48,335 bases of DNA from Dehalococcoidia bacterium (GTDB lineage: Bacteria > Chloroflexota > Dehalococcoidia > Lucifugimonadales > GCA-2717565), in contig SHYH01000005.1 of assembly GCA_009692865.1 (NCBI GenBank), positions 1 to 48,335 on the forward strand, in the 5' to 3' direction. Below are positions 1 through 48,335 of the stretch, piece after piece. The number at the start of each line of letters is the position of its first letter. Within the stretch, counting starts at the first letter, position 1. The translations under genes and the position numbers were made by a program. The notes below the pieces were generated by a model. It saw nothing but the letters and a program-made list of their open reading frames with translations, did not search any database and was not told the DNA's origin.

Positions 1-1290
1 CATCGGCGTGCCGTCCGATTTCCGGTCGCCCACCTTGATCCCGTTCTTCTCGTGGAACGCTATGGGGTCCATGCCGATCTTCTCGCAGATCTCGTCCACG
101 ATGGTCTCGACGGCAAAGGAGGCGTTGGTGACCCCGGGCGCCCGGTAGGGCCCTACCCTGGGCTTGTTGACCAGCACGTCGTAGGCGTCGATGTGCACAT
201 TGTCGAGGCGGTAGGGAGCGAACATGGTGCGAACCGCGCCGCCCATGGGCGAACCGGGATAGGCCCCCGCCTCATAGGCCAGAAAGGCCTGGACCGCCGT
301 GATACGCCCATCCTTCGTGGCGCCCATCTTGACCCGCATAAAGGAGCCGGAGGTAGGTCCGGTGGTCTCAAGCACCTCCTGCCGCGTCATCACCATCTTG
401 ACAGGGTGGTGTCCAGCCTTGCGGGACAGGAGGGCAGCAAGAGGCTCCAGGTATACAGTGACCTTCCCTCCAAACCCTCCCCCAATCTCCACCGGCATCA
501 CCGTGATCCGGGAAACAGGCACACTAAAGAAGTTGGCGACCTGCTGCCTGACGGTGAACGCCCCCTGGTTGCTGGACCACATGGAGATGTGCCCGTCGGC
601 GTCCCACAGGGCCGTGGCGTTTTGGGGCTCGATGTAGCCTGGGTGCACCGGAGAGGTGCGGAACTCCCGCTCGATGACGATGTCAGCCTCTTTGAAGCCC
701 TTCTCACTATCCCCTATGATGACCTGCTGGTGGGCCGCCACGTTGCTCTTCTTACCTGTGTCGTTCCCCATCTCCCGGGTGGTCACGGTGTCGTGCAGGA
801 GGGGTGCGCCGTCCTTCATGGCCTCTAGCGGGTCCATGATCGGGGGCAACACCTCGTACTCCACCTCAATCAGGCCCAGGGCCTCTTCGGCGATGTGGAT
901 GCTCGTTGCAGCCACGGCAGCCACGGGATGGCCCTTGTACACCACCTTGTCCTTGGCCAGGTACTTTTCGTACATGAAGGTGTGGGGGACTAACTGGTAC
1001 GACTCCCCGTAGCTGACGGGTCCCGCCGGCACGTCTGGCAGGTCCAGGTTAGTGACCACTGCCTTCACGCCTGGAAGGGCCTCGGCCTTGCTGGTGTCAA
1101 TCCGCTTGATCCATGCATGGGCGTGCGGGCTCCGCAGGACCTTCCCATACAACAGTCCTGCGATCTGAACGTCTGCCCCGTACTTCGCCCGGCCCGTCAC
1201 CTTATCGGTGCCGTCGGGACGAACCGGTCGTGTGCCCACCACTTTGTAGCTTCTTGTTAACAGAACCGTGTTCGCTCTGTAATCCAGCAT
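1..1290 (-). CDS. Xanthine dehydrogenase-family molybdopterin-binding subunit (3' end outside window)
   Basis: First 430 residues of a molybdenum hydroxylase large subunit; the reading frame is open to the window edge, so the C-terminus is missing. The start ATG at 1290 has GGAGG seven bases upstream; an ATG six bases earlier sits too close to it. The N-terminal hammerhead domain (about residues 15-130, with VTGRAKYGADV and LPGVKAVVT) is followed by the Moco domain with EIGGGFGGK near residue 255 and PYRAPGVTNASFAVE near 390. These proteins hydroxylate aromatic or aldehyde substrates together with FAD and 2Fe-2S subunits, which are not visible here. TN replaces the PQ often seen after RAPG, so the substrate cannot be named. 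The family is certain, the specificity is not. Confidence 0.9.
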   Translation of the reverse strand, partial: MLDYRANTVLLTRSYKVVGTRPVRPDGTDKVTGRAKYGADVQIAGLLYGKVLRSPHAHAWIKRIDTSKAEALPGVKAVVTNLDLPDVPAGPVSYGESYQLVPHTFMYEKYLAKDKVVYKGHPVAAVAATSIHIAEEALGLIEVEYEVLPPIMDPLEAMKDGAPLLHDTVTTREMGNDTGKKSNVAAHQQVIIGDSEKGFKEADIVIEREFRTSPVHPGYIEPQNATALWDADGHISMWSSNQGAFTVRQQVANFFSVPVSRITVMPVEIGGGFGGKVTVYLEPLAALLSRKAGHHPVKMVMTRQEVLETTGPTSGSFMRVKMGATKDGRITAVQAFLAYEAGAYPGSPMGGAVRTMFAPYRLDNVHIDAYDVLVNKPRVGPYRAPGVTNASFAVETIVDEICEKIGMDPIAFHEKNGIKVGDRKSDGTPM

Positions 1291-1354
1291 GCTCATTCCT
1301 CCGAGCCACCCCTCTGTTTTCTTGGCTTACCTATCCTATGGTTCATTCACCCAC

Positions 1355-1750
1355 TCAACCGGCCGACTTGGTCTCACCTTTGTCGAGTCTCAATGACGCC
1401 GAATTGATGCAGTATCGCAGGCCGGTGGGCCGTGGACCGTCTGGGAACAGATGCCCAAGGTGGGCGCCACAACTCGCGCACTCCACCTCCGTCCTCTCCA
1501 TGCCCAAGCTGAGATCGGTTTCCTCCCGCACCGGCCCTGATGGCACAACCTCCCAGAAGCTCGGCCAGCCGGTGCGTGAATCAAACTTGGAGTTCGAGGA
1601 GAACAGTGGTACATCGCAGCAGATACACCGGTAGGTTCCCTTGTCGTGATTGTTCCAATACTCCCCGGTGTACGGGGGCTCCGTCCCTTTCTCCTGGGTC
1701 ACATGGTATTGGATAGGGGTAAGCTTCTTGCGGAGATCCTTAGCGTTCAT
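1355..1750 (-). CDS. msrB: Peptide-methionine (R)-S-oxide reductase
   Basis: A 131-residue MsrB that reduces methionine-R-sulfoxide in proteins using thioredoxin. Seen in the sequence: the zinc motifs CICC (about residue 43) and CASC (about 92), the substrate loop SRTGWPSFW, and the catalytic Cys in RYCINSASL near the C-terminus. Length and motif order match the stand-alone MsrB family. The ATG at 1750 is chosen; a GTG codon lies directly in front of it, and AAGGTGG just upstream could serve either. MsrA is not present nearby. The gene runs in the same direction as the hydroxylase subunit downstream. Confidence 0.95.
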   Translation of the reverse strand: MNAKDLRKKLTPIQYHVTQEKGTEPPYTGEYWNNHDKGTYRCICCDVPLFSSNSKFDSRTGWPSFWEVVPSGPVREETDLSLGMERTEVECASCGAHLGHLFPDGPRPTGLRYCINSASLRLDKGETKSAG

Positions 1751-1850
1751 CACCCCACCTTGGCACTTTCGCCCTATGATAGCTCAGGCCGTGCCAAACC
1801 GCCACGGCCCAGGCTCAGGTCCAACGTCTCGAAGAGGCCTCCCAGTAGCG

Positions 1851-2120
1851 TTATGACCCAAGGAGACCTTCCTCTCTGCCACCACGCTGGGCCAGCCTCA
1901 GCTCAGTCAAGGCGTTCCAAAGCTCTTGCCACACCATTCGCCGCTCCAGGTCGGTCAATCTCCTACCGACCTGATCACGGCAAGCCAGCACCGCCTTGCC
2001 GGCCAGGAACCCCCAGTTCCCAGGCTCATTTGCCAGCCACTGATTGACAACGATGCTATTGCTCGCAATGGTGTGATGAATCGCCTGGCGAAGGTGTTCT
2101 GCCGTCAGGTTACTGCTCAT
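1851..2120 (-). CDS. Small hypothetical protein, 89 aa
   Basis: Not assigned to a family. The protein is predicted to be largely alpha-helical and soluble, with no membrane segment or Cys motif; it contains NQWLANEPGNWGFLAGKAVL and a basic amphipathic stretch QVGRRLTDLERRMVWQELW. GGGAGCGG precedes the ATG. Codon use fits its neighbours. A second, truncated copy of its 3' end lies about 365 bp away (2216-2284), which supports this frame being, or having been, a real gene. Confidence 0.6.
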   Translation of the reverse strand: MSSNLTAEHLRQAIHHTIASNSIVVNQWLANEPGNWGFLAGKAVLACRDQVGRRLTDLERRMVWQELWNALTELRLAQRGGREEGLLGS

Positions 2121-2185
2121 TGATGCCGCTCCCTGCGCCGTTTAGGGCAGGTGCAAGTGGACGGGCCTACAGACCGGGATGAGCA

Positions 2186-2284
2186 CCAACGCCTCGAAGA
2201 CGCTCTCCGGCAGGGTTATGACCCAAGGAGACCTTTCCCCCTATCACCATGCTGGGCACGTCTCAGCTCAGGCAGGGCATTCCA
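2186..2284 (-). pseudogene. Truncated duplicate of the 3' end of the 1851-2120 gene
   Basis: Positions 2186-2284 align without gaps to 1821-1919. On the minus strand the last 69 bases (2284-2216) read WNALPELRRAQHGDRGKGL followed by LGS and stop. This parallels WNALTELRLAQRGGREEGL plus LGS at the end of the 89-residue protein. Homology continues about 30 bp past the stop codon but ends abruptly upstream at the Trp codon, and no start codon or N-terminus is present. It is best read as a partial duplication or the remnant of a second gene copy. Confidence 0.7.
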
Positions 2285-2382
2285 GTGAGGTGGACCCCAA
2301 AAATTCAAACAGGTGGCTTAGCGAGGGTACTGCTCCTGGAATCTCAGACGAAAAGGAAGGGCAGGACATACACCAGGGACGC

Positions 2383-2634
2383 TTAGTAAACGTCCAGAGT
2401 AAATCCCCCTCCGCAAGGGGGGGCCTTGAAGTCCAACACCGAATTTGACAATCGCTCCGCCAGGTCGGCGTCCACGAGCAGGAGGACCAGGCCCTGGAAG
2501 GTCACCACATGATCACGCTCTCCTTCTCCGTCGATGACGATCCCGAAGTCGCCTTCCCCTGTCCACACCGGTGGCATGGCCAGCCTGAGGTGTTTATCTA
2601 GCGCAAGGCTGGTTCGCCCCAGGGTGCGTTGCAT
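2383..2634 (-). CDS. HesB/IscA-like small protein, 83 aa
   Basis: The C-terminal half reads like the IscA/HesB beta-barrel fold: DHVVTFQGLVLLLVDADLAE, then an LDF strand, then CGGGFTL. The usual Cys ligands of iron-sulfur scaffold proteins are not present; the only Cys is in PPCGGG. It may therefore belong to the Cys-poor HesB-like group found in Chloroflexota and Actinobacteria, whose role is unknown. Third codon positions are strongly G/C, supporting coding. GAGGAG abuts the ATG, closer than ideal, so the start is uncertain. The family call is a similarity judgement made by eye. Confidence 0.5.
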   Translation of the reverse strand: MQRTLGRTSLALDKHLRLAMPPVWTGEGDFGIVIDGEGERDHVVTFQGLVLLLVDADLAERLSNSVLDFKAPPCGGGFTLDVY

Positions 2635-3061
2635 CTCCTCTATTAGCGTTTTCCGTGACGGTCAGCATGGGGGTGGTGCAGTTCGCAAGGTGGATAGTAT
2701 GGCGGGCCCTCGTCCCTTTGCAATGCGCCCATTCTATCACCTTAGAGCAAGCCATGCGCTTACGGCGCCTCGCGCAGCGGGGCCCATCGACACCCTCTCG
2801 CTGACATTTCCCACGACCTGTTGCCTACTGACCAAATCGTAGACCAACGACACTGGGAAGTGGCCACCGTCGGAGAGCGGCGGCAACTCCCCTTCACCAC
2901 GCTGGAGGCGGCGTACGTGAACACTGTGGAGGAGAAGCGGGTAGGGGCCATCAGGCCCAAGCCCGCCTTCCGACCCTTGTTCGCCGTTGCAACCACCAAG
3001 GAGGGGTCAGGGGTGACCTTGGTCCAGGAGCCTCCGAACGACGCTGAAGGAGCAAAGCAGA
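2635..3061. other. No recognisable gene
   Basis: This 427-base stretch lies between the HesB-like gene and the 3' end of ssrA. A plus-strand frame from about 2821 stays open for 109 codons but runs into the tmRNA 3' end and has no ribosome binding site. No RNA gene or repeat shared with the rest of the window was seen. Confidence 0.4.
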
Positions 3062-3087
3062 AGCCCCCAGACGAATGTCCGGGGGCT
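3062..3087 (-). terminator. Hairpin just past the tmRNA 3' end
   Basis: Arms AGCCCCCAGAC and GTCCGGGGGCT pair with one mismatch around a GAAT loop, starting 16 bases beyond the encoded CCA of ssrA. The minus-strand bases that follow (TTCTGCTTTG) are only moderately T-rich. A terminator or processing signal for ssrA is likely. Confidence 0.55.
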
Positions 3088-3102
3088 CTCGGGCCGTGTT
3101 TG

Positions 3103-3456
3103 TGGTGGAGACGGGGGAGAGTCGAACTCCCCGTCCAGAAGATTCCCTAGGGGATGACTACAGGCTTGTCCGGTCGTTGTTTTCTCGCCCTCCCTTGTCC
3201 CGTCCGGCAGGGGCGGGGGAGGGCCAGCCGATGGATCTTTCGCTCCCGCTTATCGGCGTCTAGGGAAACGGCACCTCGATGTGTTGCGCCCTTCGCCCAC
3301 CCTCGAGGAGAGGCGGGCAAGGACGTGGCCGCCCGTTAGGCGGCCAGGGCTACCTGTTGGTTGCCAGTTACTTATTTGCCACCTGATTTACGAGGGCGAT
3401 GGCACCTCGGCCTGCCATCCCTGCGGGACGGTCCCCTGTCAAACCCACGCGTCCCC
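3103..3456 (-). ncRNA. ssrA: Transfer-messenger RNA (tmRNA)
   Basis: tmRNA frees stalled ribosomes together with SmpB. The 3' end shows a T-arm with loop TTCGACT flanked by GGGAG and CTCCC, then CGTCTCC and an encoded ACCA. The 5' end GGGGACG pairs with CGTCTCC to form the acceptor stem and is followed by the tmRNA-type GGGTTTGACAGGG. The internal reading frame (3365-3336 on the minus strand) encodes the tag GNQQVALAA and ends in TAA. The mature length is about 354 nt. smpB lies 1.2 kb away on the same strand. The resume codon GGC is inferred from the upstream TAACT context. Confidence 0.93.
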
Positions 3457-3489
3457 ACGGATCATTGGCAACCTTGCCCTGTACTGAGG

Positions 3490-3498
3490 AGTATACCA
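3490..3498 (-). promoter_or_regulatory. Extended -10 promoter candidate for ssrA
   Basis: The minus strand reads TGGTATACT, an extended -10 element (TGN plus TATACT), 34 bases upstream of the mature tmRNA 5' end. This would give a short 5' leader to be removed by RNase P. No good -35 hexamer is seen at 17 bases. Confidence 0.4.
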
Positions 3499-3574
3499 TG
3501 CTTTGAGGACAGGCGGGTAAGGCAGGGGCCCCCTGCTACCACCTCTTCACCACCCAGGCTGTCTCCCGCCACCG

Positions 3575-4480
3575 CTACCCGATCCCCTGCACCAAGCGGA
3601 TGACTACGGCCAAAGTGAGGATAGCGGCTGCAGAGGACGCCACGACGACGGAGCTGACCAACCTCGGATTGGCGTTGAACTCTGTGGCCAAAAGGCTGGC
3701 GAACACCGCGGTGGGCATGGCAGCCAGGACGATCATCACCTTGCGGTCCAGCCCCGTGGCTCCCACCAGCAGGCTGAGCGGGAACGCGAGGGCCGCCGAG
3801 GCCACCAGTCTGAGCAGCACCACCGCAGTCACGTTGCACACCTCATGGAGGGCGCCGCTGGAGAGTTGGAAGCCCAGGACCACCAGCATGGTTGGGATGG
3901 CCGCCGCCGAAAGCAGTTCCAGGGGCTTCATGACGGGCCCGGGCACGGTCAGATGGAACACGCCGACCAGAGCCCCAGCCAGAGCCGCGTAGGTGGTCGG
4001 AAGCCCGAAAACCCCTAGCAGAGGCCTCCAGCCAACCGTGGAGCTGCGGGCTGCGATGTAGACGCCTACCGACCAGGTCAATGAAGCCTGAATGACGAAG
4101 AAGACCACCGCCCGCTCCAGGGCCCCCTGGCCGAAGGCGAACTGAGTCACCGGCAACCCCAGGTTGTTCACGTTCATGAATGCCGACCCCAGAAGCATGG
4201 CGCTCTCGGTGGGCCGGTCGACGCGCAGGGCGCGGGCCACAATCCACGCCAGCGCCAGGCTCGCCCCAGCCAGCAAGAAGACAAAGACCGTAGTGCGGGC
4301 GAAGACGGCGCTGCCGAAGTCGGAATTGGCCATGGAGACGAAGACCAGGGCAGGGCTGAAAAGGTTCAGGGCCAAAAGGCTGATTGGGGCCGTGGGCGGC
4401 CTCTTCCAGCGGTGCAGGGCCATCCCAAGGGCGACCACCAGGTAGACGGGCAGGATGACGTTGACGAAGATCGAAAGCAC
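3575..4480 (-). CDS. AEC-family transporter (auxin efflux carrier-like permease)
   Basis: A 301-residue integral membrane protein with about ten hydrophobic segments in the two-repeat arrangement of the Mem_trans (AEC) family. The first segment begins at residue 4 (IFVNVILPVYLVVALGMAL). The N-N-L-G-L-P stretch after the GSAFMNV helix and the PTMLVVLGFQLS segment are typical of the family. Members export or import small organic acids or auxin-like compounds; the substrate cannot be told. The start is GTG at 4480 with no clear ribosome binding site. The gene sits between ssrA and smpB without any evident functional link. Confidence 0.88.
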   Translation of the reverse strand: MLSIFVNVILPVYLVVALGMALHRWKRPPTAPISLLALNLFSPALVFVSMANSDFGSAVFARTTVFVFLLAGASLALAWIVARALRVDRPTESAMLLGSAFMNVNNLGLPVTQFAFGQGALERAVVFFVIQASLTWSVGVYIAARSSTVGWRPLLGVFGLPTTYAALAGALVGVFHLTVPGPVMKPLELLSAAAIPTMLVVLGFQLSSGALHEVCNVTAVVLLRLVASAALAFPLSLLVGATGLDRKVMIVLAAMPTAVFASLLATEFNANPRLVSSVVVASSAAAILTLAVVIRLVQGIG

Positions 4481-4510
4481 GGGGCTATTCTACTCTACCC
4501 ATAAAGAAGG

Positions 4511-4655
4511 AGATTTCTTTGGGGAAGGGCTTATGGGGAACCCTTTCTTACAAGAAAGGGTTCCCCATACCGCTCCGAAAGAACCATCAACGCTCAATCC
4601 CGATGTGTCGGGACTCAACCTGTTCCCAAGCTGAATTGGTGGCTCGAACGGGACT
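4511..4655 (+). repeat. Dispersed repeat family A, copy 1
   Basis: Intergenic element centred on a near-perfect 32-bp palindrome (4535-4566): arm GGGGAACCCTTTCTT, two central bases, then its exact complement. The conserved tail includes CTCCGAAAGAACC and ends GGTGGCTCGAACGGGACT. Copies recur at 32891-33066 and 44044-44219 in the same orientation. This copy lacks the roughly 50-bp left part present in the other two. It lies between smpB and the AEC transporter gene. Confidence 0.85.
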
Positions 4656-4701
4656 TTACCCATCAGGTATCGTCCAGGTGAAGGCGCCTTGAGCAGGGGC
4701 A

Positions 4702-5202
4702 CTACCGCCGACTCTTCAACTCTCGGGCCATCTCCCGCTCGTCCTCGCGGCGGGCGGTGACCTCCCGCTTGTCATAGAGCTTGCGCCCGCGACAAAGTCC
4801 CAGGTCCACCTTGGCCCAGTGCCCCTTGATGTAGAGACGAAGGGGAATGAGGGTGTAGCCCTTTTGGGACACCTTGCCGATGAGGGCGACTATCTCCTCG
4901 CGGTGGAGGAGGAGCTTGCGAGGGCGCAGAGGGTCGTGGTTGTGGACGTTGCCTGCGGAGTAGGGGGGGATGTGGCAGTTCAGGAGCAGCAGCTCCCCCC
5001 CCTCAGGCCGGGCGTAAGCCTCCTGGATGCTCACGCGCCCCTCGCGGATGGCCTTAATCTCGGTGCCCATGAGCGAGAGGCCGGCCTCCACCGTCTCCAA
5101 CACGTCATACTCGAAGCGAGCCCTCCGATTCACCGCGATGGTCTGGAACACAGGGGGCTTGGCATCGGTCTTGGGCTTCTGGCGCGGCGGTATCTTTGCC
5201 AT
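4702..5202 (-). CDS. smpB: SsrA-binding protein SmpB
   Basis: A 166-residue partner of tmRNA in trans-translation; it binds the tRNA-like domain and fills the decoding site. Family signatures: NRRARFEYDVLETVEAGLSL, the loop GTEIKAIREGRVSI, the central HNHDPLRPRKLLLH, and the basic C-terminal tail with KREVTARREDEREMARELK. The ATG at 5202 is chosen because it gives the usual MAK start. ATG codons at 5214 and 5244 would take residues from the inserted repeat B1. No strong Shine-Dalgarno is seen, possibly because the element landed just upstream. Confidence 0.96.
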   Translation of the reverse strand: MAKIPPRQKPKTDAKPPVFQTIAVNRRARFEYDVLETVEAGLSLMGTEIKAIREGRVSIQEAYARPEGGELLLLNCHIPPYSAGNVHNHDPLRPRKLLLHREEIVALIGKVSQKGYTLIPLRLYIKGHWAKVDLGLCRGRKLYDKREVTARREDEREMARELKSRR

Positions 5203-5213
5203 TGATTTACCCA

Positions 5214-5360
5214 TCACAGGGTGATGAAAAACCCTTTCGCCCATCCCCCATTCCCCCTTTCTGGCCAGGAAGGGGGGTGGGGATTATATCTGGGGGACAC
5301 CCCCAGGCCCCTGCAAAGGGGCTTCTCCCCTCTGCACTCCCCTCATTCAACATCCTGCTA
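5214..5360 (+). repeat. MITE-like repeat family B, copy 1
   Basis: About 147 bp between ctpA and smpB. One end reads CACAGGGTGATGAAAAACCC, the other CATCCTGCTA, approximate inverted repeats of each other. The interior holds CTGGCCAG flanked by C-runs and G-runs, and the hairpin CTGGGGG-ACA-CCCCCAG read on either strand. The terminal CTA (5358-5360) is the TAG stop codon of ctpA. Related copies lie at 14785-14934, 36889-37040 and 45032-45155. Confidence 0.85.
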
Positions 5361-6596
5361 AGGAGCAGCGACCACGGCAAGACGCTCCTTGATGAGCTCC
5401 AGCGCCTTGTCCACCTGCGGGTCCCCCTTCGGGCCGGGGTTGCCGGGCACCTCCACATCAGGCTGCAGGCCATCCCCCTCGATAAGGCGGCCATTGGGGG
5501 TGTACCAGCGGGCGAAGGAGTAGTAGATGCCCCCGCCATCGCTAAGGCCTCGCAGCAGGTTCACGCTGCCTTTACCAAAGGTACGGGTGCCCACCAGCAA
5601 GGCGCGCCCCTGGTCCTGCAGGGCCCCGGCCAGCACCTCGCTGCCGCTGGCGCTGAACCGGTTGACCAGGACGACGAGAGGGGTATCCGGTATCAGGGGG
5701 TTCCCCTTAACCTCCAGGTTGGTGCGCACGCCTCGCCCCGTCACTTCGTAGAGGACCAGCCCCTCGCGTAGGAACTGGCTCGCCACGTCCACGGTGGAGC
5801 TCACCAGGCCGCCGGGGTTGTCCCTCAGGTCAAGGACAAGGCCCACCACTCCCTGAGCCTTCATCTCCTTCAATATCCCTATGAGGCTCTCGTTGGTGTT
5901 GCTGTTGAACGCCTCGATCCGCACGTACCCGATGTTCCCCGCCAGGACGTCGGAGGAGACGCTCTGGAGGGAGATGGCCCCCCGGGTGATGGTGATCGCC
6001 ACCGGCTCTGTCTCCGCCAAGTGGCGCACCTCAAGAGTAACAGAGGTGCCTTTACGTCCACGGATCCGCAGTATGGCGTCCGCCAGGCTCTTGCCCTCGG
6101 TGCTCACCCCGTCGATGGTGAGAATGATGTCCCCGGGGCGGATGCCTGCCGCCTTGGCGGGCGAGTTAGGCATCGGCGCCACGATGATGGGCCGGTTATT
6201 CCTGAAGGTGACCTCGGCGCCGATGCCTTCAAAACCACCCGTGAAGGTGCTGGCCTCCAAACGATAGGTCTCGGGGCTCAGGTAGGAGGTGTGGGGATCG
6301 TTGACCAAGTCCAGCATGCCCTTGATGGCCGCCTCCTTGAGCTTCTGGCGGTCCAACTTGTCCTTGTCCACGTGCTCGTTGACGAGGGTGTTCCACACCT
6401 CCCAGATGGCCTTGACCTCCGTGGGTGTGTCCTTGGGAGGGGAAGAGTAGACGTCTGGGGTGAGTGTCCCGCTTTGGGGGCTTGGCAGGCCTGGCAGCAG
6501 GTTGCAGGAGAGGCTCACCGCAGCCACCAGAAGCAGGGCCGATAAAAGAACGACGATCCGAGAGCGCCCCAACGGGACGTACGGGATCTGTGACAT
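5358..6596 (-). CDS. S41-family carboxyl-terminal processing protease
   Basis: A 412-residue exported Ser-Lys protease of the CtpA/Prc type. An N-terminal hydrophobic segment (residues 13-30) ends at SLSC; this is a weak lipobox, so either a lipoprotein or a membrane anchor is possible. A PDZ domain spans about 110-190 (GIGAEVTF, GIRPGDIILTIDG). The peptidase domain follows with LDLRDNPGG (about 255-263), the nucleophile in FSASGSE (about Ser317) and the general base Lys in TFGKGS (about Lys342). It trims C-termini of envelope proteins. Its TAG stop is the outer base triplet of repeat B1. Confidence 0.93.
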   Translation of the reverse strand: MSQIPYVPLGRSRIVVLLSALLLVAAVSLSCNLLPGLPSPQSGTLTPDVYSSPPKDTPTEVKAIWEVWNTLVNEHVDKDKLDRQKLKEAAIKGMLDLVNDPHTSYLSPETYRLEASTFTGGFEGIGAEVTFRNNRPIIVAPMPNSPAKAAGIRPGDIILTIDGVSTEGKSLADAILRIRGRKGTSVTLEVRHLAETEPVAITITRGAISLQSVSSDVLAGNIGYVRIEAFNSNTNESLIGILKEMKAQGVVGLVLDLRDNPGGLVSSTVDVASQFLREGLVLYEVTGRGVRTNLEVKGNPLIPDTPLVVLVNRFSASGSEVLAGALQDQGRALLVGTRTFGKGSVNLLRGLSDGGGIYYSFARWYTPNGRLIEGDGLQPDVEVPGNPGPKGDPQVDKALELIKERLAVVAAP

Positions 6597-6725
6597 GGGA
6601 TAACTCCAAGGGAGAGGCTACAAGTCTACGAGACGGACGCAGCTCGACTTATTGTAGCACGGGGTTGGTGATCGGCGGAGCTGAGGCGGAGCGCCCATAG
6701 AAGCCCAGGAAAGATGCCAAATACT

Positions 6726-7922
6726 CTAGTTGACATAACTGCTATAGGGCGACGCTGAGGAGGGAAGACCTCGCAGCGATCTCCTGGGGCTGCCCTGCCT
6801 CGCCACCCTGATCTCCCCTAGCGTCTCGGCGATACGCTGCAGCAACTCCTGAAGGCCCCACCGCTTGGCCGCCGAGACCAGCACTGTCGTGGGATCGCCG
6901 TTCATGAGGTCCGCCGGCGCGGCCTGGCCTCCATCCTCGCCGTCCTGCACCACCAGGAGGTCTACCTTGTTAAGCACCGAGAGCCTGGGACGGCTCGCGA
7001 GATCCATCTCCTCGAGGACCCTGTTGACCTCCTGGGTCTGGTGGTCGGCGTGGCGATGAGTGATGTCCACAACGTGCAGCAGGAGGTCCGCCGACTGGAG
7101 CTCCTCCAGGGTGGCCCGAAAGGCAGCCACCAGCCGCGACGGCAGCTTCTGGATGAATCCCACCGTGTCGGTGAACAAGGCGTACTGCCCGTCGGGAAGG
7201 AGGATGCGACGCGTCACTGGGTCCAGGGTCGAAAAGAGCTTGTCCTGCACGGGCACCGCCGCCCTGGTGAGGGCGTTGAAAAGGGTGCTTTTGCCCACGT
7301 TGGTGTACCCCACGATGGACACCACGAGGACGCCCGTGACCTTCCGCCGGTCGCGAGAAAAGGCCCGGCGCTGGCGCACCTCCTCAAGCTCCCTCTTGAG
7401 CCTCTGAATGCCCGTTCGAATCAGGCGCCGGTCCGTCTCGATCTGGCTCTCGCCGGGGCCCCGGGTGCCGATGCCGCCTCCCAGGCGCTCCAGGTGCGAC
7501 CACTGGCCCGCCAGGCGCGGCTGGAGGTACTCCTGCTGGGCCAACTGCACTTGGAGGGCGCCCTCTCGGGTGCGGGCATGGCGGGCGAAGATGTCCAGGA
7601 TGAGGGCCGTCCGGTCAATGACCTTCACCGGCAGCGCCTCCTCCAGGTTCCGCTGCTGGGTGGGGGTCAGCTCGTCGTCGAAGATGACCGTAGTGCACCC
7701 CAGCTCCGCCACCTGCTCCTTCAGCTCCTGGAGCTTGCCCTTGCCCACGTAGTAGGCAGCGGTCCGGGTCCCCCGTTGGGAAAGGGTCCCCATCACCTGG
7801 GCGTCGGCGGTCCTGGCCAGTTGGCCCAGCTCATCCAGCGACTCTTCGATGGACCAGATCTCCCCGCCGCCCTTTGGGGCCACGCCCACCAGGAGGGCTC
7901 GCTCAGTCGAAGAGGTTGCCAC
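6726..7922 (-). CDS. hflX: GTPase HflX
   Basis: A 398-residue HflX, a ribosome-associated GTPase that splits stalled 70S or 50S complexes. The N-terminal glycine-rich segment carries ERLGGGIGTRGPGESQIE, diagnostic of HflX. The G domain has GYTNVGKST (G1), DTVGFIQKLP (G3) and NKVD (G4). A short C-terminal tail follows. The start is GTG at 7922 with AAAGG upstream. It is transcribed with ctpA and smpB in a loose minus-strand series; the 130-bp gap to ctpA suggests a separate unit. With ssrA and smpB nearby, three ribosome-rescue genes fall within 5 kb. Confidence 0.97.
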   Translation of the reverse strand: MATSSTERALLVGVAPKGGGEIWSIEESLDELGQLARTADAQVMGTLSQRGTRTAAYYVGKGKLQELKEQVAELGCTTVIFDDELTPTQQRNLEEALPVKVIDRTALILDIFARHARTREGALQVQLAQQEYLQPRLAGQWSHLERLGGGIGTRGPGESQIETDRRLIRTGIQRLKRELEEVRQRRAFSRDRRKVTGVLVVSIVGYTNVGKSTLFNALTRAAVPVQDKLFSTLDPVTRRILLPDGQYALFTDTVGFIQKLPSRLVAAFRATLEELQSADLLLHVVDITHRHADHQTQEVNRVLEEMDLASRPRLSVLNKVDLLVVQDGEDGGQAAPADLMNGDPTTVLVSAAKRWGLQELLQRIAETLGEIRVARQGSPRRSLRGLPSSASPYSSYVN

Positions 7923-8013
7923 CGTACCTTTGGGAATGGCTGGCTCCTTGGGACTTCAAGTTCAGGTCTCATTATCGCACAGGCGCTCTACCCGTGTGCG
8001 CTTCAAGGATGAT

Positions 8014-8044
8014 TGACCCTGATAGCATCACTCATGCTATCAGG
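8014..8044 (+). promoter_or_regulatory. Palindromic operator and promoter of the vapBC pair
   Basis: A perfect inverted repeat CCTGATAGCAT-cactc-ATGCTATCAGG (8018-8044) ends five bases before the antitoxin ATG. TTGACC at 8014-8019 followed by TATCAG at 8038-8043 (18 bp apart) is a plausible promoter, which would put transcription start at or next to the ATG. Ribbon-helix-helix antitoxins commonly repress through such palindromes. Confidence 0.7.
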
Positions 8045-8049
8045 ATGGC

Positions 8050-8274
8050 ATGGAACGCACGACGATCTCTCTCCCTGACGAATTGCTCCAGCGCCTGCGG
8101 GTCATCGCTGCGGAGCGGGGCACGTCCATGGCCGCCCTCGTTCGAGAGGCCTTGGTAGAGAAGACCAAGGGCTACCGCCCGCGGCCGCGAAGCTTGAGCA
8201 TAGGGGCCTCCGGCCACTCGGACACCGCCCGTCTTGCGGGTGAACAGCGTGCGGAGCCGCGCTCGTGGCGCTGA
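8050..8274 (+). CDS. Ribbon-helix-helix antitoxin (VapB-like)
   Basis: 74 residues. The N-terminal strand ERTTISLPDELLQRLRVIA followed by the helix SMAALVREALVEKT is a CopG/Arc-type ribbon-helix-helix DNA-binding fold. The Arg/Pro-rich tail after residue 42 would be the toxin-binding region. The gene starts five bases after a perfect palindrome, its likely autoregulatory operator. Its 3' end overlaps the PIN toxin gene by 10 bp, implying translational coupling. AGGATGGC before the ATG gives only a partial ribosome binding site. Confidence 0.85.
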   Translation: MERTTISLPDELLQRLRVIAAERGTSMAALVREALVEKTKGYRPRPRSLSIGASGHSDTARLAGEQRAEPRSWR

Positions 8275-8804
8275 TTCTGGATACGGGACCACTGTACGCT
8301 TCCCTCGACCGAAATGATGCTGATCACGGCGTGTGCCGCAGGCTCATCGAGGAAACAAGCGAGCCTTTAGTCATCCCAGCCCCCGTCCTGGCGGAGGTGG
8401 ACTACTGGGTGCACGTTCGGATGCATCCGGGCGTGTTCCTCACCTTCCTGGACGATATCCTGGTTAGCGCCTTTCGCGTGGAGGAACTGAGGCCCGAGGA
8501 CTACCGGCGCATCCGCGAGCTTTGCGACCGTTACGCTGATGCCGACATCGGCTTTGTGGACGCCGCGGTCCTTGCAGTTGTCGAGCGGCTTAACGAACCG
8601 AAGCTGGCGACGCTGGACCACCGCCACTTTCGCGTGCTCCGGCCCCGCCATGTCGACGCCCTGCGGCTTCTTCCAGAAGAACAGGCGTTGAAGAATGGAT
8701 TGGGGGGTTGGGAAGGCAGCGCGGGCCTCTGTGGACAGCACGCGAACTTGCTGCGGCCAGACCTGACGTCGAGGCTGAGGGAGGTGTTGACCAGTGATCC
8801 GTGA
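8265..8804 (+). CDS. PIN-domain ribonuclease toxin (VapC-like)
   Basis: 179 residues. The PIN acidic residues are in LILDTGPLYASLDRND (residues 3-18), the mid-protein Glu in APVLAEVDYW (about 45), and DADIGFVDAAVLAV (about 91-104). These positions form the Mg-dependent active site of VapC RNases. The domain ends near LRLLPEEQ (about residue 140). The remaining 40 residues are not typical and may be a read-through tail. GTG start, overlapping the antitoxin gene by 10 bp. The RNA target is unknown. Confidence 0.88.
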   Translation: MALILDTGPLYASLDRNDADHGVCRRLIEETSEPLVIPAPVLAEVDYWVHVRMHPGVFLTFLDDILVSAFRVEELRPEDYRRIRELCDRYADADIGFVDAAVLAVVERLNEPKLATLDHRHFRVLRPRHVDALRLLPEEQALKNGLGGWEGSAGLCGQHANLLRPDLTSRLREVLTSDP

Positions 8805-8851
8805 GGGGTCGCCGTCGCAACCGTGCCTTTAAGGATGGCGGCCTCCTAAAC

Positions 8852-9385
8852 CTAGTCAGGGAGAAACATCGCCACAAAATCGCCTGGGCGTATGGAGGTG
8901 ATACCATCCGCGTTTCCATGGGCCCAAGCGTAGACAGTGTACCGATATGTCCCTGGCTCCTCTATTCGATACACAGCACCAACATAGTAGGCGCTATCAC
9001 GGTATGAGCGGGGACGATCCCCGCAGCAACCTGTGTCGAACGTGACCGGTGACAGCGGCTTGCCTTCACGAGCAGCGCCAATGCCAACCAGCGTCAAGGA
9101 ACTGGAAAACCGCCATGAATCGTTTGGAAGCAAAGTGGCTACTGGCTCACCTCCATATGCGCTCAGGTGGACATAGCCTGCCTTGTTGGTAACTAACGAG
9201 AGCTCTTGCAATATTGTCCAGGTGCCTTCTGCTAATGGCACGTTTTCGCCAGAATCATTCGCCTGTACCGCTGTGACGGCCTTGTAAGCATCACTAGCAA
9301 ATATCTTGGGAAACAGGATCGCTATCCCAATTGCTACGACTCCCAGGAGGCCCAGACTGTAACCGATGAGGGCATTTCTACTCAT
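8852..9385 (-). CDS. Hypothetical exported or membrane-anchored protein, 177 aa
   Basis: No family recognised. Residues 7-27 (IGYSLGLLGVVAIGIAILF) form one membrane segment followed by an extracytoplasmic domain of about 150 residues rich in Tyr, Gly and Ser. The domain has alternating strands (TWTILQELSLVTNKAGYVHL) and a CC pair near residue 120. This could be a beta-sandwich. The start at 9385 excludes 34 residues of unlikely upstream sequence. Codon use is visibly less G/C-biased than the neighbours, suggesting transfer. It is convergent with the vapC-like gene. Confidence 0.7.
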   Translation of the reverse strand: MSRNALIGYSLGLLGVVAIGIAILFPKIFASDAYKAVTAVQANDSGENVPLAEGTWTILQELSLVTNKAGYVHLSAYGGEPVATLLPNDSWRFSSSLTLVGIGAAREGKPLSPVTFDTGCCGDRPRSYRDSAYYVGAVYRIEEPGTYRYTVYAWAHGNADGITSIRPGDFVAMFLPD

Positions 9386-9440
9386 TGCCAAACTCTGGGA
9401 ATGTATTTCCTCAAGGTGATCTCCATCCGGGACTAAGCAA

Positions 9441-10613
9441 TCATTGTCGTGGTGGGATCTTCCACCCCTCCAGGCGGGCCAGGCCACGCTCCAGGTCGGC
9501 GTCGGAGAGGGTGAGGGAGAGGCGGATGTACCCCTCGCCGTGCTGCCCGTACCCAGAGCCCGGCGTGACCACGATGCTCTTCTCCTCCAGCAGCATGGTG
9601 GCGAACTGGGCCGAGGTGTACCCCTGAGGCGCCCGCGCCCACACGTAGAGGCTGGCCCTGGGAGGAACGCACCGCAGCCCCAGTCGCGTCAGGGCCGCCA
9701 CCAGCCGGTCCCGCCGGCGCTGGTAGATGGCGTTATGCTCCTGGATGCAGTCCTGGGGCCCCGTCAGCGCCTCGATGGCCGCCTCCTGGATGGCCTGGGG
9801 GATTCCCGAGTCCAGGTTCGACTTCACCCGCATGAGGGCGTTGACCATGTCGGCGTTGCCCACGGCCATTCCCACCCGCCAGCCCGTCATGTTGTAGCTC
9901 TTGGAGAGGGAATGGAACTCCATGCCCACCTCTTTGGCCCCGGGCGCCTGGAGGAAGCTCGCGGGACGATAGCCGTCGTAGGCAACCTCGCTGTAGGGGG
10001 CGTCGTGGAGCACGGCGACATCGTACCGCTTGGCGAAGGCCACCACCCGCTCGAAGAAGTCCAGCCCGGCCACAGCGCCCGTGGGGTTGTTGGGGTAGTT
10101 CAGCCACAGCACCCTGGCGTCCCTCGCCACCTGGGGGGGGATGGCGTCCAGGTCGGGCAGCCAGTGGTTCTCCTCCAAGAGGGGCAGGACGTAGGGCTCC
10201 CCTCCGGCGAACATGGTGCCCACGGCGTAGACGGGATAGCCGGGGTCGGGCACCAGGGCGATGTCACCCGGGTCAATGAAGCAGAGGGCCACGTGCCCTA
10301 TCCCCTCCTTGGCGCCGATGAGGGGCAGCACCTCTTTATTAGGGTCCAGCTTCACCCCGAACCGCCCCTCGTACCACTGGGCGATGGCGCGGCGGAACGT
10401 CGGAAGGCCCTCGGACTCGGGGTAGCGGTGGTTGGCGGGGTTCTGGGAAGCCTGCCATAGCCGCTGAAGGATGTGAGGAGGCGTCGGAAGGTCGGGGTCG
10501 CCGATGGCGAAGGTGATAACGTCCTCGCCCCTGGCGCGCTTCTCGGCGATCTTGCGGCTGATCTCTACGAAGAGGTAAGGCTGAAGCTTCTGGATCCGCT
10601 GGGCAAAGCGCAT
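9441..10613 (-). CDS. dapL: LL-diaminopimelate aminotransferase
   Basis: A 390-residue fold-type I PLP aminotransferase that converts tetrahydrodipicolinate directly to LL-diaminopimelate for lysine and peptidoglycan. Seen: GDPDLPTP near the N-terminus, LIGAKEGIGH, NYPNNPTGAVA, HDAPYSEVAYDG, the PLP Lys in FHSLSKSYNMTGWRVG, and the C-terminal RLSLTL substrate Arg. AAGGAGAGG lies well placed before the ATG at 10613. It follows dapF by 25 bp in the same operon, matching the pathway order LL-DAP to meso-DAP. The adjacent dapF makes DapL more likely than another class I aminotransferase. Confidence 0.92.
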   Translation of the reverse strand: MRFAQRIQKLQPYLFVEISRKIAEKRARGEDVITFAIGDPDLPTPPHILQRLWQASQNPANHRYPESEGLPTFRRAIAQWYEGRFGVKLDPNKEVLPLIGAKEGIGHVALCFIDPGDIALVPDPGYPVYAVGTMFAGGEPYVLPLLEENHWLPDLDAIPPQVARDARVLWLNYPNNPTGAVAGLDFFERVVAFAKRYDVAVLHDAPYSEVAYDGYRPASFLQAPGAKEVGMEFHSLSKSYNMTGWRVGMAVGNADMVNALMRVKSNLDSGIPQAIQEAAIEALTGPQDCIQEHNAIYQRRRDRLVAALTRLGLRCVPPRASLYVWARAPQGYTSAQFATMLLEEKSIVVTPGSGYGQHGEGYIRLSLTLSDADLERGLARLEGWKIPPRQ

Positions 10614-10638
10614 CGTCCTCTCCTTGCGATGTTGGCTG

Positions 10639-11490
10639 CTACTCCCGCCACTCCCCCTCAAACACCTCCTCCACGGGGCCCTCCAACCACACGGGGCCCT
10701 GCCCGTCCCAGGCCACCTTCAAAACCCCACCCAGGAGCTCAATCTCCACCTCGCCCTGGACCAGCCCCTTGAGGCGGGCCGCCACGGCCACGGCGCAGGC
10801 CCCCGTGCCGCAGGCCAGGGTCTCCCCCGTGCCTCGCTCCCAGGTGCGCATCCTGAGCTTTCCCGGGCCCAGGACGTTCACCACCTCAAAGTTGACGCGA
10901 TTGGGGAAGAGGGGGTGGTGCTCCACCTGAGGCCCCAGGGTGTGCAGCGGGAACTGGGCCACCGGATCCTCGATGAAGGTGGCGGCGTGGGGGTTCCCCA
11001 TAGAGACGCACGTCACGGCCACCGCCTGGCGCTCCAGCAGGAGGGGGTAGTCCACCAGAGGACCCTCCACGTTCACCCCTGGGGGCAGGAGGACGGGCAC
11101 CTCCTCGGGGCGGAGCCTCGGCTTGCCCATGTCCACCCGCGCCCCCGTCACCCTTCCATGCTCCCGGATGGGAACGACCGGGCGTACCCCGTTCCCCGTC
11201 TCGACCTTCAGAACGCCCCCTTCCAGCTTGGCGATCTCCCGGTCCACCACGTACTTGGTGAAACAGCGAATGCCGTCGCCGGACATCTCCGCCTCGGAAC
11301 CGTCGGGGTTGAAGACACGCATCCGGATTGCGGCCACGCGGGAGGCGGCCACCACCAGCAGGCCGTCAGAGCCCACGCCGAAGTGACGCTCGGTGATACG
11401 GCGGGTCACGGCGGCCCAGTCGTGTTCCAGGCCCCTGCCGTCTATGACGAGGTAGTCGTTGCCTGCTCCGTGGAGCTTTGTGAAGCGCAT
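10639..11490 (-). CDS. dapF: Diaminopimelate epimerase with Ser in place of the first catalytic Cys
   Basis: 283 residues. DapF epimerises LL- to meso-diaminopimelate with a Cys pair. The N-terminal HGAGNDYLVIDG and the second-half motif GTGETLACGTGACA (Cys227) are intact. At the first site the usual EMCGNG reads EMSGDG (Ser70 for Cys, Asp for Asn); the codon is TCC. The protein is otherwise full length, with NPHAATFIE and GPQVEHHPLFPNRVNF. The ATG at 11490 has AAAGGAA upstream. It lies between miaA (23 bp) and dapL (25 bp). A Ser-containing variant may be active in this lineage or may have an altered mechanism. Confidence 0.92.
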   Translation of the reverse strand: MRFTKLHGAGNDYLVIDGRGLEHDWAAVTRRITERHFGVGSDGLLVVAASRVAAIRMRVFNPDGSEAEMSGDGIRCFTKYVVDREIAKLEGGVLKVETGNGVRPVVPIREHGRVTGARVDMGKPRLRPEEVPVLLPPGVNVEGPLVDYPLLLERQAVAVTCVSMGNPHAATFIEDPVAQFPLHTLGPQVEHHPLFPNRVNFEVVNVLGPGKLRMRTWERGTGETLACGTGACAVAVAARLKGLVQGEVEIELLGGVLKVAWDGQGPVWLEGPVEEVFEGEWRE

Positions 11491-11513
11491 GATCGGGGTT
11501 CCTTTGGGTGGAT

Positions 11514-12509
11514 TCAGCTTCGCTCTCTGCTCGTACGGGTGCCTTGGGCGGGCTCTATTGTACCATAGGGGCCTGCACCTTCGGCGAGAAACGCCGCCAC
11601 GAGGGTGGGGGCCTCCTCGTAGAGCGTGGGACCCGCCTCCAACCAGTGGATGCGAGGATCGCTCCTGCGGAACCAGGCCCCCTGGCGGCGGGCATAGCGG
11701 TGCGTCGCCTTTTTGATGTGGTCGACTGCCTCTTCTAGGGACGCCTCGCCCCGCAGATGGCTTCCCAGCTCGCGGTAGCCCAGGCTGGATAGGGCCGGAA
11801 GGTCGGGGGAGAAGCCCATCTGGAGCAGGTTCTGTACCTCCCCTACCCACCCCTGCCCCACCGCGCGCTCGACCCGCTGGTCAATTCGCTGGTACAGCTC
11901 TTCCCGGGGGAGGGAAAGGCCCAGGATCAGGCTGCGATGAGCAGGAGCCGACCTGCGGCGCTGCCGTGAAAACAGCACCCCCGTGGCGTCGTATACCTCC
12001 AAGGCGCGGATGATGCGGCGGAGGTTGTGAGGGTGGATGATGGCGGCGGCTTCCGGGTCGAGCGCCTGGAGGCGCGTGTAGAGGGCGGGCGCTCCATCAA
12101 GCTGGGCCTGGGCCTCTAGGGATTGCCGCAAGCCAGGATCGGGAGGCACCGCCGGGGCTTGCCACCCCTCCAGGAGGGCCCAGACGTACTGGCCCGTGCC
12201 GCCCACCAGGATGGGAAGGTGGCCCCGCTGGTGAATGGCCTCTATGGCCTGGGTGGCGTGCTCCAGGAACAGGGCCAGGCTGAACCCCTGGTCGGGGTCC
12301 ACCAGGTCCAGCAGGTGGTGCGGCGCCTGCTCCCGCTCCTCGGCGGTCGGCTTGGCGGTGCCGATGTCCATGAGGCGGTACACCTGACGGCTGTCGGCGT
12401 TGACGATCTCGCCCTCAAAGGCCCTGGCCAAGGCTATGGCGAGGGCACTTTTGCCCACGGCCGTGGGGCCCACGATGGCGAGGAGGGGGGTGTGGTCAGG
12501 GAAACGCAT
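11514..12509 (-). CDS. miaA: tRNA dimethylallyltransferase
   Basis: A 331-residue MiaA that isopentenylates A37 of tRNAs reading codons beginning with U. Signatures: P-loop GPTAVGKSAL (residues 13-22), NADSRQVYRLMDIGTAKPT, HHLLDLVDP, the GGTGQYVWAL loop, and the C-terminal ATHRYARRQGAWFRR tRNA-binding motif. The start lies six bases past the tpiA stop, so it is almost certainly translated from a tpiA-miaA-dapF-dapL transcript. Confidence 0.97.
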   Translation of the reverse strand: MRFPDHTPLLAIVGPTAVGKSALAIALARAFEGEIVNADSRQVYRLMDIGTAKPTAEEREQAPHHLLDLVDPDQGFSLALFLEHATQAIEAIHQRGHLPILVGGTGQYVWALLEGWQAPAVPPDPGLRQSLEAQAQLDGAPALYTRLQALDPEAAAIIHPHNLRRIIRALEVYDATGVLFSRQRRRSAPAHRSLILGLSLPREELYQRIDQRVERAVGQGWVGEVQNLLQMGFSPDLPALSSLGYRELGSHLRGEASLEEAVDHIKKATHRYARRQGAWFRRSDPRIHWLEAGPTLYEEAPTLVAAFLAEGAGPYGTIEPAQGTRTSRERS

Positions 12510-12515
12510 GAGGAC

Positions 12516-13283
12516 CTATTGAGAGCCCCCGCCCTTAACACGCGCCGTCTGCCGCGCAATCTCCAGGAACTCCTGGGCGCGAAGACTCGCGCCGCCCACC
12601 AGCACGCCGTGGATGCTCGGTAGACAGACGAACTCCGCCACGTTGGCGGCGGTGACGCTGCCCCCGTACAGGAGGGGCACCTCCTCGGCGGCGGGGCCAA
12701 AGCGCTGCCTCAGCAGGCCTCCTATCACCCCCATAACGGCGCTGGCGTCCTGGGGGGTGGCCGCTACGCCCGTCCCGATGGCCCAGACCGGCTCGTAGGC
12801 GACGACCAGGCCACCAGGCACTACGACTCCCTCTAAAGCAGCTCGTAGCTGGCGGGTCACCACGGCCTCCGCCTGCCCTGCCTGGCGCTCCTCCAGGCGC
12901 TCACCCACGCAGAGGATGGGGCGTAGGCCTACTCGAAAAGCTGCCTTGACCTTCCTGCCGACCAGGTCATCGTCCTCGTGAAGCAGGTGGCGGCGCTCCG
13001 AGTGGCCCAGGATGATGTAGTCGCACAGCTCCTTGACCATGAGGGGCGAGACCTCCCCCGTAAAGGCCCCCCGGTCCTCGTGGTGCATGTTCTGGGCCCC
13101 CAGCCTGATGGAGGAGCCGTAGACGATGTTCCTGACCGCCCCAAGGGAGACGAAGGGCGGGCACAGGAGCTTCTCCAAGCCTCGAATGCGGTGGAGGTCA
13201 TCCTTCATGTCCGAGGCCAGGGCCACGGCCTCGGCCACGGTGGTGTTCATTTTCCAGTTGCCGGCTACCACGGGTGTGGGCAT
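12516..13283 (-). CDS. tpiA: Triosephosphate isomerase
   Basis: 255 residues. It interconverts dihydroxyacetone phosphate and glyceraldehyde 3-phosphate. The substrate Lys is in GNWKMN (residues 8-13), the catalytic His in ILGHSERR, and the catalytic Glu in VVAYEPVWAIGTG; the phosphate loop LLYGGSVTAANV and LVGGASL close the barrel. TGGAGG lies before the ATG. It is downstream of apgM after a 276-bp gap filled with hairpins, and leads directly into miaA. Confidence 0.97.
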   Translation of the reverse strand: MPTPVVAGNWKMNTTVAEAVALASDMKDDLHRIRGLEKLLCPPFVSLGAVRNIVYGSSIRLGAQNMHHEDRGAFTGEVSPLMVKELCDYIILGHSERRHLLHEDDDLVGRKVKAAFRVGLRPILCVGERLEERQAGQAEAVVTRQLRAALEGVVVPGGLVVAYEPVWAIGTGVAATPQDASAVMGVIGGLLRQRFGPAAEEVPLLYGGSVTAANVAEFVCLPSIHGVLVGGASLRAQEFLEIARQTARVKGGGSQ

Positions 13284-13338
13284 GGCGCTACCTCCAACTC
13301 AGAATGTGCACCCTTTGACACGCTCAGAGGCTCGTGGA

Positions 13339-13464
13339 GAAACTCCCTCTCCCTCACAGAGGGAGAGGGTCAGGGTGAGGGTGGCGGCCCCGATTCCATC
13401 GGGGATCTGGAGGTATTTCAGCCTCCCCCTCACTCTAACTCTCTCCCCCATTGGGGGAGAGAGT
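13339..13464. repeat. Cluster of three intergenic hairpins
   Basis: Between apgM and tpiA. In order: CCCTCTCCCT facing AGGGAGAGGG (about 13345-13370), CCCCGAT-tcc-ATCGGGG (13389-13405), and a perfect palindrome ACTCTCTCCCCC-att-GGGGGAGAGAGT (13438-13464). The first resembles the widespread CTCTCCC...GGGAGAGGGTCAGGGTGAGGG intergenic repeats. On the minus strand they could attenuate or end apgM transcription, but no T-tract follows. Confidence 0.6.
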
Positions 13465-13559
13465 ACAAACCCTCCAGCCCCTCAGAGTGAGCGATCTCAT
13501 CTCCTGTGGGGGCAAGGCATGCCTCTCCCCTACCTTGGCCTGGTCTTTGGCACGCCCTG

Positions 13560-14765
13560 CTAGGGCCCGAACTTAGCCAGCTTGCCCGCCTGGGCCAGGG
13601 CCAGGAGCATGACGTTGGTGGCTGGAATGCGCCCCAGGGAGCCAGAGGCGCAGGCCCTCTCGGTGAACCTGGGGACGCCTTCGCCCCTGGTCCACCGCGA
13701 GTTAACAAGCAGGGGCACGGGATGCCAGCTATGGCTTGCCATGACTCCGGGGGTGGAGTGGTCCCCGGCCACCACCAGCACGTCGGGCGCCAGCTCCTCG
13801 AGCTGGGGGATGAAGCGGTCCAGCTCCTCCAGCGCCTGCACCTTGGCCGGAAAGTCGCCGTCCTCCCCCGCAGCGTCGGCGGGCTTGTAGTGCAGAAAGA
13901 GGAAGTCATGGGCCTGGTAGTGGTGGCGCAGGGTGGAAAGCTCGTCCTGGAAGGTAGCGCCGGTGGCCAGCACCTGCATGCCGACAAGGTGCGCCAGGCC
14001 CCGGTACATGGGGTAGGCGGCGATGGCGGCGGGGTTGAGACGATACACCTCCCCCATAGAAGGGAGGACGGGGATCTGGGAGAACCCTCTGAGGAGCACC
14101 ATGTTGGCCCGCTCCTCCCTGCTGAGGACCTCTCGGGCCTGGGCCACGAACTCTCGAAGGGCCCGGGCGGTCCTCTCCGCTCGAGGCGTCAGGGCCTGGG
14201 CCTCCAGAGGGGGCACACCTACCCGCTGGGGGTCCGTCTCGCTGACCTCCTCGGCAAGCCCCTCGCCCCGCAGCGTCAGCACGAACCGATGGTCTCGCAC
14301 TGGATGGACGTGAATCCCTAACCCAGGAACACGAAGGGCGTCCAGACGGCGGCAAAGGGGAGCGCTCTCCGTGGTGGAGATGCGCCCCGCCCGCCTGTCC
14401 ACCAGGACGCCCTCAGAGTCCACGGTGCAGAAGTTGCCCCGAGCGGCCACGTCGCCTGGCCGGACCTCGACCCCAATGCCCAGGGCCTCCAGGACGCCCC
14501 GGCCCACCTGGTGCTTCAGGGGGTCGTAACCGAAGAGGGCCAGGTGCCCCGGCCCGCTCCCAGGGGTGATGCCGGGCAGCACCGGCGTGGTGAGGCCACA
14601 GGCGCTCTGCTGGGCTAGACGGTCCAGGTTGGGGAGATAGGCCACCTCCAACTCGGACTTGCCCGTCTCCGAGTGGGGCAGGCCCCCGAGCCCGTCCACC
14701 ACGAGAAACAGGATTTTGGAAGGGGTCTGCTGGCAAAGCTCTTGGATGCCGGGGAGGTCAATCAT
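13560..14765 (-). CDS. apgM: 2,3-bisphosphoglycerate-independent phosphoglycerate mutase, archaeal type
   Basis: A 401-residue alkaline-phosphatase-superfamily enzyme that interconverts 3- and 2-phosphoglycerate. The metal and nucleophile regions are FLVVDGLGGLP (first Asp), TPGSGPGHLALFGYDP (with the catalytic Ser in this loop), LHYKPADAAGEDGD and VVAGDHSTPG. This order is characteristic of the ApgM family rather than GpmI or GpmA. It lies between pgk and tpiA, so three glycolytic steps are encoded together. An AGGAGG sits 15 bp from the ATG, at the edge of repeat B2, farther than ideal. Confidence 0.94.
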   Translation of the reverse strand: MIDLPGIQELCQQTPSKILFLVVDGLGGLPHSETGKSELEVAYLPNLDRLAQQSACGLTTPVLPGITPGSGPGHLALFGYDPLKHQVGRGVLEALGIGVEVRPGDVAARGNFCTVDSEGVLVDRRAGRISTTESAPLCRRLDALRVPGLGIHVHPVRDHRFVLTLRGEGLAEEVSETDPQRVGVPPLEAQALTPRAERTARALREFVAQAREVLSREERANMVLLRGFSQIPVLPSMGEVYRLNPAAIAAYPMYRGLAHLVGMQVLATGATFQDELSTLRHHYQAHDFLFLHYKPADAAGEDGDFPAKVQALEELDRFIPQLEELAPDVLVVAGDHSTPGVMASHSWHPVPLLVNSRWTRGEGVPRFTERACASGSLGRIPATNVMLLALAQAGKLAKFGP

Positions 14766-14784
14766 GGTAGGCTAAAGCAACCTC

Positions 14785-14934
14785 CTAGCAGGATGGTGAA
14801 CAAGGGAAGCGCAGAGGGGCACAGCCCCTCTGCCGGGGGTATGGGGGTGTCCCCCCAAATATAATTCCCACCCCCTTCCTGGCCAGGAAGGGGGAAAGGG
14901 GGATGGTCGTAAGGGTTGTTCATCACCCTGCTAG
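14785..14934 (-). repeat. MITE-like repeat family B, copy 2 (most complete)
   Basis: 150 bp between pgk and apgM. Both ends are intact inverted repeats: CTAGCAGGATGGTGAACAA at the left and, read on the other strand, CTAGCAGGGTGATGAACAA at the right. The interior carries a perfect 24-bp palindrome centred on CTGGCCAG (14871-14894) and GGGGGTGTCCCCCC. The outermost TAG of the right end (14933-14931, minus strand) is the pgk stop codon. TA directly flanks GCAGG at both ends, as expected for a TA target duplication. Confidence 0.88.
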
Positions 14935-16127
14935 CTCTCTTTATCCAGGAGGGCGGCCACGCCGGGGAGCACCCGCCCGTCGAGGAACTCCAATGAGGCG
15001 CCGCCGCCCGTGGACACGTGGCTCATGGCACCCTCCAAACCCAGTTCGTGGACCGCCTCCGCCGTGGAGCCGCCGCCCACGATGGTGGTGGCCTCCTTGA
15101 GGCTGGCCAAGAGGCGGGCGAGGGCCTTGGTCCCCTCGGCGAAGGCGGGAAACTCGAACACCCCCAGGGGGCCGTTCCAGAACACCGTCCCGGCCCGCTG
15201 CAGTCGGCTCTTGAACGTCTCGATGGTGCCTGGACCCACATCCAGGATGAGCCACCCTTCGGGCACCTGGTCTACGGGCACCATCCGATGTGGGACATCG
15301 GCGGCGAAGGCCGAGGCCACCACGACGTCCACCGGGGCCACCAGGGGAATCCCCCGCGCCTGGGCCTTCCGGAACAAGGCCCGGGCAAATCCCAGGCGGT
15401 CCTCCTCGACCGGCGAGGCCCCTACCCTGCAACCCTGGGCCTTGAGAAAGGTAGCGGCCATGCCACCCCCTATCAGCAGGGCGTCCACCCGGCCCAGGAG
15501 GTTCTCCAGCACGCCAATCTTGTCGCCGACCTTGGCTCCCCCGAGGATGGCCACCAGGGGACGCTTGGGGGTGTGGAGCACCTGCCCCAGCATCGCAAGC
15601 TCCCGCTCCATGAGAAAGCCCGCCACCGCCGGAAGGTGGTGGGGCACCCCTTCGATGGAGGCGTGGGCACGGTGGGCGGCGGCGAAGGCATCGTTGACGT
15701 AGAGGTCTGCCAGGGATGCCAGGGCCCGGGCAAAGGCGGAGTCGTTCCGCTCCTCCTCTGGGTGGAAGCGCAGGTTCTCCAGCAGGAGCACCTGGCCAGG
15801 CTGGAGGCGATCAGCGGCCTGCCTGGCGTGAGGGCCGATGCAATCCTGAACGTAGCCCACTGGCCTGCCAAGGAGGGATTCAAGGCGCTCGGCAATAGGT
15901 TTGAGGCGAAGCTCCTCCACTACCTTGCCCCCTGGCCGTCCCAGATGGGAGCAGAGCACCACGGCGGCCCGATTCTCCAGGAGGTAGCGAAGGGTGGGCA
16001 GGGTCGCTTGAAGGCGGCTGTCGTCGGCGATGTGGGCGGCGCCCGGCGTAAAGGGGACGTTGTAGTCCACCCTCAAGAGCACTTTTCCCCCCTCGACGGT
16101 GATGTCCCGGACCGTCCTCTTTGCCAA
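14931..16127 (-). CDS. pgk: Phosphoglycerate kinase
   Basis: 398 residues. It transfers phosphate between 1,3-bisphosphoglycerate and ADP. The N-domain has LLRVDYNVPF and CSHLGRPGGK; the hinge and nucleotide domain have LLENLRFHPEEE, VAILGGAKVGDKI, FWNGPLGVFEF and VVGGGSTAEAV. The start is TTG at 16127, since GGAGGAGG lies a few bases upstream and the family start follows at once. The TAG stop coincides with the end of repeat B2, suggesting the element inserted in or at the stop codon. Confidence 0.96.
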   Translation of the reverse strand: MAKRTVRDITVEGGKVLLRVDYNVPFTPGAAHIADDSRLQATLPTLRYLLENRAAVVLCSHLGRPGGKVVEELRLKPIAERLESLLGRPVGYVQDCIGPHARQAADRLQPGQVLLLENLRFHPEEERNDSAFARALASLADLYVNDAFAAAHRAHASIEGVPHHLPAVAGFLMERELAMLGQVLHTPKRPLVAILGGAKVGDKIGVLENLLGRVDALLIGGGMAATFLKAQGCRVGASPVEEDRLGFARALFRKAQARGIPLVAPVDVVVASAFAADVPHRMVPVDQVPEGWLILDVGPGTIETFKSRLQRAGTVFWNGPLGVFEFPAFAEGTKALARLLASLKEATTIVGGGSTAEAVHELGLEGAMSHVSTGGGASLEFLDGRVLPGVAALLDKES

Positions 16128-16147
16128 TGCCTCCTCCTACGACTGGA

Positions 16148-17272
16148 CTATCCCGTCCGTGTCTCCAAGAAGCTGGCCGCCGCTCTGAGCTCCCTCAAGT
16201 CAGTGCCTGAGGGCACGACCTCCTCCAGCTCCTTGATGGCCTCGGTAGAGATCTCCTCCGCTTTCTTTTGGGCGTACTCCCTGGCCTGCACCTGGTCCAG
16301 GAGGGCGAGCACCTGGGGCATATCAGTCGGCTCCAGCACCCGCTTCTGGTAGAGGATACCCAATTGCCGCCGAAGGTGCACGTCGGCCTGCTCCATAGCG
16401 TACACCACGGGCAGGGCCCGCCTCTTGCTGAGGATGTCGCCGGGTGGCATGGCTTCAGGCCCCCGGGTGGTGGACCAGAGGTCCAGGATGTCGTCGCGGA
16501 TCTGGAAAGCCACGCCCAGCTTGCGGCCTGCCTCGCCAAAGGCGGCGATGACGGGTGCGTCGTCGGTGGCAAGCAACGCGCCCAGCTGAAGGCTGCACCC
16601 CATCAGGGCCCCCGTCTTGAGGCGGGCCATGCGCAGATAGCTGTCCACGCTGACGTCCACCCGCTCCTGGAACCGGATGTCCATCTCCTGCCCCTCGATC
16701 ACCTCCAGGGCAGTGTGGTCCAGGAGCTCCACGGCCTGGAGCACCTTGGCCGATGGGACGCCTCTCTTGTGGAGGTCTAGGAGGGCCAGGCGGGCCAGGG
16801 TGTGCATGCCATTGCCGGCGTTAATGGCTTGGGCCGGCCCCCAGACCCACCACACGGTGGGCCGGTGGCGACGCTCGGGCGACCCGTACTGGACATCGTT
16901 GTGAATGAGGCAGAAGTTGTGCACCATCTCCACCGCCGCGGCTGCGGGGAGCGCCGCTTGGACGTGGCCTCCGAGGGCCTCGCAGGCCAGGAGGCACAGG
17001 GTGGCACGAACCCGCTCAGCCCCTGAAGCTCCTTCTACGCTGCCCCCTTCATCGGTCCATCCCAGGTGGTACTCCATCATGCGGTAGAGGGGCGAGGGGC
17101 GCCCGCCCACCTTCTTTTGGTGCTCCGCTCCGATTAGCATACGGGGCCCCGATGCGGGGATGCGGGGTCGCGACCTGTCGGCCTCAGCTTCGCCCATCAC
17201 CACCTGGCGCAAGGCCTCCTCGATGGCACTGCGGTGTTTCAGAAAAACGCCTGGGAGGTCCGAGGTCATCAC
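16148..17272 (-). CDS. Polyprenyl synthetase family protein with altered first Asp-rich motif
   Basis: 374 residues of the trans-isoprenyl diphosphate synthase fold. The second Asp-rich motif is intact (FQIRDDILDL, about 257-265), as are RRHRPTVWWVWG and AINAGNG. The first motif, normally HDDxxD, reads HNDVQYGS (about 124-131), keeping only one Asp. That motif binds the Mg-diphosphate of the allylic substrate. The enzyme may therefore be weak, need a partner, or use another substrate. The GTG at 17272 or the ATG at 17269 can start, with GGAGGG upstream. It is 20 bp upstream of pgk. Confidence 0.88.
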   Translation of the reverse strand: MMTSDLPGVFLKHRSAIEEALRQVVMGEAEADRSRPRIPASGPRMLIGAEHQKKVGGRPSPLYRMMEYHLGWTDEGGSVEGASGAERVRATLCLLACEALGGHVQAALPAAAAVEMVHNFCLIHNDVQYGSPERRHRPTVWWVWGPAQAINAGNGMHTLARLALLDLHKRGVPSAKVLQAVELLDHTALEVIEGQEMDIRFQERVDVSVDSYLRMARLKTGALMGCSLQLGALLATDDAPVIAAFGEAGRKLGVAFQIRDDILDLWSTTRGPEAMPPGDILSKRRALPVVYAMEQADVHLRRQLGILYQKRVLEPTDMPQVLALLDQVQAREYAQKKAEEISTEAIKELEEVVPSGTDLRELRAAASFLETRTG

Positions 17273-17371
17273 TTGCTCTGCCCTCCAACGGTTGCAGGGG
17301 CTCCTCTTTGAGCTTCGCTACGGGCGACCGCCCGCCCCTTCCGGCAGGGCAAGGCTGGAGGGCATCCCTGC

Positions 17372-18004
17372 CTATCTGGTAGCTGACAGTGGTGCACCAA
17401 GGGCCTCTTCCAGGGCTTCCCGCGAGATGGCACCCTCCCGGAGGATGCGCAGCGCCCCTTGGGTGCAGTCCACCACGGTGGAGGGGCTTCCCAGGGGACA
17501 CTCTCCCCCGTCCACCACCAGGTCCACCGCGTCGCCCAGTTGCTCGATCACCTGCTGGGCCGTGCGGGCCGGCGGCGCCCCGGTACGGTTGGCGCTGGTG
17601 CCGGTGATAGGCGCTCCCAGCAGCCTGACCAGCTCTCGGGCCACCGGGTGGTCGGGGATGCGAACGGCCACGGTTGGCTCGCCTCCGGTGACCAGGTCGG
17701 GGATGGCAGGCGACTTGCGAAGCACAAGGGTCAGGGCGCCGGGCCAGAACCGGCGAACCAGGGTCCAGGCCACCTCGGGGACCTCTGCCGCCACATCGGC
17801 CAGTTGGGAGGCCTCGGCCAACAGGAGGGGAAGGGCCATGGAGGACGGTCGCCCCTTGATAACAAAAGTCCGCTCCACACCTTCACGGCTGAAGGCCCAA
17901 GCCCCCAGGCCGTAGAGGGTGTCGGTGGGAAAGGCAATCACCCCCCCGCGACGGAGCACCTCTACGGCTTCCCTAATTTGCTGGGTACCTGCAGTTGCAC
18001 TCAT
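17372..18004 (-). CDS. L-threonylcarbamoyladenylate synthase (Sua5/YrdC family)
   Basis: 210 residues. It makes threonylcarbamoyl-AMP from Thr, bicarbonate and ATP for t6A37 in ANN-decoding tRNAs. Seen: GGVIAFPTDTLYGLGAWAFS, KGRPSSMALPLLLAE, the RFWPGALTLVL motif, VAVRIPDHPVA, TGTSANRTG and STVVDCTQG. The ATG at 18004 gives the typical family length. One at 18049 would add 15 residues; neither has a clear ribosome binding site. It is divergent from guaA and heads the minus-strand prenyl synthase and glycolysis run. Confidence 0.92.
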   Translation of the reverse strand: MSATAGTQQIREAVEVLRRGGVIAFPTDTLYGLGAWAFSREGVERTFVIKGRPSSMALPLLLAEASQLADVAAEVPEVAWTLVRRFWPGALTLVLRKSPAIPDLVTGGEPTVAVRIPDHPVARELVRLLGAPITGTSANRTGAPPARTAQQVIEQLGDAVDLVVDGGECPLGSPSTVVDCTQGALRILREGAISREALEEALGAPLSATR

Positions 18005-18137
18005 TGGGCCGGGATAGACGTGGGTCTGATGCGATTCTGGAGGAGGCATGGGGACGCCTGGCGCCGAAGATTCGTGACCGCCGGTTGTGGTCTTCAGGAG
18101 ACGCCTCCAAGAGCCCCTAGGGCGCCCTGCTCTTTAC

Positions 18138-18166
18138 TTGACTGAGTATAGCACGGCTGTTATTCT
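18138..18166 (+). promoter_or_regulatory. Promoter candidate for guaA
   Basis: TTGACT (18138-18143), 17-bp spacer, TATTCT (18161-18166). This predicts transcription start near 18173, about 23 bases before the guaA ATG. Confidence 0.55.
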
Positions 18167-18195
18167 TCAGTCACCGCGTACCTTTGGGGGCCCTC

Positions 18196-19863
18196 ATGAC
18201 GCCGGAGCCCGCTGCCGCCGCGACTCGCCGCATAGCCACTACCGACGATCTGGAGGTCTCCGCCTACCTGGAGATCGCCAAGGAGGATCGGGCCGAGCCT
18301 GTCGCCGCTGCCCAAGAGCTCCCTCCTGCCCACCCCGAGACCGTCCTGGTCATTGACTTCGGCTCCCAGTACAGCCACCTGATCGCCCGCAGGGTGCGGG
18401 AGTGCCACGTCTACTGCGAGATCATTCCCCATGACACGCCGTGGGAGACGGTTGCCCCGCTGAATCCCAGGGGTGTCATTCTCTCCGGGGGCCCTGCCAG
18501 CGTCTACGAGGAGGGGGCGCCTCTGGCGCCCGCCTGGGTTTTTGACCGTCGCCTGCCGGTTCTGGGCATCTGCTACGGCATGCAAGCCCTGGCGCACCAG
18601 CTCGGTGGCTCTGTGGTCGCAGGCGCCAAGCGGGAGTACGGCCACGCGGTGCTCCATCGCAACTCCATTGAGAGCCCTCTCTTCGATGGGCTACCCCCTA
18701 CCCTTCCCGTGTGGATGAGCCACGGTGATCGCATCGCCCAGCCACCCCCGGGGTTCCATGCCCTGGCCTACACCGAAAACTCTCCCATCGCGGTCATGGG
18801 AAACGACCAGGGGGTCATCGGCCTGCAGTTCCACCCGGAGGTGGTCCACACACCTCAGGGTACGCTTCTCCTCCAGAACTTCCTCTATCGTATCTGTGGG
18901 TGCCAGGGACGTTGGACCCCCGGCAACGTCATCGCCGAGAGCGTCGCCAGGATCCAAGCCACAGTGGGTGATGGTAGTGTGATCTGCGCTCTCTCGGGGG
19001 GGGTGGACTCGGCGGTGACCGCCGCTCTGATCCACAAGGCCATTGGCGACCGGCTCACGTGTATCTTCGTGAACAACGGGTTGCTGCGCAGGGAGGAGCC
19101 CGAGCGGGTATTGAAGACCCTGGCCCAGCACCTGGGGGTGAAGGTGGTGTACGTGGAGGCCGAGGACCGGTTCCTGGCCCGACTGAGAGGGGTGACCGAC
19201 CCCGAGGAGAAACGCAAGGGCATCGGCGAGGAGTTCATCCGGCTGTTCGAGGAGGAGGCGCGAAAGCTGGAGCGGGTGGACTTCCTGGCGCAGGGGACCC
19301 TGTACCCTGACGTTATCGAGAGCCAGGAGAGCAGCGTCTCCGCAAAGATCAAGACCCACCACAATGTGGGCGGATTGCCCAAGAACATGAGCCTACGCCT
19401 GGTGGAGCCTTTACGATACCTATTTAAAGACGAGGTACGGGAGATTGGCCGGGCCTTGGGCCTGCCCGATGAGATGGTGTACCGCCAGCCTTTCCCAGGC
19501 CCTGGGTTGGCGATCCGCATCATCGGAGAGGTCACCCGCGAGAAGCTGAAGGTGCTGCGAGGCTGCGACTGGATTGTCATGGATGAGATCAGGGCGGCGG
19601 GGTTGTACCAGGAGCTGTGGCAGAGCTTCGCTGTCCTGACCGACACACGCAGCGTGGGGGTTATGGGCGACTTCCGGACCTATGGTCATGTGGTGGCTAT
19701 TCGTGCGGTGACCAGCGAGGACGCCATGACCGCCGACTGGGCCCGCCTTCCCTACGAGGTGCTCGGGCGCATCTCGAGCCGCATCATCAACGAGGTCCCA
19801 TCCGTCAACCGCGTGGTGTACGACGTGACCAGCAAGCCTCCAGGAACCATCGAGTGGGAGTAG
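18196..19863 (+). CDS. guaA: GMP synthase (glutamine-hydrolysing)
   Basis: 555 residues. It aminates XMP to GMP. The class I amidotransferase domain has the nucleophile in GICYGMQ and the His-Glu pair in QFHPEV. The ATP-pyrophosphatase domain has SGGVDSAV. The C-terminal dimerisation domain ends in [11 protein letters not shown]. About 45 residues precede the usual start ([13 protein letters not shown]), including [17 protein letters not shown]; this extension is unusual. The ATG at 18196 has only GGGGG upstream; a TTG at 18184 is the alternative. It begins the plus-strand purine cluster. Confidence 0.97.
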
Positions 19864-19905
19864 ATCCAAAGGGTCTGTTTCGGTGCCTCCTAAGGTACAG
19901 GGGGC

Positions 19906-19954
19906 TTGACAGGATGCTGGGATTGCAGTATGTTGTTGACGACAACAACATACT
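19906..19954 (+). promoter_or_regulatory. Promoter with overlapping palindromic operator for the HTH-PIN module
   Basis: TTGACA (19906-19911) and TATGTT (19929-19934) are 17 bp apart. The -10 lies within a perfect inverted repeat AGTATGTTGTTG-acga-CAACAACATACT (19927-19954). Binding there would block RNA polymerase. It is 52 bp upstream of the antitoxin ATG. Confidence 0.75.
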
Positions 19955-20006
19955 GGGGAGGGCGAAGGGCCAACGGGCTCGTAGTGCCCGGTAGGGAGGG
20001 GCTGCA

Positions 20007-20360
20007 ATGGGCACACCGGATGGAATGGTCACCGTCCCAGAGGCGGCAAAGCGCATGGGCCGCTCCTTAGAACAGGTGCGGCGGTACCTACGCGAGGGCA
20101 AGCTCCCAGGGGAGCGCATTGGGAACCAGTGGTTTATCCGAGAGACGGCTGTGGTGTACCTCGTGGAGCCGCAGAGTGAGGAGAAGGCAACCATGGAACC
20201 TAATGTGCGCAGGACCATCCACGATATGACTTTGCGGGAGCGCGGAGCCTACATTGAAAAGGTTTACCATTTGAGGGAGGCCATTGCCCGTCGCTGGGAA
20301 GCCCGGGGAGTGAGGGTGGATGTGGTTGGGTTCCTGGAGGAAGAGCGGGAGGCTCACTAG
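20007..20360 (+). CDS. Helix-turn-helix antitoxin of a PIN module (excisionase/MerR-like)
   Basis: 117 residues. MVTVPEAAKRMGRSLEQVRR followed by YLREGKLPGERIGNQWFI (about residues 7-44) is a MerR/excisionase-type winged helix-turn-helix. The C-terminal half is charged and helical (MTLRERGAYIEKVYHLREAI) and probably binds the toxin. GGGAGGGG precedes the ATG. A palindrome over the promoter upstream is its likely operator. The toxin gene begins 16 bp after its stop. The pairing of this type of DNA-binding protein with a PIN domain is inferred from adjacency. Confidence 0.82.
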   Translation: MGTPDGMVTVPEAAKRMGRSLEQVRRYLREGKLPGERIGNQWFIRETAVVYLVEPQSEEKATMEPNVRRTIHDMTLRERGAYIEKVYHLREAIARRWEARGVRVDVVGFLEEEREAH

Positions 20361-20376
20361 GGGGCCGCGAATAGCC

Positions 20377-20802
20377 ATGGCTTTGGTGTGTGTGGACGCC
20401 AGCTTTGTCCTCGCTTGGCTGCTCCCCAGCGAGCAAACCCCCGCCGTGAGCCAGCGGATGTTGGCGTATTCCAGGGGCGACGACGAGTTCGTCGCGCCGC
20501 CCCTCCTGATGGCTGAGGTGGTTTCCACCCTCCGGCGCTGGGTGCATAGAGGTGAGCTTACGCCTTTGGAGGGGCGCTCCCTGGTGGACGCCTTCCTCAG
20601 TCTTGGCATCGCCATCCAGGACTCTCCCGACCTTTACTCGCGAGCGTATGACCTGGCAACCACGTTCAATCAGCCCCACGCCTATGACACTTGTTATCTG
20701 GCCCTGGCGGATATCCTCTCCTGCGAGCTGCTTACTCTTGACCAACGTCTGTATCGCGCCGTTGCCGGCGACTTCCCCCGGGTTCGATTGGTGATGCCAT
20801 GA
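20377..20802 (+). CDS. PIN-domain ribonuclease toxin
   Basis: 141 residues. The acidic active-site positions are in CVDASFVLAWLLPSE (residues 5-19), the Glu in PPLLMAEVVSTLRR (about 52), the Asp in HAYDTCYLALAD (about 104) and the late LLTLDQRLYRAV. This is a typical VapC-type RNase. The ATG at 20377 is used; an upstream GTG-type extension would overlap the antitoxin. The stop codon overlaps the purD start (ATGA), so toxin and purD translation may be coupled. Confidence 0.85.
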   Translation: MALVCVDASFVLAWLLPSEQTPAVSQRMLAYSRGDDEFVAPPLLMAEVVSTLRRWVHRGELTPLEGRSLVDAFLSLGIAIQDSPDLYSRAYDLATTFNQPHAYDTCYLALADILSCELLTLDQRLYRAVAGDFPRVRLVMP

Positions 20803-22070
20803 GGGTTCTCGTGGTGGGCTCGGGCGCTCGGGAGCACGCCATCGCCTGGAAGCTGCGCCAGAGCACCAGACTTTCCCAAATGTTCGTCGCACCGGGGAAC
20901 GCCGGAACGGCTTCCATTGCCCAAAACCTGCCCGTGCCCTCCGCGGACGTGGAGGCCTTGGCTCAGGCGGCGCGAGAGCACCGGGTTGACCTTACCATCG
21001 TGGGCCCTGAAGTGCCTCTGGCGGAGGGAATCGTGGACCTGTTCCGCTCCCAGGGGCTGGCCGTCTTCGGCCCCACCAAAGCCGCCGCCCGCATCGAATC
21101 TAGCAAGGTCTTCTCCAAGGCGTTGATGCAGAAGCACGGGATTCCCACGGCGGAGGCCCAGGTTTTCTCCTCTTACGAGGCTGCACGGCGCTACGTGATG
21201 AAGCATGAGCTACCGCTGGTGGTGAAGGCCGACGGCCTGGCCGCCGGCAAGGGTGTCTTTGTCTGCCACAGCCGAGAGGAGGCCCTGGAGGCCCTCCATC
21301 AGTGCATGGAGGCCAGGGCCTTTGGGTCGGCGGGAGACCAGGTGCTGGTAGAGGAGTGTCTCCAAGGTAGAGAGGTGAGCGTCTTCGCCTTCACCGATGG
21401 CACTCACCTATCTCCGCTGGTGGCAGCCTGCGACTACAAGCGTGTGGGAGACGGCGATCAGGGCCCCAACACGGGGGGCATGGGGAGCTACAGCCCGCCG
21501 GAGTTCTGGACTGATGGGCTGGAGGCAAAGGTGCGAGCCACCATCATGGAGCCCACCGTTCGCGCCATGGCTCAGGAGGAGTGCCCCTACCAGGGGGTGC
21601 TGTACGCTGGGCTGATGATGACCCAGGAGGGCCCCAAGGTGATAGAGTTCAACTGCCGCCTGGGTGACCCGGAGGCCCAGGTGCTCCTGCCTCGTCTCAA
21701 GACGGACCTGCTGGATCTCTGCCTTGCTGTCCTGGAGGGGCGCCTCCAGGAGGTTGCCGTGGAGTGGTCTCGCGAGGCGTGCGTGGGCGTGGTGTTGGCC
21801 TCCCAGGGCTACCCGGCAGACTACCCGAGGGGCTTCCCCATTGACGGCCTGCAAGACCTGGACCAAAACCTGGTGGTGTTCCACGCCGGAACCAAGCTGA
21901 GGGACGGCGGTCAGGCGGTGACCGACGGCGGTAGGGTGCTGACGGTGACGGCCCTGGGTCGTACCCTGGAGGAGGCGCGCCAACGGGTGTACCGCAACGT
22001 CGGGCGCATCCAGTTTGAGGGCGCCCACTACCGGAGGGACATCGCGGTTCTGACGCAAGCGACTGTCTGA
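20799..22070 (+). CDS. purD: Phosphoribosylamine-glycine ligase
   Basis: 423 residues; ATP-grasp enzyme forming GAR, the second step of purine synthesis. Seen: VVGSGAREHAIAWKL at the start, GPEVPLAEGIVD, FGPTKAAARIESSKVFSK, VVKADGLAAGKGV, CDYKRVGDGDQGPNTGGMG, and the metal-binding EFNCRLGDPEAQV. The ATG overlaps the preceding PIN toxin stop by four bases, which is unexpected for a housekeeping gene. purE follows after 11 bp. Confidence 0.97.
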   Translation: MRVLVVGSGAREHAIAWKLRQSTRLSQMFVAPGNAGTASIAQNLPVPSADVEALAQAAREHRVDLTIVGPEVPLAEGIVDLFRSQGLAVFGPTKAAARIESSKVFSKALMQKHGIPTAEAQVFSSYEAARRYVMKHELPLVVKADGLAAGKGVFVCHSREEALEALHQCMEARAFGSAGDQVLVEECLQGREVSVFAFTDGTHLSPLVAACDYKRVGDGDQGPNTGGMGSYSPPEFWTDGLEAKVRATIMEPTVRAMAQEECPYQGVLYAGLMMTQEGPKVIEFNCRLGDPEAQVLLPRLKTDLLDLCLAVLEGRLQEVAVEWSREACVGVVLASQGYPADYPRGFPIDGLQDLDQNLVVFHAGTKLRDGGQAVTDGGRVLTVTALGRTLEEARQRVYRNVGRIQFEGAHYRRDIAVLTQATV

Positions 22071-22081
22071 AGGAGGAGCGT

Positions 22082-22540
22082 ATGCCCCAAGTCGGCGTGG
22101 TCATCGGCAGCCGAACTGACGAGCCTCTGATCAAGGCGTGCCTTGAGGTGTTGCAGTCCCTGGGCATCGAGTACGAGCTATCTGTGCTCTCGGCCCACCG
22201 GACCCCCGAACGGGTGATGGAGTACGCCCGCGGCGCGCGCGAGCGTGGCCTCCAGGTGCTCATCGGGGCCGCCGGTGGCGCCGCTGCCCTGCCGGGGGCC
22301 CTGGCCTCCTGGACCACCCTGCCCGTCATCGGCGTGCCCCTGCCCACCAGCGAGCTCAAGGGTGTGGACGCCCTGCACGCCATCGCCCAGATGCCTCCGG
22401 GCATCCCGGTGGCCTGCGTGGCGGTGGGCGAATGGGGGGCCCGCAACGCCGCCTACCTGGCCGCCGAGATCCTGGGGCTGAAGGATGAGAAAGTGCGCCA
22501 GGCCTATGAGGCCTACCGACAAGGGTTAAGACAGGCATAA
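22082..22540 (+). CDS. purE: 5-(carboxyamino)imidazole ribonucleotide mutase
   Basis: A 152-residue class I PurE-like protein that moves carboxylate to form CAIR. VVIGSRTDEPLIKACLEVL, the catalytic His in LSAHRTPERVMEY, and IGAAGGAAALPGAL are present. The family usually has GS-S-D-W and GGAAHLPG; here the second His is Ala and the first loop diverges, so activity is likely but not assured. GGAGG precedes the ATG. PurK, its normal partner, is not in the window. Confidence 0.92.
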   Translation: MPQVGVVIGSRTDEPLIKACLEVLQSLGIEYELSVLSAHRTPERVMEYARGARERGLQVLIGAAGGAAALPGALASWTTLPVIGVPLPTSELKGVDALHAIAQMPPGIPVACVAVGEWGARNAAYLAAEILGLKDEKVRQAYEAYRQGLRQA

Positions 22541-22649
22541 CTGCTCGTGGTAAGCCCGTTGAACCATGAGCGGGCTGAGAGGCCGCTTCCCCTTCGACAG
22601 GTTCAGGGCGAGCGGCAATTGCCACGGTTACTATTGTGGAGGTCCCACC

Positions 22650-23939
22650 ATGATCGACCGCTACTCCCGTCCCAAGATGAAACAGGTGTGGTCCGAGGAG
22701 AGCAAGTACGACAAGTGGCTGGCGGTGGAGCTGGCCGTCTGCGAGGCCTGGGCCGAGGAGGGGGTCATCCCCCAGGCGGACATGGCCAAGCTTCGCAACG
22801 CCCGCTACAATCTGCAACGCATCGACGAAATCTTCCAGCGCACCCGCCACGACATGACCGCCTTTACTCGCTCGATAACAGAGACCCTGGGCCCCGAGGG
22901 TCGCTGGGTCCATCTGGGCCTCACCTCCAGCGACGTGATGGACACGGCCCTGAGCCTGCAGCTTGTCGAGGCGGCGGACCTTCTGTTGGATGACCTGGAC
23001 GCCCTGGCCGACACCCTCAAGACCCTGGCCGTGGAGCACAAGGACACTCTGACAATGGGCCGCACCCACGGCGTCCACGCCGAGCCCACCAGCTTCGGCC
23101 TTAAGCTGGCTCTCTGGCTGGACGAGGTGAAACGCCAGCGGGAGCGCCTGGTGGAAGCCCGCAAGAGCGTCGCCGTGGGGAAGGTCTCGGGGGCCGTGGG
23201 CACCCACGCCACGGTGTCGCCCTCGGTGGAGGAGCGCGTCTGCCGGCGCCTGGGCCTCCAAGTGGCCCCCGTCTCCAGCCAGATCATCCAGCGGGACCGC
23301 CACGCCCACTTCGTCCTGACCGCGGCCCTCGTCGCCGCATCGCTGGAGAAGTTCGCCACCGAGGTCCGCCACCTCCAACGCACCGAGGTTCGAGAGGTGG
23401 AGGAGCCCTTCGCCGAGGGGCAGACTGGCTCGTCGGCCATGCCCCACAAGCGCAACCCGGAGCTGACCGAACGGGTCTGCGGCCTGGCCCGCCTCATACG
23501 AGGCCACGCCGTCACCGCCCTAGAGAACGTGGCCCTGTGGCACGAGCGGGACATCAGCCACTCGTCGGCGGAGCGCATCATCCTGCCCGACGCCTGCCTG
23601 GCCCTGGACTACATCCTGGACATGTTCACCGGCGTGATGCGGGGCCTGCGGGTGTTCCCCGTCCGCATGCGCCAGAACGTGGAGCTGACCCGGGGGCTGG
23701 TCTTCTCCCAGCGGGTGCTCCTGGCCCTGGTGGAGAAGGGCATGGCAAGGGAGGAGGCCTACGACCTCGTGCAGCGCCACTCTCTGCACGCCTGGGACGA
23801 GGGCCTAGACTTCCGCGAGATCCTGCGCTCGGACCCCCAGGTGCGCGCCCGTCTACCTGGCCAGGATCTGGAGGCGCTGTTCGACTACGGCTACTACACC
23901 CGCTACGTGGGTGAGGTGTTTGCCAGGGTGGGGTTGTAG
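22650..23939 (+). CDS. purB: Adenylosuccinate lyase
   Basis: 429 residues; cleaves SAICAR and adenylosuccinate with release of fumarate. Seen: [15 protein letters not shown] at the start, [20 protein letters not shown], the catalytic His in [15 protein letters not shown], the superfamily signature [11 protein letters not shown] and the C-terminal [16 protein letters not shown] lies before the ATG at 22650. About 110 bp separates it from purE and contains a palindromic repeat (GCCCG...CGGGC, around 22554-22572). Confidence 0.97.
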
Positions 23940-23945
23940 GCCCTC

Positions 23946-23980
23946 CCCGCTCATGGTTCGACCAGCTCAGCATGAGCGGG
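23946..23980. repeat. REP-like hairpin downstream of purB
   Basis: A perfect inverted repeat CCCGCTCATG...CATGAGCGGG encloses GTTCGACCAGCTCAG. A diverged relative with GTTGAACCATGAGCGGG and TTCGACAGGTTCAGGGCGAG lies upstream of purB at about 22554-22613. Elements of this GTTCGAC/ATGAGCGG type are common between genes of environmental bacteria. It may stabilise or end the purB transcript. Confidence 0.6.
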
Positions 23981-24042
23981 ACAATCTGGTCTCACCGTCG
24001 GGGAGTCCCGATAGCATACGGACGCCCCGACACTTTTCGGGC

Positions 24043-24089
24043 TTGACACCACCCCACTGTGTTTCATACTTTGGTATGAACAAAGTATG
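24043..24089 (+). promoter_or_regulatory. Promoter and overlapping operators of the mazEF-like module
   Basis: TTGACA (24043-24048) and TACTTT (24067-24072), 18 bp apart, form a promoter. Two overlapping perfect inverted repeats cover its -10: TTCATAC-tttg-GTATGAA (24063-24080) and CATACTTTG-gtatgaa-CAAAGTATG (24065-24089). A third GTATG box follows at the antitoxin start. The arrangement suggests two antitoxin dimers could bind alternative registers. Confidence 0.75.
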
Positions 24090-24098
24090 GAGTGTGGT

Positions 24099-24374
24099 AT
24101 GAAGAAATCGGCCAAGATCGCGATCAGCCTCCCGGAGAAGCTGCTGGAGGATGTCGAAAGGGAACGCCAGTCAACCGGCGAGACCCGCAGCGAGTTCTTT
24201 CGCCATGTGATGGAGACCCACCTGCGCCAGAAACGGGAGCGCGAGCTCGAAGAGCAGTACATACGCGGGTACCAGAAATACCCGGAGACCGAGAAAGAGG
24301 TCGCCTGGGCAGAAGCCACCCTGCATGAGGCGTTGGCAGACAGCCCTTGGGAAGACGACGATGAGAAGGGGTGA
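24099..24374 (+). CDS. Ribbon-helix-helix antitoxin (MazE-like)
   Basis: 91 residues. KIAISLPEKLLEDVERERQS and then RSEFFRHVMETHLRQ (about residues 5-42) form a ribbon-helix-helix DNA-binding domain. The acidic tail (TEKEVAWAEATLHEALADS) is the expected toxin-inhibiting segment. The ATG at 24099 sits in the operator region itself. The 3' end overlaps the toxin gene by 14 bp. Regulation by the overlapping palindromes upstream is likely. Confidence 0.85.
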   Translation: MKKSAKIAISLPEKLLEDVERERQSTGETRSEFFRHVMETHLRQKRERELEEQYIRGYQKYPETEKEVAWAEATLHEALADSPWEDDDEKG

Positions 24375-24678
24375 ACTGTGGTGGGCGGACCTTCCGCCAC
24401 CTGATGGGCGCCGCCCTGTGCTTCTCCTGTCACGGGATGCGGCTTACGCGATTCGAGACCTCATCGTCATCACCCCTATCACGACCCGGGTCCGTGGCAT
24501 ACCTGCCGAGGTGGCGTTGGGCCCAGAGGAAGGGTTGCGAAGGGCCTCGGCCGCCAACTTGGACACCATTCAGATGATCGCCAAATGGCGTCTGCAGGAG
24601 CGAATTGGAGTGCTGAGCCCGGCGAAGCTCCAGGCCGTGGAGGAGGCGATCCACTTTGCGCTGGGGTTGGAGGGGTGA
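24361..24678 (+). CDS. MazF/PemK-family endoribonuclease toxin
   Basis: 105 residues. The N-terminal MRRGELWWADLPPPDGRRPV and then VLLLSRDAAYAIRDLIVITP are the SH3-like core of MazF. The catalytic Arg is expected in RRPVLLLSR and the Thr in PITT. LDTIQMIAKWRLQERIGVLS is the usual C-terminal strand and helix. It overlaps the antitoxin gene. It cleaves RNA at short motifs that cannot be predicted. The module splits the purine cluster between purB and purC. Confidence 0.9.
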   Translation: MRRGELWWADLPPPDGRRPVLLLSRDAAYAIRDLIVITPITTRVRGIPAEVALGPEEGLRRASAANLDTIQMIAKWRLQERIGVLSPAKLQAVEEAIHFALGLEG

Positions 24679-24716
24679 TAATCCGTGGTGGGCCTGTCGA
24701 GCGCCAGGGTCATGGT

Positions 24717-24760
24717 GGTCTACTGTAGGGGCGAAGCGTGCTACGCCCCTACAGTAGACC
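24717..24760. repeat. Strong 17-bp hairpin
   Basis: Perfect arms GGTCTACTGTAGGGGCG and CGCCCCTACAGTAGACC flank AAGCGTGCTA, 38 bp after the mazF stop. The inner GTAGGGGCGAAGCGTGCTACGCCCCTAC unit looks like a known type of dispersed intergenic repeat. A TTGACA starts at its right edge (24761). No T-tract follows on either strand. Confidence 0.65.
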
Positions 24761-24830
24761 TTGACACGAAACCTGCTCATGGTCATGCTGTGGCATGGAA
24801 AGGGTGCCCTTAGCTAGGAGACGATACCAG

Positions 24831-25082
24831 ATGAAGCGAGCGAATATGAAACCGCTATTGTATGGCCTCCTGGGTGCTGGCATTGCATCTGTGGTACTGA
24901 TAGCAGCCTTCGTTCTGATTCAAGAACGGGAAACACCTGAGGAGATCGCGGCAAAAGTTGCGCAAGAGTGGACGGCTGACACCATCGACAGCATTGCGGA
25001 CGCCATCACAAAGCAAGTAACAGGTGGCGTCCCTGGACTCAACGAGATAGCGTCAGGCGCGATCAGTGGTCAGATTCGCTAG
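24831..25082 (+). CDS. Small single-pass membrane protein, 83 aa
   Basis: Not recognised. A short basic N-terminus (MKRANMKP) is followed by one hydrophobic helix (LLYGLLGAGIASVVLIAAFV, about residues 9-30). An acidic extracytoplasmic tail with EIAAKVAQEWTADTIDSIAD comes next. AGGAG lies ten bases before the ATG at 24831; an ATG at 24795 is possible. TTGACA at 24761 with CATGCT at 24784 is a candidate promoter. There is no evident tie to the purine genes around it. Confidence 0.6.
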   Translation: MKRANMKPLLYGLLGAGIASVVLIAAFVLIQERETPEEIAAKVAQEWTADTIDSIADAITKQVTGGVPGLNEIASGAISGQIR

Positions 25083-25196
25083 CGGATCGCCTGGACATAT
25101 TCAGCGGCCAGATGCACGGCTGAAGACCGCTGTGAAGTTATTGCAACTGCCTCCGCACCTATAGAGGTAGGTGTACTCGGATTTCAGCTGAAATAC

Positions 25197-25298
25197 ATGG
25201 TGTCTATGGATTTCCAGCTGATGGTGGACACCCAGAAGAGGGTTGTGGACGGCTGGACCCTGGTGCTGAGCTCCTTCAAGTTTAGCAAGGGCCAATAG
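25197..25298 (+). CDS. Possible very small protein (33 aa) or gene fragment
   Basis: The frame is open from directly after the stop of the 24831 gene (25083) to a TAG at 25296-25298. The last part reads MDFQLMVDTQKRVVDGWTLV then LSSFKFSKGQ, with G/C-rich third positions like a real gene. No ribosome binding site is seen. Because it continues the reading frame of the upstream gene past its stop, it may be a decayed extension or fragment. Weak evidence. Nothing else is seen between 25083 and purC (25419). Confidence 0.3.
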   Translation: MVSMDFQLMVDTQKRVVDGWTLVLSSFKFSKGQ

Positions 25299-25418
25299 CG
25301 ATCCGGGGGGATGAACGAGGTGCTGCCAGATGCGGATCCCACGGCAGCATTTGGTCTTGGTGAGAGCCCCCCCCTCCCGCCGCTTTCCTCCACGCCTAGC
25401 CTCTGCTAAAGTATCCCC

Positions 25419-26324
25419 ATGACCCTCCTCACGCACACGCAGCTCCCACACCTGTTCCACCGCGGCAAGGTGCGGGACACCTATGACCTTGGCCACGGCT
25501 ACCTCCTCATGGTGGCCACGGACCGCATCTCCGCCTTTGACGTGGTGCTGCCCACCGGCGTCCCCGACAAGGGCGTCATCCTGTGCCACCTCTCGGCCTT
25601 CTGGTTTCGCCTCACGGCCCACCTGCTGCCCAACCACCTGGTCGCCCTGGCCACCGAGCCTGCGGCCAGGCCTGTCTTGAGAGAGGCAGGGTTCGACCCC
25701 CTCCCGCCAGACGTTGCAGCGCGCGCCATGGTCGTGAAAAAGGCCCAGCGCGCTGACGTCGAGTGCATCGCCCGCGGCTACCTGGCGGGCTCCGCCTGGG
25801 CCGAGTACCAGCGGTCGGGGACCATCAATGGCGAGCGCGCCCCCAGGGGCCTCCTGGAAGGCTCGAAGCTGCCCGATGTCCTCTTCACCCCCACCACCAA
25901 GGCCGAGGCAGGCCACGACGAGCCCCTGACCATCGCGCAGATGGAGGCGATGGTGGGAACTGAGCTGACCCAAACCCTCCGAGAGAAAACCATCCAGGTG
26001 TACCGGTTCGCCGAGGAGGAGGCCGCTCGGCGTGGTATCATCATCGCCGACACCAAGATGGAGTTCGGCCTGCTGGACGGCCAGGTGATCCTTATTGACG
26101 AGCTGCTGACGCCAGACTCCAGCCGCTTCTGGGACGCCTCGGGGTATGCGCCTGGGAGGTCGCAGCCCAACTTCGACAAGCAGTTCGTCCGCGACTGGCT
26201 GATCCAGTCGGGCTGGGACAGGGAGCCGCCTGCCCCGGCCCTCCCTGACGAGATCGTGGCCAAAACGCAAGAGCGGTATCTGGAAGCCTACAATCGTCTG
26301 ACCGGCCGGGCGGACATCCCCTAG
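25419..26324 (+). CDS. purC: SAICAR synthase (phosphoribosylaminoimidazole-succinocarboxamide synthase)
   Basis: 301 residues; joins CAIR and aspartate. Seen: FHRGKVRDTYDL at the N-terminus, MVATDRISAFDVVLPTGVPD, VECIARGYLAGSAW, FTPTTKAEAGHDEPL, and IADTKMEFGLLDG followed by DELLTPDSSRFW. This is the longer SAICAR synthase type. No clear ribosome binding site precedes the ATG at 25419. It is followed within 13 bp by the DUF3105 gene and then purS. Confidence 0.97.
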   Translation: MTLLTHTQLPHLFHRGKVRDTYDLGHGYLLMVATDRISAFDVVLPTGVPDKGVILCHLSAFWFRLTAHLLPNHLVALATEPAARPVLREAGFDPLPPDVAARAMVVKKAQRADVECIARGYLAGSAWAEYQRSGTINGERAPRGLLEGSKLPDVLFTPTTKAEAGHDEPLTIAQMEAMVGTELTQTLREKTIQVYRFAEEEAARRGIIIADTKMEFGLLDGQVILIDELLTPDSSRFWDASGYAPGRSQPNFDKQFVRDWLIQSGWDREPPAPALPDEIVAKTQERYLEAYNRLTGRADIP

Positions 26325-26337
26325 GGAGGAGAGAAGC

Positions 26338-27000
26338 GTGTCACAAGAGGGACGCCTGAGCGCACACCAGAGAGAGCGACAGCAGCAGCGGCAGGCCCGC
26401 CGCACCCGCCGGAAGGCCCGCCGAGGCCTGTTGCGCTGGATAGCCCTGGCCACCATCGGGTTCGTCGCCCTGGCCCTGATCGTCGGGACCATGCTGCCCA
26501 ACCTGGTTCCGACCGGGGGCGCCACCCAAACCAAGGCCTTGAGCGCAAAGGAGCGGGCCAATGGGCCAGGGGAGCACCTGGTTGACCAAGGAGCCAACCA
26601 CATACCGGAGGGGACTGCCTTCAACACCTACAACTCCACGCCTCCTACCTCCGGCTCTCACTGGCCTGTTCCCGCCCGCTGGGGCATCTACCCCGAGCCT
26701 CTCCCCAACGAGCGCCAGCTCCACAACCTGGAGCATGGCGGCGTCAACATGCAGTACAACACCCAGGACCAGGCGCTCATTGAAAACCTGAAGACCCTGG
26801 CCCAGGCCCAGAGGGCATTCCCCGCCTGCCTCATCGTGGCTCCCTACACCACCATGGAGCACCCCATCGCCCTCACGGCCTGGGGTGTCATGCTCACCCT
26901 GGACCAGTTTGACAAGAAGCAGATCGAGGAGTTCGTCAAGTTCTACCGGGACCAGGGCCCCGAGCGCCTCAGCTGCCAAGACATAGGACAGCCGCAGTAA
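26338..27000 (+). CDS. DUF3105 membrane-anchored protein
   Basis: 220 residues. A strongly basic N-terminus (RERQQQRQARRTRRKARRGL) and one membrane helix (about 33-53) are followed by an extracytoplasmic DUF3105 domain. Hallmarks are NSTPPTSGSHWPVP (about 101-114) and LHNLEHGGV (about 130-138), a His-rich site that could bind metal. The function of DUF3105 is unknown. GTG start with GGAGG upstream. Being wedged between purC and purS suggests co-transcription rather than a known purine role. Confidence 0.88.
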   Translation: MSQEGRLSAHQRERQQQRQARRTRRKARRGLLRWIALATIGFVALALIVGTMLPNLVPTGGATQTKALSAKERANGPGEHLVDQGANHIPEGTAFNTYNSTPPTSGSHWPVPARWGIYPEPLPNERQLHNLEHGGVNMQYNTQDQALIENLKTLAQAQRAFPACLIVAPYTTMEHPIALTAWGVMLTLDQFDKKQIEEFVKFYRDQGPERLSCQDIGQPQ

Positions 27001-27012
27001 AGGGAAACCAGC

Positions 27013-27291
27013 GTGGCCGACGGACACACCTATCTCGCCAAGGTTTACGTGACCCTCAAGCCTACGGTGAACGATCCCCAGGGGCTAACGGTCAAGAGAG
27101 GGCTTCATGCCTTGGGGTTCGCCTCGGTGGCGACGGTCCGTATGGGAAAGTACCTGGAGGTGCGGCTTCAGGCCGCCACCCGGCAGGAGGCCGAGGCCCA
27201 CGTGAAGGGCATGTGCGACAAGCTCCTGGCCAACCCGGTCATCGAGGAGTACCGGTTCGAGGTGGAGGAGATGGCGGCATCTCCTCGCTAG
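27013..27291 (+). CDS. purS: Phosphoribosylformylglycinamidine synthase subunit PurS
   Basis: 92 residues. PurS joins PurQ and PurL in the three-part FGAM synthase. The fold is recognisable from AKVYVTLKPTVNDPQGLTVK, LGFASVATVRMGKYLEVRL and the C-terminal NPVIEEYRFEVEE. The start is a GTG at 27013, 12 bp after the DUF3105 gene. purQ and purL do not follow; the cluster ends with a TfoX-like gene, so those subunits must lie elsewhere. Confidence 0.95.
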   Translation: MADGHTYLAKVYVTLKPTVNDPQGLTVKRGLHALGFASVATVRMGKYLEVRLQAATRQEAEAHVKGMCDKLLANPVIEEYRFEVEEMAASPR

Positions 27292-27324
27292 GCCCTGAGG
27301 CATGGAGGGTTGAGGAGCAACCGC

Positions 27325-27654
27325 ATGGCCTACGATGAGGCGCTGGCTGAGCGAATTCGCAAGCTGCTGGCAGGAGAACCGGGGCGAACCGAGAAGAAGA
27401 TGTTTGGGGGCGTGAGCTTCATGCTCCACGGCAACATGGCCTGCGGCGTTCTCAAGGACGAGATGATTGTCCGCATTGACCCTGAGGAGCATGACGATGC
27501 TATGACCAGGTTACACGTCAGGGCCTTCGAGCAGAGGGGCCGCCCAATACAGGGTTGGATATTGGTAGGCCCTGACGCCTGCGCCTCCGATGCGGGCTTG
27601 CAAGGGTGGGTGCAGAAGGGCGTCCGCTACGCTCTCTCCCTGCCCCCGAAGTAG
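27325..27654 (+). CDS. TfoX N-terminal domain protein
   Basis: 109 residues, essentially one TfoX_N domain: DEALAERIRKLLAG, then EKKMFGGVSFMLHGNMACGV, and DEMIVRIDPEEHDD. In Gammaproteobacteria TfoX is a competence regulator. Stand-alone N-terminal domain proteins in other phyla have no established role. GAGGAG lies nine bases before the ATG at 27325; a TTG fifteen bases earlier is less likely. It is the last gene on this strand before the convergent his operon. Confidence 0.9.
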   Translation: MAYDEALAERIRKLLAGEPGRTEKKMFGGVSFMLHGNMACGVLKDEMIVRIDPEEHDDAMTRLHVRAFEQRGRPIQGWILVGPDACASDAGLQGWVQKGVRYALSLPPK

Positions 27655-27655
27655 A

Positions 27656-27714
27656 GCAGGGCTCACCACCGATCCGTGACGCCGATACAGCACAAGCGAG
27701 TGTCTTCGACCTGC
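27656..27714 (-). repeat. Dispersed repeat family C, copy 3 (reverse orientation)
   Basis: This is the reverse complement of a roughly 60-bp element found at 41833-41892 and 45171-45231. Shared blocks are GCAGGG, CACCGATCCGTGA, CGCCGATAC and CACAAG-CGAGTG-CTTCG. It lies between convergent tfoX-like and hisB genes. Confidence 0.75.
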
Positions 27715-27772
27715 GCCCGCGCTATGGGGCGTGGTTGGCAAGCAGGGGTGAGTTGCACTTGCACCCCCACCC

Positions 27773-28372
27773 CTACCCCTGGATGGTCCCCTTGGTGCTG
27801 GGGACCTCCCCTGGCTGGCGCGGGTCCCTGGCCACGGCGTCGCGGAGGGCCTTGGCCAGGGCCTTGAAGACCGCCTCCATGCGGTGGTGGGCCTCATGAC
27901 CGCTGAGTATCCGCACATGCAGGGCCAAACGTCCCTCTTGGGCAAACGACTCCAAAAAGTGGCGCACCAAGTCCAGGCTCAGGTCTCCCGACTGACCGCT
28001 CCCTTCGCCCAGGTCCACGGCGGCATACCCCCGGCCCCCCACGTCCACCGCCACGAGAGCAAGAGCCTCGTCCAGGGGCACAATAGCGTGGCCCATGCGG
28101 ACGATTCCCCTGCCCTCTCCCAGCGCCTCCCGGAAGGCCCGGCCCAGCACGATGGCCGTGTCCTCTACCGTGTGGTGCCAGCCCGTGTTGGTGTCACCCT
28201 TGGCGTTCACCGTGAGGTCGAAGAGGCCGTGACGGGCGAGCTGGGCCAGCATGTGGTCCAGCATGCCGTTGCCCGTCGTCCCCTCGAACTTGCCGGCGCC
28301 CTCCAGGGTCAGGCTCACCTCGACGGTCGTTTCGCGCGTCTCTCGGCGTACAGTTGCGGTGCGTTCCATCAT
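27773..28372 (-). CDS. hisB: Imidazoleglycerol-phosphate dehydratase
   Basis: 199 residues, the mono-functional HisB type. The Mn-binding His/Glu motifs are GNGMLDHMLAQLARHGLFDL, GWHHTVEDTAIVLG, and RFALHV-like RLALHVRILSGHEAHHRMEAVFK split across the C-terminal repeat. Sixth step of histidine synthesis. Two ATGs (28372 and 28369) follow GGAAGGG. It is separated from hisC by 193 bp of repeat sequence, so it may need its own promoter or depend on read-through. Confidence 0.96.
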   Translation of the reverse strand: MMERTATVRRETRETTVEVSLTLEGAGKFEGTTGNGMLDHMLAQLARHGLFDLTVNAKGDTNTGWHHTVEDTAIVLGRAFREALGEGRGIVRMGHAIVPLDEALALVAVDVGGRGYAAVDLGEGSGQSGDLSLDLVRHFLESFAQEGRLALHVRILSGHEAHHRMEAVFKALAKALRDAVARDPRQPGEVPSTKGTIQG

Positions 28373-28409
28373 ACCCTTCCTATCCTAGCGTCCTGTCTCG
28401 CCCAGGGCT

Positions 28410-28518
28410 GTCATTGCGAGCCCCATGTCGCATCGGGGCGTGGCAATCTGGGGCGGCGCTCCGCCTCCCCACCAGATTGCTTCGTCGCCCCGACTTGTCT
28501 TGACTCCTCGCAAGGACA
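28410..28518. repeat. Inverted dispersed repeat E, full copy
   Basis: The left half GTCATTGCGAG...CGTGGCAATCTGG faces the right half CCAGATTGCTTCGTCG...CTCCTCGCAAGGACA. Together they form a long imperfect hairpin between hisC and hisB. A half copy in the other orientation lies at 33970-34009. Repeats of this TCATTGCGAG...GTGGCAATC kind are widespread between genes in environmental genomes. Confidence 0.65.
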
Positions 28519-28565
28519 CTTTGGGTTCTTTTTCGGGGACACCACACTAGCTGTCCCCGAATCGG

Positions 28566-29654
28566 TCAGCGCAGAATCTCCTGCAAAGCGGACACAACGG
28601 CGTCGCTCTGGTCCGGCCGCCCCACTGTGATCCGCAGGTACTCCTTCAGACGGCCGCTGTCAAAGTAGCGAATGAAGATGCCTCGCTGCACCAGCTCCTG
28701 GTTCACCTGGGCCGCGGGCTTCCCCATTACGCGACACAGAAGGAAGTTCCCCGCGGAGGGCACAGGCGCCATCCCAGGTAACTGCCTCAGCCTGGCGAAG
28801 AGGCGCTCCCGCTCCCGCACAATGGCATCCACGCGCTGGAGGAGGGTGTCCTTGTCCTCCAGGGAGGCAAGGAGGGCCACCTGGGCCGCGCTAGATAGGT
28901 AGGGAGGCTTGATGGCCATCAAGTAGGCAGCCAGGGCGGGCGCCATGAGCCCGTAGCCGACGCGCAGGGAGGCCAGACCCGCCCATTTGCTGAAGCTCCT
29001 CAGCACCACCAGGTTGTCGTGTCGGGCTATCCAGGGGACGAAGGTGTGTCTGCTGAACTCGTAGTAGGTCTCGTCCACCACGACCAGGACGCCCGACTTC
29101 AGCAGCTCCTCTACCGCCGCCTCGGGGGGAAGGTTGCCCGTGGGGTTGTTGGGAGAGCAGACGAAGATCACCTTGGTGCGAGGGGTGATGGCCGCCTTGA
29201 CGGCCTTCACGTCCACCTGGAAAGCCTGGTCTCTTGGCACGGGAACGTACCTGCCGCCGCACACCCGGGTCCCGAAGGCGTACATCCCAAAGGTGGGCAC
29301 GCAGTCAATCACCTCGTCTCCGGGGGCCAGGGTCAGCCGCAGCAACAGGTCAATGAGCTCATCACAGCCGCTCCCTGCCACGATGTTGGAGGCGTCCAGG
29401 CCTGTGTAGGAGGCCAGGGCATCGCGGATGGCCCGCTGGAAGGGATCAGGGTAGATGTGGTAGCTCTGGTAGTCCCGCAGGGCCGCCTGAACACGCGGCG
29501 ACGGGCCGTAGGGGTTCTCGTTACCGTTGAGCTTGACGATACGCTCGACAGGGATGCCAAGGCGCTGTGCCAGCACCTCGGGGGGCTCGATGGGCTCGTA
29601 GACCTGGAGCCCCTGCAGGTGAGGGCGAACGAGACGGTCGGTAGGAGTGGTCAT
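28566..29654 (-). CDS. hisC: Histidinol-phosphate aminotransferase
   Basis: 362 residues; fold-type I PLP enzyme. Seen: KLNGNENPYGPSP, the GSGCDELIDLLLR turn, CSPNNPTGNLP, VVDETYYEFS, the PLP Lys in LRSFSKWAGLASLRVGYG, and FLLCRV. The ATG at 29654 overlaps the hisD stop (ATGA), so the two are translationally coupled. The family also includes other substrate specificities, but the his operon context settles it. Confidence 0.95.
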   Translation of the reverse strand: MTTPTDRLVRPHLQGLQVYEPIEPPEVLAQRLGIPVERIVKLNGNENPYGPSPRVQAALRDYQSYHIYPDPFQRAIRDALASYTGLDASNIVAGSGCDELIDLLLRLTLAPGDEVIDCVPTFGMYAFGTRVCGGRYVPVPRDQAFQVDVKAVKAAITPRTKVIFVCSPNNPTGNLPPEAAVEELLKSGVLVVVDETYYEFSRHTFVPWIARHDNLVVLRSFSKWAGLASLRVGYGLMAPALAAYLMAIKPPYLSSAAQVALLASLEDKDTLLQRVDAIVRERERLFARLRQLPGMAPVPSAGNFLLCRVMGKPAAQVNQELVQRGIFIRYFDSGRLKEYLRITVGRPDQSDAVVSALQEILR

Positions 29655-30997
29655 GGCTGGCCCGTCCCTGCTGTGCGGCGTCGCTTCTCCAGCCGCACCT
29701 CCACCGCCCGCGCGTGGGCCGTGAGCCCCTCGTGGCGGGCGATGGAGGCCGTGGTCGGCGCGAGCCGTTTCAAGAGCTGCGGCGTGAAGCCCACCACCGA
29801 CGTCACCTTGAGAAACTGGTGCACCCCAAGCGGCGAGCTGAACCGCGCGGTGCCTCCCGTGGGCATGACGTGGCTGGGGCCGGCCACGTAGTCGCCCAGC
29901 ACCTCTGGGGTCGCCTCCCCCAGAAACACTCCGCCGGCGTTCTTGACCTTGTCCAGGTGGGCCCAGGGGTCCTCCAGCAGCAGGCACAGGTGCTCGGGAG
30001 CGAACCAGTTGGCAAACTCAAAGGCCTCTTCCAGAGTAGCCACCACCACCAGGCAGCCCTGGCGGTCCAGGGCCCTGCGGGCGATGTCCGCCCGCTCCAG
30101 GCTTCGTAGTTGGCGCGCCAGGGCCTGCTCGATCCTTGGCAGCAACGCCGCCAAGGTGGTGACCAGGATGGGGGTGGCCAGGGCGTCGTGCTCCGCCTGG
30201 GCCAGGAGGTCGGCGGCGCAGAACTCTGGGTTTGCCTGGCTGTCGGCGATGATGACGGTCTCCGTGGGGCCGTAGAGGCCGTCCACCGCCACGACGCCGT
30301 ACACCTGCTTCTTGGCCAGCGTCACGTAGAGGTTCCCCGGCCCGCACACTATGTCCACTCGCGGCACTGACTGGGTGCCGTAGGCCAGGGCGCCGATGGC
30401 CTGGGCCCCGCCTATCTGGAACACCCGGTCCACGCCCGCCAGGTAACACGCCGCCAGGACGGCGGAGTCCGGCCCCTGCGGGCCCTTAGAGGGGGTGGCT
30501 ACGACAACCTCGCCCACGCCGGCCACTCGCGCGGGGATGGCCGTCATCAGCACCGTGGAGGGGTACACGGCCGTGCCGCCGGGGATGTAGATGCCCACCC
30601 GCTCGATGGGCGTGAACCGCTCACCATAGCCTGCCTTGGGGTCGAGCCAGCTTTTGGGGAGGCAGGCCTGGTGAAAGGCGCGGATACGCTCCGCCACCTC
30701 CTCCAGGGCCACCATCAGCTCAGGCGCCACATGGGTTGCGGCGGTGGCGATGGCACTAGGGGCGACCTCCCAGAGCGAGGGCACGTAGCCGTCCAGCAGC
30801 CGGGCGTATTTGGCCAGGGCGACGTCGCCCTGCTCGCGGACGTCGCGCAGGATGCGGCGGACCACCTCGCCGGGCGGCAGAGGCTCGCCAAACAAGGGGA
30901 CGGCCTGCGCTTCAGTCCCAGGCGGCCCCTGCTCCAGGTCCACCAGACGGCGCGCCAGCTCCCTTTTGGCTTCCTCGAGCCCACGGAGCACCCTCAT
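29651..30997 (-). CDS. hisD: Histidinol dehydrogenase
   Basis: 448 residues. It oxidises histidinol to histidine in two NAD-dependent steps using zinc. Seen: VGIYIPGGTAVYPSTVLM, QIGGAQAIGALAYGT, VDIVCGPGNLYVTLAK, the zinc and catalytic residues in LLAQAEHDALA, WFAPEHL and AGPSHVMPTGGTARFSS. Four-base overlaps with both the upstream phospholipase-like gene and the downstream hisC show tight coupling. Confidence 0.97.
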   Translation of the reverse strand: MRVLRGLEEAKRELARRLVDLEQGPPGTEAQAVPLFGEPLPPGEVVRRILRDVREQGDVALAKYARLLDGYVPSLWEVAPSAIATAATHVAPELMVALEEVAERIRAFHQACLPKSWLDPKAGYGERFTPIERVGIYIPGGTAVYPSTVLMTAIPARVAGVGEVVVATPSKGPQGPDSAVLAACYLAGVDRVFQIGGAQAIGALAYGTQSVPRVDIVCGPGNLYVTLAKKQVYGVVAVDGLYGPTETVIIADSQANPEFCAADLLAQAEHDALATPILVTTLAALLPRIEQALARQLRSLERADIARRALDRQGCLVVVATLEEAFEFANWFAPEHLCLLLEDPWAHLDKVKNAGGVFLGEATPEVLGDYVAGPSHVMPTGGTARFSSPLGVHQFLKVTSVVGFTPQLLKRLAPTTASIARHEGLTAHARAVEVRLEKRRRTAGTGQP

Positions 30998-31740
30998 CCC
31001 AGGTACTCCTTGATGATGCGGGTGAACTCGGCAATGGCGCGCTTTCGAAAGTGGGCCACCTTCTCACGGGAGACCCGCTGGTAGATCTGCTCCAACCCCT
31101 CGGGGACCGAGGCCAGGAAACGGTCCGCCATCGCCCTGGCCTGGGCATCATCGTTGGGGTCCTGGCGGCGGAGGGCCAGGCCGTGGAGGCGCTCCCAGGT
31201 GAACTCCCGGTCTGCATACCCCTGGACCCACTGGCGCCACTCCTTCAGCACCTCGGGTGTGATGAACTCAACCTCGATGGCCCGCTCGACGCCCTCCAGG
31301 AGCGGCGCAGCCTTGGGCCAGACGTGGCGATCCTGGCGGTCTATGTCGAGCTGGAGGGCCCGGTCCATCACGTTCCCCTCAGCCCGGTCTTCGTAGACCT
31401 GGGGGTTGCCGAAGTAGGGGCGGTAGATGTCGATGATCCACACCTGGTCGGCCACCAGGTGGGTGATGTAGCCGGCGATGAAGGCCTGGGTGGCCTTGGA
31501 GAGGTCCTTAGACCTGGCGAGCCGTGGGTGACTCTGGAGCATGGCGGCGACGCCTACGTCCACCCCCTTGCTGTCCAGGGCGCTGAAGTGGGTGTGGTCC
31601 CGAGGCTGCCGCGTGATGATGCGGATGTCGGGCGAGGCGGAGCCCAGGAGGTAGCTACCCAGGTTGTCCTCCAGAACGGGGTGTCCCCAGCGCTCCAGGG
31701 CCTCCAAGGCCAGCCCCAGGTGGGAGGTGAGGTTCGGCAC
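30994..31740 (-). CDS. Zinc-dependent phospholipase C-like protein
   Basis: 248 residues with the PF00882-type helical fold. Candidate metal ligands are in the N-terminal NLTSHLGLALEAL, GSASPDIRI, DHTHFSALD and GYITHLVADQVW, the usual His/Asp pattern. There is no signal peptide, so it probably acts in the cytoplasm, and a true phospholipase role is doubtful. It lies between hisG (3-bp gap) and hisD (4-bp overlap), fully inside the his operon. The co-location suggests co-regulation with histidine synthesis but gives no mechanism. Confidence 0.85.
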   Translation of the reverse strand: MPNLTSHLGLALEALERWGHPVLEDNLGSYLLGSASPDIRIITRQPRDHTHFSALDSKGVDVGVAAMLQSHPRLARSKDLSKATQAFIAGYITHLVADQVWIIDIYRPYFGNPQVYEDRAEGNVMDRALQLDIDRQDRHVWPKAAPLLEGVERAIEVEFITPEVLKEWRQWVQGYADREFTWERLHGLALRRQDPNDDAQARAMADRFLASVPEGLEQIYQRVSREKVAHFRKRAIAEFTRIIKEYLG

Positions 31741-31743
31741 GGG

Positions 31744-32748
31744 CTACCTCACGGCTTCCAGTAGGGTGAGGTAGGAGCGGCACTCCCCCTGGAAGATGTA
31801 GCGGGCCTCCTCCACCAGGAAGCCGTCGCTGCCGATCTGGCGCAGGTGGTCCACCGCCTCAAGCAGGAGGGACCGCTCCACCACCAGGGTAACAGCGAAC
31901 CAGGCTACGCCATCGCGCGAGTAGACGGGGGCGATGGTGGGGCCTTTGAGCCCGGCCAGCACCTTGTGCCGCATGGTTTCCTGGGCCACGGCCTCGGGGG
32001 ATTTGCCCGGCACGTTGGCGGTGACGACGTAGGACTTCCGGGCCCGCAGGTAGGCCTCCACCCGCTCCAGGAGGGAACGGCACCGCTCCTGCTTGGCGCT
32101 GGCGCCTCGAAAGGCGTGGGGGTTGGCGATGAGGCACGCCTGAAAGTCCTGGATCCACCCGTCCTCCAGGCGCCGCATGCCGTTCTCCCGCAGCGTTGCG
32201 CCGCTGGAGACGATGTCGGCGATGACGTCGGAGAGCCCCAGGGCCGGGAAGGTCTCCAGGGTGCCGGTGGCAGGCACCAGAGCGGTTGAGGTGACCCCCC
32301 GGCGGTCCAGGAAGCCCTGCGCCAGGTGGGGGTACTTGGTGGCGATGCGCAGCTCCCTACCCTCCTTGCGGTACTTGACCGCCAGGTCCGCCAGGTCCTT
32401 CATGTGAGCGACGCCGACGAAAGAGTCGGGGACCGCGACCCAGAGGCCGCAGTGGCCGTAGCCCAGGTCGTCCAGAATCACCAGGCTCTCCGCCCCCTCG
32501 CGATGCACCTCCAGGTACTGGTCCTGGCCCAGGATGCCCAGGTCCACCCTCCCCTGCTCCACCGCCTGGTAGGTGGCGTCCCCCCGGGTCATCACCACCT
32601 CCACGCCGGGCAGGGAGGGCATGTGGGCCGTGTAGCGGCGATCGCCTTCCCACTCCACGGGGACACCGCAGGAGCTCAGGAGCTCCACCGTGGGGCCGTG
32701 GAGCTTCTCCTCTTTGGGGATGGCCAGTCTCAGGAGGTCGTCAGGCAT
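31744..32748 (-). CDS. hisG: ATP phosphoribosyltransferase, long form
   Basis: 334 residues; first committed step of histidine synthesis. RLAIPKEEKLHGPTVELL, GVDLGILG-like GRVDLGILGQDQYLE, RIATKYPHLAQGF, the PRPP loop LVPATGTLETFPALGLSDVI and a C-terminal ACT-like domain after about residue 235 are present. The length and regulatory domain mark the hexameric, HisZ-independent form inhibited by histidine. First gene of the operon, about 70 bases after a good promoter. The ribosome binding site is weak. Confidence 0.94.
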   Translation of the reverse strand: MPDDLLRLAIPKEEKLHGPTVELLSSCGVPVEWEGDRRYTAHMPSLPGVEVVMTRGDATYQAVEQGRVDLGILGQDQYLEVHREGAESLVILDDLGYGHCGLWVAVPDSFVGVAHMKDLADLAVKYRKEGRELRIATKYPHLAQGFLDRRGVTSTALVPATGTLETFPALGLSDVIADIVSSGATLRENGMRRLEDGWIQDFQACLIANPHAFRGASAKQERCRSLLERVEAYLRARKSYVVTANVPGKSPEAVAQETMRHKVLAGLKGPTIAPVYSRDGVAWFAVTLVVERSLLLEAVDHLRQIGSDGFLVEEARYIFQGECRSYLTLLEAVR

Positions 32749-32823
32749 GATAGGGTTGCTCTCGCGCTGCTTGGTGCTGTGGCGCGCCTTCCAGATACGG
32801 TTGCCGACACGCGTCAGGGGTAT

Positions 32824-32852
32824 ATTGTAGCGTATGTGGGTGGGGGGTTCAA
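32824..32852 (-). promoter_or_regulatory. Promoter of the his operon
   Basis: On the minus strand TTGAAC (32852-32847), a 17-bp spacer and TACAAT (32829-32824). Transcription would begin near 32817, leaving a leader of about 70 bases before hisG. No His-codon leader peptide was seen in it. Confidence 0.6.
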
Positions 32853-32890
32853 GGATGGATTAGCTGCTAACAGCAAGGTGATTAAGAGGA

Positions 32891-33066
32891 GGGTAAAGTC
32901 CCAAAACAGCCGCCTGGGACGCACAAAGGGCGAGAGTTCTTGGGGAAGGGCTTCTGGGGAACCCTTTCTTGCAAGAACGGGTTCCCCCTACCTCTCCGAA
33001 AGAACCTGCAACACTCAACGCTTTGCTCAACCTGCTCCAAAAATGAATCGGTGGCTCGAACGGGAC
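32891..33066 (+). repeat. Dispersed repeat family A, copy 2
   Basis: A longer copy that includes a left part (GGGTAAAGTCCCAAAACAGC and CTGGGACG) also seen at 44044. The palindrome (32956-32987) carries one arm mismatch, AAGAACGGG for AAGAAAGGG. It ends GGTGGCTCGAACGGGACT as in copy 1. It sits between the his promoter and the birA 3' end. Confidence 0.85.
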
Positions 33067-33076
33067 TGTAACCCCC

Positions 33077-33853
33077 TCACACCTGCAACGTCACCTCGCC
33101 CACGGGCAGCGTGACGCGGCTGCCGTCCCGCCTCCGCAGCACCAGGCTGCCCTCCTCCGTCACGTCCTCGGCTAGGCCCTCCTCGCGATCGTCGCCCCAC
33201 CGCACCTCCACCCGCTTGCCCAAGGTCTCCAGCAGCGATCGCCACTCCGGCCGCAGGTCTGCGCCACCCCTCAAGGCCGCATACACGCCATCCATCTCCA
33301 GCAAGATCGAGACCAGCACCTGCTCCCTGGACACGGGGTGGCCACACTCCAGCGCCAGGCTGGTGGCCGTGGCGGCGATCTCCGGGTAAGGCGACGGGTC
33401 CAGGTTCACGTTGACGCCCACGCCCACGACGGCGTACCGCACCCGCGCCCCCTCCAGGGCGCTCTCCAGGAGGATGCCGCACAGCTTCTTTCCCCCTTGG
33501 CGAACGTCGTTGGGCCACTTGATGGCTACCGGAAGCCCGCACGCCCTGGTGACGCCCATGGCGACGCCAAGCGAGGTCGCCATGGTGAGGCGCTGGAGGG
33601 CGTGGAGGTCGGGGTAGAGGAGCACCGAGAAGTAGAGGTTAACGCCTGCAGGCGAGACCCACTGGCGCTGAAACCGTCCCCGCCCGGCGGTCTGCTCCTC
33701 GGCTAGGGCCACGGCGCCCTCGGGGTAGCCGCTTGCCGCCGCCTCGCGGGCCACGTCCATAGTCGAGGTGGCGGAGAGGTGGTAGAGGAAGCGCGAGCCG
33801 ATGAGGGACCCGCCAAGGGCCTGGGTGACCTCAGCCACGTTCAGTAGCGTCAT
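33077..33853 (-). CDS. birA: Biotin-[acetyl-CoA-carboxylase] ligase, group I
   Basis: 258 residues. It activates biotin with ATP and attaches it to a carboxylase carrier Lys. Seen: STMDVAREAA, the biotinyl-AMP loop TAGRGRFQRQWVSPAGVNLY, the catalytic Lys in IKWPNDVRQGGKKLCGILLE, VVGVGVNVN, and a small C-terminal SH3-like domain. There is no N-terminal DNA-binding domain, so it is not a repressor. The ATG at 33853 gives the expected length; one at 33910 would add 19 atypical residues. Confidence 0.96.
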   Translation of the reverse strand: MTLLNVAEVTQALGGSLIGSRFLYHLSATSTMDVAREAAASGYPEGAVALAEEQTAGRGRFQRQWVSPAGVNLYFSVLLYPDLHALQRLTMATSLGVAMGVTRACGLPVAIKWPNDVRQGGKKLCGILLESALEGARVRYAVVGVGVNVNLDPSPYPEIAATATSLALECGHPVSREQVLVSILLEMDGVYAALRGGADLRPEWRSLLETLGKRVEVRWGDDREEGLAEDVTEEGSLVLRRRDGSRVTLPVGEVTLQV

Positions 33854-33969
33854 AAAGCGCCTATGATCCTGGGGGGCCTTGGGCCCATCATAGGAGGGCA
33901 TCCAAGACAAGTCAAGGCGAGCTCAGAGCCTGTGAGGAAATCGCGGGCTCAGCACACGAGGGGGCCCCA

Positions 33970-34009
33970 CCCCAGATTGCCACGGGCGGGGACGCCCTCG
34001 CAATGACAA
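33970..34009. repeat. Dispersed repeat E, half copy
   Basis: CCCAGATTGCCACG...CGCCCTCGCAATGACA matches one half of the inverted element at 28410-28518. It lies between the divergent birA and usp genes, close to the usp promoter region. Confidence 0.6.
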
Positions 34010-34097
34010 TTCCCTCACACGCTCTCAGCTAAGCCGATGTACGGTTTTCGTCTATACTAGAGGTGTCCTGAAGCGGACATCTGAGGAAGGAGGCGCT

Positions 34098-34583
34098 ATG
34101 TACCAACACATTGTGGTCGCCCTGGACGGCTCGCCGCTGGCGGAGGCGGTCCTGCCCTATGTCACCGCCATCGCCGGACCCCTGGGGTCGGAGCTCCACC
34201 TGGTCCAGGTGGTGCGCGAGGCCAGGGACCTGGTTAACCTGGGGTTCATGGACCCCACAGCGATGGGAGGGGGGTCGGTGCCGGACATGAAAACCATTGA
34301 GGCGGCGGTGGCGGCCCAGGTTCAGGCTGCCGAGCGGTACCTTCAAGGCAAGGCGACAGAGCTGCGGCCCAAGGGGCTCAAGCTCCACACCGCCGTCCTC
34401 ATGGGAGAGCCCTCGGCCCAAATCGTCAAATACGCCCAGGATCGAGACGCCGACCTCATCGCCATCAGCACCCATGGCCGAGGCGGCCTTAGCCGCATGT
34501 TCCTTGGCAGCGTTGCCGACAAGGTGATGCGGCAGGGGACTGTTCCTGTGCTGCTGATCCGGGCTCACGAAGGCCACGCGTAG
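34098..34583 (+). CDS. Universal stress protein (UspA family)
   Basis: 161 residues of the UspA fold. HIVVALDGSPLAEAVLPYV at the start and the ATP-binding motif STHGRGGLSRMFLGSVAD near the end (G-x2-G-x9-G-S pattern) mark an ATP-binding member. The intervening DLVNLGFMDPTAMGGGS loop is family-typical in Chloroflexota-like proteins. GGAAGGAGG lies ideally before the ATG. A TATACT at 34053 could be the -10, and a small inverted repeat TGTCC-tgaagc-GGACA lies between the two. The role is a stress-linked signal or chaperone and is not specific. Confidence 0.93.
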   Translation: MYQHIVVALDGSPLAEAVLPYVTAIAGPLGSELHLVQVVREARDLVNLGFMDPTAMGGGSVPDMKTIEAAVAAQVQAAERYLQGKATELRPKGLKLHTAVLMGEPSAQIVKYAQDRDADLIAISTHGRGGLSRMFLGSVADKVMRQGTVPVLLIRAHEGHA

Positions 34584-34625
34584 AGCGGGAGGGCTCGCGG
34601 CGGCTATCGGGCCTGCGTGCGACGA

Positions 34626-35102
34626 GGGGCTAGGGGGGACCTGTAAGCCGAGTCCTGTTGTCAGGAGGGGTTACCCCCGCCCGACCGATGACCATCTCTC
34701 TAGCCCATCCCTCGCGGGACCTCCCTGTTACCAGGGAGCAGGATTGCTCCTGGGATCCAGCAGCCAACCCGAGGACGAGCCGGGCACTCATGGTCCCCCT
34801 ATTTGGCCTTGCTCCAGATGGGGTTTAGCCGCCCCGATAGTTACCTATCAGAGCCGGGCGCTCTTACCGCCCGTTTTCACCCTTGCCCGCACTCCAGGAC
34901 GAGCCTTCGTCCCAGGTTGCCCTGGTTTACAGCGACGCCCGGAGCCGCTGGCGGTATGGTCTCTGTGCCACTTTCCGTCACCCCGGTCCCGCTCACGGGA
35001 CCGAAATGCCTGGGCGTTACCCAGCATCCCGCCCGGTGGAGCTCGGACTTTCCTCTCCGACGCCAAGCGGCGCCGCAGCGGTCATCCGGTCCCCCTAGCC
35101 CC
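34626..35102 (-). ncRNA. rnpB: RNase P RNA, bacterial class A
   Basis: The catalytic RNA that trims tRNA 5' leaders. The signature GAGGAAAGTCCGAGCTCC occurs near the 5' end (minus strand, about 35058-35041) and the conserved CAGGACTCGGCTTACAG near the 3' end (about 34667-34651). The ends GGGGCTAGGGGGACC and GGTCCCCCCTAGCCCC pair as helix P1, fixing a transcript of about 477 nt, rather long for class A. It is preceded by a consensus promoter at the correct distance. Confidence 0.95.
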
Positions 35103-35109
35103 ACTTTCC

Positions 35110-35138
35110 ACTGTAGCAGGGAGTAGGGTGAGGGTCAA
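35110..35138 (-). promoter_or_regulatory. Promoter of rnpB
   Basis: Minus strand TTGACC (35138-35133), 17-bp spacer, TACAGT (35115-35110). The first base of helix P1 (35102) lies eight bases beyond the -10, as expected for transcription start. Confidence 0.75.
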
Positions 35139-35261
35139 CGACGATGGAAGCCAGGTCACCACTCAGGGCGTCGAGGTCCTGACCTGGACTCCTCGTTCCC
35201 TACGGTCTACACCTCTGTTGAACCAGGGGACAAGCAACACCTGTGGATTTAGGGAGCCACC

Positions 35262-35960
35262 CTACCCCACGAATAGAATCCGGCTGCAGTTGGCGCACTG
35301 CACCAGCGCGCGACCGGCTCGGGCCCGTTGAAACTGTTGGGTAGGGATGGCCACGTTGCAGCCACGGCATCTGCCCCCCTCCACCCGGGCCACGGCTTGG
35401 CCTCCCTTTGTAGTCTGCAGGCGCTGGTACAGTTGTAGCTCGTTCTTGGGAACCCCGGCGACCAGGGCCCCGCGCTGGCCCGCCAGGGCCTGAAGCTCCT
35501 GCGCCACCTGAGCCTGCCGCTGGCGGATGGCCGCCTCCCGCTCGGCGCGCTGGGCCTGGAGGTCTCGCAGTGACCCCTCGGCGCCGTGCATGCCCTGGGT
35601 TGCCTCCTCCACTTCCATCATCAGCCGCAGGAGATCCTCCTCGGCGGTGCTCAGGAGGCCCCGAAGCTGCCGGCTGTTGGCCTGCATGTCCTGGAGCTCC
35701 CTTGGGTTGCTCACCCTGCCGCCGTACAGACGTCCCTCCACCTCCTGGATATCTGCTCTCAGTTGCGCCGCCTCCAGATCCCTGTCCTTTTGAGCGCCGC
35801 GCAGTCCTCCGAGGCGTTCCTGGCGCTGGGCCAGCGTCTGGTTGGCCTGAAGCAGCACGCTCTGGTCCCGCAGCTCCTCTTCCAGGGCAGCCTGCTCCCG
35901 ACGTCGCTGTGCGATGAGGAGGTCTTTCTCTTGAAGCGAGTAGAGTACCTGGGCGCTCAT
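35262..35960 (-). CDS. Coiled-coil protein with C4 zinc ribbon (DUF164-like)
   Basis: 232 residues. About residues 5-175 form a long heptad-rich antiparallel coiled coil (for example QANQTLAQRQERLGGLRGAQ). The C-terminal zinc ribbon is CRGCN...CANCS (about 205-226). The ribbon class resembles CT398/FlgZ-like proteins that may act on RNA or DNA; the role is unknown. The ATG at 35960 is used. Its start is 37 bp from the lipB stop, so the two are probably one operon. Confidence 0.88.
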   Translation of the reverse strand: MSAQVLYSLQEKDLLIAQRRREQAALEEELRDQSVLLQANQTLAQRQERLGGLRGAQKDRDLEAAQLRADIQEVEGRLYGGRVSNPRELQDMQANSRQLRGLLSTAEEDLLRLMMEVEEATQGMHGAEGSLRDLQAQRAEREAAIRQRQAQVAQELQALAGQRGALVAGVPKNELQLYQRLQTTKGGQAVARVEGGRCRGCNVAIPTQQFQRARAGRALVQCANCSRILFVG

Positions 35961-35997
35961 GGCTCCTCGGTCGTGATGGGGTAAGGCTTGCACTCCA

Positions 35998-36750
35998 TTA
36001 TAAGGCAAGGGTAGCGGCGGCGGGCCGTCTGGGCGAAGAGGCGTCCTCTCCTTCTGGCGTCGGGCCTTCGCCCTCCGTGATCACCAGGACCCCAGGGGGT
36101 TGCCACGAGACCTCCACCCGGAACACGGCGGCGAGATCCCGCGCGACCTGACGGGCCACCTCCTCCAATGACAGGCTCAGACCCGTGAGGCGCTCCAATG
36201 AAGTGAACTGAAGACCTGGGACACCGCAGGGCACGATGGCGCTGAACATCTCCAGGTTGGTGTGAACGTTGAGGGCGAACCCATGGCTGGTGACGCCACC
36301 GCTGACGTGTACGCCGATGGAGGCCAGCTTGACGCCTTCCACCCACACGCCCGGGTGGCCTGCCACACGCTGCCCTGGGACACCAAAGAGGGCAACCGTG
36401 CAGATCAGGACCTCCTCCAGAGCGTGGACGTAATCGACGGGGCCTCCCCAAGGGCGGAGGTCCAGGATGGGGTATCCCATGAGCTGGCCCGGGCCGTGGT
36501 AGGTCACCAGGCCCCCGCGCTCGACGCGGTAGACGGCGATCCCCTGCTCCTTGAGAGAGGCAGGTGGCGCCAGGATCTCCTCCTCGCTGCCGCGCCGTCC
36601 CAGGGTGATAACGTGGGGATGCTCAAGAAGCAACAGGCGGTCACTGATGTGCCCTGCCTTGCGCTGCTCCACCAGACGCCGTTGTAGCTCCAACGCTCTG
36701 CCGTACTCCACTCGCCCCAAGTAGGCAGCGACGCAGTGGGAACTCGTCAA
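35998..36750 (-). CDS. lipB: Lipoyl(octanoyl) transferase
   Basis: 250 residues. It moves octanoyl from acyl carrier protein to lipoyl domains. RGGLVTYHGPGQLMGYPILD, the catalytic Lys in GVKLASIGVHV and the Cys in VPCGVPGLQ are all present. The start is taken as a TTG at 36750, because CGGAGG lies eight bases upstream and the protein then begins near the family start (SSHCVAAYLGRVEY). An Ala/Pro-rich C-terminal tail extends about 25 residues beyond the usual end. Confidence 0.94.
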   Translation of the reverse strand: MTSSHCVAAYLGRVEYGRALELQRRLVEQRKAGHISDRLLLLEHPHVITLGRRGSEEEILAPPASLKEQGIAVYRVERGGLVTYHGPGQLMGYPILDLRPWGGPVDYVHALEEVLICTVALFGVPGQRVAGHPGVWVEGVKLASIGVHVSGGVTSHGFALNVHTNLEMFSAIVPCGVPGLQFTSLERLTGLSLSLEEVARQVARDLAAVFRVEVSWQPPGVLVITEGEGPTPEGEDASSPRRPAAATLAL

Positions 36751-36851
36751 GAACAACACCTCCGAGAATGTTGAGGGCCATTGTATACCTAGCGGTGAGG
36801 CGACACCACCGTGGCGGGCGGCGCCTGCATGGGCTATCGGGGGATGGGGCA

Positions 36852-36880
36852 TTGTGCGTTTTGAATCTGCCCCGTATAGT
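36852..36880 (+). promoter_or_regulatory. Promoter candidate for the DUF169 gene
   Basis: TTGTGC (36852-36857), 17-bp spacer, TATAGT (36875-36880). Predicted start is near 36887, at the left edge of repeat B3, which would then be transcribed as the 5' leader. A divergent TACAAT (36785-36780, minus strand) may serve lipB. Confidence 0.5.
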
Positions 36881-36888
36881 CCCCATGT

Positions 36889-37040
36889 TAGCCCTCCAGG
36901 CTGCGGGAAAGGGGTGTCCAGAGGGGCGAAGCCCCTTTGGCAGGGGTCTGGGGGTGTCCCCCAGATACAATTCTTGCCCCCTTCCTGGCCAGAAAGGGGG
37001 ACATGGGGATGATCGAAAGGGTTTTTCAGCATCCTGCTCA
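36889..37040 (-). repeat. MITE-like repeat family B, copy 3
   Basis: The right end reads GGTTTTTCAGCATCCTGCT, matching the termini of copies 1, 2 and 4; the left end is degenerate (TAGCCCTCCAGG). The interior shares GGGGGTGTCCCCCAGATACA and CTTCCTGGCCAG with the others. It lies directly upstream of the DUF169 gene and inside its likely leader. Confidence 0.83.
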
Positions 37041-37053
37041 TAGGAGAGCAATC

Positions 37054-37764
37054 ATGGACGCAACACTACAGCAAAGGCTCGCGGTTTTGGAACAAGCCCT
37101 GGGCCTGCCCCGACCGCCCATTGGGCTGGCCTACGTTGCTGCGGCTCCAACCGGCATGGCGCGGCCCGATACCTCTGTGCCATCGGCCTGCTCCTTCTGG
37201 CGCATGGCGGAGCGGCAGGTCTTCTACGCCGCCGAGGAGGACCACTTCAACTGCCCCATCGGCATGATGACCATGGGTTTCCGCATCCCTCCTCAACGCC
37301 AGGCAGAGGCGGAGGCCATTGTGAAGACCATGTGTGACCTGGAGTACATCAGCCCAGAGGAAGCTGCCACCCTCCCCTCCGTCTCGAAAGACCATAGGGG
37401 CATCGTCTACGGGCCGCTGAGCCAGATGCCCGTGAACCCCGACGTGGCGCTGTTCTTCTGCAAGCCGGGCCAGGCCATGCTCCTAGCGGAGGCCTCGGGG
37501 GGTGTGACGTGGACCGGCCAGGGCATCTCCGCTTTCGGGCGGCCCACCTGCGCCGCCATTCCAACGGCCCTGAAGCTGGGAAACATAAGCATGAGCGTGG
37601 GGTGCGTGGGCTTCCGGGTCTATACCGGCCTCCCTGACGAGGAGATGGTCATTGCCGTGCCCCGTGGTCAGCTCCAGGGCTTGGCGGATCGCCTGGGCAC
37701 CACTTTGGCAGCCAACAGCGCCTTGGAGCAGTTCCACACCCAACGGCGGTCGCTGACGCACTAG
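37054..37764 (+). CDS. DUF169 family protein
   Basis: 236 residues. The DUF169 pattern is seen as LGLPRPPIGLAYV near the N-terminus, ACSFWRMAERQVFYA, NCPIGMMTMGF, and a C-terminal Cys/Gly region (PTCAAIPTALKLGNISMSVG then CVGFRVYTGLPDEEMVIAVP). The conserved Cys residues suggest metal or cofactor binding. The function is not known. TAGGAGAG lies before the ATG at 37054. It is apparently a single-gene unit. Confidence 0.9.
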   Translation: MDATLQQRLAVLEQALGLPRPPIGLAYVAAAPTGMARPDTSVPSACSFWRMAERQVFYAAEEDHFNCPIGMMTMGFRIPPQRQAEAEAIVKTMCDLEYISPEEAATLPSVSKDHRGIVYGPLSQMPVNPDVALFFCKPGQAMLLAEASGGVTWTGQGISAFGRPTCAAIPTALKLGNISMSVGCVGFRVYTGLPDEEMVIAVPRGQLQGLADRLGTTLAANSALEQFHTQRRSLTH

Positions 37765-37881
37765 TGGGCTTCCCTTGGCGGCCCCTGTGGGCTCACCCAC
37801 ACCCACGCTCTGCGTCTGCCACCTATCTAAGCACTTGCCCTCAGACACCGCCCGTAGCGAGGGTGCAGGGCACGCCCTGCC

Positions 37882-38748
37882 TCAGAGGGCCAGGCCCTTG
37901 AGCCACTGGCGCAAGGCAGGCGCCAGGTCTTCACGCTGGAGGGCCAGCTCCACAGAGGCCTTCAGAAGCCCCAGGGGGGTGCCCACGTCGTAGCGCTTTC
38001 CCTGGAGCACCCAGGCGTACATTGGCTCCCGCTGGGCCAGCAGGTGCATCCCGTCGGTCAGTTGGATCTCCCCCAGGGCCCCGGGCCGCACCTCTGCCAG
38101 GGCCTCAAAAATTCCCGGCGTGAATACGTACCTCCCCACGACGCCCAGGCGTGAGGGCGCCTCCTCAGGCTTCGGCTTCTCCACCAGCCCCTTCACCCGA
38201 TAGAGCCCCTCCGCCACGGGCTCGACGTCCACCACACCGTAGGAGCGACTGGCCTCGGGAGGAATCTCCTCCACGGCGACGACGCTGCCGCCGTACTGGT
38301 GGTACACCTGCAAAAGCTGGCCGATGGCGGGCGTGTCCGAGGCCACGATGTCGTCGGGAAGAAGCACGGCGAAGGGCTCGTTTCCCACACTGTTGCGGGC
38401 CGTGAGCACGGCGTGGCCCAGCCCCAGTTGCTCCTGTTGAGTCACGTAGGCCAGGTCTGCCAGTGTGGCGAGGCGCCGCACCCCCTTGAGCGCCGGGGTC
38501 TCCCTGTGGGCCTCCAGAAACCGCTCCAGCTCCGGCGCCCGGTCAAAGTGGGCCGCCAGGCTCTCCTTGACGCGCGAGGTCACGATGGTCAGGTGCTGGA
38601 TGCCCGCCTGGGCCGCCTCCTCCACTGCGTACTGGACCATGGGGCGGTCCACCACGGGGAGCATTTCTTTGGGGATGGCCTTGGTGACGGGCAGGAACCT
38701 GGTCCCCCACCCTGCGGCGGGGATCACGCCTCTACGGACGGGCTTCAT
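37882..38748 (-). CDS. galU: UTP-glucose-1-phosphate uridylyltransferase
   Basis: 288 residues; forms UDP-glucose. The nucleotide-binding GVIPAAGWGTRFLPVTKAIP and KEMLPVVDRPMVQYAVEEA at the start, FAVLLPDDIV, GVVDVEPV and VGRYVFTPGIFEAL are GalU hallmarks, distinguishing it from RfbA. The start overlaps the meaB stop by four bases, so the pair is coupled though functionally unrelated. Confidence 0.95.
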   Translation of the reverse strand: MKPVRRGVIPAAGWGTRFLPVTKAIPKEMLPVVDRPMVQYAVEEAAQAGIQHLTIVTSRVKESLAAHFDRAPELERFLEAHRETPALKGVRRLATLADLAYVTQQEQLGLGHAVLTARNSVGNEPFAVLLPDDIVASDTPAIGQLLQVYHQYGGSVVAVEEIPPEASRSYGVVDVEPVAEGLYRVKGLVEKPKPEEAPSRLGVVGRYVFTPGIFEALAEVRPGALGEIQLTDGMHLLAQREPMYAWVLQGKRYDVGTPLGLLKASVELALQREDLAPALRQWLKGLAL

Positions 38749-39776
38749 GCAGTCGGCCTCTCTGACAAAGGCTTCCCCTGCCGACTATTGGAAGGGGTCC
38801 CCTCCTCCTCCAGGGCCGCCAGCCAACTCCGCATCAGCGCCCCGTCGCTGAGGGTTTGCAGGGCAGCGGCCAGGGGGTCCCGTTGGCCCTCCTCCACGTC
38901 GCGGAGCAAAGCGGCCACCTCTGTCTTCTTCTCCAGCGCCTCATGGATGCGGGCCTGGAACCCCTCCTCCAGAGCCCTGAGGAACTCATCGCGCCTGCGC
39001 AGCCTGCGTTTCTCCACCAGGCGAGAGGACTGCTCCAGAGCTTTCCGGTGCTCGCGAATGGCGTCGTACACCTCCTGGACGCCCTGCCCCTCGCGGGCCT
39101 GCGCCAACAGGATGGGCGGACGCCACCAGGGGCGCGTCTCCGCCAGGTTCAACATGGTCTGCAGGTCCGAGGCCATGGCCTGGGCCCCTGGGCGGTCCGC
39201 TTTGTTGATGACGAAGACGTCCGCCACCTCCAAGAGGCCCGCCTTCATTGTCTGGACGGTGTCGCCTGACTCAGGGGTCATCAACACCACTACCGTGTCG
39301 GCCAGGCGCATAATCTGGACCTCCGTCTGGCCCACGCCGACTGTCTCCACAATGACGACGTCGGCGCCAAAGGCGTCCAGCAGCTTCACGGCATCCCCCG
39401 TGGCCCGGGAGAGCCCCCCGGCGCTTCCCCGGGTAGCCAGGCTGCGAATGAAGACGCCTTCGTCCAGGTAGTGGCGCTGCATGCGGATGCGGTCGCCCAG
39501 CACGGCGCCCCCCGTAAGGGGGCTGGAGGGGTCCACCGCCAGAACGCCAACGCGCTGCTGCTCCTGGCGAATCAGGTGAATCAACTGGTCCACCAGCGTG
39601 CTCTTGCCGGCCCCCGGCGGGCCGGTGATGCCGATGGTGTAGGCGCGCCCCGTATGGGGGTGGAGGCGGTCCATGACGCCAGGCAGGGAGGGGTCTCCCC
39701 TCTCCACCAAGGTGATGAGGCGGGCCAGGCTGCGACGGTCCTTCGCAAGCAGCTTTTCTACGAGGCTGTCTTCCAC
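38745..39776 (-). CDS. meaB: MeaB/ArgK-family G protein, methylmalonyl-CoA mutase chaperone
   Basis: 343 residues. The SIMIBI GTPase MeaB loads and protects B12 in methylmalonyl-CoA mutase or relatives. Seen: Walker A GITGPPGAGKSTLVDQLI, VGVLAVDPSSPLTGGAVLGD, RSLATRGSAGGLSRAT, VIVETVGVGQTE, and the NKAD motif. GTG start at 39776. No mutase gene is in the window, so the partner is unknown. Downstream galU overlaps by 4 bp. Confidence 0.93.
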   Translation of the reverse strand: MEDSLVEKLLAKDRRSLARLITLVERGDPSLPGVMDRLHPHTGRAYTIGITGPPGAGKSTLVDQLIHLIRQEQQRVGVLAVDPSSPLTGGAVLGDRIRMQRHYLDEGVFIRSLATRGSAGGLSRATGDAVKLLDAFGADVVIVETVGVGQTEVQIMRLADTVVVLMTPESGDTVQTMKAGLLEVADVFVINKADRPGAQAMASDLQTMLNLAETRPWWRPPILLAQAREGQGVQEVYDAIREHRKALEQSSRLVEKRRLRRRDEFLRALEEGFQARIHEALEKKTEVAALLRDVEEGQRDPLAAALQTLSDGALMRSWLAALEEEGTPSNSRQGKPLSERPTA

Positions 39777-39888
39777 GGCGTGCGGTGATCCTTGGGAGGC
39801 TGAGCACGTTTGAGGGTACCATTCGCCGTGGAGGGGGTCAAGGCGAGCGTTCTAGTGCTTTGTCGCGTTGTTCGCCACACAAAGTCTA

Positions 39889-41685
39889 CTAGGTGCCCCG
39901 CTCGTCTTTGATAGGCCATATCTTCCTGGATAGCTCAAATAATCTGTCGGTTCTGTTGTCTATCTCGGTCTTGTTCCACTCGGGGATTGCACAGAGAGAT
40001 TTGGTCAATTCTATATGCGACTTCTTGTAACCCTGTTTCTTCTTAGCGAACGGAGCGTTAGTTACGCTTACGTTTAGTCTTTTGTCGAGGAGAGTGAAAT
40101 TCCCGAATCTGTAAGTGTATTCAGTCCTTTCCCTATCGTTCGGAAATACGTTCAGCCAGCTGGGCATTGGGGTTCTGGGAAGCACATGTTCCAACTGCAC
40201 TTTAGCTGGGCTCCGCAACTCCAATTCAACATGATTGAATTCGGTATTCTCGATATTGCATAGAACCATCTTGATGAACTTGGAGTCATTGAAAGCGCCT
40301 GTTTTGAAGCTAGCTTTACACTCGTCAACGGTTGGCAGTTCCTTTTGAAGCGTCCTATCTATGTCTGCCAGAAACGCCGATATCGTAGTTTTGTCCTTCT
40401 GCCTTAATGAATGGGCCAATGAGTGATAAGTGCTCTCCAACCGTTTTGCGTCCTTCCCACATATCCCGCTATACCAAAAGGTCAAACGAGTTATTTGCTT
40501 AAGAATCTTTATCGCTTCACTGTCTGTAATGTGCCTTTTTCTATTTGCCCAGTCAATGCTGAGCAGTAGTGGATAGCATCGTGTGGCATCCATTGCCGCA
40601 AGAGTCTCCAAGCAGTGCCTCTTATCCTCTTTGGATTCACTAGAAGGGTTCTCATAGCTATGATAGAACCTGGATTCGTCAAATATCAGGTCTGCCGCGA
40701 ACTCAAATACATCCGCCGGAGACAGGACCTGGATTTCCTTTTGTAACACATCGAACACCTTATTCTTGGGCCACGTGGGATATCGAGAAAACCAGGCGTG
40801 CCACATGAATGATGCGAAATCCGAAACCGCTACTTCTGCATCATCCCATTCGTTTTCGAAATCATCGATATTCGTTGCTTCTATTCGGTCCTCAAATTTT
40901 TCAAAGAACGCGTTCTTCACGAGGTCGCTCAGGTTTAACTGTTTACCCCGCGCATTCATTGTCTCGAAGACCGTATTGGCATCAAACTTATCTTTTACAG
41001 TGATAACTAGAAACCATATCTGATTGAGTAGCAAACTCTGTAGCTTGTTCAGGTCATCTGCCAAAGTGTCCCCAGTTTTTGCGTCGTATCTTTCGCGCAA
41101 CTCATCCCACACCTTCGTGTAGGCATCGAATAGCAGTATGGTTGAAGGGTGTTCGCCTTTCTTGGAAGTTTTCAGTAGGTCAGCCCTGTCAGGCGTGTCT
41201 GGCATGAGGATGGTTTCGCGGAAAGGTCTGTCTATCTTTCTACCCAGATGTATCACAGGAGTTGGCTGGCTTGTCCATCCCTTAACTATCTTGCTTTTCA
41301 ATTCGTACCGGATCATACCCATGTGTTCTGTCCGTCTTTGTGGGAAGGACCCTGCGTTAATCCTGATCTCAAGGTAATCCACCAAACCTCTGATGAATAT
41401 GGCCAGGGTTACTAGTCTTTGTTGTCCATCTATGAGTTCTATGGAATCATTGGCATCCAAAGGGCAAACAATGATAGGCCCCATATAGTACGGCTTGATC
41501 ACTTGTTTTTCTTTTTCCGATTGGTCGATGTTGTCGAAGACGTCGTCCAACAGTTTGGTCACTTGATTTTCTTTTTCCCATGTATATTTGCGTTGATATT
41601 TGGGGACCTGAAAGAACGAGGCCTCAGTTTGACTATTGGGAGTGCTGAATAGTTGGCCGAGAGTGCGCATGTCATGGCCGAACAT
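39889..41685 (-). CDS. GmrSD-like type IV restriction protein (DUF262-DUF1524)
   Basis: 598 residues. The N-terminal DUF262 domain has VPKYQRKYTWE (about 28-37) and the nucleotide-site IDGQQRLVTLA (about 85-95). The C-terminal DUF1524 HNH domain has LEHVLPRTP (about 498) and FGNFTLLDKRLNVSVTNAPF followed by KKKQGYKKSH. This is the GmrSD arrangement that cuts DNA carrying modified (often glucosylated) cytosine. The ATG at 41685 follows AGGGAGAATAGCA; upstream frame sequence comes from repeat C1. Base composition is clearly more A/T-rich than the flanks, pointing to transfer. Confidence 0.88.
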   Translation of the reverse strand: MFGHDMRTLGQLFSTPNSQTEASFFQVPKYQRKYTWEKENQVTKLLDDVFDNIDQSEKEKQVIKPYYMGPIIVCPLDANDSIELIDGQQRLVTLAIFIRGLVDYLEIRINAGSFPQRRTEHMGMIRYELKSKIVKGWTSQPTPVIHLGRKIDRPFRETILMPDTPDRADLLKTSKKGEHPSTILLFDAYTKVWDELRERYDAKTGDTLADDLNKLQSLLLNQIWFLVITVKDKFDANTVFETMNARGKQLNLSDLVKNAFFEKFEDRIEATNIDDFENEWDDAEVAVSDFASFMWHAWFSRYPTWPKNKVFDVLQKEIQVLSPADVFEFAADLIFDESRFYHSYENPSSESKEDKRHCLETLAAMDATRCYPLLLSIDWANRKRHITDSEAIKILKQITRLTFWYSGICGKDAKRLESTYHSLAHSLRQKDKTTISAFLADIDRTLQKELPTVDECKASFKTGAFNDSKFIKMVLCNIENTEFNHVELELRSPAKVQLEHVLPRTPMPSWLNVFPNDRERTEYTYRFGNFTLLDKRLNVSVTNAPFAKKKQGYKKSHIELTKSLCAIPEWNKTEIDNRTDRLFELSRKIWPIKDERGT

Positions 41686-41832
41686 TGCTATTCTCCCTGG
41701 AACGAGATTGAAAGCATAGTACTTGTAATTCATTGGGGCTTTGCGCGCCAGAACCGCAGGGGGAGGGAATGGCTCGCAGTTGGAACGCTTGACCCAATAC
41801 GTTAGCGTGGATCCAAGGGACACCCTGGTGGT

Positions 41833-41892
41833 CCAGGCCGAAGGCACTCGACTTGTGCCGTATTCGGCATCACGGATCGGTGGCACGCCCTG
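41833..41892 (+). repeat. Dispersed repeat family C, copy 1
   Basis: About 60 bp with CCAGGCCGAAGGCACTCGAC, TTGTGCCGTATTCGGCATCA and CGGATCGGTGGCACGCCCTG as successive blocks. It is near-identical to 45171-45231 and to the reverse complement of 27656-27714. It lies between the GmrSD-like gene and the MetE-like pair. Confidence 0.8.
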
Positions 41893-41894
41893 CC

Positions 41895-41923
41895 TTGCGC
41901 CCCTCCTCCTCCTGCCCTACAAT
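41895..41923 (+). promoter_or_regulatory. Promoter candidate for the MetE-like pair
   Basis: TTGCGC (41895-41900), 17-bp spacer, TACAAT (41918-41923). It lies directly after repeat C1 and about 57 bp before the first MetE-like start codon. Confidence 0.5.
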
Positions 41924-41979
41924 CGAAGACGGCGTTTTCCTGGCAGTCCATTCAATAAGAGGAGGCACCTTCCACCACT

Positions 41980-42948
41980 GTGTACACCACCGCTGTAGGC
42001 CACTACCCCAAGATAGGCGGCAAGGCCCCCAACCTGCGCACCGCCCTGAACCGCCTCGACCTGGAGCGCATCACCCAGGAGGAGGTCCACCGCATCGAGG
42101 ACGAGAACACCGTGGAGGTGCTGGAGGCTCAGGCCCGCGCCGGCCTGGACGTGGTGACCGACGGGCAGGTCCGGTGGGAGGACGGCCAGACCCACTTCGC
42201 CCGCCGCCTGAAGGGCTTCTCCATCGGCGGCCTCACCCGCTACTTCAACACCAACACCTACTACCGCCAGCCCGTGGCGGAGGGCCCCGTGGCCTGGGAG
42301 GGGCCCATCGCCCTGCAGGACTACCAGTTCGCCGTGGCCCACAGCTCCAAGCCCGTCAAGGCCGTCATCACGGGGCCCTACACCCTGGCCCGCCTCTGCG
42401 TCAACCAGGCCTATCCTGATCTGAACTCCCTGGCGCTGGCCCTGGCCGAGGCCCTCAACCAGGAGGCCTTGGCTCTGCAGAAGGCCGGCGCTCCCCTCAT
42501 CCAGTTCGACGAGCCCGCCATTTTGAAGTACAAAGAGGATTTCCCTGTCTTCCTGGAGGCGGCACGCAGGGTGACTCGTGGCCTCACGGTCAAGACCGCC
42601 GTCTCCACCTGGTTCTACGACATCTCGGGCCTCTACCCCCAGTTCCTCCAGGCCCCCTTCCAGGTCATCGGCCTGGACTTCGTCTCCAGCAGGGCCAACC
42701 TCGAGCTCCTGAAGAAGTTCCCGTCGGACAAGGAGCTGGGCTTCGGCGTCCTGGACGGGCGCAACACCTACGTGGAGCCCGTGGAGCAGATTGTGGAGGC
42801 CCTGCGCCGGATCAAGCGCGTCGTCCCCCTGGACCGGATTCACCTGAGCCCCAGCTGCGGGCTGGAGTATTTGCCCAGGGAGAGGGCCTATCAGAAACTG
42901 GTGCGGTTGGTTGAAGGGGCCCGCAAGGCCCAGGAGGTGTTGGCATGA
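41980..42948 (+). CDS. MetE-like protein 1 (resembles the N-terminal/non-zinc half)
   Basis: 322 residues with the cobalamin-independent methionine synthase barrel: TTAVGHYPKIGGKAPNLR at the start, LDVVTDGQVRWEDGQTHFAR, VITGPYTLARLC, IQFDEPAIL, and SPSCGLEYLPR at the end. At the H-x-C zinc site the sequence is KTAVSTWFYDIS, lacking both ligands, so it does not look like a self-sufficient methyltransferase. It resembles the N-terminal half of split MetE enzymes. GTG start at 41980, with GGAGG 14 bases upstream. It overlaps the second gene by 4 bp. Confidence 0.85.
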   Translation: MYTTAVGHYPKIGGKAPNLRTALNRLDLERITQEEVHRIEDENTVEVLEAQARAGLDVVTDGQVRWEDGQTHFARRLKGFSIGGLTRYFNTNTYYRQPVAEGPVAWEGPIALQDYQFAVAHSSKPVKAVITGPYTLARLCVNQAYPDLNSLALALAEALNQEALALQKAGAPLIQFDEPAILKYKEDFPVFLEAARRVTRGLTVKTAVSTWFYDISGLYPQFLQAPFQVIGLDFVSSRANLELLKKFPSDKELGFGVLDGRNTYVEPVEQIVEALRRIKRVVPLDRIHLSPSCGLEYLPRERAYQKLVRLVEGARKAQEVLA

Positions 42949-43940
42949 CCAAGGGATTGTTTACCACCAGCGTAGGCAGCTTTCCCAAGCCGGACTACCT
43001 GGTGAAGGCACGGAACAAGGCGGCCCGAGGGGAGATAGCCCCTCAGGAGCTGCAGGAGCTGGAGCGGAAGGCCACGGAGCAGTGGATCCGGGTTCAGGAG
43101 GAGCTGGGCATAGACATCCTGGTGGACGGCGAGATGTACCGTGGCGACATGGTGGCCTACTTCGCCGAGCATTGGGAAGGGTTTGGCGAAAGCGGCCTGG
43201 TGCGCGCCTACGGCAACCGCTACTACCACAAGCCCGTGGTTACCGGCCCCGTGAGGCGGTCCAGGCCTACCACCGTGGAGTGGTGGAGGTACGCCCAGAG
43301 CCTGACCAGCAGGCCCGTCAAGGGGATGCTCACGGGACCCTACACCATCTGTGACTGGTCCTTTGACGAGCACTACGGGGACCGGGAGACCTTCGTCATG
43401 GCCTTGGCTAAGGCCGTCCACGACGAGGCCAAAGACCTGGAAGCAGCGGGCTGCCAGTACATCCAGATTGACGAGCCTGCCATCTGCACCCGTGCCGAGG
43501 AGGTGGAGATGGCCTCCCGAGCCCTGGGCATCGTCACCAAGGGCCTCAAAGCCTACACCGTCACCCACACCGCCGAGTACACCCAGACCTATGGTGAGAT
43601 GGCCTCGGTCTTTGACCAGGTAGTGCACCTGCCCGTGGACAACCTGGACCTGGAGATGGCCAACAGCAACTACTTTATCCTGGAGCTCTTTCGCCAGCGA
43701 GGACTCCCAGGGGACAAGGCCATCTCCGCCGGCGTCCTGGACGTTCACACTCACCGCATTGAGTCCGTTGACCGGGTCAAGGCAGGCATTCGGCAGCTCC
43801 TTGAGGTGATCCCTGCTGAGCGGCTGTGGATCAAGCCCGATTGTGGCCTCAAGACGCGGCTGGAGGAGGAGGCCATCGCCAAGCTTAAGGTGATGGTTCA
43901 GGCGGTGCGAGAGGTCAAAGAGGAGATGGGGATCGAGTAG
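42945..43940 (+). CDS. MetE-like protein 2 (resembles the catalytic half, altered zinc site)
   Basis: 331 residues of the same family: FTTSVGSFPKPDYLVKARNK, ILVDGEMYRGDMVAYFAEHW, GMLTGPYTICDWSF, IQIDEPAIC and KPDCGLKTR (Cys300). The usual zinc motif H-x-C appears as HTA (208-210), so one Cys ligand is missing. A different methyl donor or acceptor, or a different metal set, is possible. It is translationally coupled to the preceding paralogue and followed by a strong terminator, making a clear two-gene operon. Confidence 0.85.
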   Translation: MTKGLFTTSVGSFPKPDYLVKARNKAARGEIAPQELQELERKATEQWIRVQEELGIDILVDGEMYRGDMVAYFAEHWEGFGESGLVRAYGNRYYHKPVVTGPVRRSRPTTVEWWRYAQSLTSRPVKGMLTGPYTICDWSFDEHYGDRETFVMALAKAVHDEAKDLEAAGCQYIQIDEPAICTRAEEVEMASRALGIVTKGLKAYTVTHTAEYTQTYGEMASVFDQVVHLPVDNLDLEMANSNYFILELFRQRGLPGDKAISAGVLDVHTHRIESVDRVKAGIRQLLEVIPAERLWIKPDCGLKTRLEEEAIAKLKVMVQAVREVKEEMGIE

Positions 43941-43968
43941 AGGTCGCTCTCAAGGGGTTGGCAGCTTA

Positions 43969-44005
43969 GGCGGAGCAGGCGCCGTGGCGCCTGCTCCGCC
44001 TTTTC
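43969..44005 (+). terminator. Rho-independent terminator of the MetE-like operon
   Basis: A perfect 14-bp stem GGCGGAGCAGGCGC-CGTG-GCGCCTGCTCCGCC is followed by TTTTCTTT, 28 bases after the stop codon. Confidence 0.92.
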
Positions 44006-44043
44006 TTTGCCTCCGCATGATATTCAACATCTAGGCTCTTTCT

Positions 44044-44219
44044 AGGGTAAGGCCCAAAAACAGCCACTTGGGACGATCAAGGGGTAAAAGTTCATTGGGA
44101 AGGTCTTATGGGGAACCCTTTCTTGCAAGAAAGGGTTCCCCATACCTCTCCGAAAGAACCTGCAACACCCAACGCTTTGTCAACCTGCTCCAACACTAAA
44201 CTGGTGGCTCGAACAGGAT
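44044..44219 (+). repeat. Dispersed repeat family A, copy 3
   Basis: A full-length copy: GGGTAAGGCCCAAAAACAGC at the left, the perfect 32-bp palindrome at 44110-44141 with arms GGGGAACCCTTTCTTG and CAAGAAAGGGTTCCCC, then CTCTCCGAAAGAACCTGCAA and the tail GGTGGCTCGAACAGGATT. It follows the MetE-like operon terminator. Confidence 0.87.
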
Positions 44220-44262
44220 TCCACGCTTTTCCTAATAGCCTCTCATAAGCCCCATATAAGCC

Positions 44263-44292
44263 TTCACACAAGGCCTGAATAGCCTGTACAAT
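44263..44292 (+). promoter_or_regulatory. Promoter candidate for the 44324 gene
   Basis: TTCACA (44263-44268), 18-bp spacer, TACAAT (44287-44292), with start expected near 44299, about 25 bases before the ATG. Confidence 0.45.
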
Positions 44293-44323
44293 AGACTCCT
44301 GAGCTTGAGGGAGCGGAGCGATC

Positions 44324-45034
44324 ATGGCTACACAAAGAGTTCCAAAGCCAAGGAGCCCGAACTACCCTGCCCTGAACCTGGCGGCAGCGATAGGGGCGGT
44401 CAAATCGCTGTATCCGAAGGTGGGGCGAGGTGAGTTCACTTCTGCTGATGCCGCTAGAGCGTGGGGCTACAAAAGCGCGAGCGGGCCGCTGCGAAGCAAG
44501 GTAGCCGCCCTGAAGCAGTACGGGCTCATAGAGCAGAGAAGGGGCGGTAACGCCAAGCTTTCCACCAGGGCGCTCACCCTGGCCCTTCGTGCGCCCGCAT
44601 CTATGGAGTACACAGCTGCCCTTGGGCAGGCAGCCCTGGAGCCACCTCTCTTTCGCGAACTGTACGAGTCCGGGAAACACACCACCGCCGCTGATGCTCT
44701 TCGACAACACCTCATCGTGGAAAGGGCCTTCACAAGCAGAGGCGCTGCCCAGGTCATAGAGGTGGCACGGGCGAGTCTAGGGCTCGCGGACCTCGATGCG
44801 AGCACATCAGGTCGGCAAGAGGGCAAAATAGAGGCTAAAGAGGAGAAGCCAGAGAATCAGCCTCCGCCACCGCCTAAGGTTCACATGGACACTCTCCAGA
44901 TTCCCCTGCCCGGCACGGCCTGGGCGACCTTGACTGGTCCTTTTCCTCTTACTGAGGCGGCTTGGAAGCAGATGATAGTCACCCTCGACGCTATGGCGCC
45001 TGCCCTGGTTCTGCGTCCACAAGCCGAGGCTTAG
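44324..45034 (+). CDS. Hypothetical protein with predicted winged-helix N-terminus, 236 aa
   Basis: Family not recognised. Residues 15-90 (YPALNLAAAIGAVKSLYPKV, then FTSADAARAWGYKSASGPLR, SKVAALKQYGLIEQRRGGNA) read like a winged helix that could bind DNA. A second helical region (about 95-150) leads to a charged Pro-rich linker (EKPENQPPPPPK). A short C-terminal domain, LPGTAWATLTGPFPLTEAAW plus KQMIVTLDAMAP, ends the protein. Its stop TAG is the first triplet of repeat B4. Codon use is slightly less GC-rich. A solitary regulator or a mobile-element-associated protein are both possible. Confidence 0.7.
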   Translation: MATQRVPKPRSPNYPALNLAAAIGAVKSLYPKVGRGEFTSADAARAWGYKSASGPLRSKVAALKQYGLIEQRRGGNAKLSTRALTLALRAPASMEYTAALGQAALEPPLFRELYESGKHTTAADALRQHLIVERAFTSRGAAQVIEVARASLGLADLDASTSGRQEGKIEAKEEKPENQPPPPPKVHMDTLQIPLPGTAWATLTGPFPLTEAAWKQMIVTLDAMAPALVLRPQAEA

Positions 45035-45155
45035 CAGGGTGCTGAAAAACCCTTTCGACCCCCAATATCCCGATGCTGCATCGGGATCCCTCTGCCCCCT
45101 TCCCTTCAATAAGCTCAGGGCAGGCTCTGGCCAGGAATGGGGTGGAAGTTGTATC
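45032..45155 (+). repeat. MITE-like repeat family B, copy 4 (one end lost)
   Basis: It begins TAGCAGGGTGCTGAAAAACC at the stop codon of the 44324 gene and keeps CCCTTTCGACC, a diverged CTGGCCAGGAATGGGGTGG and TTGTATCTGA. The far inverted repeat is missing. It contains an inserted hairpin TCCCGATGCTGCATCGGGA (45068-45087). Confidence 0.8.
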
Positions 45156-45170
45156 TGACTGAACGTGGGT

Positions 45171-45231
45171 GCAGGCCGTAGGCACTCGACGTGTGCCGTA
45201 TTCGGCATCACGAATTGGTGGGACACCCTGC
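45171..45231 (+). repeat. Dispersed repeat family C, copy 2
   Basis: GCAGGCCGTAGGCACTCGAC followed by GTGTGCCGTATTCGGCATCA and CGAATTGGTGGGACACCCTG. It lies directly after repeat B4, between convergent genes. Confidence 0.8.
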
Positions 45232-45241
45232 TTCAAATACA

Positions 45242-45280
45242 GAGGGCGTCCCGATGCTATCGGGACGCCCTCTTCTTCTT
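45242..45280 (+). terminator. Strong hairpin between convergent genes
   Basis: A perfect 14-bp stem GAGGGCGTCCCGAT-gct-ATCGGGACGCCCTC is followed by TTCTTCTTCG. It is well placed to end plus-strand transcription coming through repeats B4 and C2 before the convergent MarR gene (stop at 45300). Confidence 0.7.
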
Positions 45281-45299
45281 CGCCTCGATAGGACTTTGT

Positions 45300-45809
45300 C
45301 TATCTGGTGCGCTCTGGTGGGCTCTCCTGGGGCACCCGCTGAGAGGCGTTGACGATCACCTCCATAGCCCGGGCCACCAGGTTCAACTCATCAATGGTCA
45401 GGGGTCGCAGCCTCCCCTCCCACTGGAGGTGCCGATTCTCCAGCAACTTCACGGCCAACTCCTTTCCCGAAAAGGTAAGACCGCAAATGACCGTGCGCCG
45501 GTCCTCCGGGTCGGTGTGGCGCTCTACCAGCTTTCGCTCCACCAGGCGGTCCACCAGCCCCGTGGCAGCCGAAAAGGTGCTCCCCAAAGAGCCCGCCAGG
45601 GCGCTCATACGCAGGCGCTCTTCTGCCAGGAGCAGCAAGAGGACCCGAACCTGGGGCATGGTCAAAGCTATCTGAAGCCACTCCTCGGAGATACGGTAAC
45701 CGGTGCTCCGAAGCACCTGGTCCATGGCTTCCACCACACGTCGGGTCAGCTCTTCGCGGGTCTCCCCCTGTAGCACAAACAACTCCTTCGGGACAGGTGA
45801 AATATTCAC
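45300..45809 (-). CDS. MarR-family transcriptional regulator
   Basis: 169 residues. The winged helix-turn-helix spans about 50-120: MPQVRVLLLLLAEERLRMSA, LAGSLGSTFSAATGLVDRLV, then ERKLVERHTDPEDRRTVICG with the wing. Helices at both ends would form the dimer. The start is GTG at 45809, 28 bp after the queG pseudogene. The ligand and targets cannot be told. The intact MarR gene may depend on the promoter of the broken queG or on its own. Confidence 0.92.
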   Translation of the reverse strand: MNISPVPKELFVLQGETREELTRRVVEAMDQVLRSTGYRISEEWLQIALTMPQVRVLLLLLAEERLRMSALAGSLGSTFSAATGLVDRLVERKLVERHTDPEDRRTVICGLTFSGKELAVKLLENRHLQWEGRLRPLTIDELNLVARAMEVIVNASQRVPQESPPERTR

Positions 45810-45837
45810 CCCACTTTAATACTTTGAGTCTTTTGCC

Positions 45838-46983
45838 CTAGCCTGTCAAGTACCTCGGAGGCAGTTCTTCCAGCGCTTGCGCTATCTCCTCCCGCACCCA
45901 TGGGTCCTTCTCGTGGGCTAACGACTTCCCTCAGGGCCTCGCCTGCCTGAGGGCCTGCCAGCCGTCCCAGGGCCCAGGCGGCGTGCCCCCGAACCAGGCT
46001 CACCCCCTGGCAGAGAGCTTTGGCCAAGGCTGGGACCGCCACCGGATCCCCCAGGTTGCCCAGGGCCACGCAGGCGTTGCGCTGCAATCCCTCCCGTTTG
46101 GCTCGCATGATGGCCGTTCCCCGAAACCGCTTCTGGAACTCCTCCTCCGTCAGGTCCAGCAAGGGAAGGAGATCCAATGCAGGTCCCGCCCTTCTCTCGC
46201 GCAGCTCGGGGATTTGGGCTGGCTGCGCCTTCCGGTTGACGGGGCAGACGTCCTAGCACAGGTCACACCCGAAAACCAGGTTCCCGATGAGGTGTCGGAA
46301 CTCCCGGGGGATGGGCCCCCGGGACTCGATGGTGAAATAGGAGATGCACTTGCTATTGTACACCACGTAGGGGGCCACGATGGCGCCCGTGGGACACGCG
46401 TCTATGCACCGGCGACACTGGCCGCAGGTCTTCTTAAGCGGTGCGTCGGGTTCCAGCTCCAGGTCCCAGAGGACTTGGCCCAAGACCACCCATGAGCCTT
46501 GACTCGGTGTGAGGATGTTGATGTTCTTGCCAAACCAACCTATGCCCGCCCTCTGGGCCACGGCGCGGTCCAGCATCGGCCCGTCGTCCACAAAGACGCG
46601 AGCCCGTATGGGCCTTTGGAGATTCTCCTCAAGAGTGCGCGCCAGGGCTTTGAGGCGCTTCTTGAGGGACCGGTGGTAATCCCTGCCCCACGCGTAGCAG
46701 GCTACTGTACCGCGCAAGCCTTCGGTAGGTGGATCGGAAGGACCATCGTGGTAGCTAGCGCCCTCGGCGAGCAGGGAGCGGGCGCCAGGCAGCAGTTGCT
46801 CCGGCGTGTGCCTTGACGCACCCGTTGCTCGGTGAACCAGGGCAGTCCGTCCATGCGCCCCTCACGGATCCGCTCGACCGCGGCCTCCTCGTCGGAGGGG
46901 AAGGGGTCGGCGGAGGTGATCCCCACCAAGTCGAACCCCAGTTCACGGGCCCTTTGCTTGACAAGCTGTTCAACAGCTCCCAC
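45838..46983 (-). pseudogene. queG: Epoxyqueuosine reductase, disrupted by three lesions
   Basis: QueG reduces epoxyqueuosine to queuosine in tRNA. All parts are readable: the N-terminal LVKQRARELGFDLVGITSAD, the DUF1730 region with RAVAQRAGIGWFGKN, the ferredoxin motif CGQCRRCIDACPTGA, GCDLC...DVCP, and C-terminal HEAT repeats. Three lesions break it: a -1 frameshift near 46799-46812 (between QRVRQGTR and PEQLLPGARS), a TAG at 46255-46253 replacing the Gln codon in CDLCQDVCP, and a +1 base near 45920 before AHEKDPWVREE. The original stop was at 45840-45838. The GTG start has AGAGAGG upstream. Confidence 0.9.
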
Positions 46984-47003
46984 GGTGGCCTCTCTTTGCG
47001 AGT

Positions 47004-47402
47004 TTACAGCGGCTGCCGACCCGAAAAGCCTGCGTCCGTCTCATGCCAGTGGCGAATCTCGTCCTCGCCCAACACCCAGCAGAGGTGCACCTCTCGTCCG
47101 TCCCGCAGGGTTGGGAAGTCCACCAGTCCTCGGGCCGGGTCTCGGACGATAATCCCCCTGGCGAGGACGGGTTGGAGCTGATCCGCGACCCCTTTCTCCA
47201 AGGCCAGGCTTGGGTCTAGGTTGGCATGGATGGCCGGGCTCAGGTCCTGGCTGCCATTATGGTGAACCTTCCCCAGTAACCCCCTCCTTTCCTGGCCGGC
47301 CTGTTGTATCTGCTCCTGGAGATCCCGGATTCGGGAGAGGACCGTGCGGAGCCAGGGTAGGAGGCTGGTGGCCTCATCGAGGGTGAAATGCCGCTCTGCC
47401 AT
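47004..47402 (-). CDS. DUF2203 family protein
   Basis: 132 residues. HFTLDEATSLLPWLRTVLSR at the start, then GIIVRDPARGLVDFPTLRDG and REVHLCWVLGEDEIRHWHET are the DUF2203 pattern. The function is unknown. The helix near residues 20-40 (RIRDLQEQIQQAGQERRG) is a likely coiled coil. GGAGG lies seven bases before the ATG. It precedes the queG pseudogene by 20 bp in the same direction. Confidence 0.92.
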   Translation of the reverse strand: MAERHFTLDEATSLLPWLRTVLSRIRDLQEQIQQAGQERRGLLGKVHHNGSQDLSPAIHANLDPSLALEKGVADQLQPVLARGIIVRDPARGLVDFPTLRDGREVHLCWVLGEDEIRHWHETDAGFSGRQPL

Positions 47403-47531
47403 GATTGCCTCCGCACCGGGACCGTTATCGGTGGCTCGTCATCCATCATAGGCGGGGGAAGGCATCACTACAACGGCAGCAGCGCTCCCTGGTCGTATGA
47501 GCACACCGCATTGTTGGGGGCCCTACCTTGG

Positions 47532-47561
47532 TTGACACTAGGAGAAGGGCAGCCCTAGAAT
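47532..47561 (+). promoter_or_regulatory. Promoter of the bifunctional-nuclease gene
   Basis: TTGACA (47532-47537), 18-bp spacer, TAGAAT (47556-47561); start is expected near 47568, with a leader of about 28 bases. Confidence 0.65.
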
Positions 47562-47595
47562 AACCTCAGGGTCACGGAGAAGGAGGTCGGGAGCC

Positions 47596-48156
47596 ATGCC
47601 AGAGATGCTCATCGACAGCATTCGTGTCAGCCCCATAGACGCACAGCGATACCAGCGCGTAGTGATCCTCAAGCAGAAGAACACGAACAAGTACCTGCCG
47701 ATCTGGATCGGCCCCGCCGAGGCCGACGCCATCGCGGTGAAGCTCCAGGACGTGCAGGTCCCCCGACCCTTGACCCATGACCTGTTGGGCACGGTGATTC
47801 AGGCCCTGGGGGCAGTGCTGCGCCGGGTCATCATCTGGGACCTCAGCAATGACACCTTTTTCGCCAAGCTGGTGCTGGAGGTAGATGGCAAGAGCGTCGA
47901 GGTAGACTCCCGCCCCAGCGATGCCCTGGCCCTGGCGGTGCGCATCAAGGTGCCCATCTTCGCCGAGCAGTCGGTTCTCGACAAGGCGGGCATCCTCTTG
48001 GATGAGAAGGGGAAGCCGGTGGTCTCCGATCGTCAGGGAAGCGGCGAGGCGGTGAAGGTGACGGACGAGGAGCTCAACCGCTTGTCCGCCTTCTCCGAAT
48101 TCATACAGAACCTGGACATGGAGGACCTGGGCCCAGCCGAGAGCTCCAAGAAGTAG
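47596..48156 (+). CDS. Bifunctional nuclease family protein (BFN/DUF151)
   Basis: 186 residues. The N-terminal BFN domain has MLIDSIRVSPIDAQRYQRVV, LPIWIGPAEADAIAVKLQ, RPLTHDLLGTVI and the signature SRPSDALALAVRIKVPIFA. The C-terminal 45 residues are charged. Plant and thermophile members have shown RNase/DNase activity; most bacterial ones are uncharacterised. GAAGGAGG precedes the ATG. It stands alone with its own promoter and a possible terminator. Confidence 0.93.
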   Translation: MPEMLIDSIRVSPIDAQRYQRVVILKQKNTNKYLPIWIGPAEADAIAVKLQDVQVPRPLTHDLLGTVIQALGAVLRRVIIWDLSNDTFFAKLVLEVDGKSVEVDSRPSDALALAVRIKVPIFAEQSVLDKAGILLDEKGKPVVSDRQGSGEAVKVTDEELNRLSAFSEFIQNLDMEDLGPAESSKK

Positions 48157-48224
48157 CGCGGGAAGTACGTATTTTCGTAACAGAGAAGCATTTCTTGACA
48201 GGGAAGGGTGAAGGGCGAGGGGGG

Positions 48225-48265
48225 GGGAGAGGGACCGTAGCTGGCCGCCTCTCTCCCTTGTTTTT
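48225..48265 (+). terminator. Possible terminator after the BFN gene
   Basis: GGGAGAG and CTCTCCC flank a roughly 19-base loop with further pairing, followed by TTGTTTTT. It lies 70 bases past the stop codon. The rest of the window (to 48335) shows no gene. Confidence 0.45.
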
Positions 48266-48335
48266 CAATTACCCCTTCCCTTCTGGTGAAAGTTCCCTTA
48301 CAATACGTGCCGATACGTAGAGTAGGCGGAGCGGG

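Follow-up and report, generated by a model that had tools for sequence, protein, structure and literature searches.

Split MetE is known mainly from archaea and from Sulfobacillus (PF1268/PF1269), according to the account given by Price et al. (2021; PMC7857596), and the P. furiosus complex enters here second-hand, as told in the cited papers. The same account divides the core synthases into MesA to MesD; in MesC, the very Cys that concerns us here is replaced by His or Tyr. The core enzyme of Dehalococcoides was described by Deobald et al. (PMC7005905). For the tandem MetE of T. maritima, the structural description in PMC539065 has the N-terminal barrel disabled at Tyr232, together with an aromatic neighbor, and at Asp253, with Cys309 retained.

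The window, by which we mean the whole stretch of 48,335 nucleotides analyzed here, contains two overlapping genes for the proteins P0001 and P0002 (Table 1). Both matched PF01717 (129.6 bits for P0001 and 277.3 bits for P0002; cut-off 21) as well as PF08267 (97 and 49.1 bits; cut-off 27), which together with the overlap bears out the coupled pair of MetE-like proteins described in the initial annotation. The closest curated model for both proteins was the methionine synthase model PRK04326 (259.4 and 376.2 bits; cut-off 406). This was also the top model for every relative scored, with the cut-off being passed by one of eight catalytic relatives (L007, 412.2 bits). The partner gene adjoins the catalytic gene in all 73 relatives (47/47 and 26/26), and among the 47 relatives for which spacing was recorded the two genes are always on the same strand and within 10 bp of each other in 36 cases. 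A shared promoter and a strong terminator had also been proposed for the pair. A strong terminator-like hairpin does follow the second gene, although 1.8 such sites are expected by chance in the region around the pair, whereas a scan of the forward strand over positions 41700-44200 yielded no promoter-like site. The neighbors of the pair are a GmrSD-type gene, MeaB, a nucleotidyltransferase and a MarR regulator, and PF08908 (MesX) had no match among the five neighbors scanned against Pfam. A class A RNase P RNA and a tmRNA are encoded elsewhere in the window.

Table 1. Coordinates of the gene pair, of the codons discussed in the text and of other features in the window.
Feature	Coordinates	Strand	Basis or remark
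Gene 1, P0001, 322 aa, GTG start	41980..42948	+	Putative non-catalytic barrel of split MetE
Gene 2, P0002, 331 aa, ATG start	42945..43940	+	Putative catalytic barrel, altered metal site
Overlap of genes 1 and 2, 4 bp, ATGA	42945..42948	+	Read in sequence; same overlap in 22/47 relatives
Cys181 codon	43485..43487	+	Alignment with relatives; His at this place in 16 relatives without E237
H208-T209-A210 codons, replacing H-x-C	43566..43574	+	Alignment with relatives
Five-residue insertion E211-Y212-T213-Q214-T215	43575..43589	+	Absent from 71 other alignment rows, L005 and L010 excepted
Glu237 codon, retained ligand	43653..43655	+	Alignment with relatives
Lys297 codon, only in three variants	43833..43835	+	Alignment with relatives
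Cys300 codon, retained ligand	43842..43844	+	Alignment with relatives
Terminator-like hairpin, 15 pairs, then T-rich tail TTTCTTT	43968..44001	+	Terminator scan
GmrSD-type restriction gene	39889-41886	-	PF03235 and PF07510; immediately upstream of pair, divergent
MeaB (GTPase of methylmalonyl-CoA mutase)	38745-39776	-	Two genes upstream of pair, opposite strand
RNase P RNA class A	34627-35097	-	471 bases against a 367-position model
tmRNA	3103-3456	-	

P0001 contains no H-x-C motif, as the initial annotation had noted in likening it to the non-catalytic half of MetE. Its TRYFNTNTYY motif aligns to the N-terminal barrel of T. maritima MetE, and W211-F212, D233 and C293 occupy the positions at which that barrel is disabled, where the matching of positions is our reading of the T. 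maritima alignment. These residues are maintained among the relatives of P0001, with Tyr or Trp at position 211 in 44/45, Phe at position 212 in 44/45 and Asp at position 233 in 45/45. Since the residues of a disabled N-terminal barrel are present, the missing H-x-C is as expected, and P0001 is, judged by these residues, a naturally non-catalytic MetE barrel. The assignment to the N-terminal barrel rests on residues and not on the fold, because the predicted model of P0001 (pLDDT 83) fits C-terminal barrels slightly better (Z 33-35) than the N-terminal barrel (Z 31). The higher score to PF01717 than to PF08267 is likewise contrary to the rule for the non-catalytic subunit as worded by Price et al. 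(PMC7857596).

In P0002, three of the four zinc ligands are kept (H208, E237 and C300), while the fourth is Ala (A210). The reading HTA for H-x-C and the later Cys had been recognized previously; the retained Glu had not been mentioned. According to PMC539065, the corresponding Cys of E. coli MetE was identified by mutagenesis as one of the zinc ligands. Five residues (EYTQT) are inserted between A210 and Y216, an insertion that is visible only by comparison with the relatives. The AlphaFold2 model of P0002 (pLDDT 90) gave Z scores of about 39 to MetE C-terminal barrels and to 3RPD. In the model, strand 5 has H208 at its end, strand 6 closes with E237, and C300 comes after strand 8, matching the description of MetE in PMC539065; the inserted loop at residues 211-215 is the least certain block (pLDDT 64). 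The homocysteine-binding residues S12, E63 and D176 are conserved in all alignment rows that cover them (74, 74 and 73 of 74).

The relatives come from a scan of named genomes and from protein searches in overlapping samples of three ranks, namely the order (197 and 250 genomes), the class (393) and the phylum (400). In total, 73 catalytic relatives were read, giving 74 rows with P0002, of which 73 cover the metal site, the row of L020 being truncated. The H-x-C motif, with C210, is present in 70 of these 73 catalytic subunits, and the pattern THTAEYxxTY is confined to P0002, L005 and L010, the latter two from genomes G035 and G036. L005 and L010 read THTAEY(T/S)(Q/H)TY in frame, and all three proteins have A210, E211, Y212, T215 and K297, none of which occurs at these places in the other relatives. 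The earlier statement that neither protein has a complete zinc site is thus literally correct, but P0001 appears to be non-catalytic by nature and P0002 stands out as a local exception among relatives that otherwise carry H-x-C. Orthologues with H-x-C had been named in the initial annotation as grounds for refuting its proposal; they do so for the family at large, but not for the three variants. Among the 393 genomes of the class, the coded variant pattern was found only in the window's own genome; this sample is without G035 and G036, which stem from the search of the order. A limited literature search returned no description of the A210 variant. Further single-barrel MetE-like proteins with H-x-C are encoded in G035, G036 and G007 (L161-L166, L170, L171).

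A sequencing accident is an unlikely source of the variant, because two other genomes share the motif in frame and because the dN/dS ratio of the second window gene against L005 is about 0.26 (0.188/0.711). With a ratio of 0.43 for the first gene in the same comparison, both genes appear to be maintained under purifying selection. A recent exchange of the metal loop among the three variants was rejected: in 15-codon windows, codon identity at residues 206-220 is 0.73 to 0.76, which ranks 83 to 188 and forms no peak. A clade of the three catalytic variants was neither recovered nor rejected (p-AU 0.217 without the loop columns; 0.294 and 0.55 for two parts), while their partner subunits reject such a grouping (p-AU 4e-5). 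The trees of the two subunits give different histories for the three variants.

The loss of a residue that usually holds zinc and the gain of a short loop at the same place suggest a rebuilding, and not a loss, of the metal site of P0002. A replacement ligand common to all three variants is more likely to be the inserted E211 or Y212 than residue 181, which is Ser in both L005 and L010. C181 is present in the window protein alone among the 73, and may there replace the lost Cys210.

A second departure from the conventional site was observed within the same family. E237 is replaced by Ala in 16 of the 73 catalytic subunits (L019, L133-L137, L181-L185, L187, L188, L194, L195, L198), and all 16 have His instead of Ser at position 181; six of them have H235 and ten have H297. 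In the 57 proteins that keep E237, residue 181 is Ser (55), Thr (1) or Cys (1). The association is strong if relatedness is ignored (Fisher 2e-16). In a tree built without these columns, E237 has to be lost twice and H181 gained twice, which is too few events for significance in a sign test. Most simply, residue 181 would lie near the metal and His181 would replace Glu237.

We also considered the genomic context of the pair and its relation to other methionine synthases. A SAM riboswitch directly precedes the pair at two Bacillota loci (L039, positions 857-961; L040, positions 3800-3904), whereas none was found at the gathering score before the window pair. In five of the seven named-genome loci (L034, L035, L037, L039, L040), which lie outside the genome-search set, the next gene after the pair codes for a protein of 611-650 aa from a single family. 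The one of the five that was scored, at L035, is an HMT/MTHFR fusion (715.9 bits; cut-off 453). An HMT/MTHFR enzyme is also encoded in the window genome (L003, 683.7 bits). Of 18 genomes checked, 17 were found to have MTHFR, and the remaining one (G048) is 71% complete. No recurrent neighbors that point to a pathway were seen at the genome-search loci.

Among the 250 genomes of the order, the pair was found in 17 and MetH in 87, and the two were never found together (expected 5.9; p 0.0005, relatedness ignored). These counts comprise 16 pairs at E 1e-90 plus one genome (G012) with a truncated copy, and MetH matches at E 1e-100. The 17 genomes with matches to tandem-type MetE include none with the pair and two with MetH. 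The pair and MetH replace each other within family f1 (G000 with the pair, G013 with MetH), family f7 (G044 and G065 versus G091) and family f19 (G083 and G019 versus G096, G070 and G053). The window genome had been singled out for a search for MetH or another MetE, and no MetH or other PF01717 protein was found in it; at 82.67% completeness, another synthase could be missed. The argument from a sole synthase is weaker for G035 and G036, because these genomes have the other H-x-C proteins mentioned above.

Methionine synthesis by the pair is supported by this context, since the partner is adjacent in 73/73 relatives, a SAM riboswitch precedes the pair at two Bacillota loci and the pair never co-occurs with MetH in the 250 genomes of the order. 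Together with the HMT/MTHFR gene and the conserved homocysteine-binding residues, these results favor the split methionine synthase that was one of the two functions first suggested. We lean, by a modest degree, towards the interpretation that the pair is a methionine synthase that is split, depends on folate and has a rearranged metal site. P0001, as the non-catalytic barrel, would contribute to the methyl-folate cleft of a complex with P0002, while P0002 would hold the metal, presumably zinc, as well as homocysteine, and would carry out the transfer. In the metal site, His208, Glu237 and Cys300 would stay as ligands where the second Cys has become Ala210, and the replacement would be Glu211 or Tyr212 of the inserted loop, which all three variants share, or else Cys181, an option for the window protein alone. 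The methyl donor for the homocysteine, activated by the metal as a thiolate, would be methyl-tetrahydrofolate supplied by the HMT/MTHFR enzyme, whose gene lies elsewhere in the genome. This interpretation gains from the apparently rebuilt sites elsewhere in the family, where all 16 proteins with E237A have H181, and from the His or Tyr described for the same Cys in MesC (PMC7857596). It is weakened by the missing ligand, that Cys being a known ligand in E. coli MetE by the account cited above, by the absence of C181 from L005 and L010, and by the low pLDDT of the loop. The score of P0002 below the PRK04326 cut-off, the lack of a detected riboswitch at the window pair, the incompleteness of the window genome and the other H-x-C proteins of G035 and G036 weaken it as well.

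Alternatively, the altered metal site may serve the three variants for a new substrate, either another thiol or a small methyl acceptor, in which case the HMT domain or other MetE-like proteins would supply the methionine. Such a switch would fit a change that affects nothing but the catalytic subunit's metal site, the presence of other MetE-like proteins in G035 and G036, and an HMT/MTHFR enzyme in the window genome that might itself make methionine. Yet S12, E63 and D176 are unchanged, the partner subunits have one weak variant-specific position only (H37), recurrent new neighbors were not seen, and the search of the incomplete window genome disclosed neither MetH nor another MetE-like protein. 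We consider a new substrate unlikely, and the methyltransferase for another thiol or amine, as put forward in the initial annotation, gained no positive evidence.

That P0002 is without metal or activity, either as a binding or regulatory protein or in early decay, has a parallel in the MesB-like proteins of Chloroflexales, which lost zinc residues and are treated as non-enzymatic in the account of Price et al. (PMC7857596). We judge this improbable for a protein that has kept three ligands and all substrate residues, with an insertion conserved in three genomes and a dN/dS ratio of about 0.26. Lastly, the pair had been linked to corrinoid-dependent core enzymes. The Dehalococcoides core MetE does use methylcobalamin in vitro, as reported in PMC7005905, but core enzymes are without the second barrel that is here adjacent in 73/73 relatives, the best model is PRK04326, with an H-x-C member (L007) above its cut-off, and the ligand is Glu as opposed to the Asp that Price et al. 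(PMC7857596) give for characterized MesB. We thus regard a core-type synthase on the model of Dehalococcoides MesB, with a corrinoid protein as methyl donor, as very improbable.

Returning to the rearranged synthase, a broader proposal, which we hold tentatively and with a little less than even confidence, is that the zinc site of bacterial split MetE was rebuilt at least three times by ligand moves. Cys210 would have been lost with gain of the Glu-Tyr loop (and of Cys181 in the window protein) and Glu237 twice with gain of His181, and the window protein would function as a methionine synthase through a set of ligands that is unseen in the MetE structures known to us. If the variants are active, the presence of four zinc ligands fails as a test for the enzyme status of MetE homologs, and naturally arisen ligand swaps at a thiol-activating zinc become available in this family.

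Compared to known systems, the window pair resembles split MetE as described in PMC7857596 in its two adjacent single-barrel genes, one of them putatively catalytic, in a catalytic subunit that is closest to PRK04326, though with a score below the cut-off of that model, and in being the only methionine synthase seen in its genome, which is 82.67% complete and has HMT/MTHFR. It differs from split MetE, as described there, in a catalytic subunit without the second zinc Cys and with a five-residue insertion, and in a non-catalytic subunit that scores higher to PF01717 than to PF08267. Without the complete His-Cys-Glu-Cys site, a defining feature of split MetE, the window pair is, as far as its sequence tells, a variant rather than an ordinary member. 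While the split MetE of that account is mainly archaeal, or from Sulfobacillus, the pair was found here in several bacterial groups, to which split MetE is thereby extended, with a role supported by the SAM riboswitch and the neighboring MTHFR-type gene. The tandem MetE of T. maritima (1XDJ; PMC539065) shares with the pair both barrel folds, the His, Glu and second Cys ligands, the homocysteine residues and the residues of a disabled N-terminal barrel, but is a single polypeptide with a complete H-C-E-C site. In the MesC core synthases, a ligand is replaced at exactly the same position as in P0002 (by His, or by Tyr in two proteins), but these are archaeal, have no second barrel and show a one-for-one replacement as described in PMC7857596. 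The MesB-like proteins of Chloroflexales are also homologs that have lost MetE zinc ligands, but in the same account they belong to another family, in which several ligands were lost together (FSHG, YCDQ, YREQ). MesB itself is described as a single barrel without a partner and with a His-Cys-Asp-Cys site, in contrast to the window protein with its partner overlapping by 4 bp, Ala210 and Glu237.
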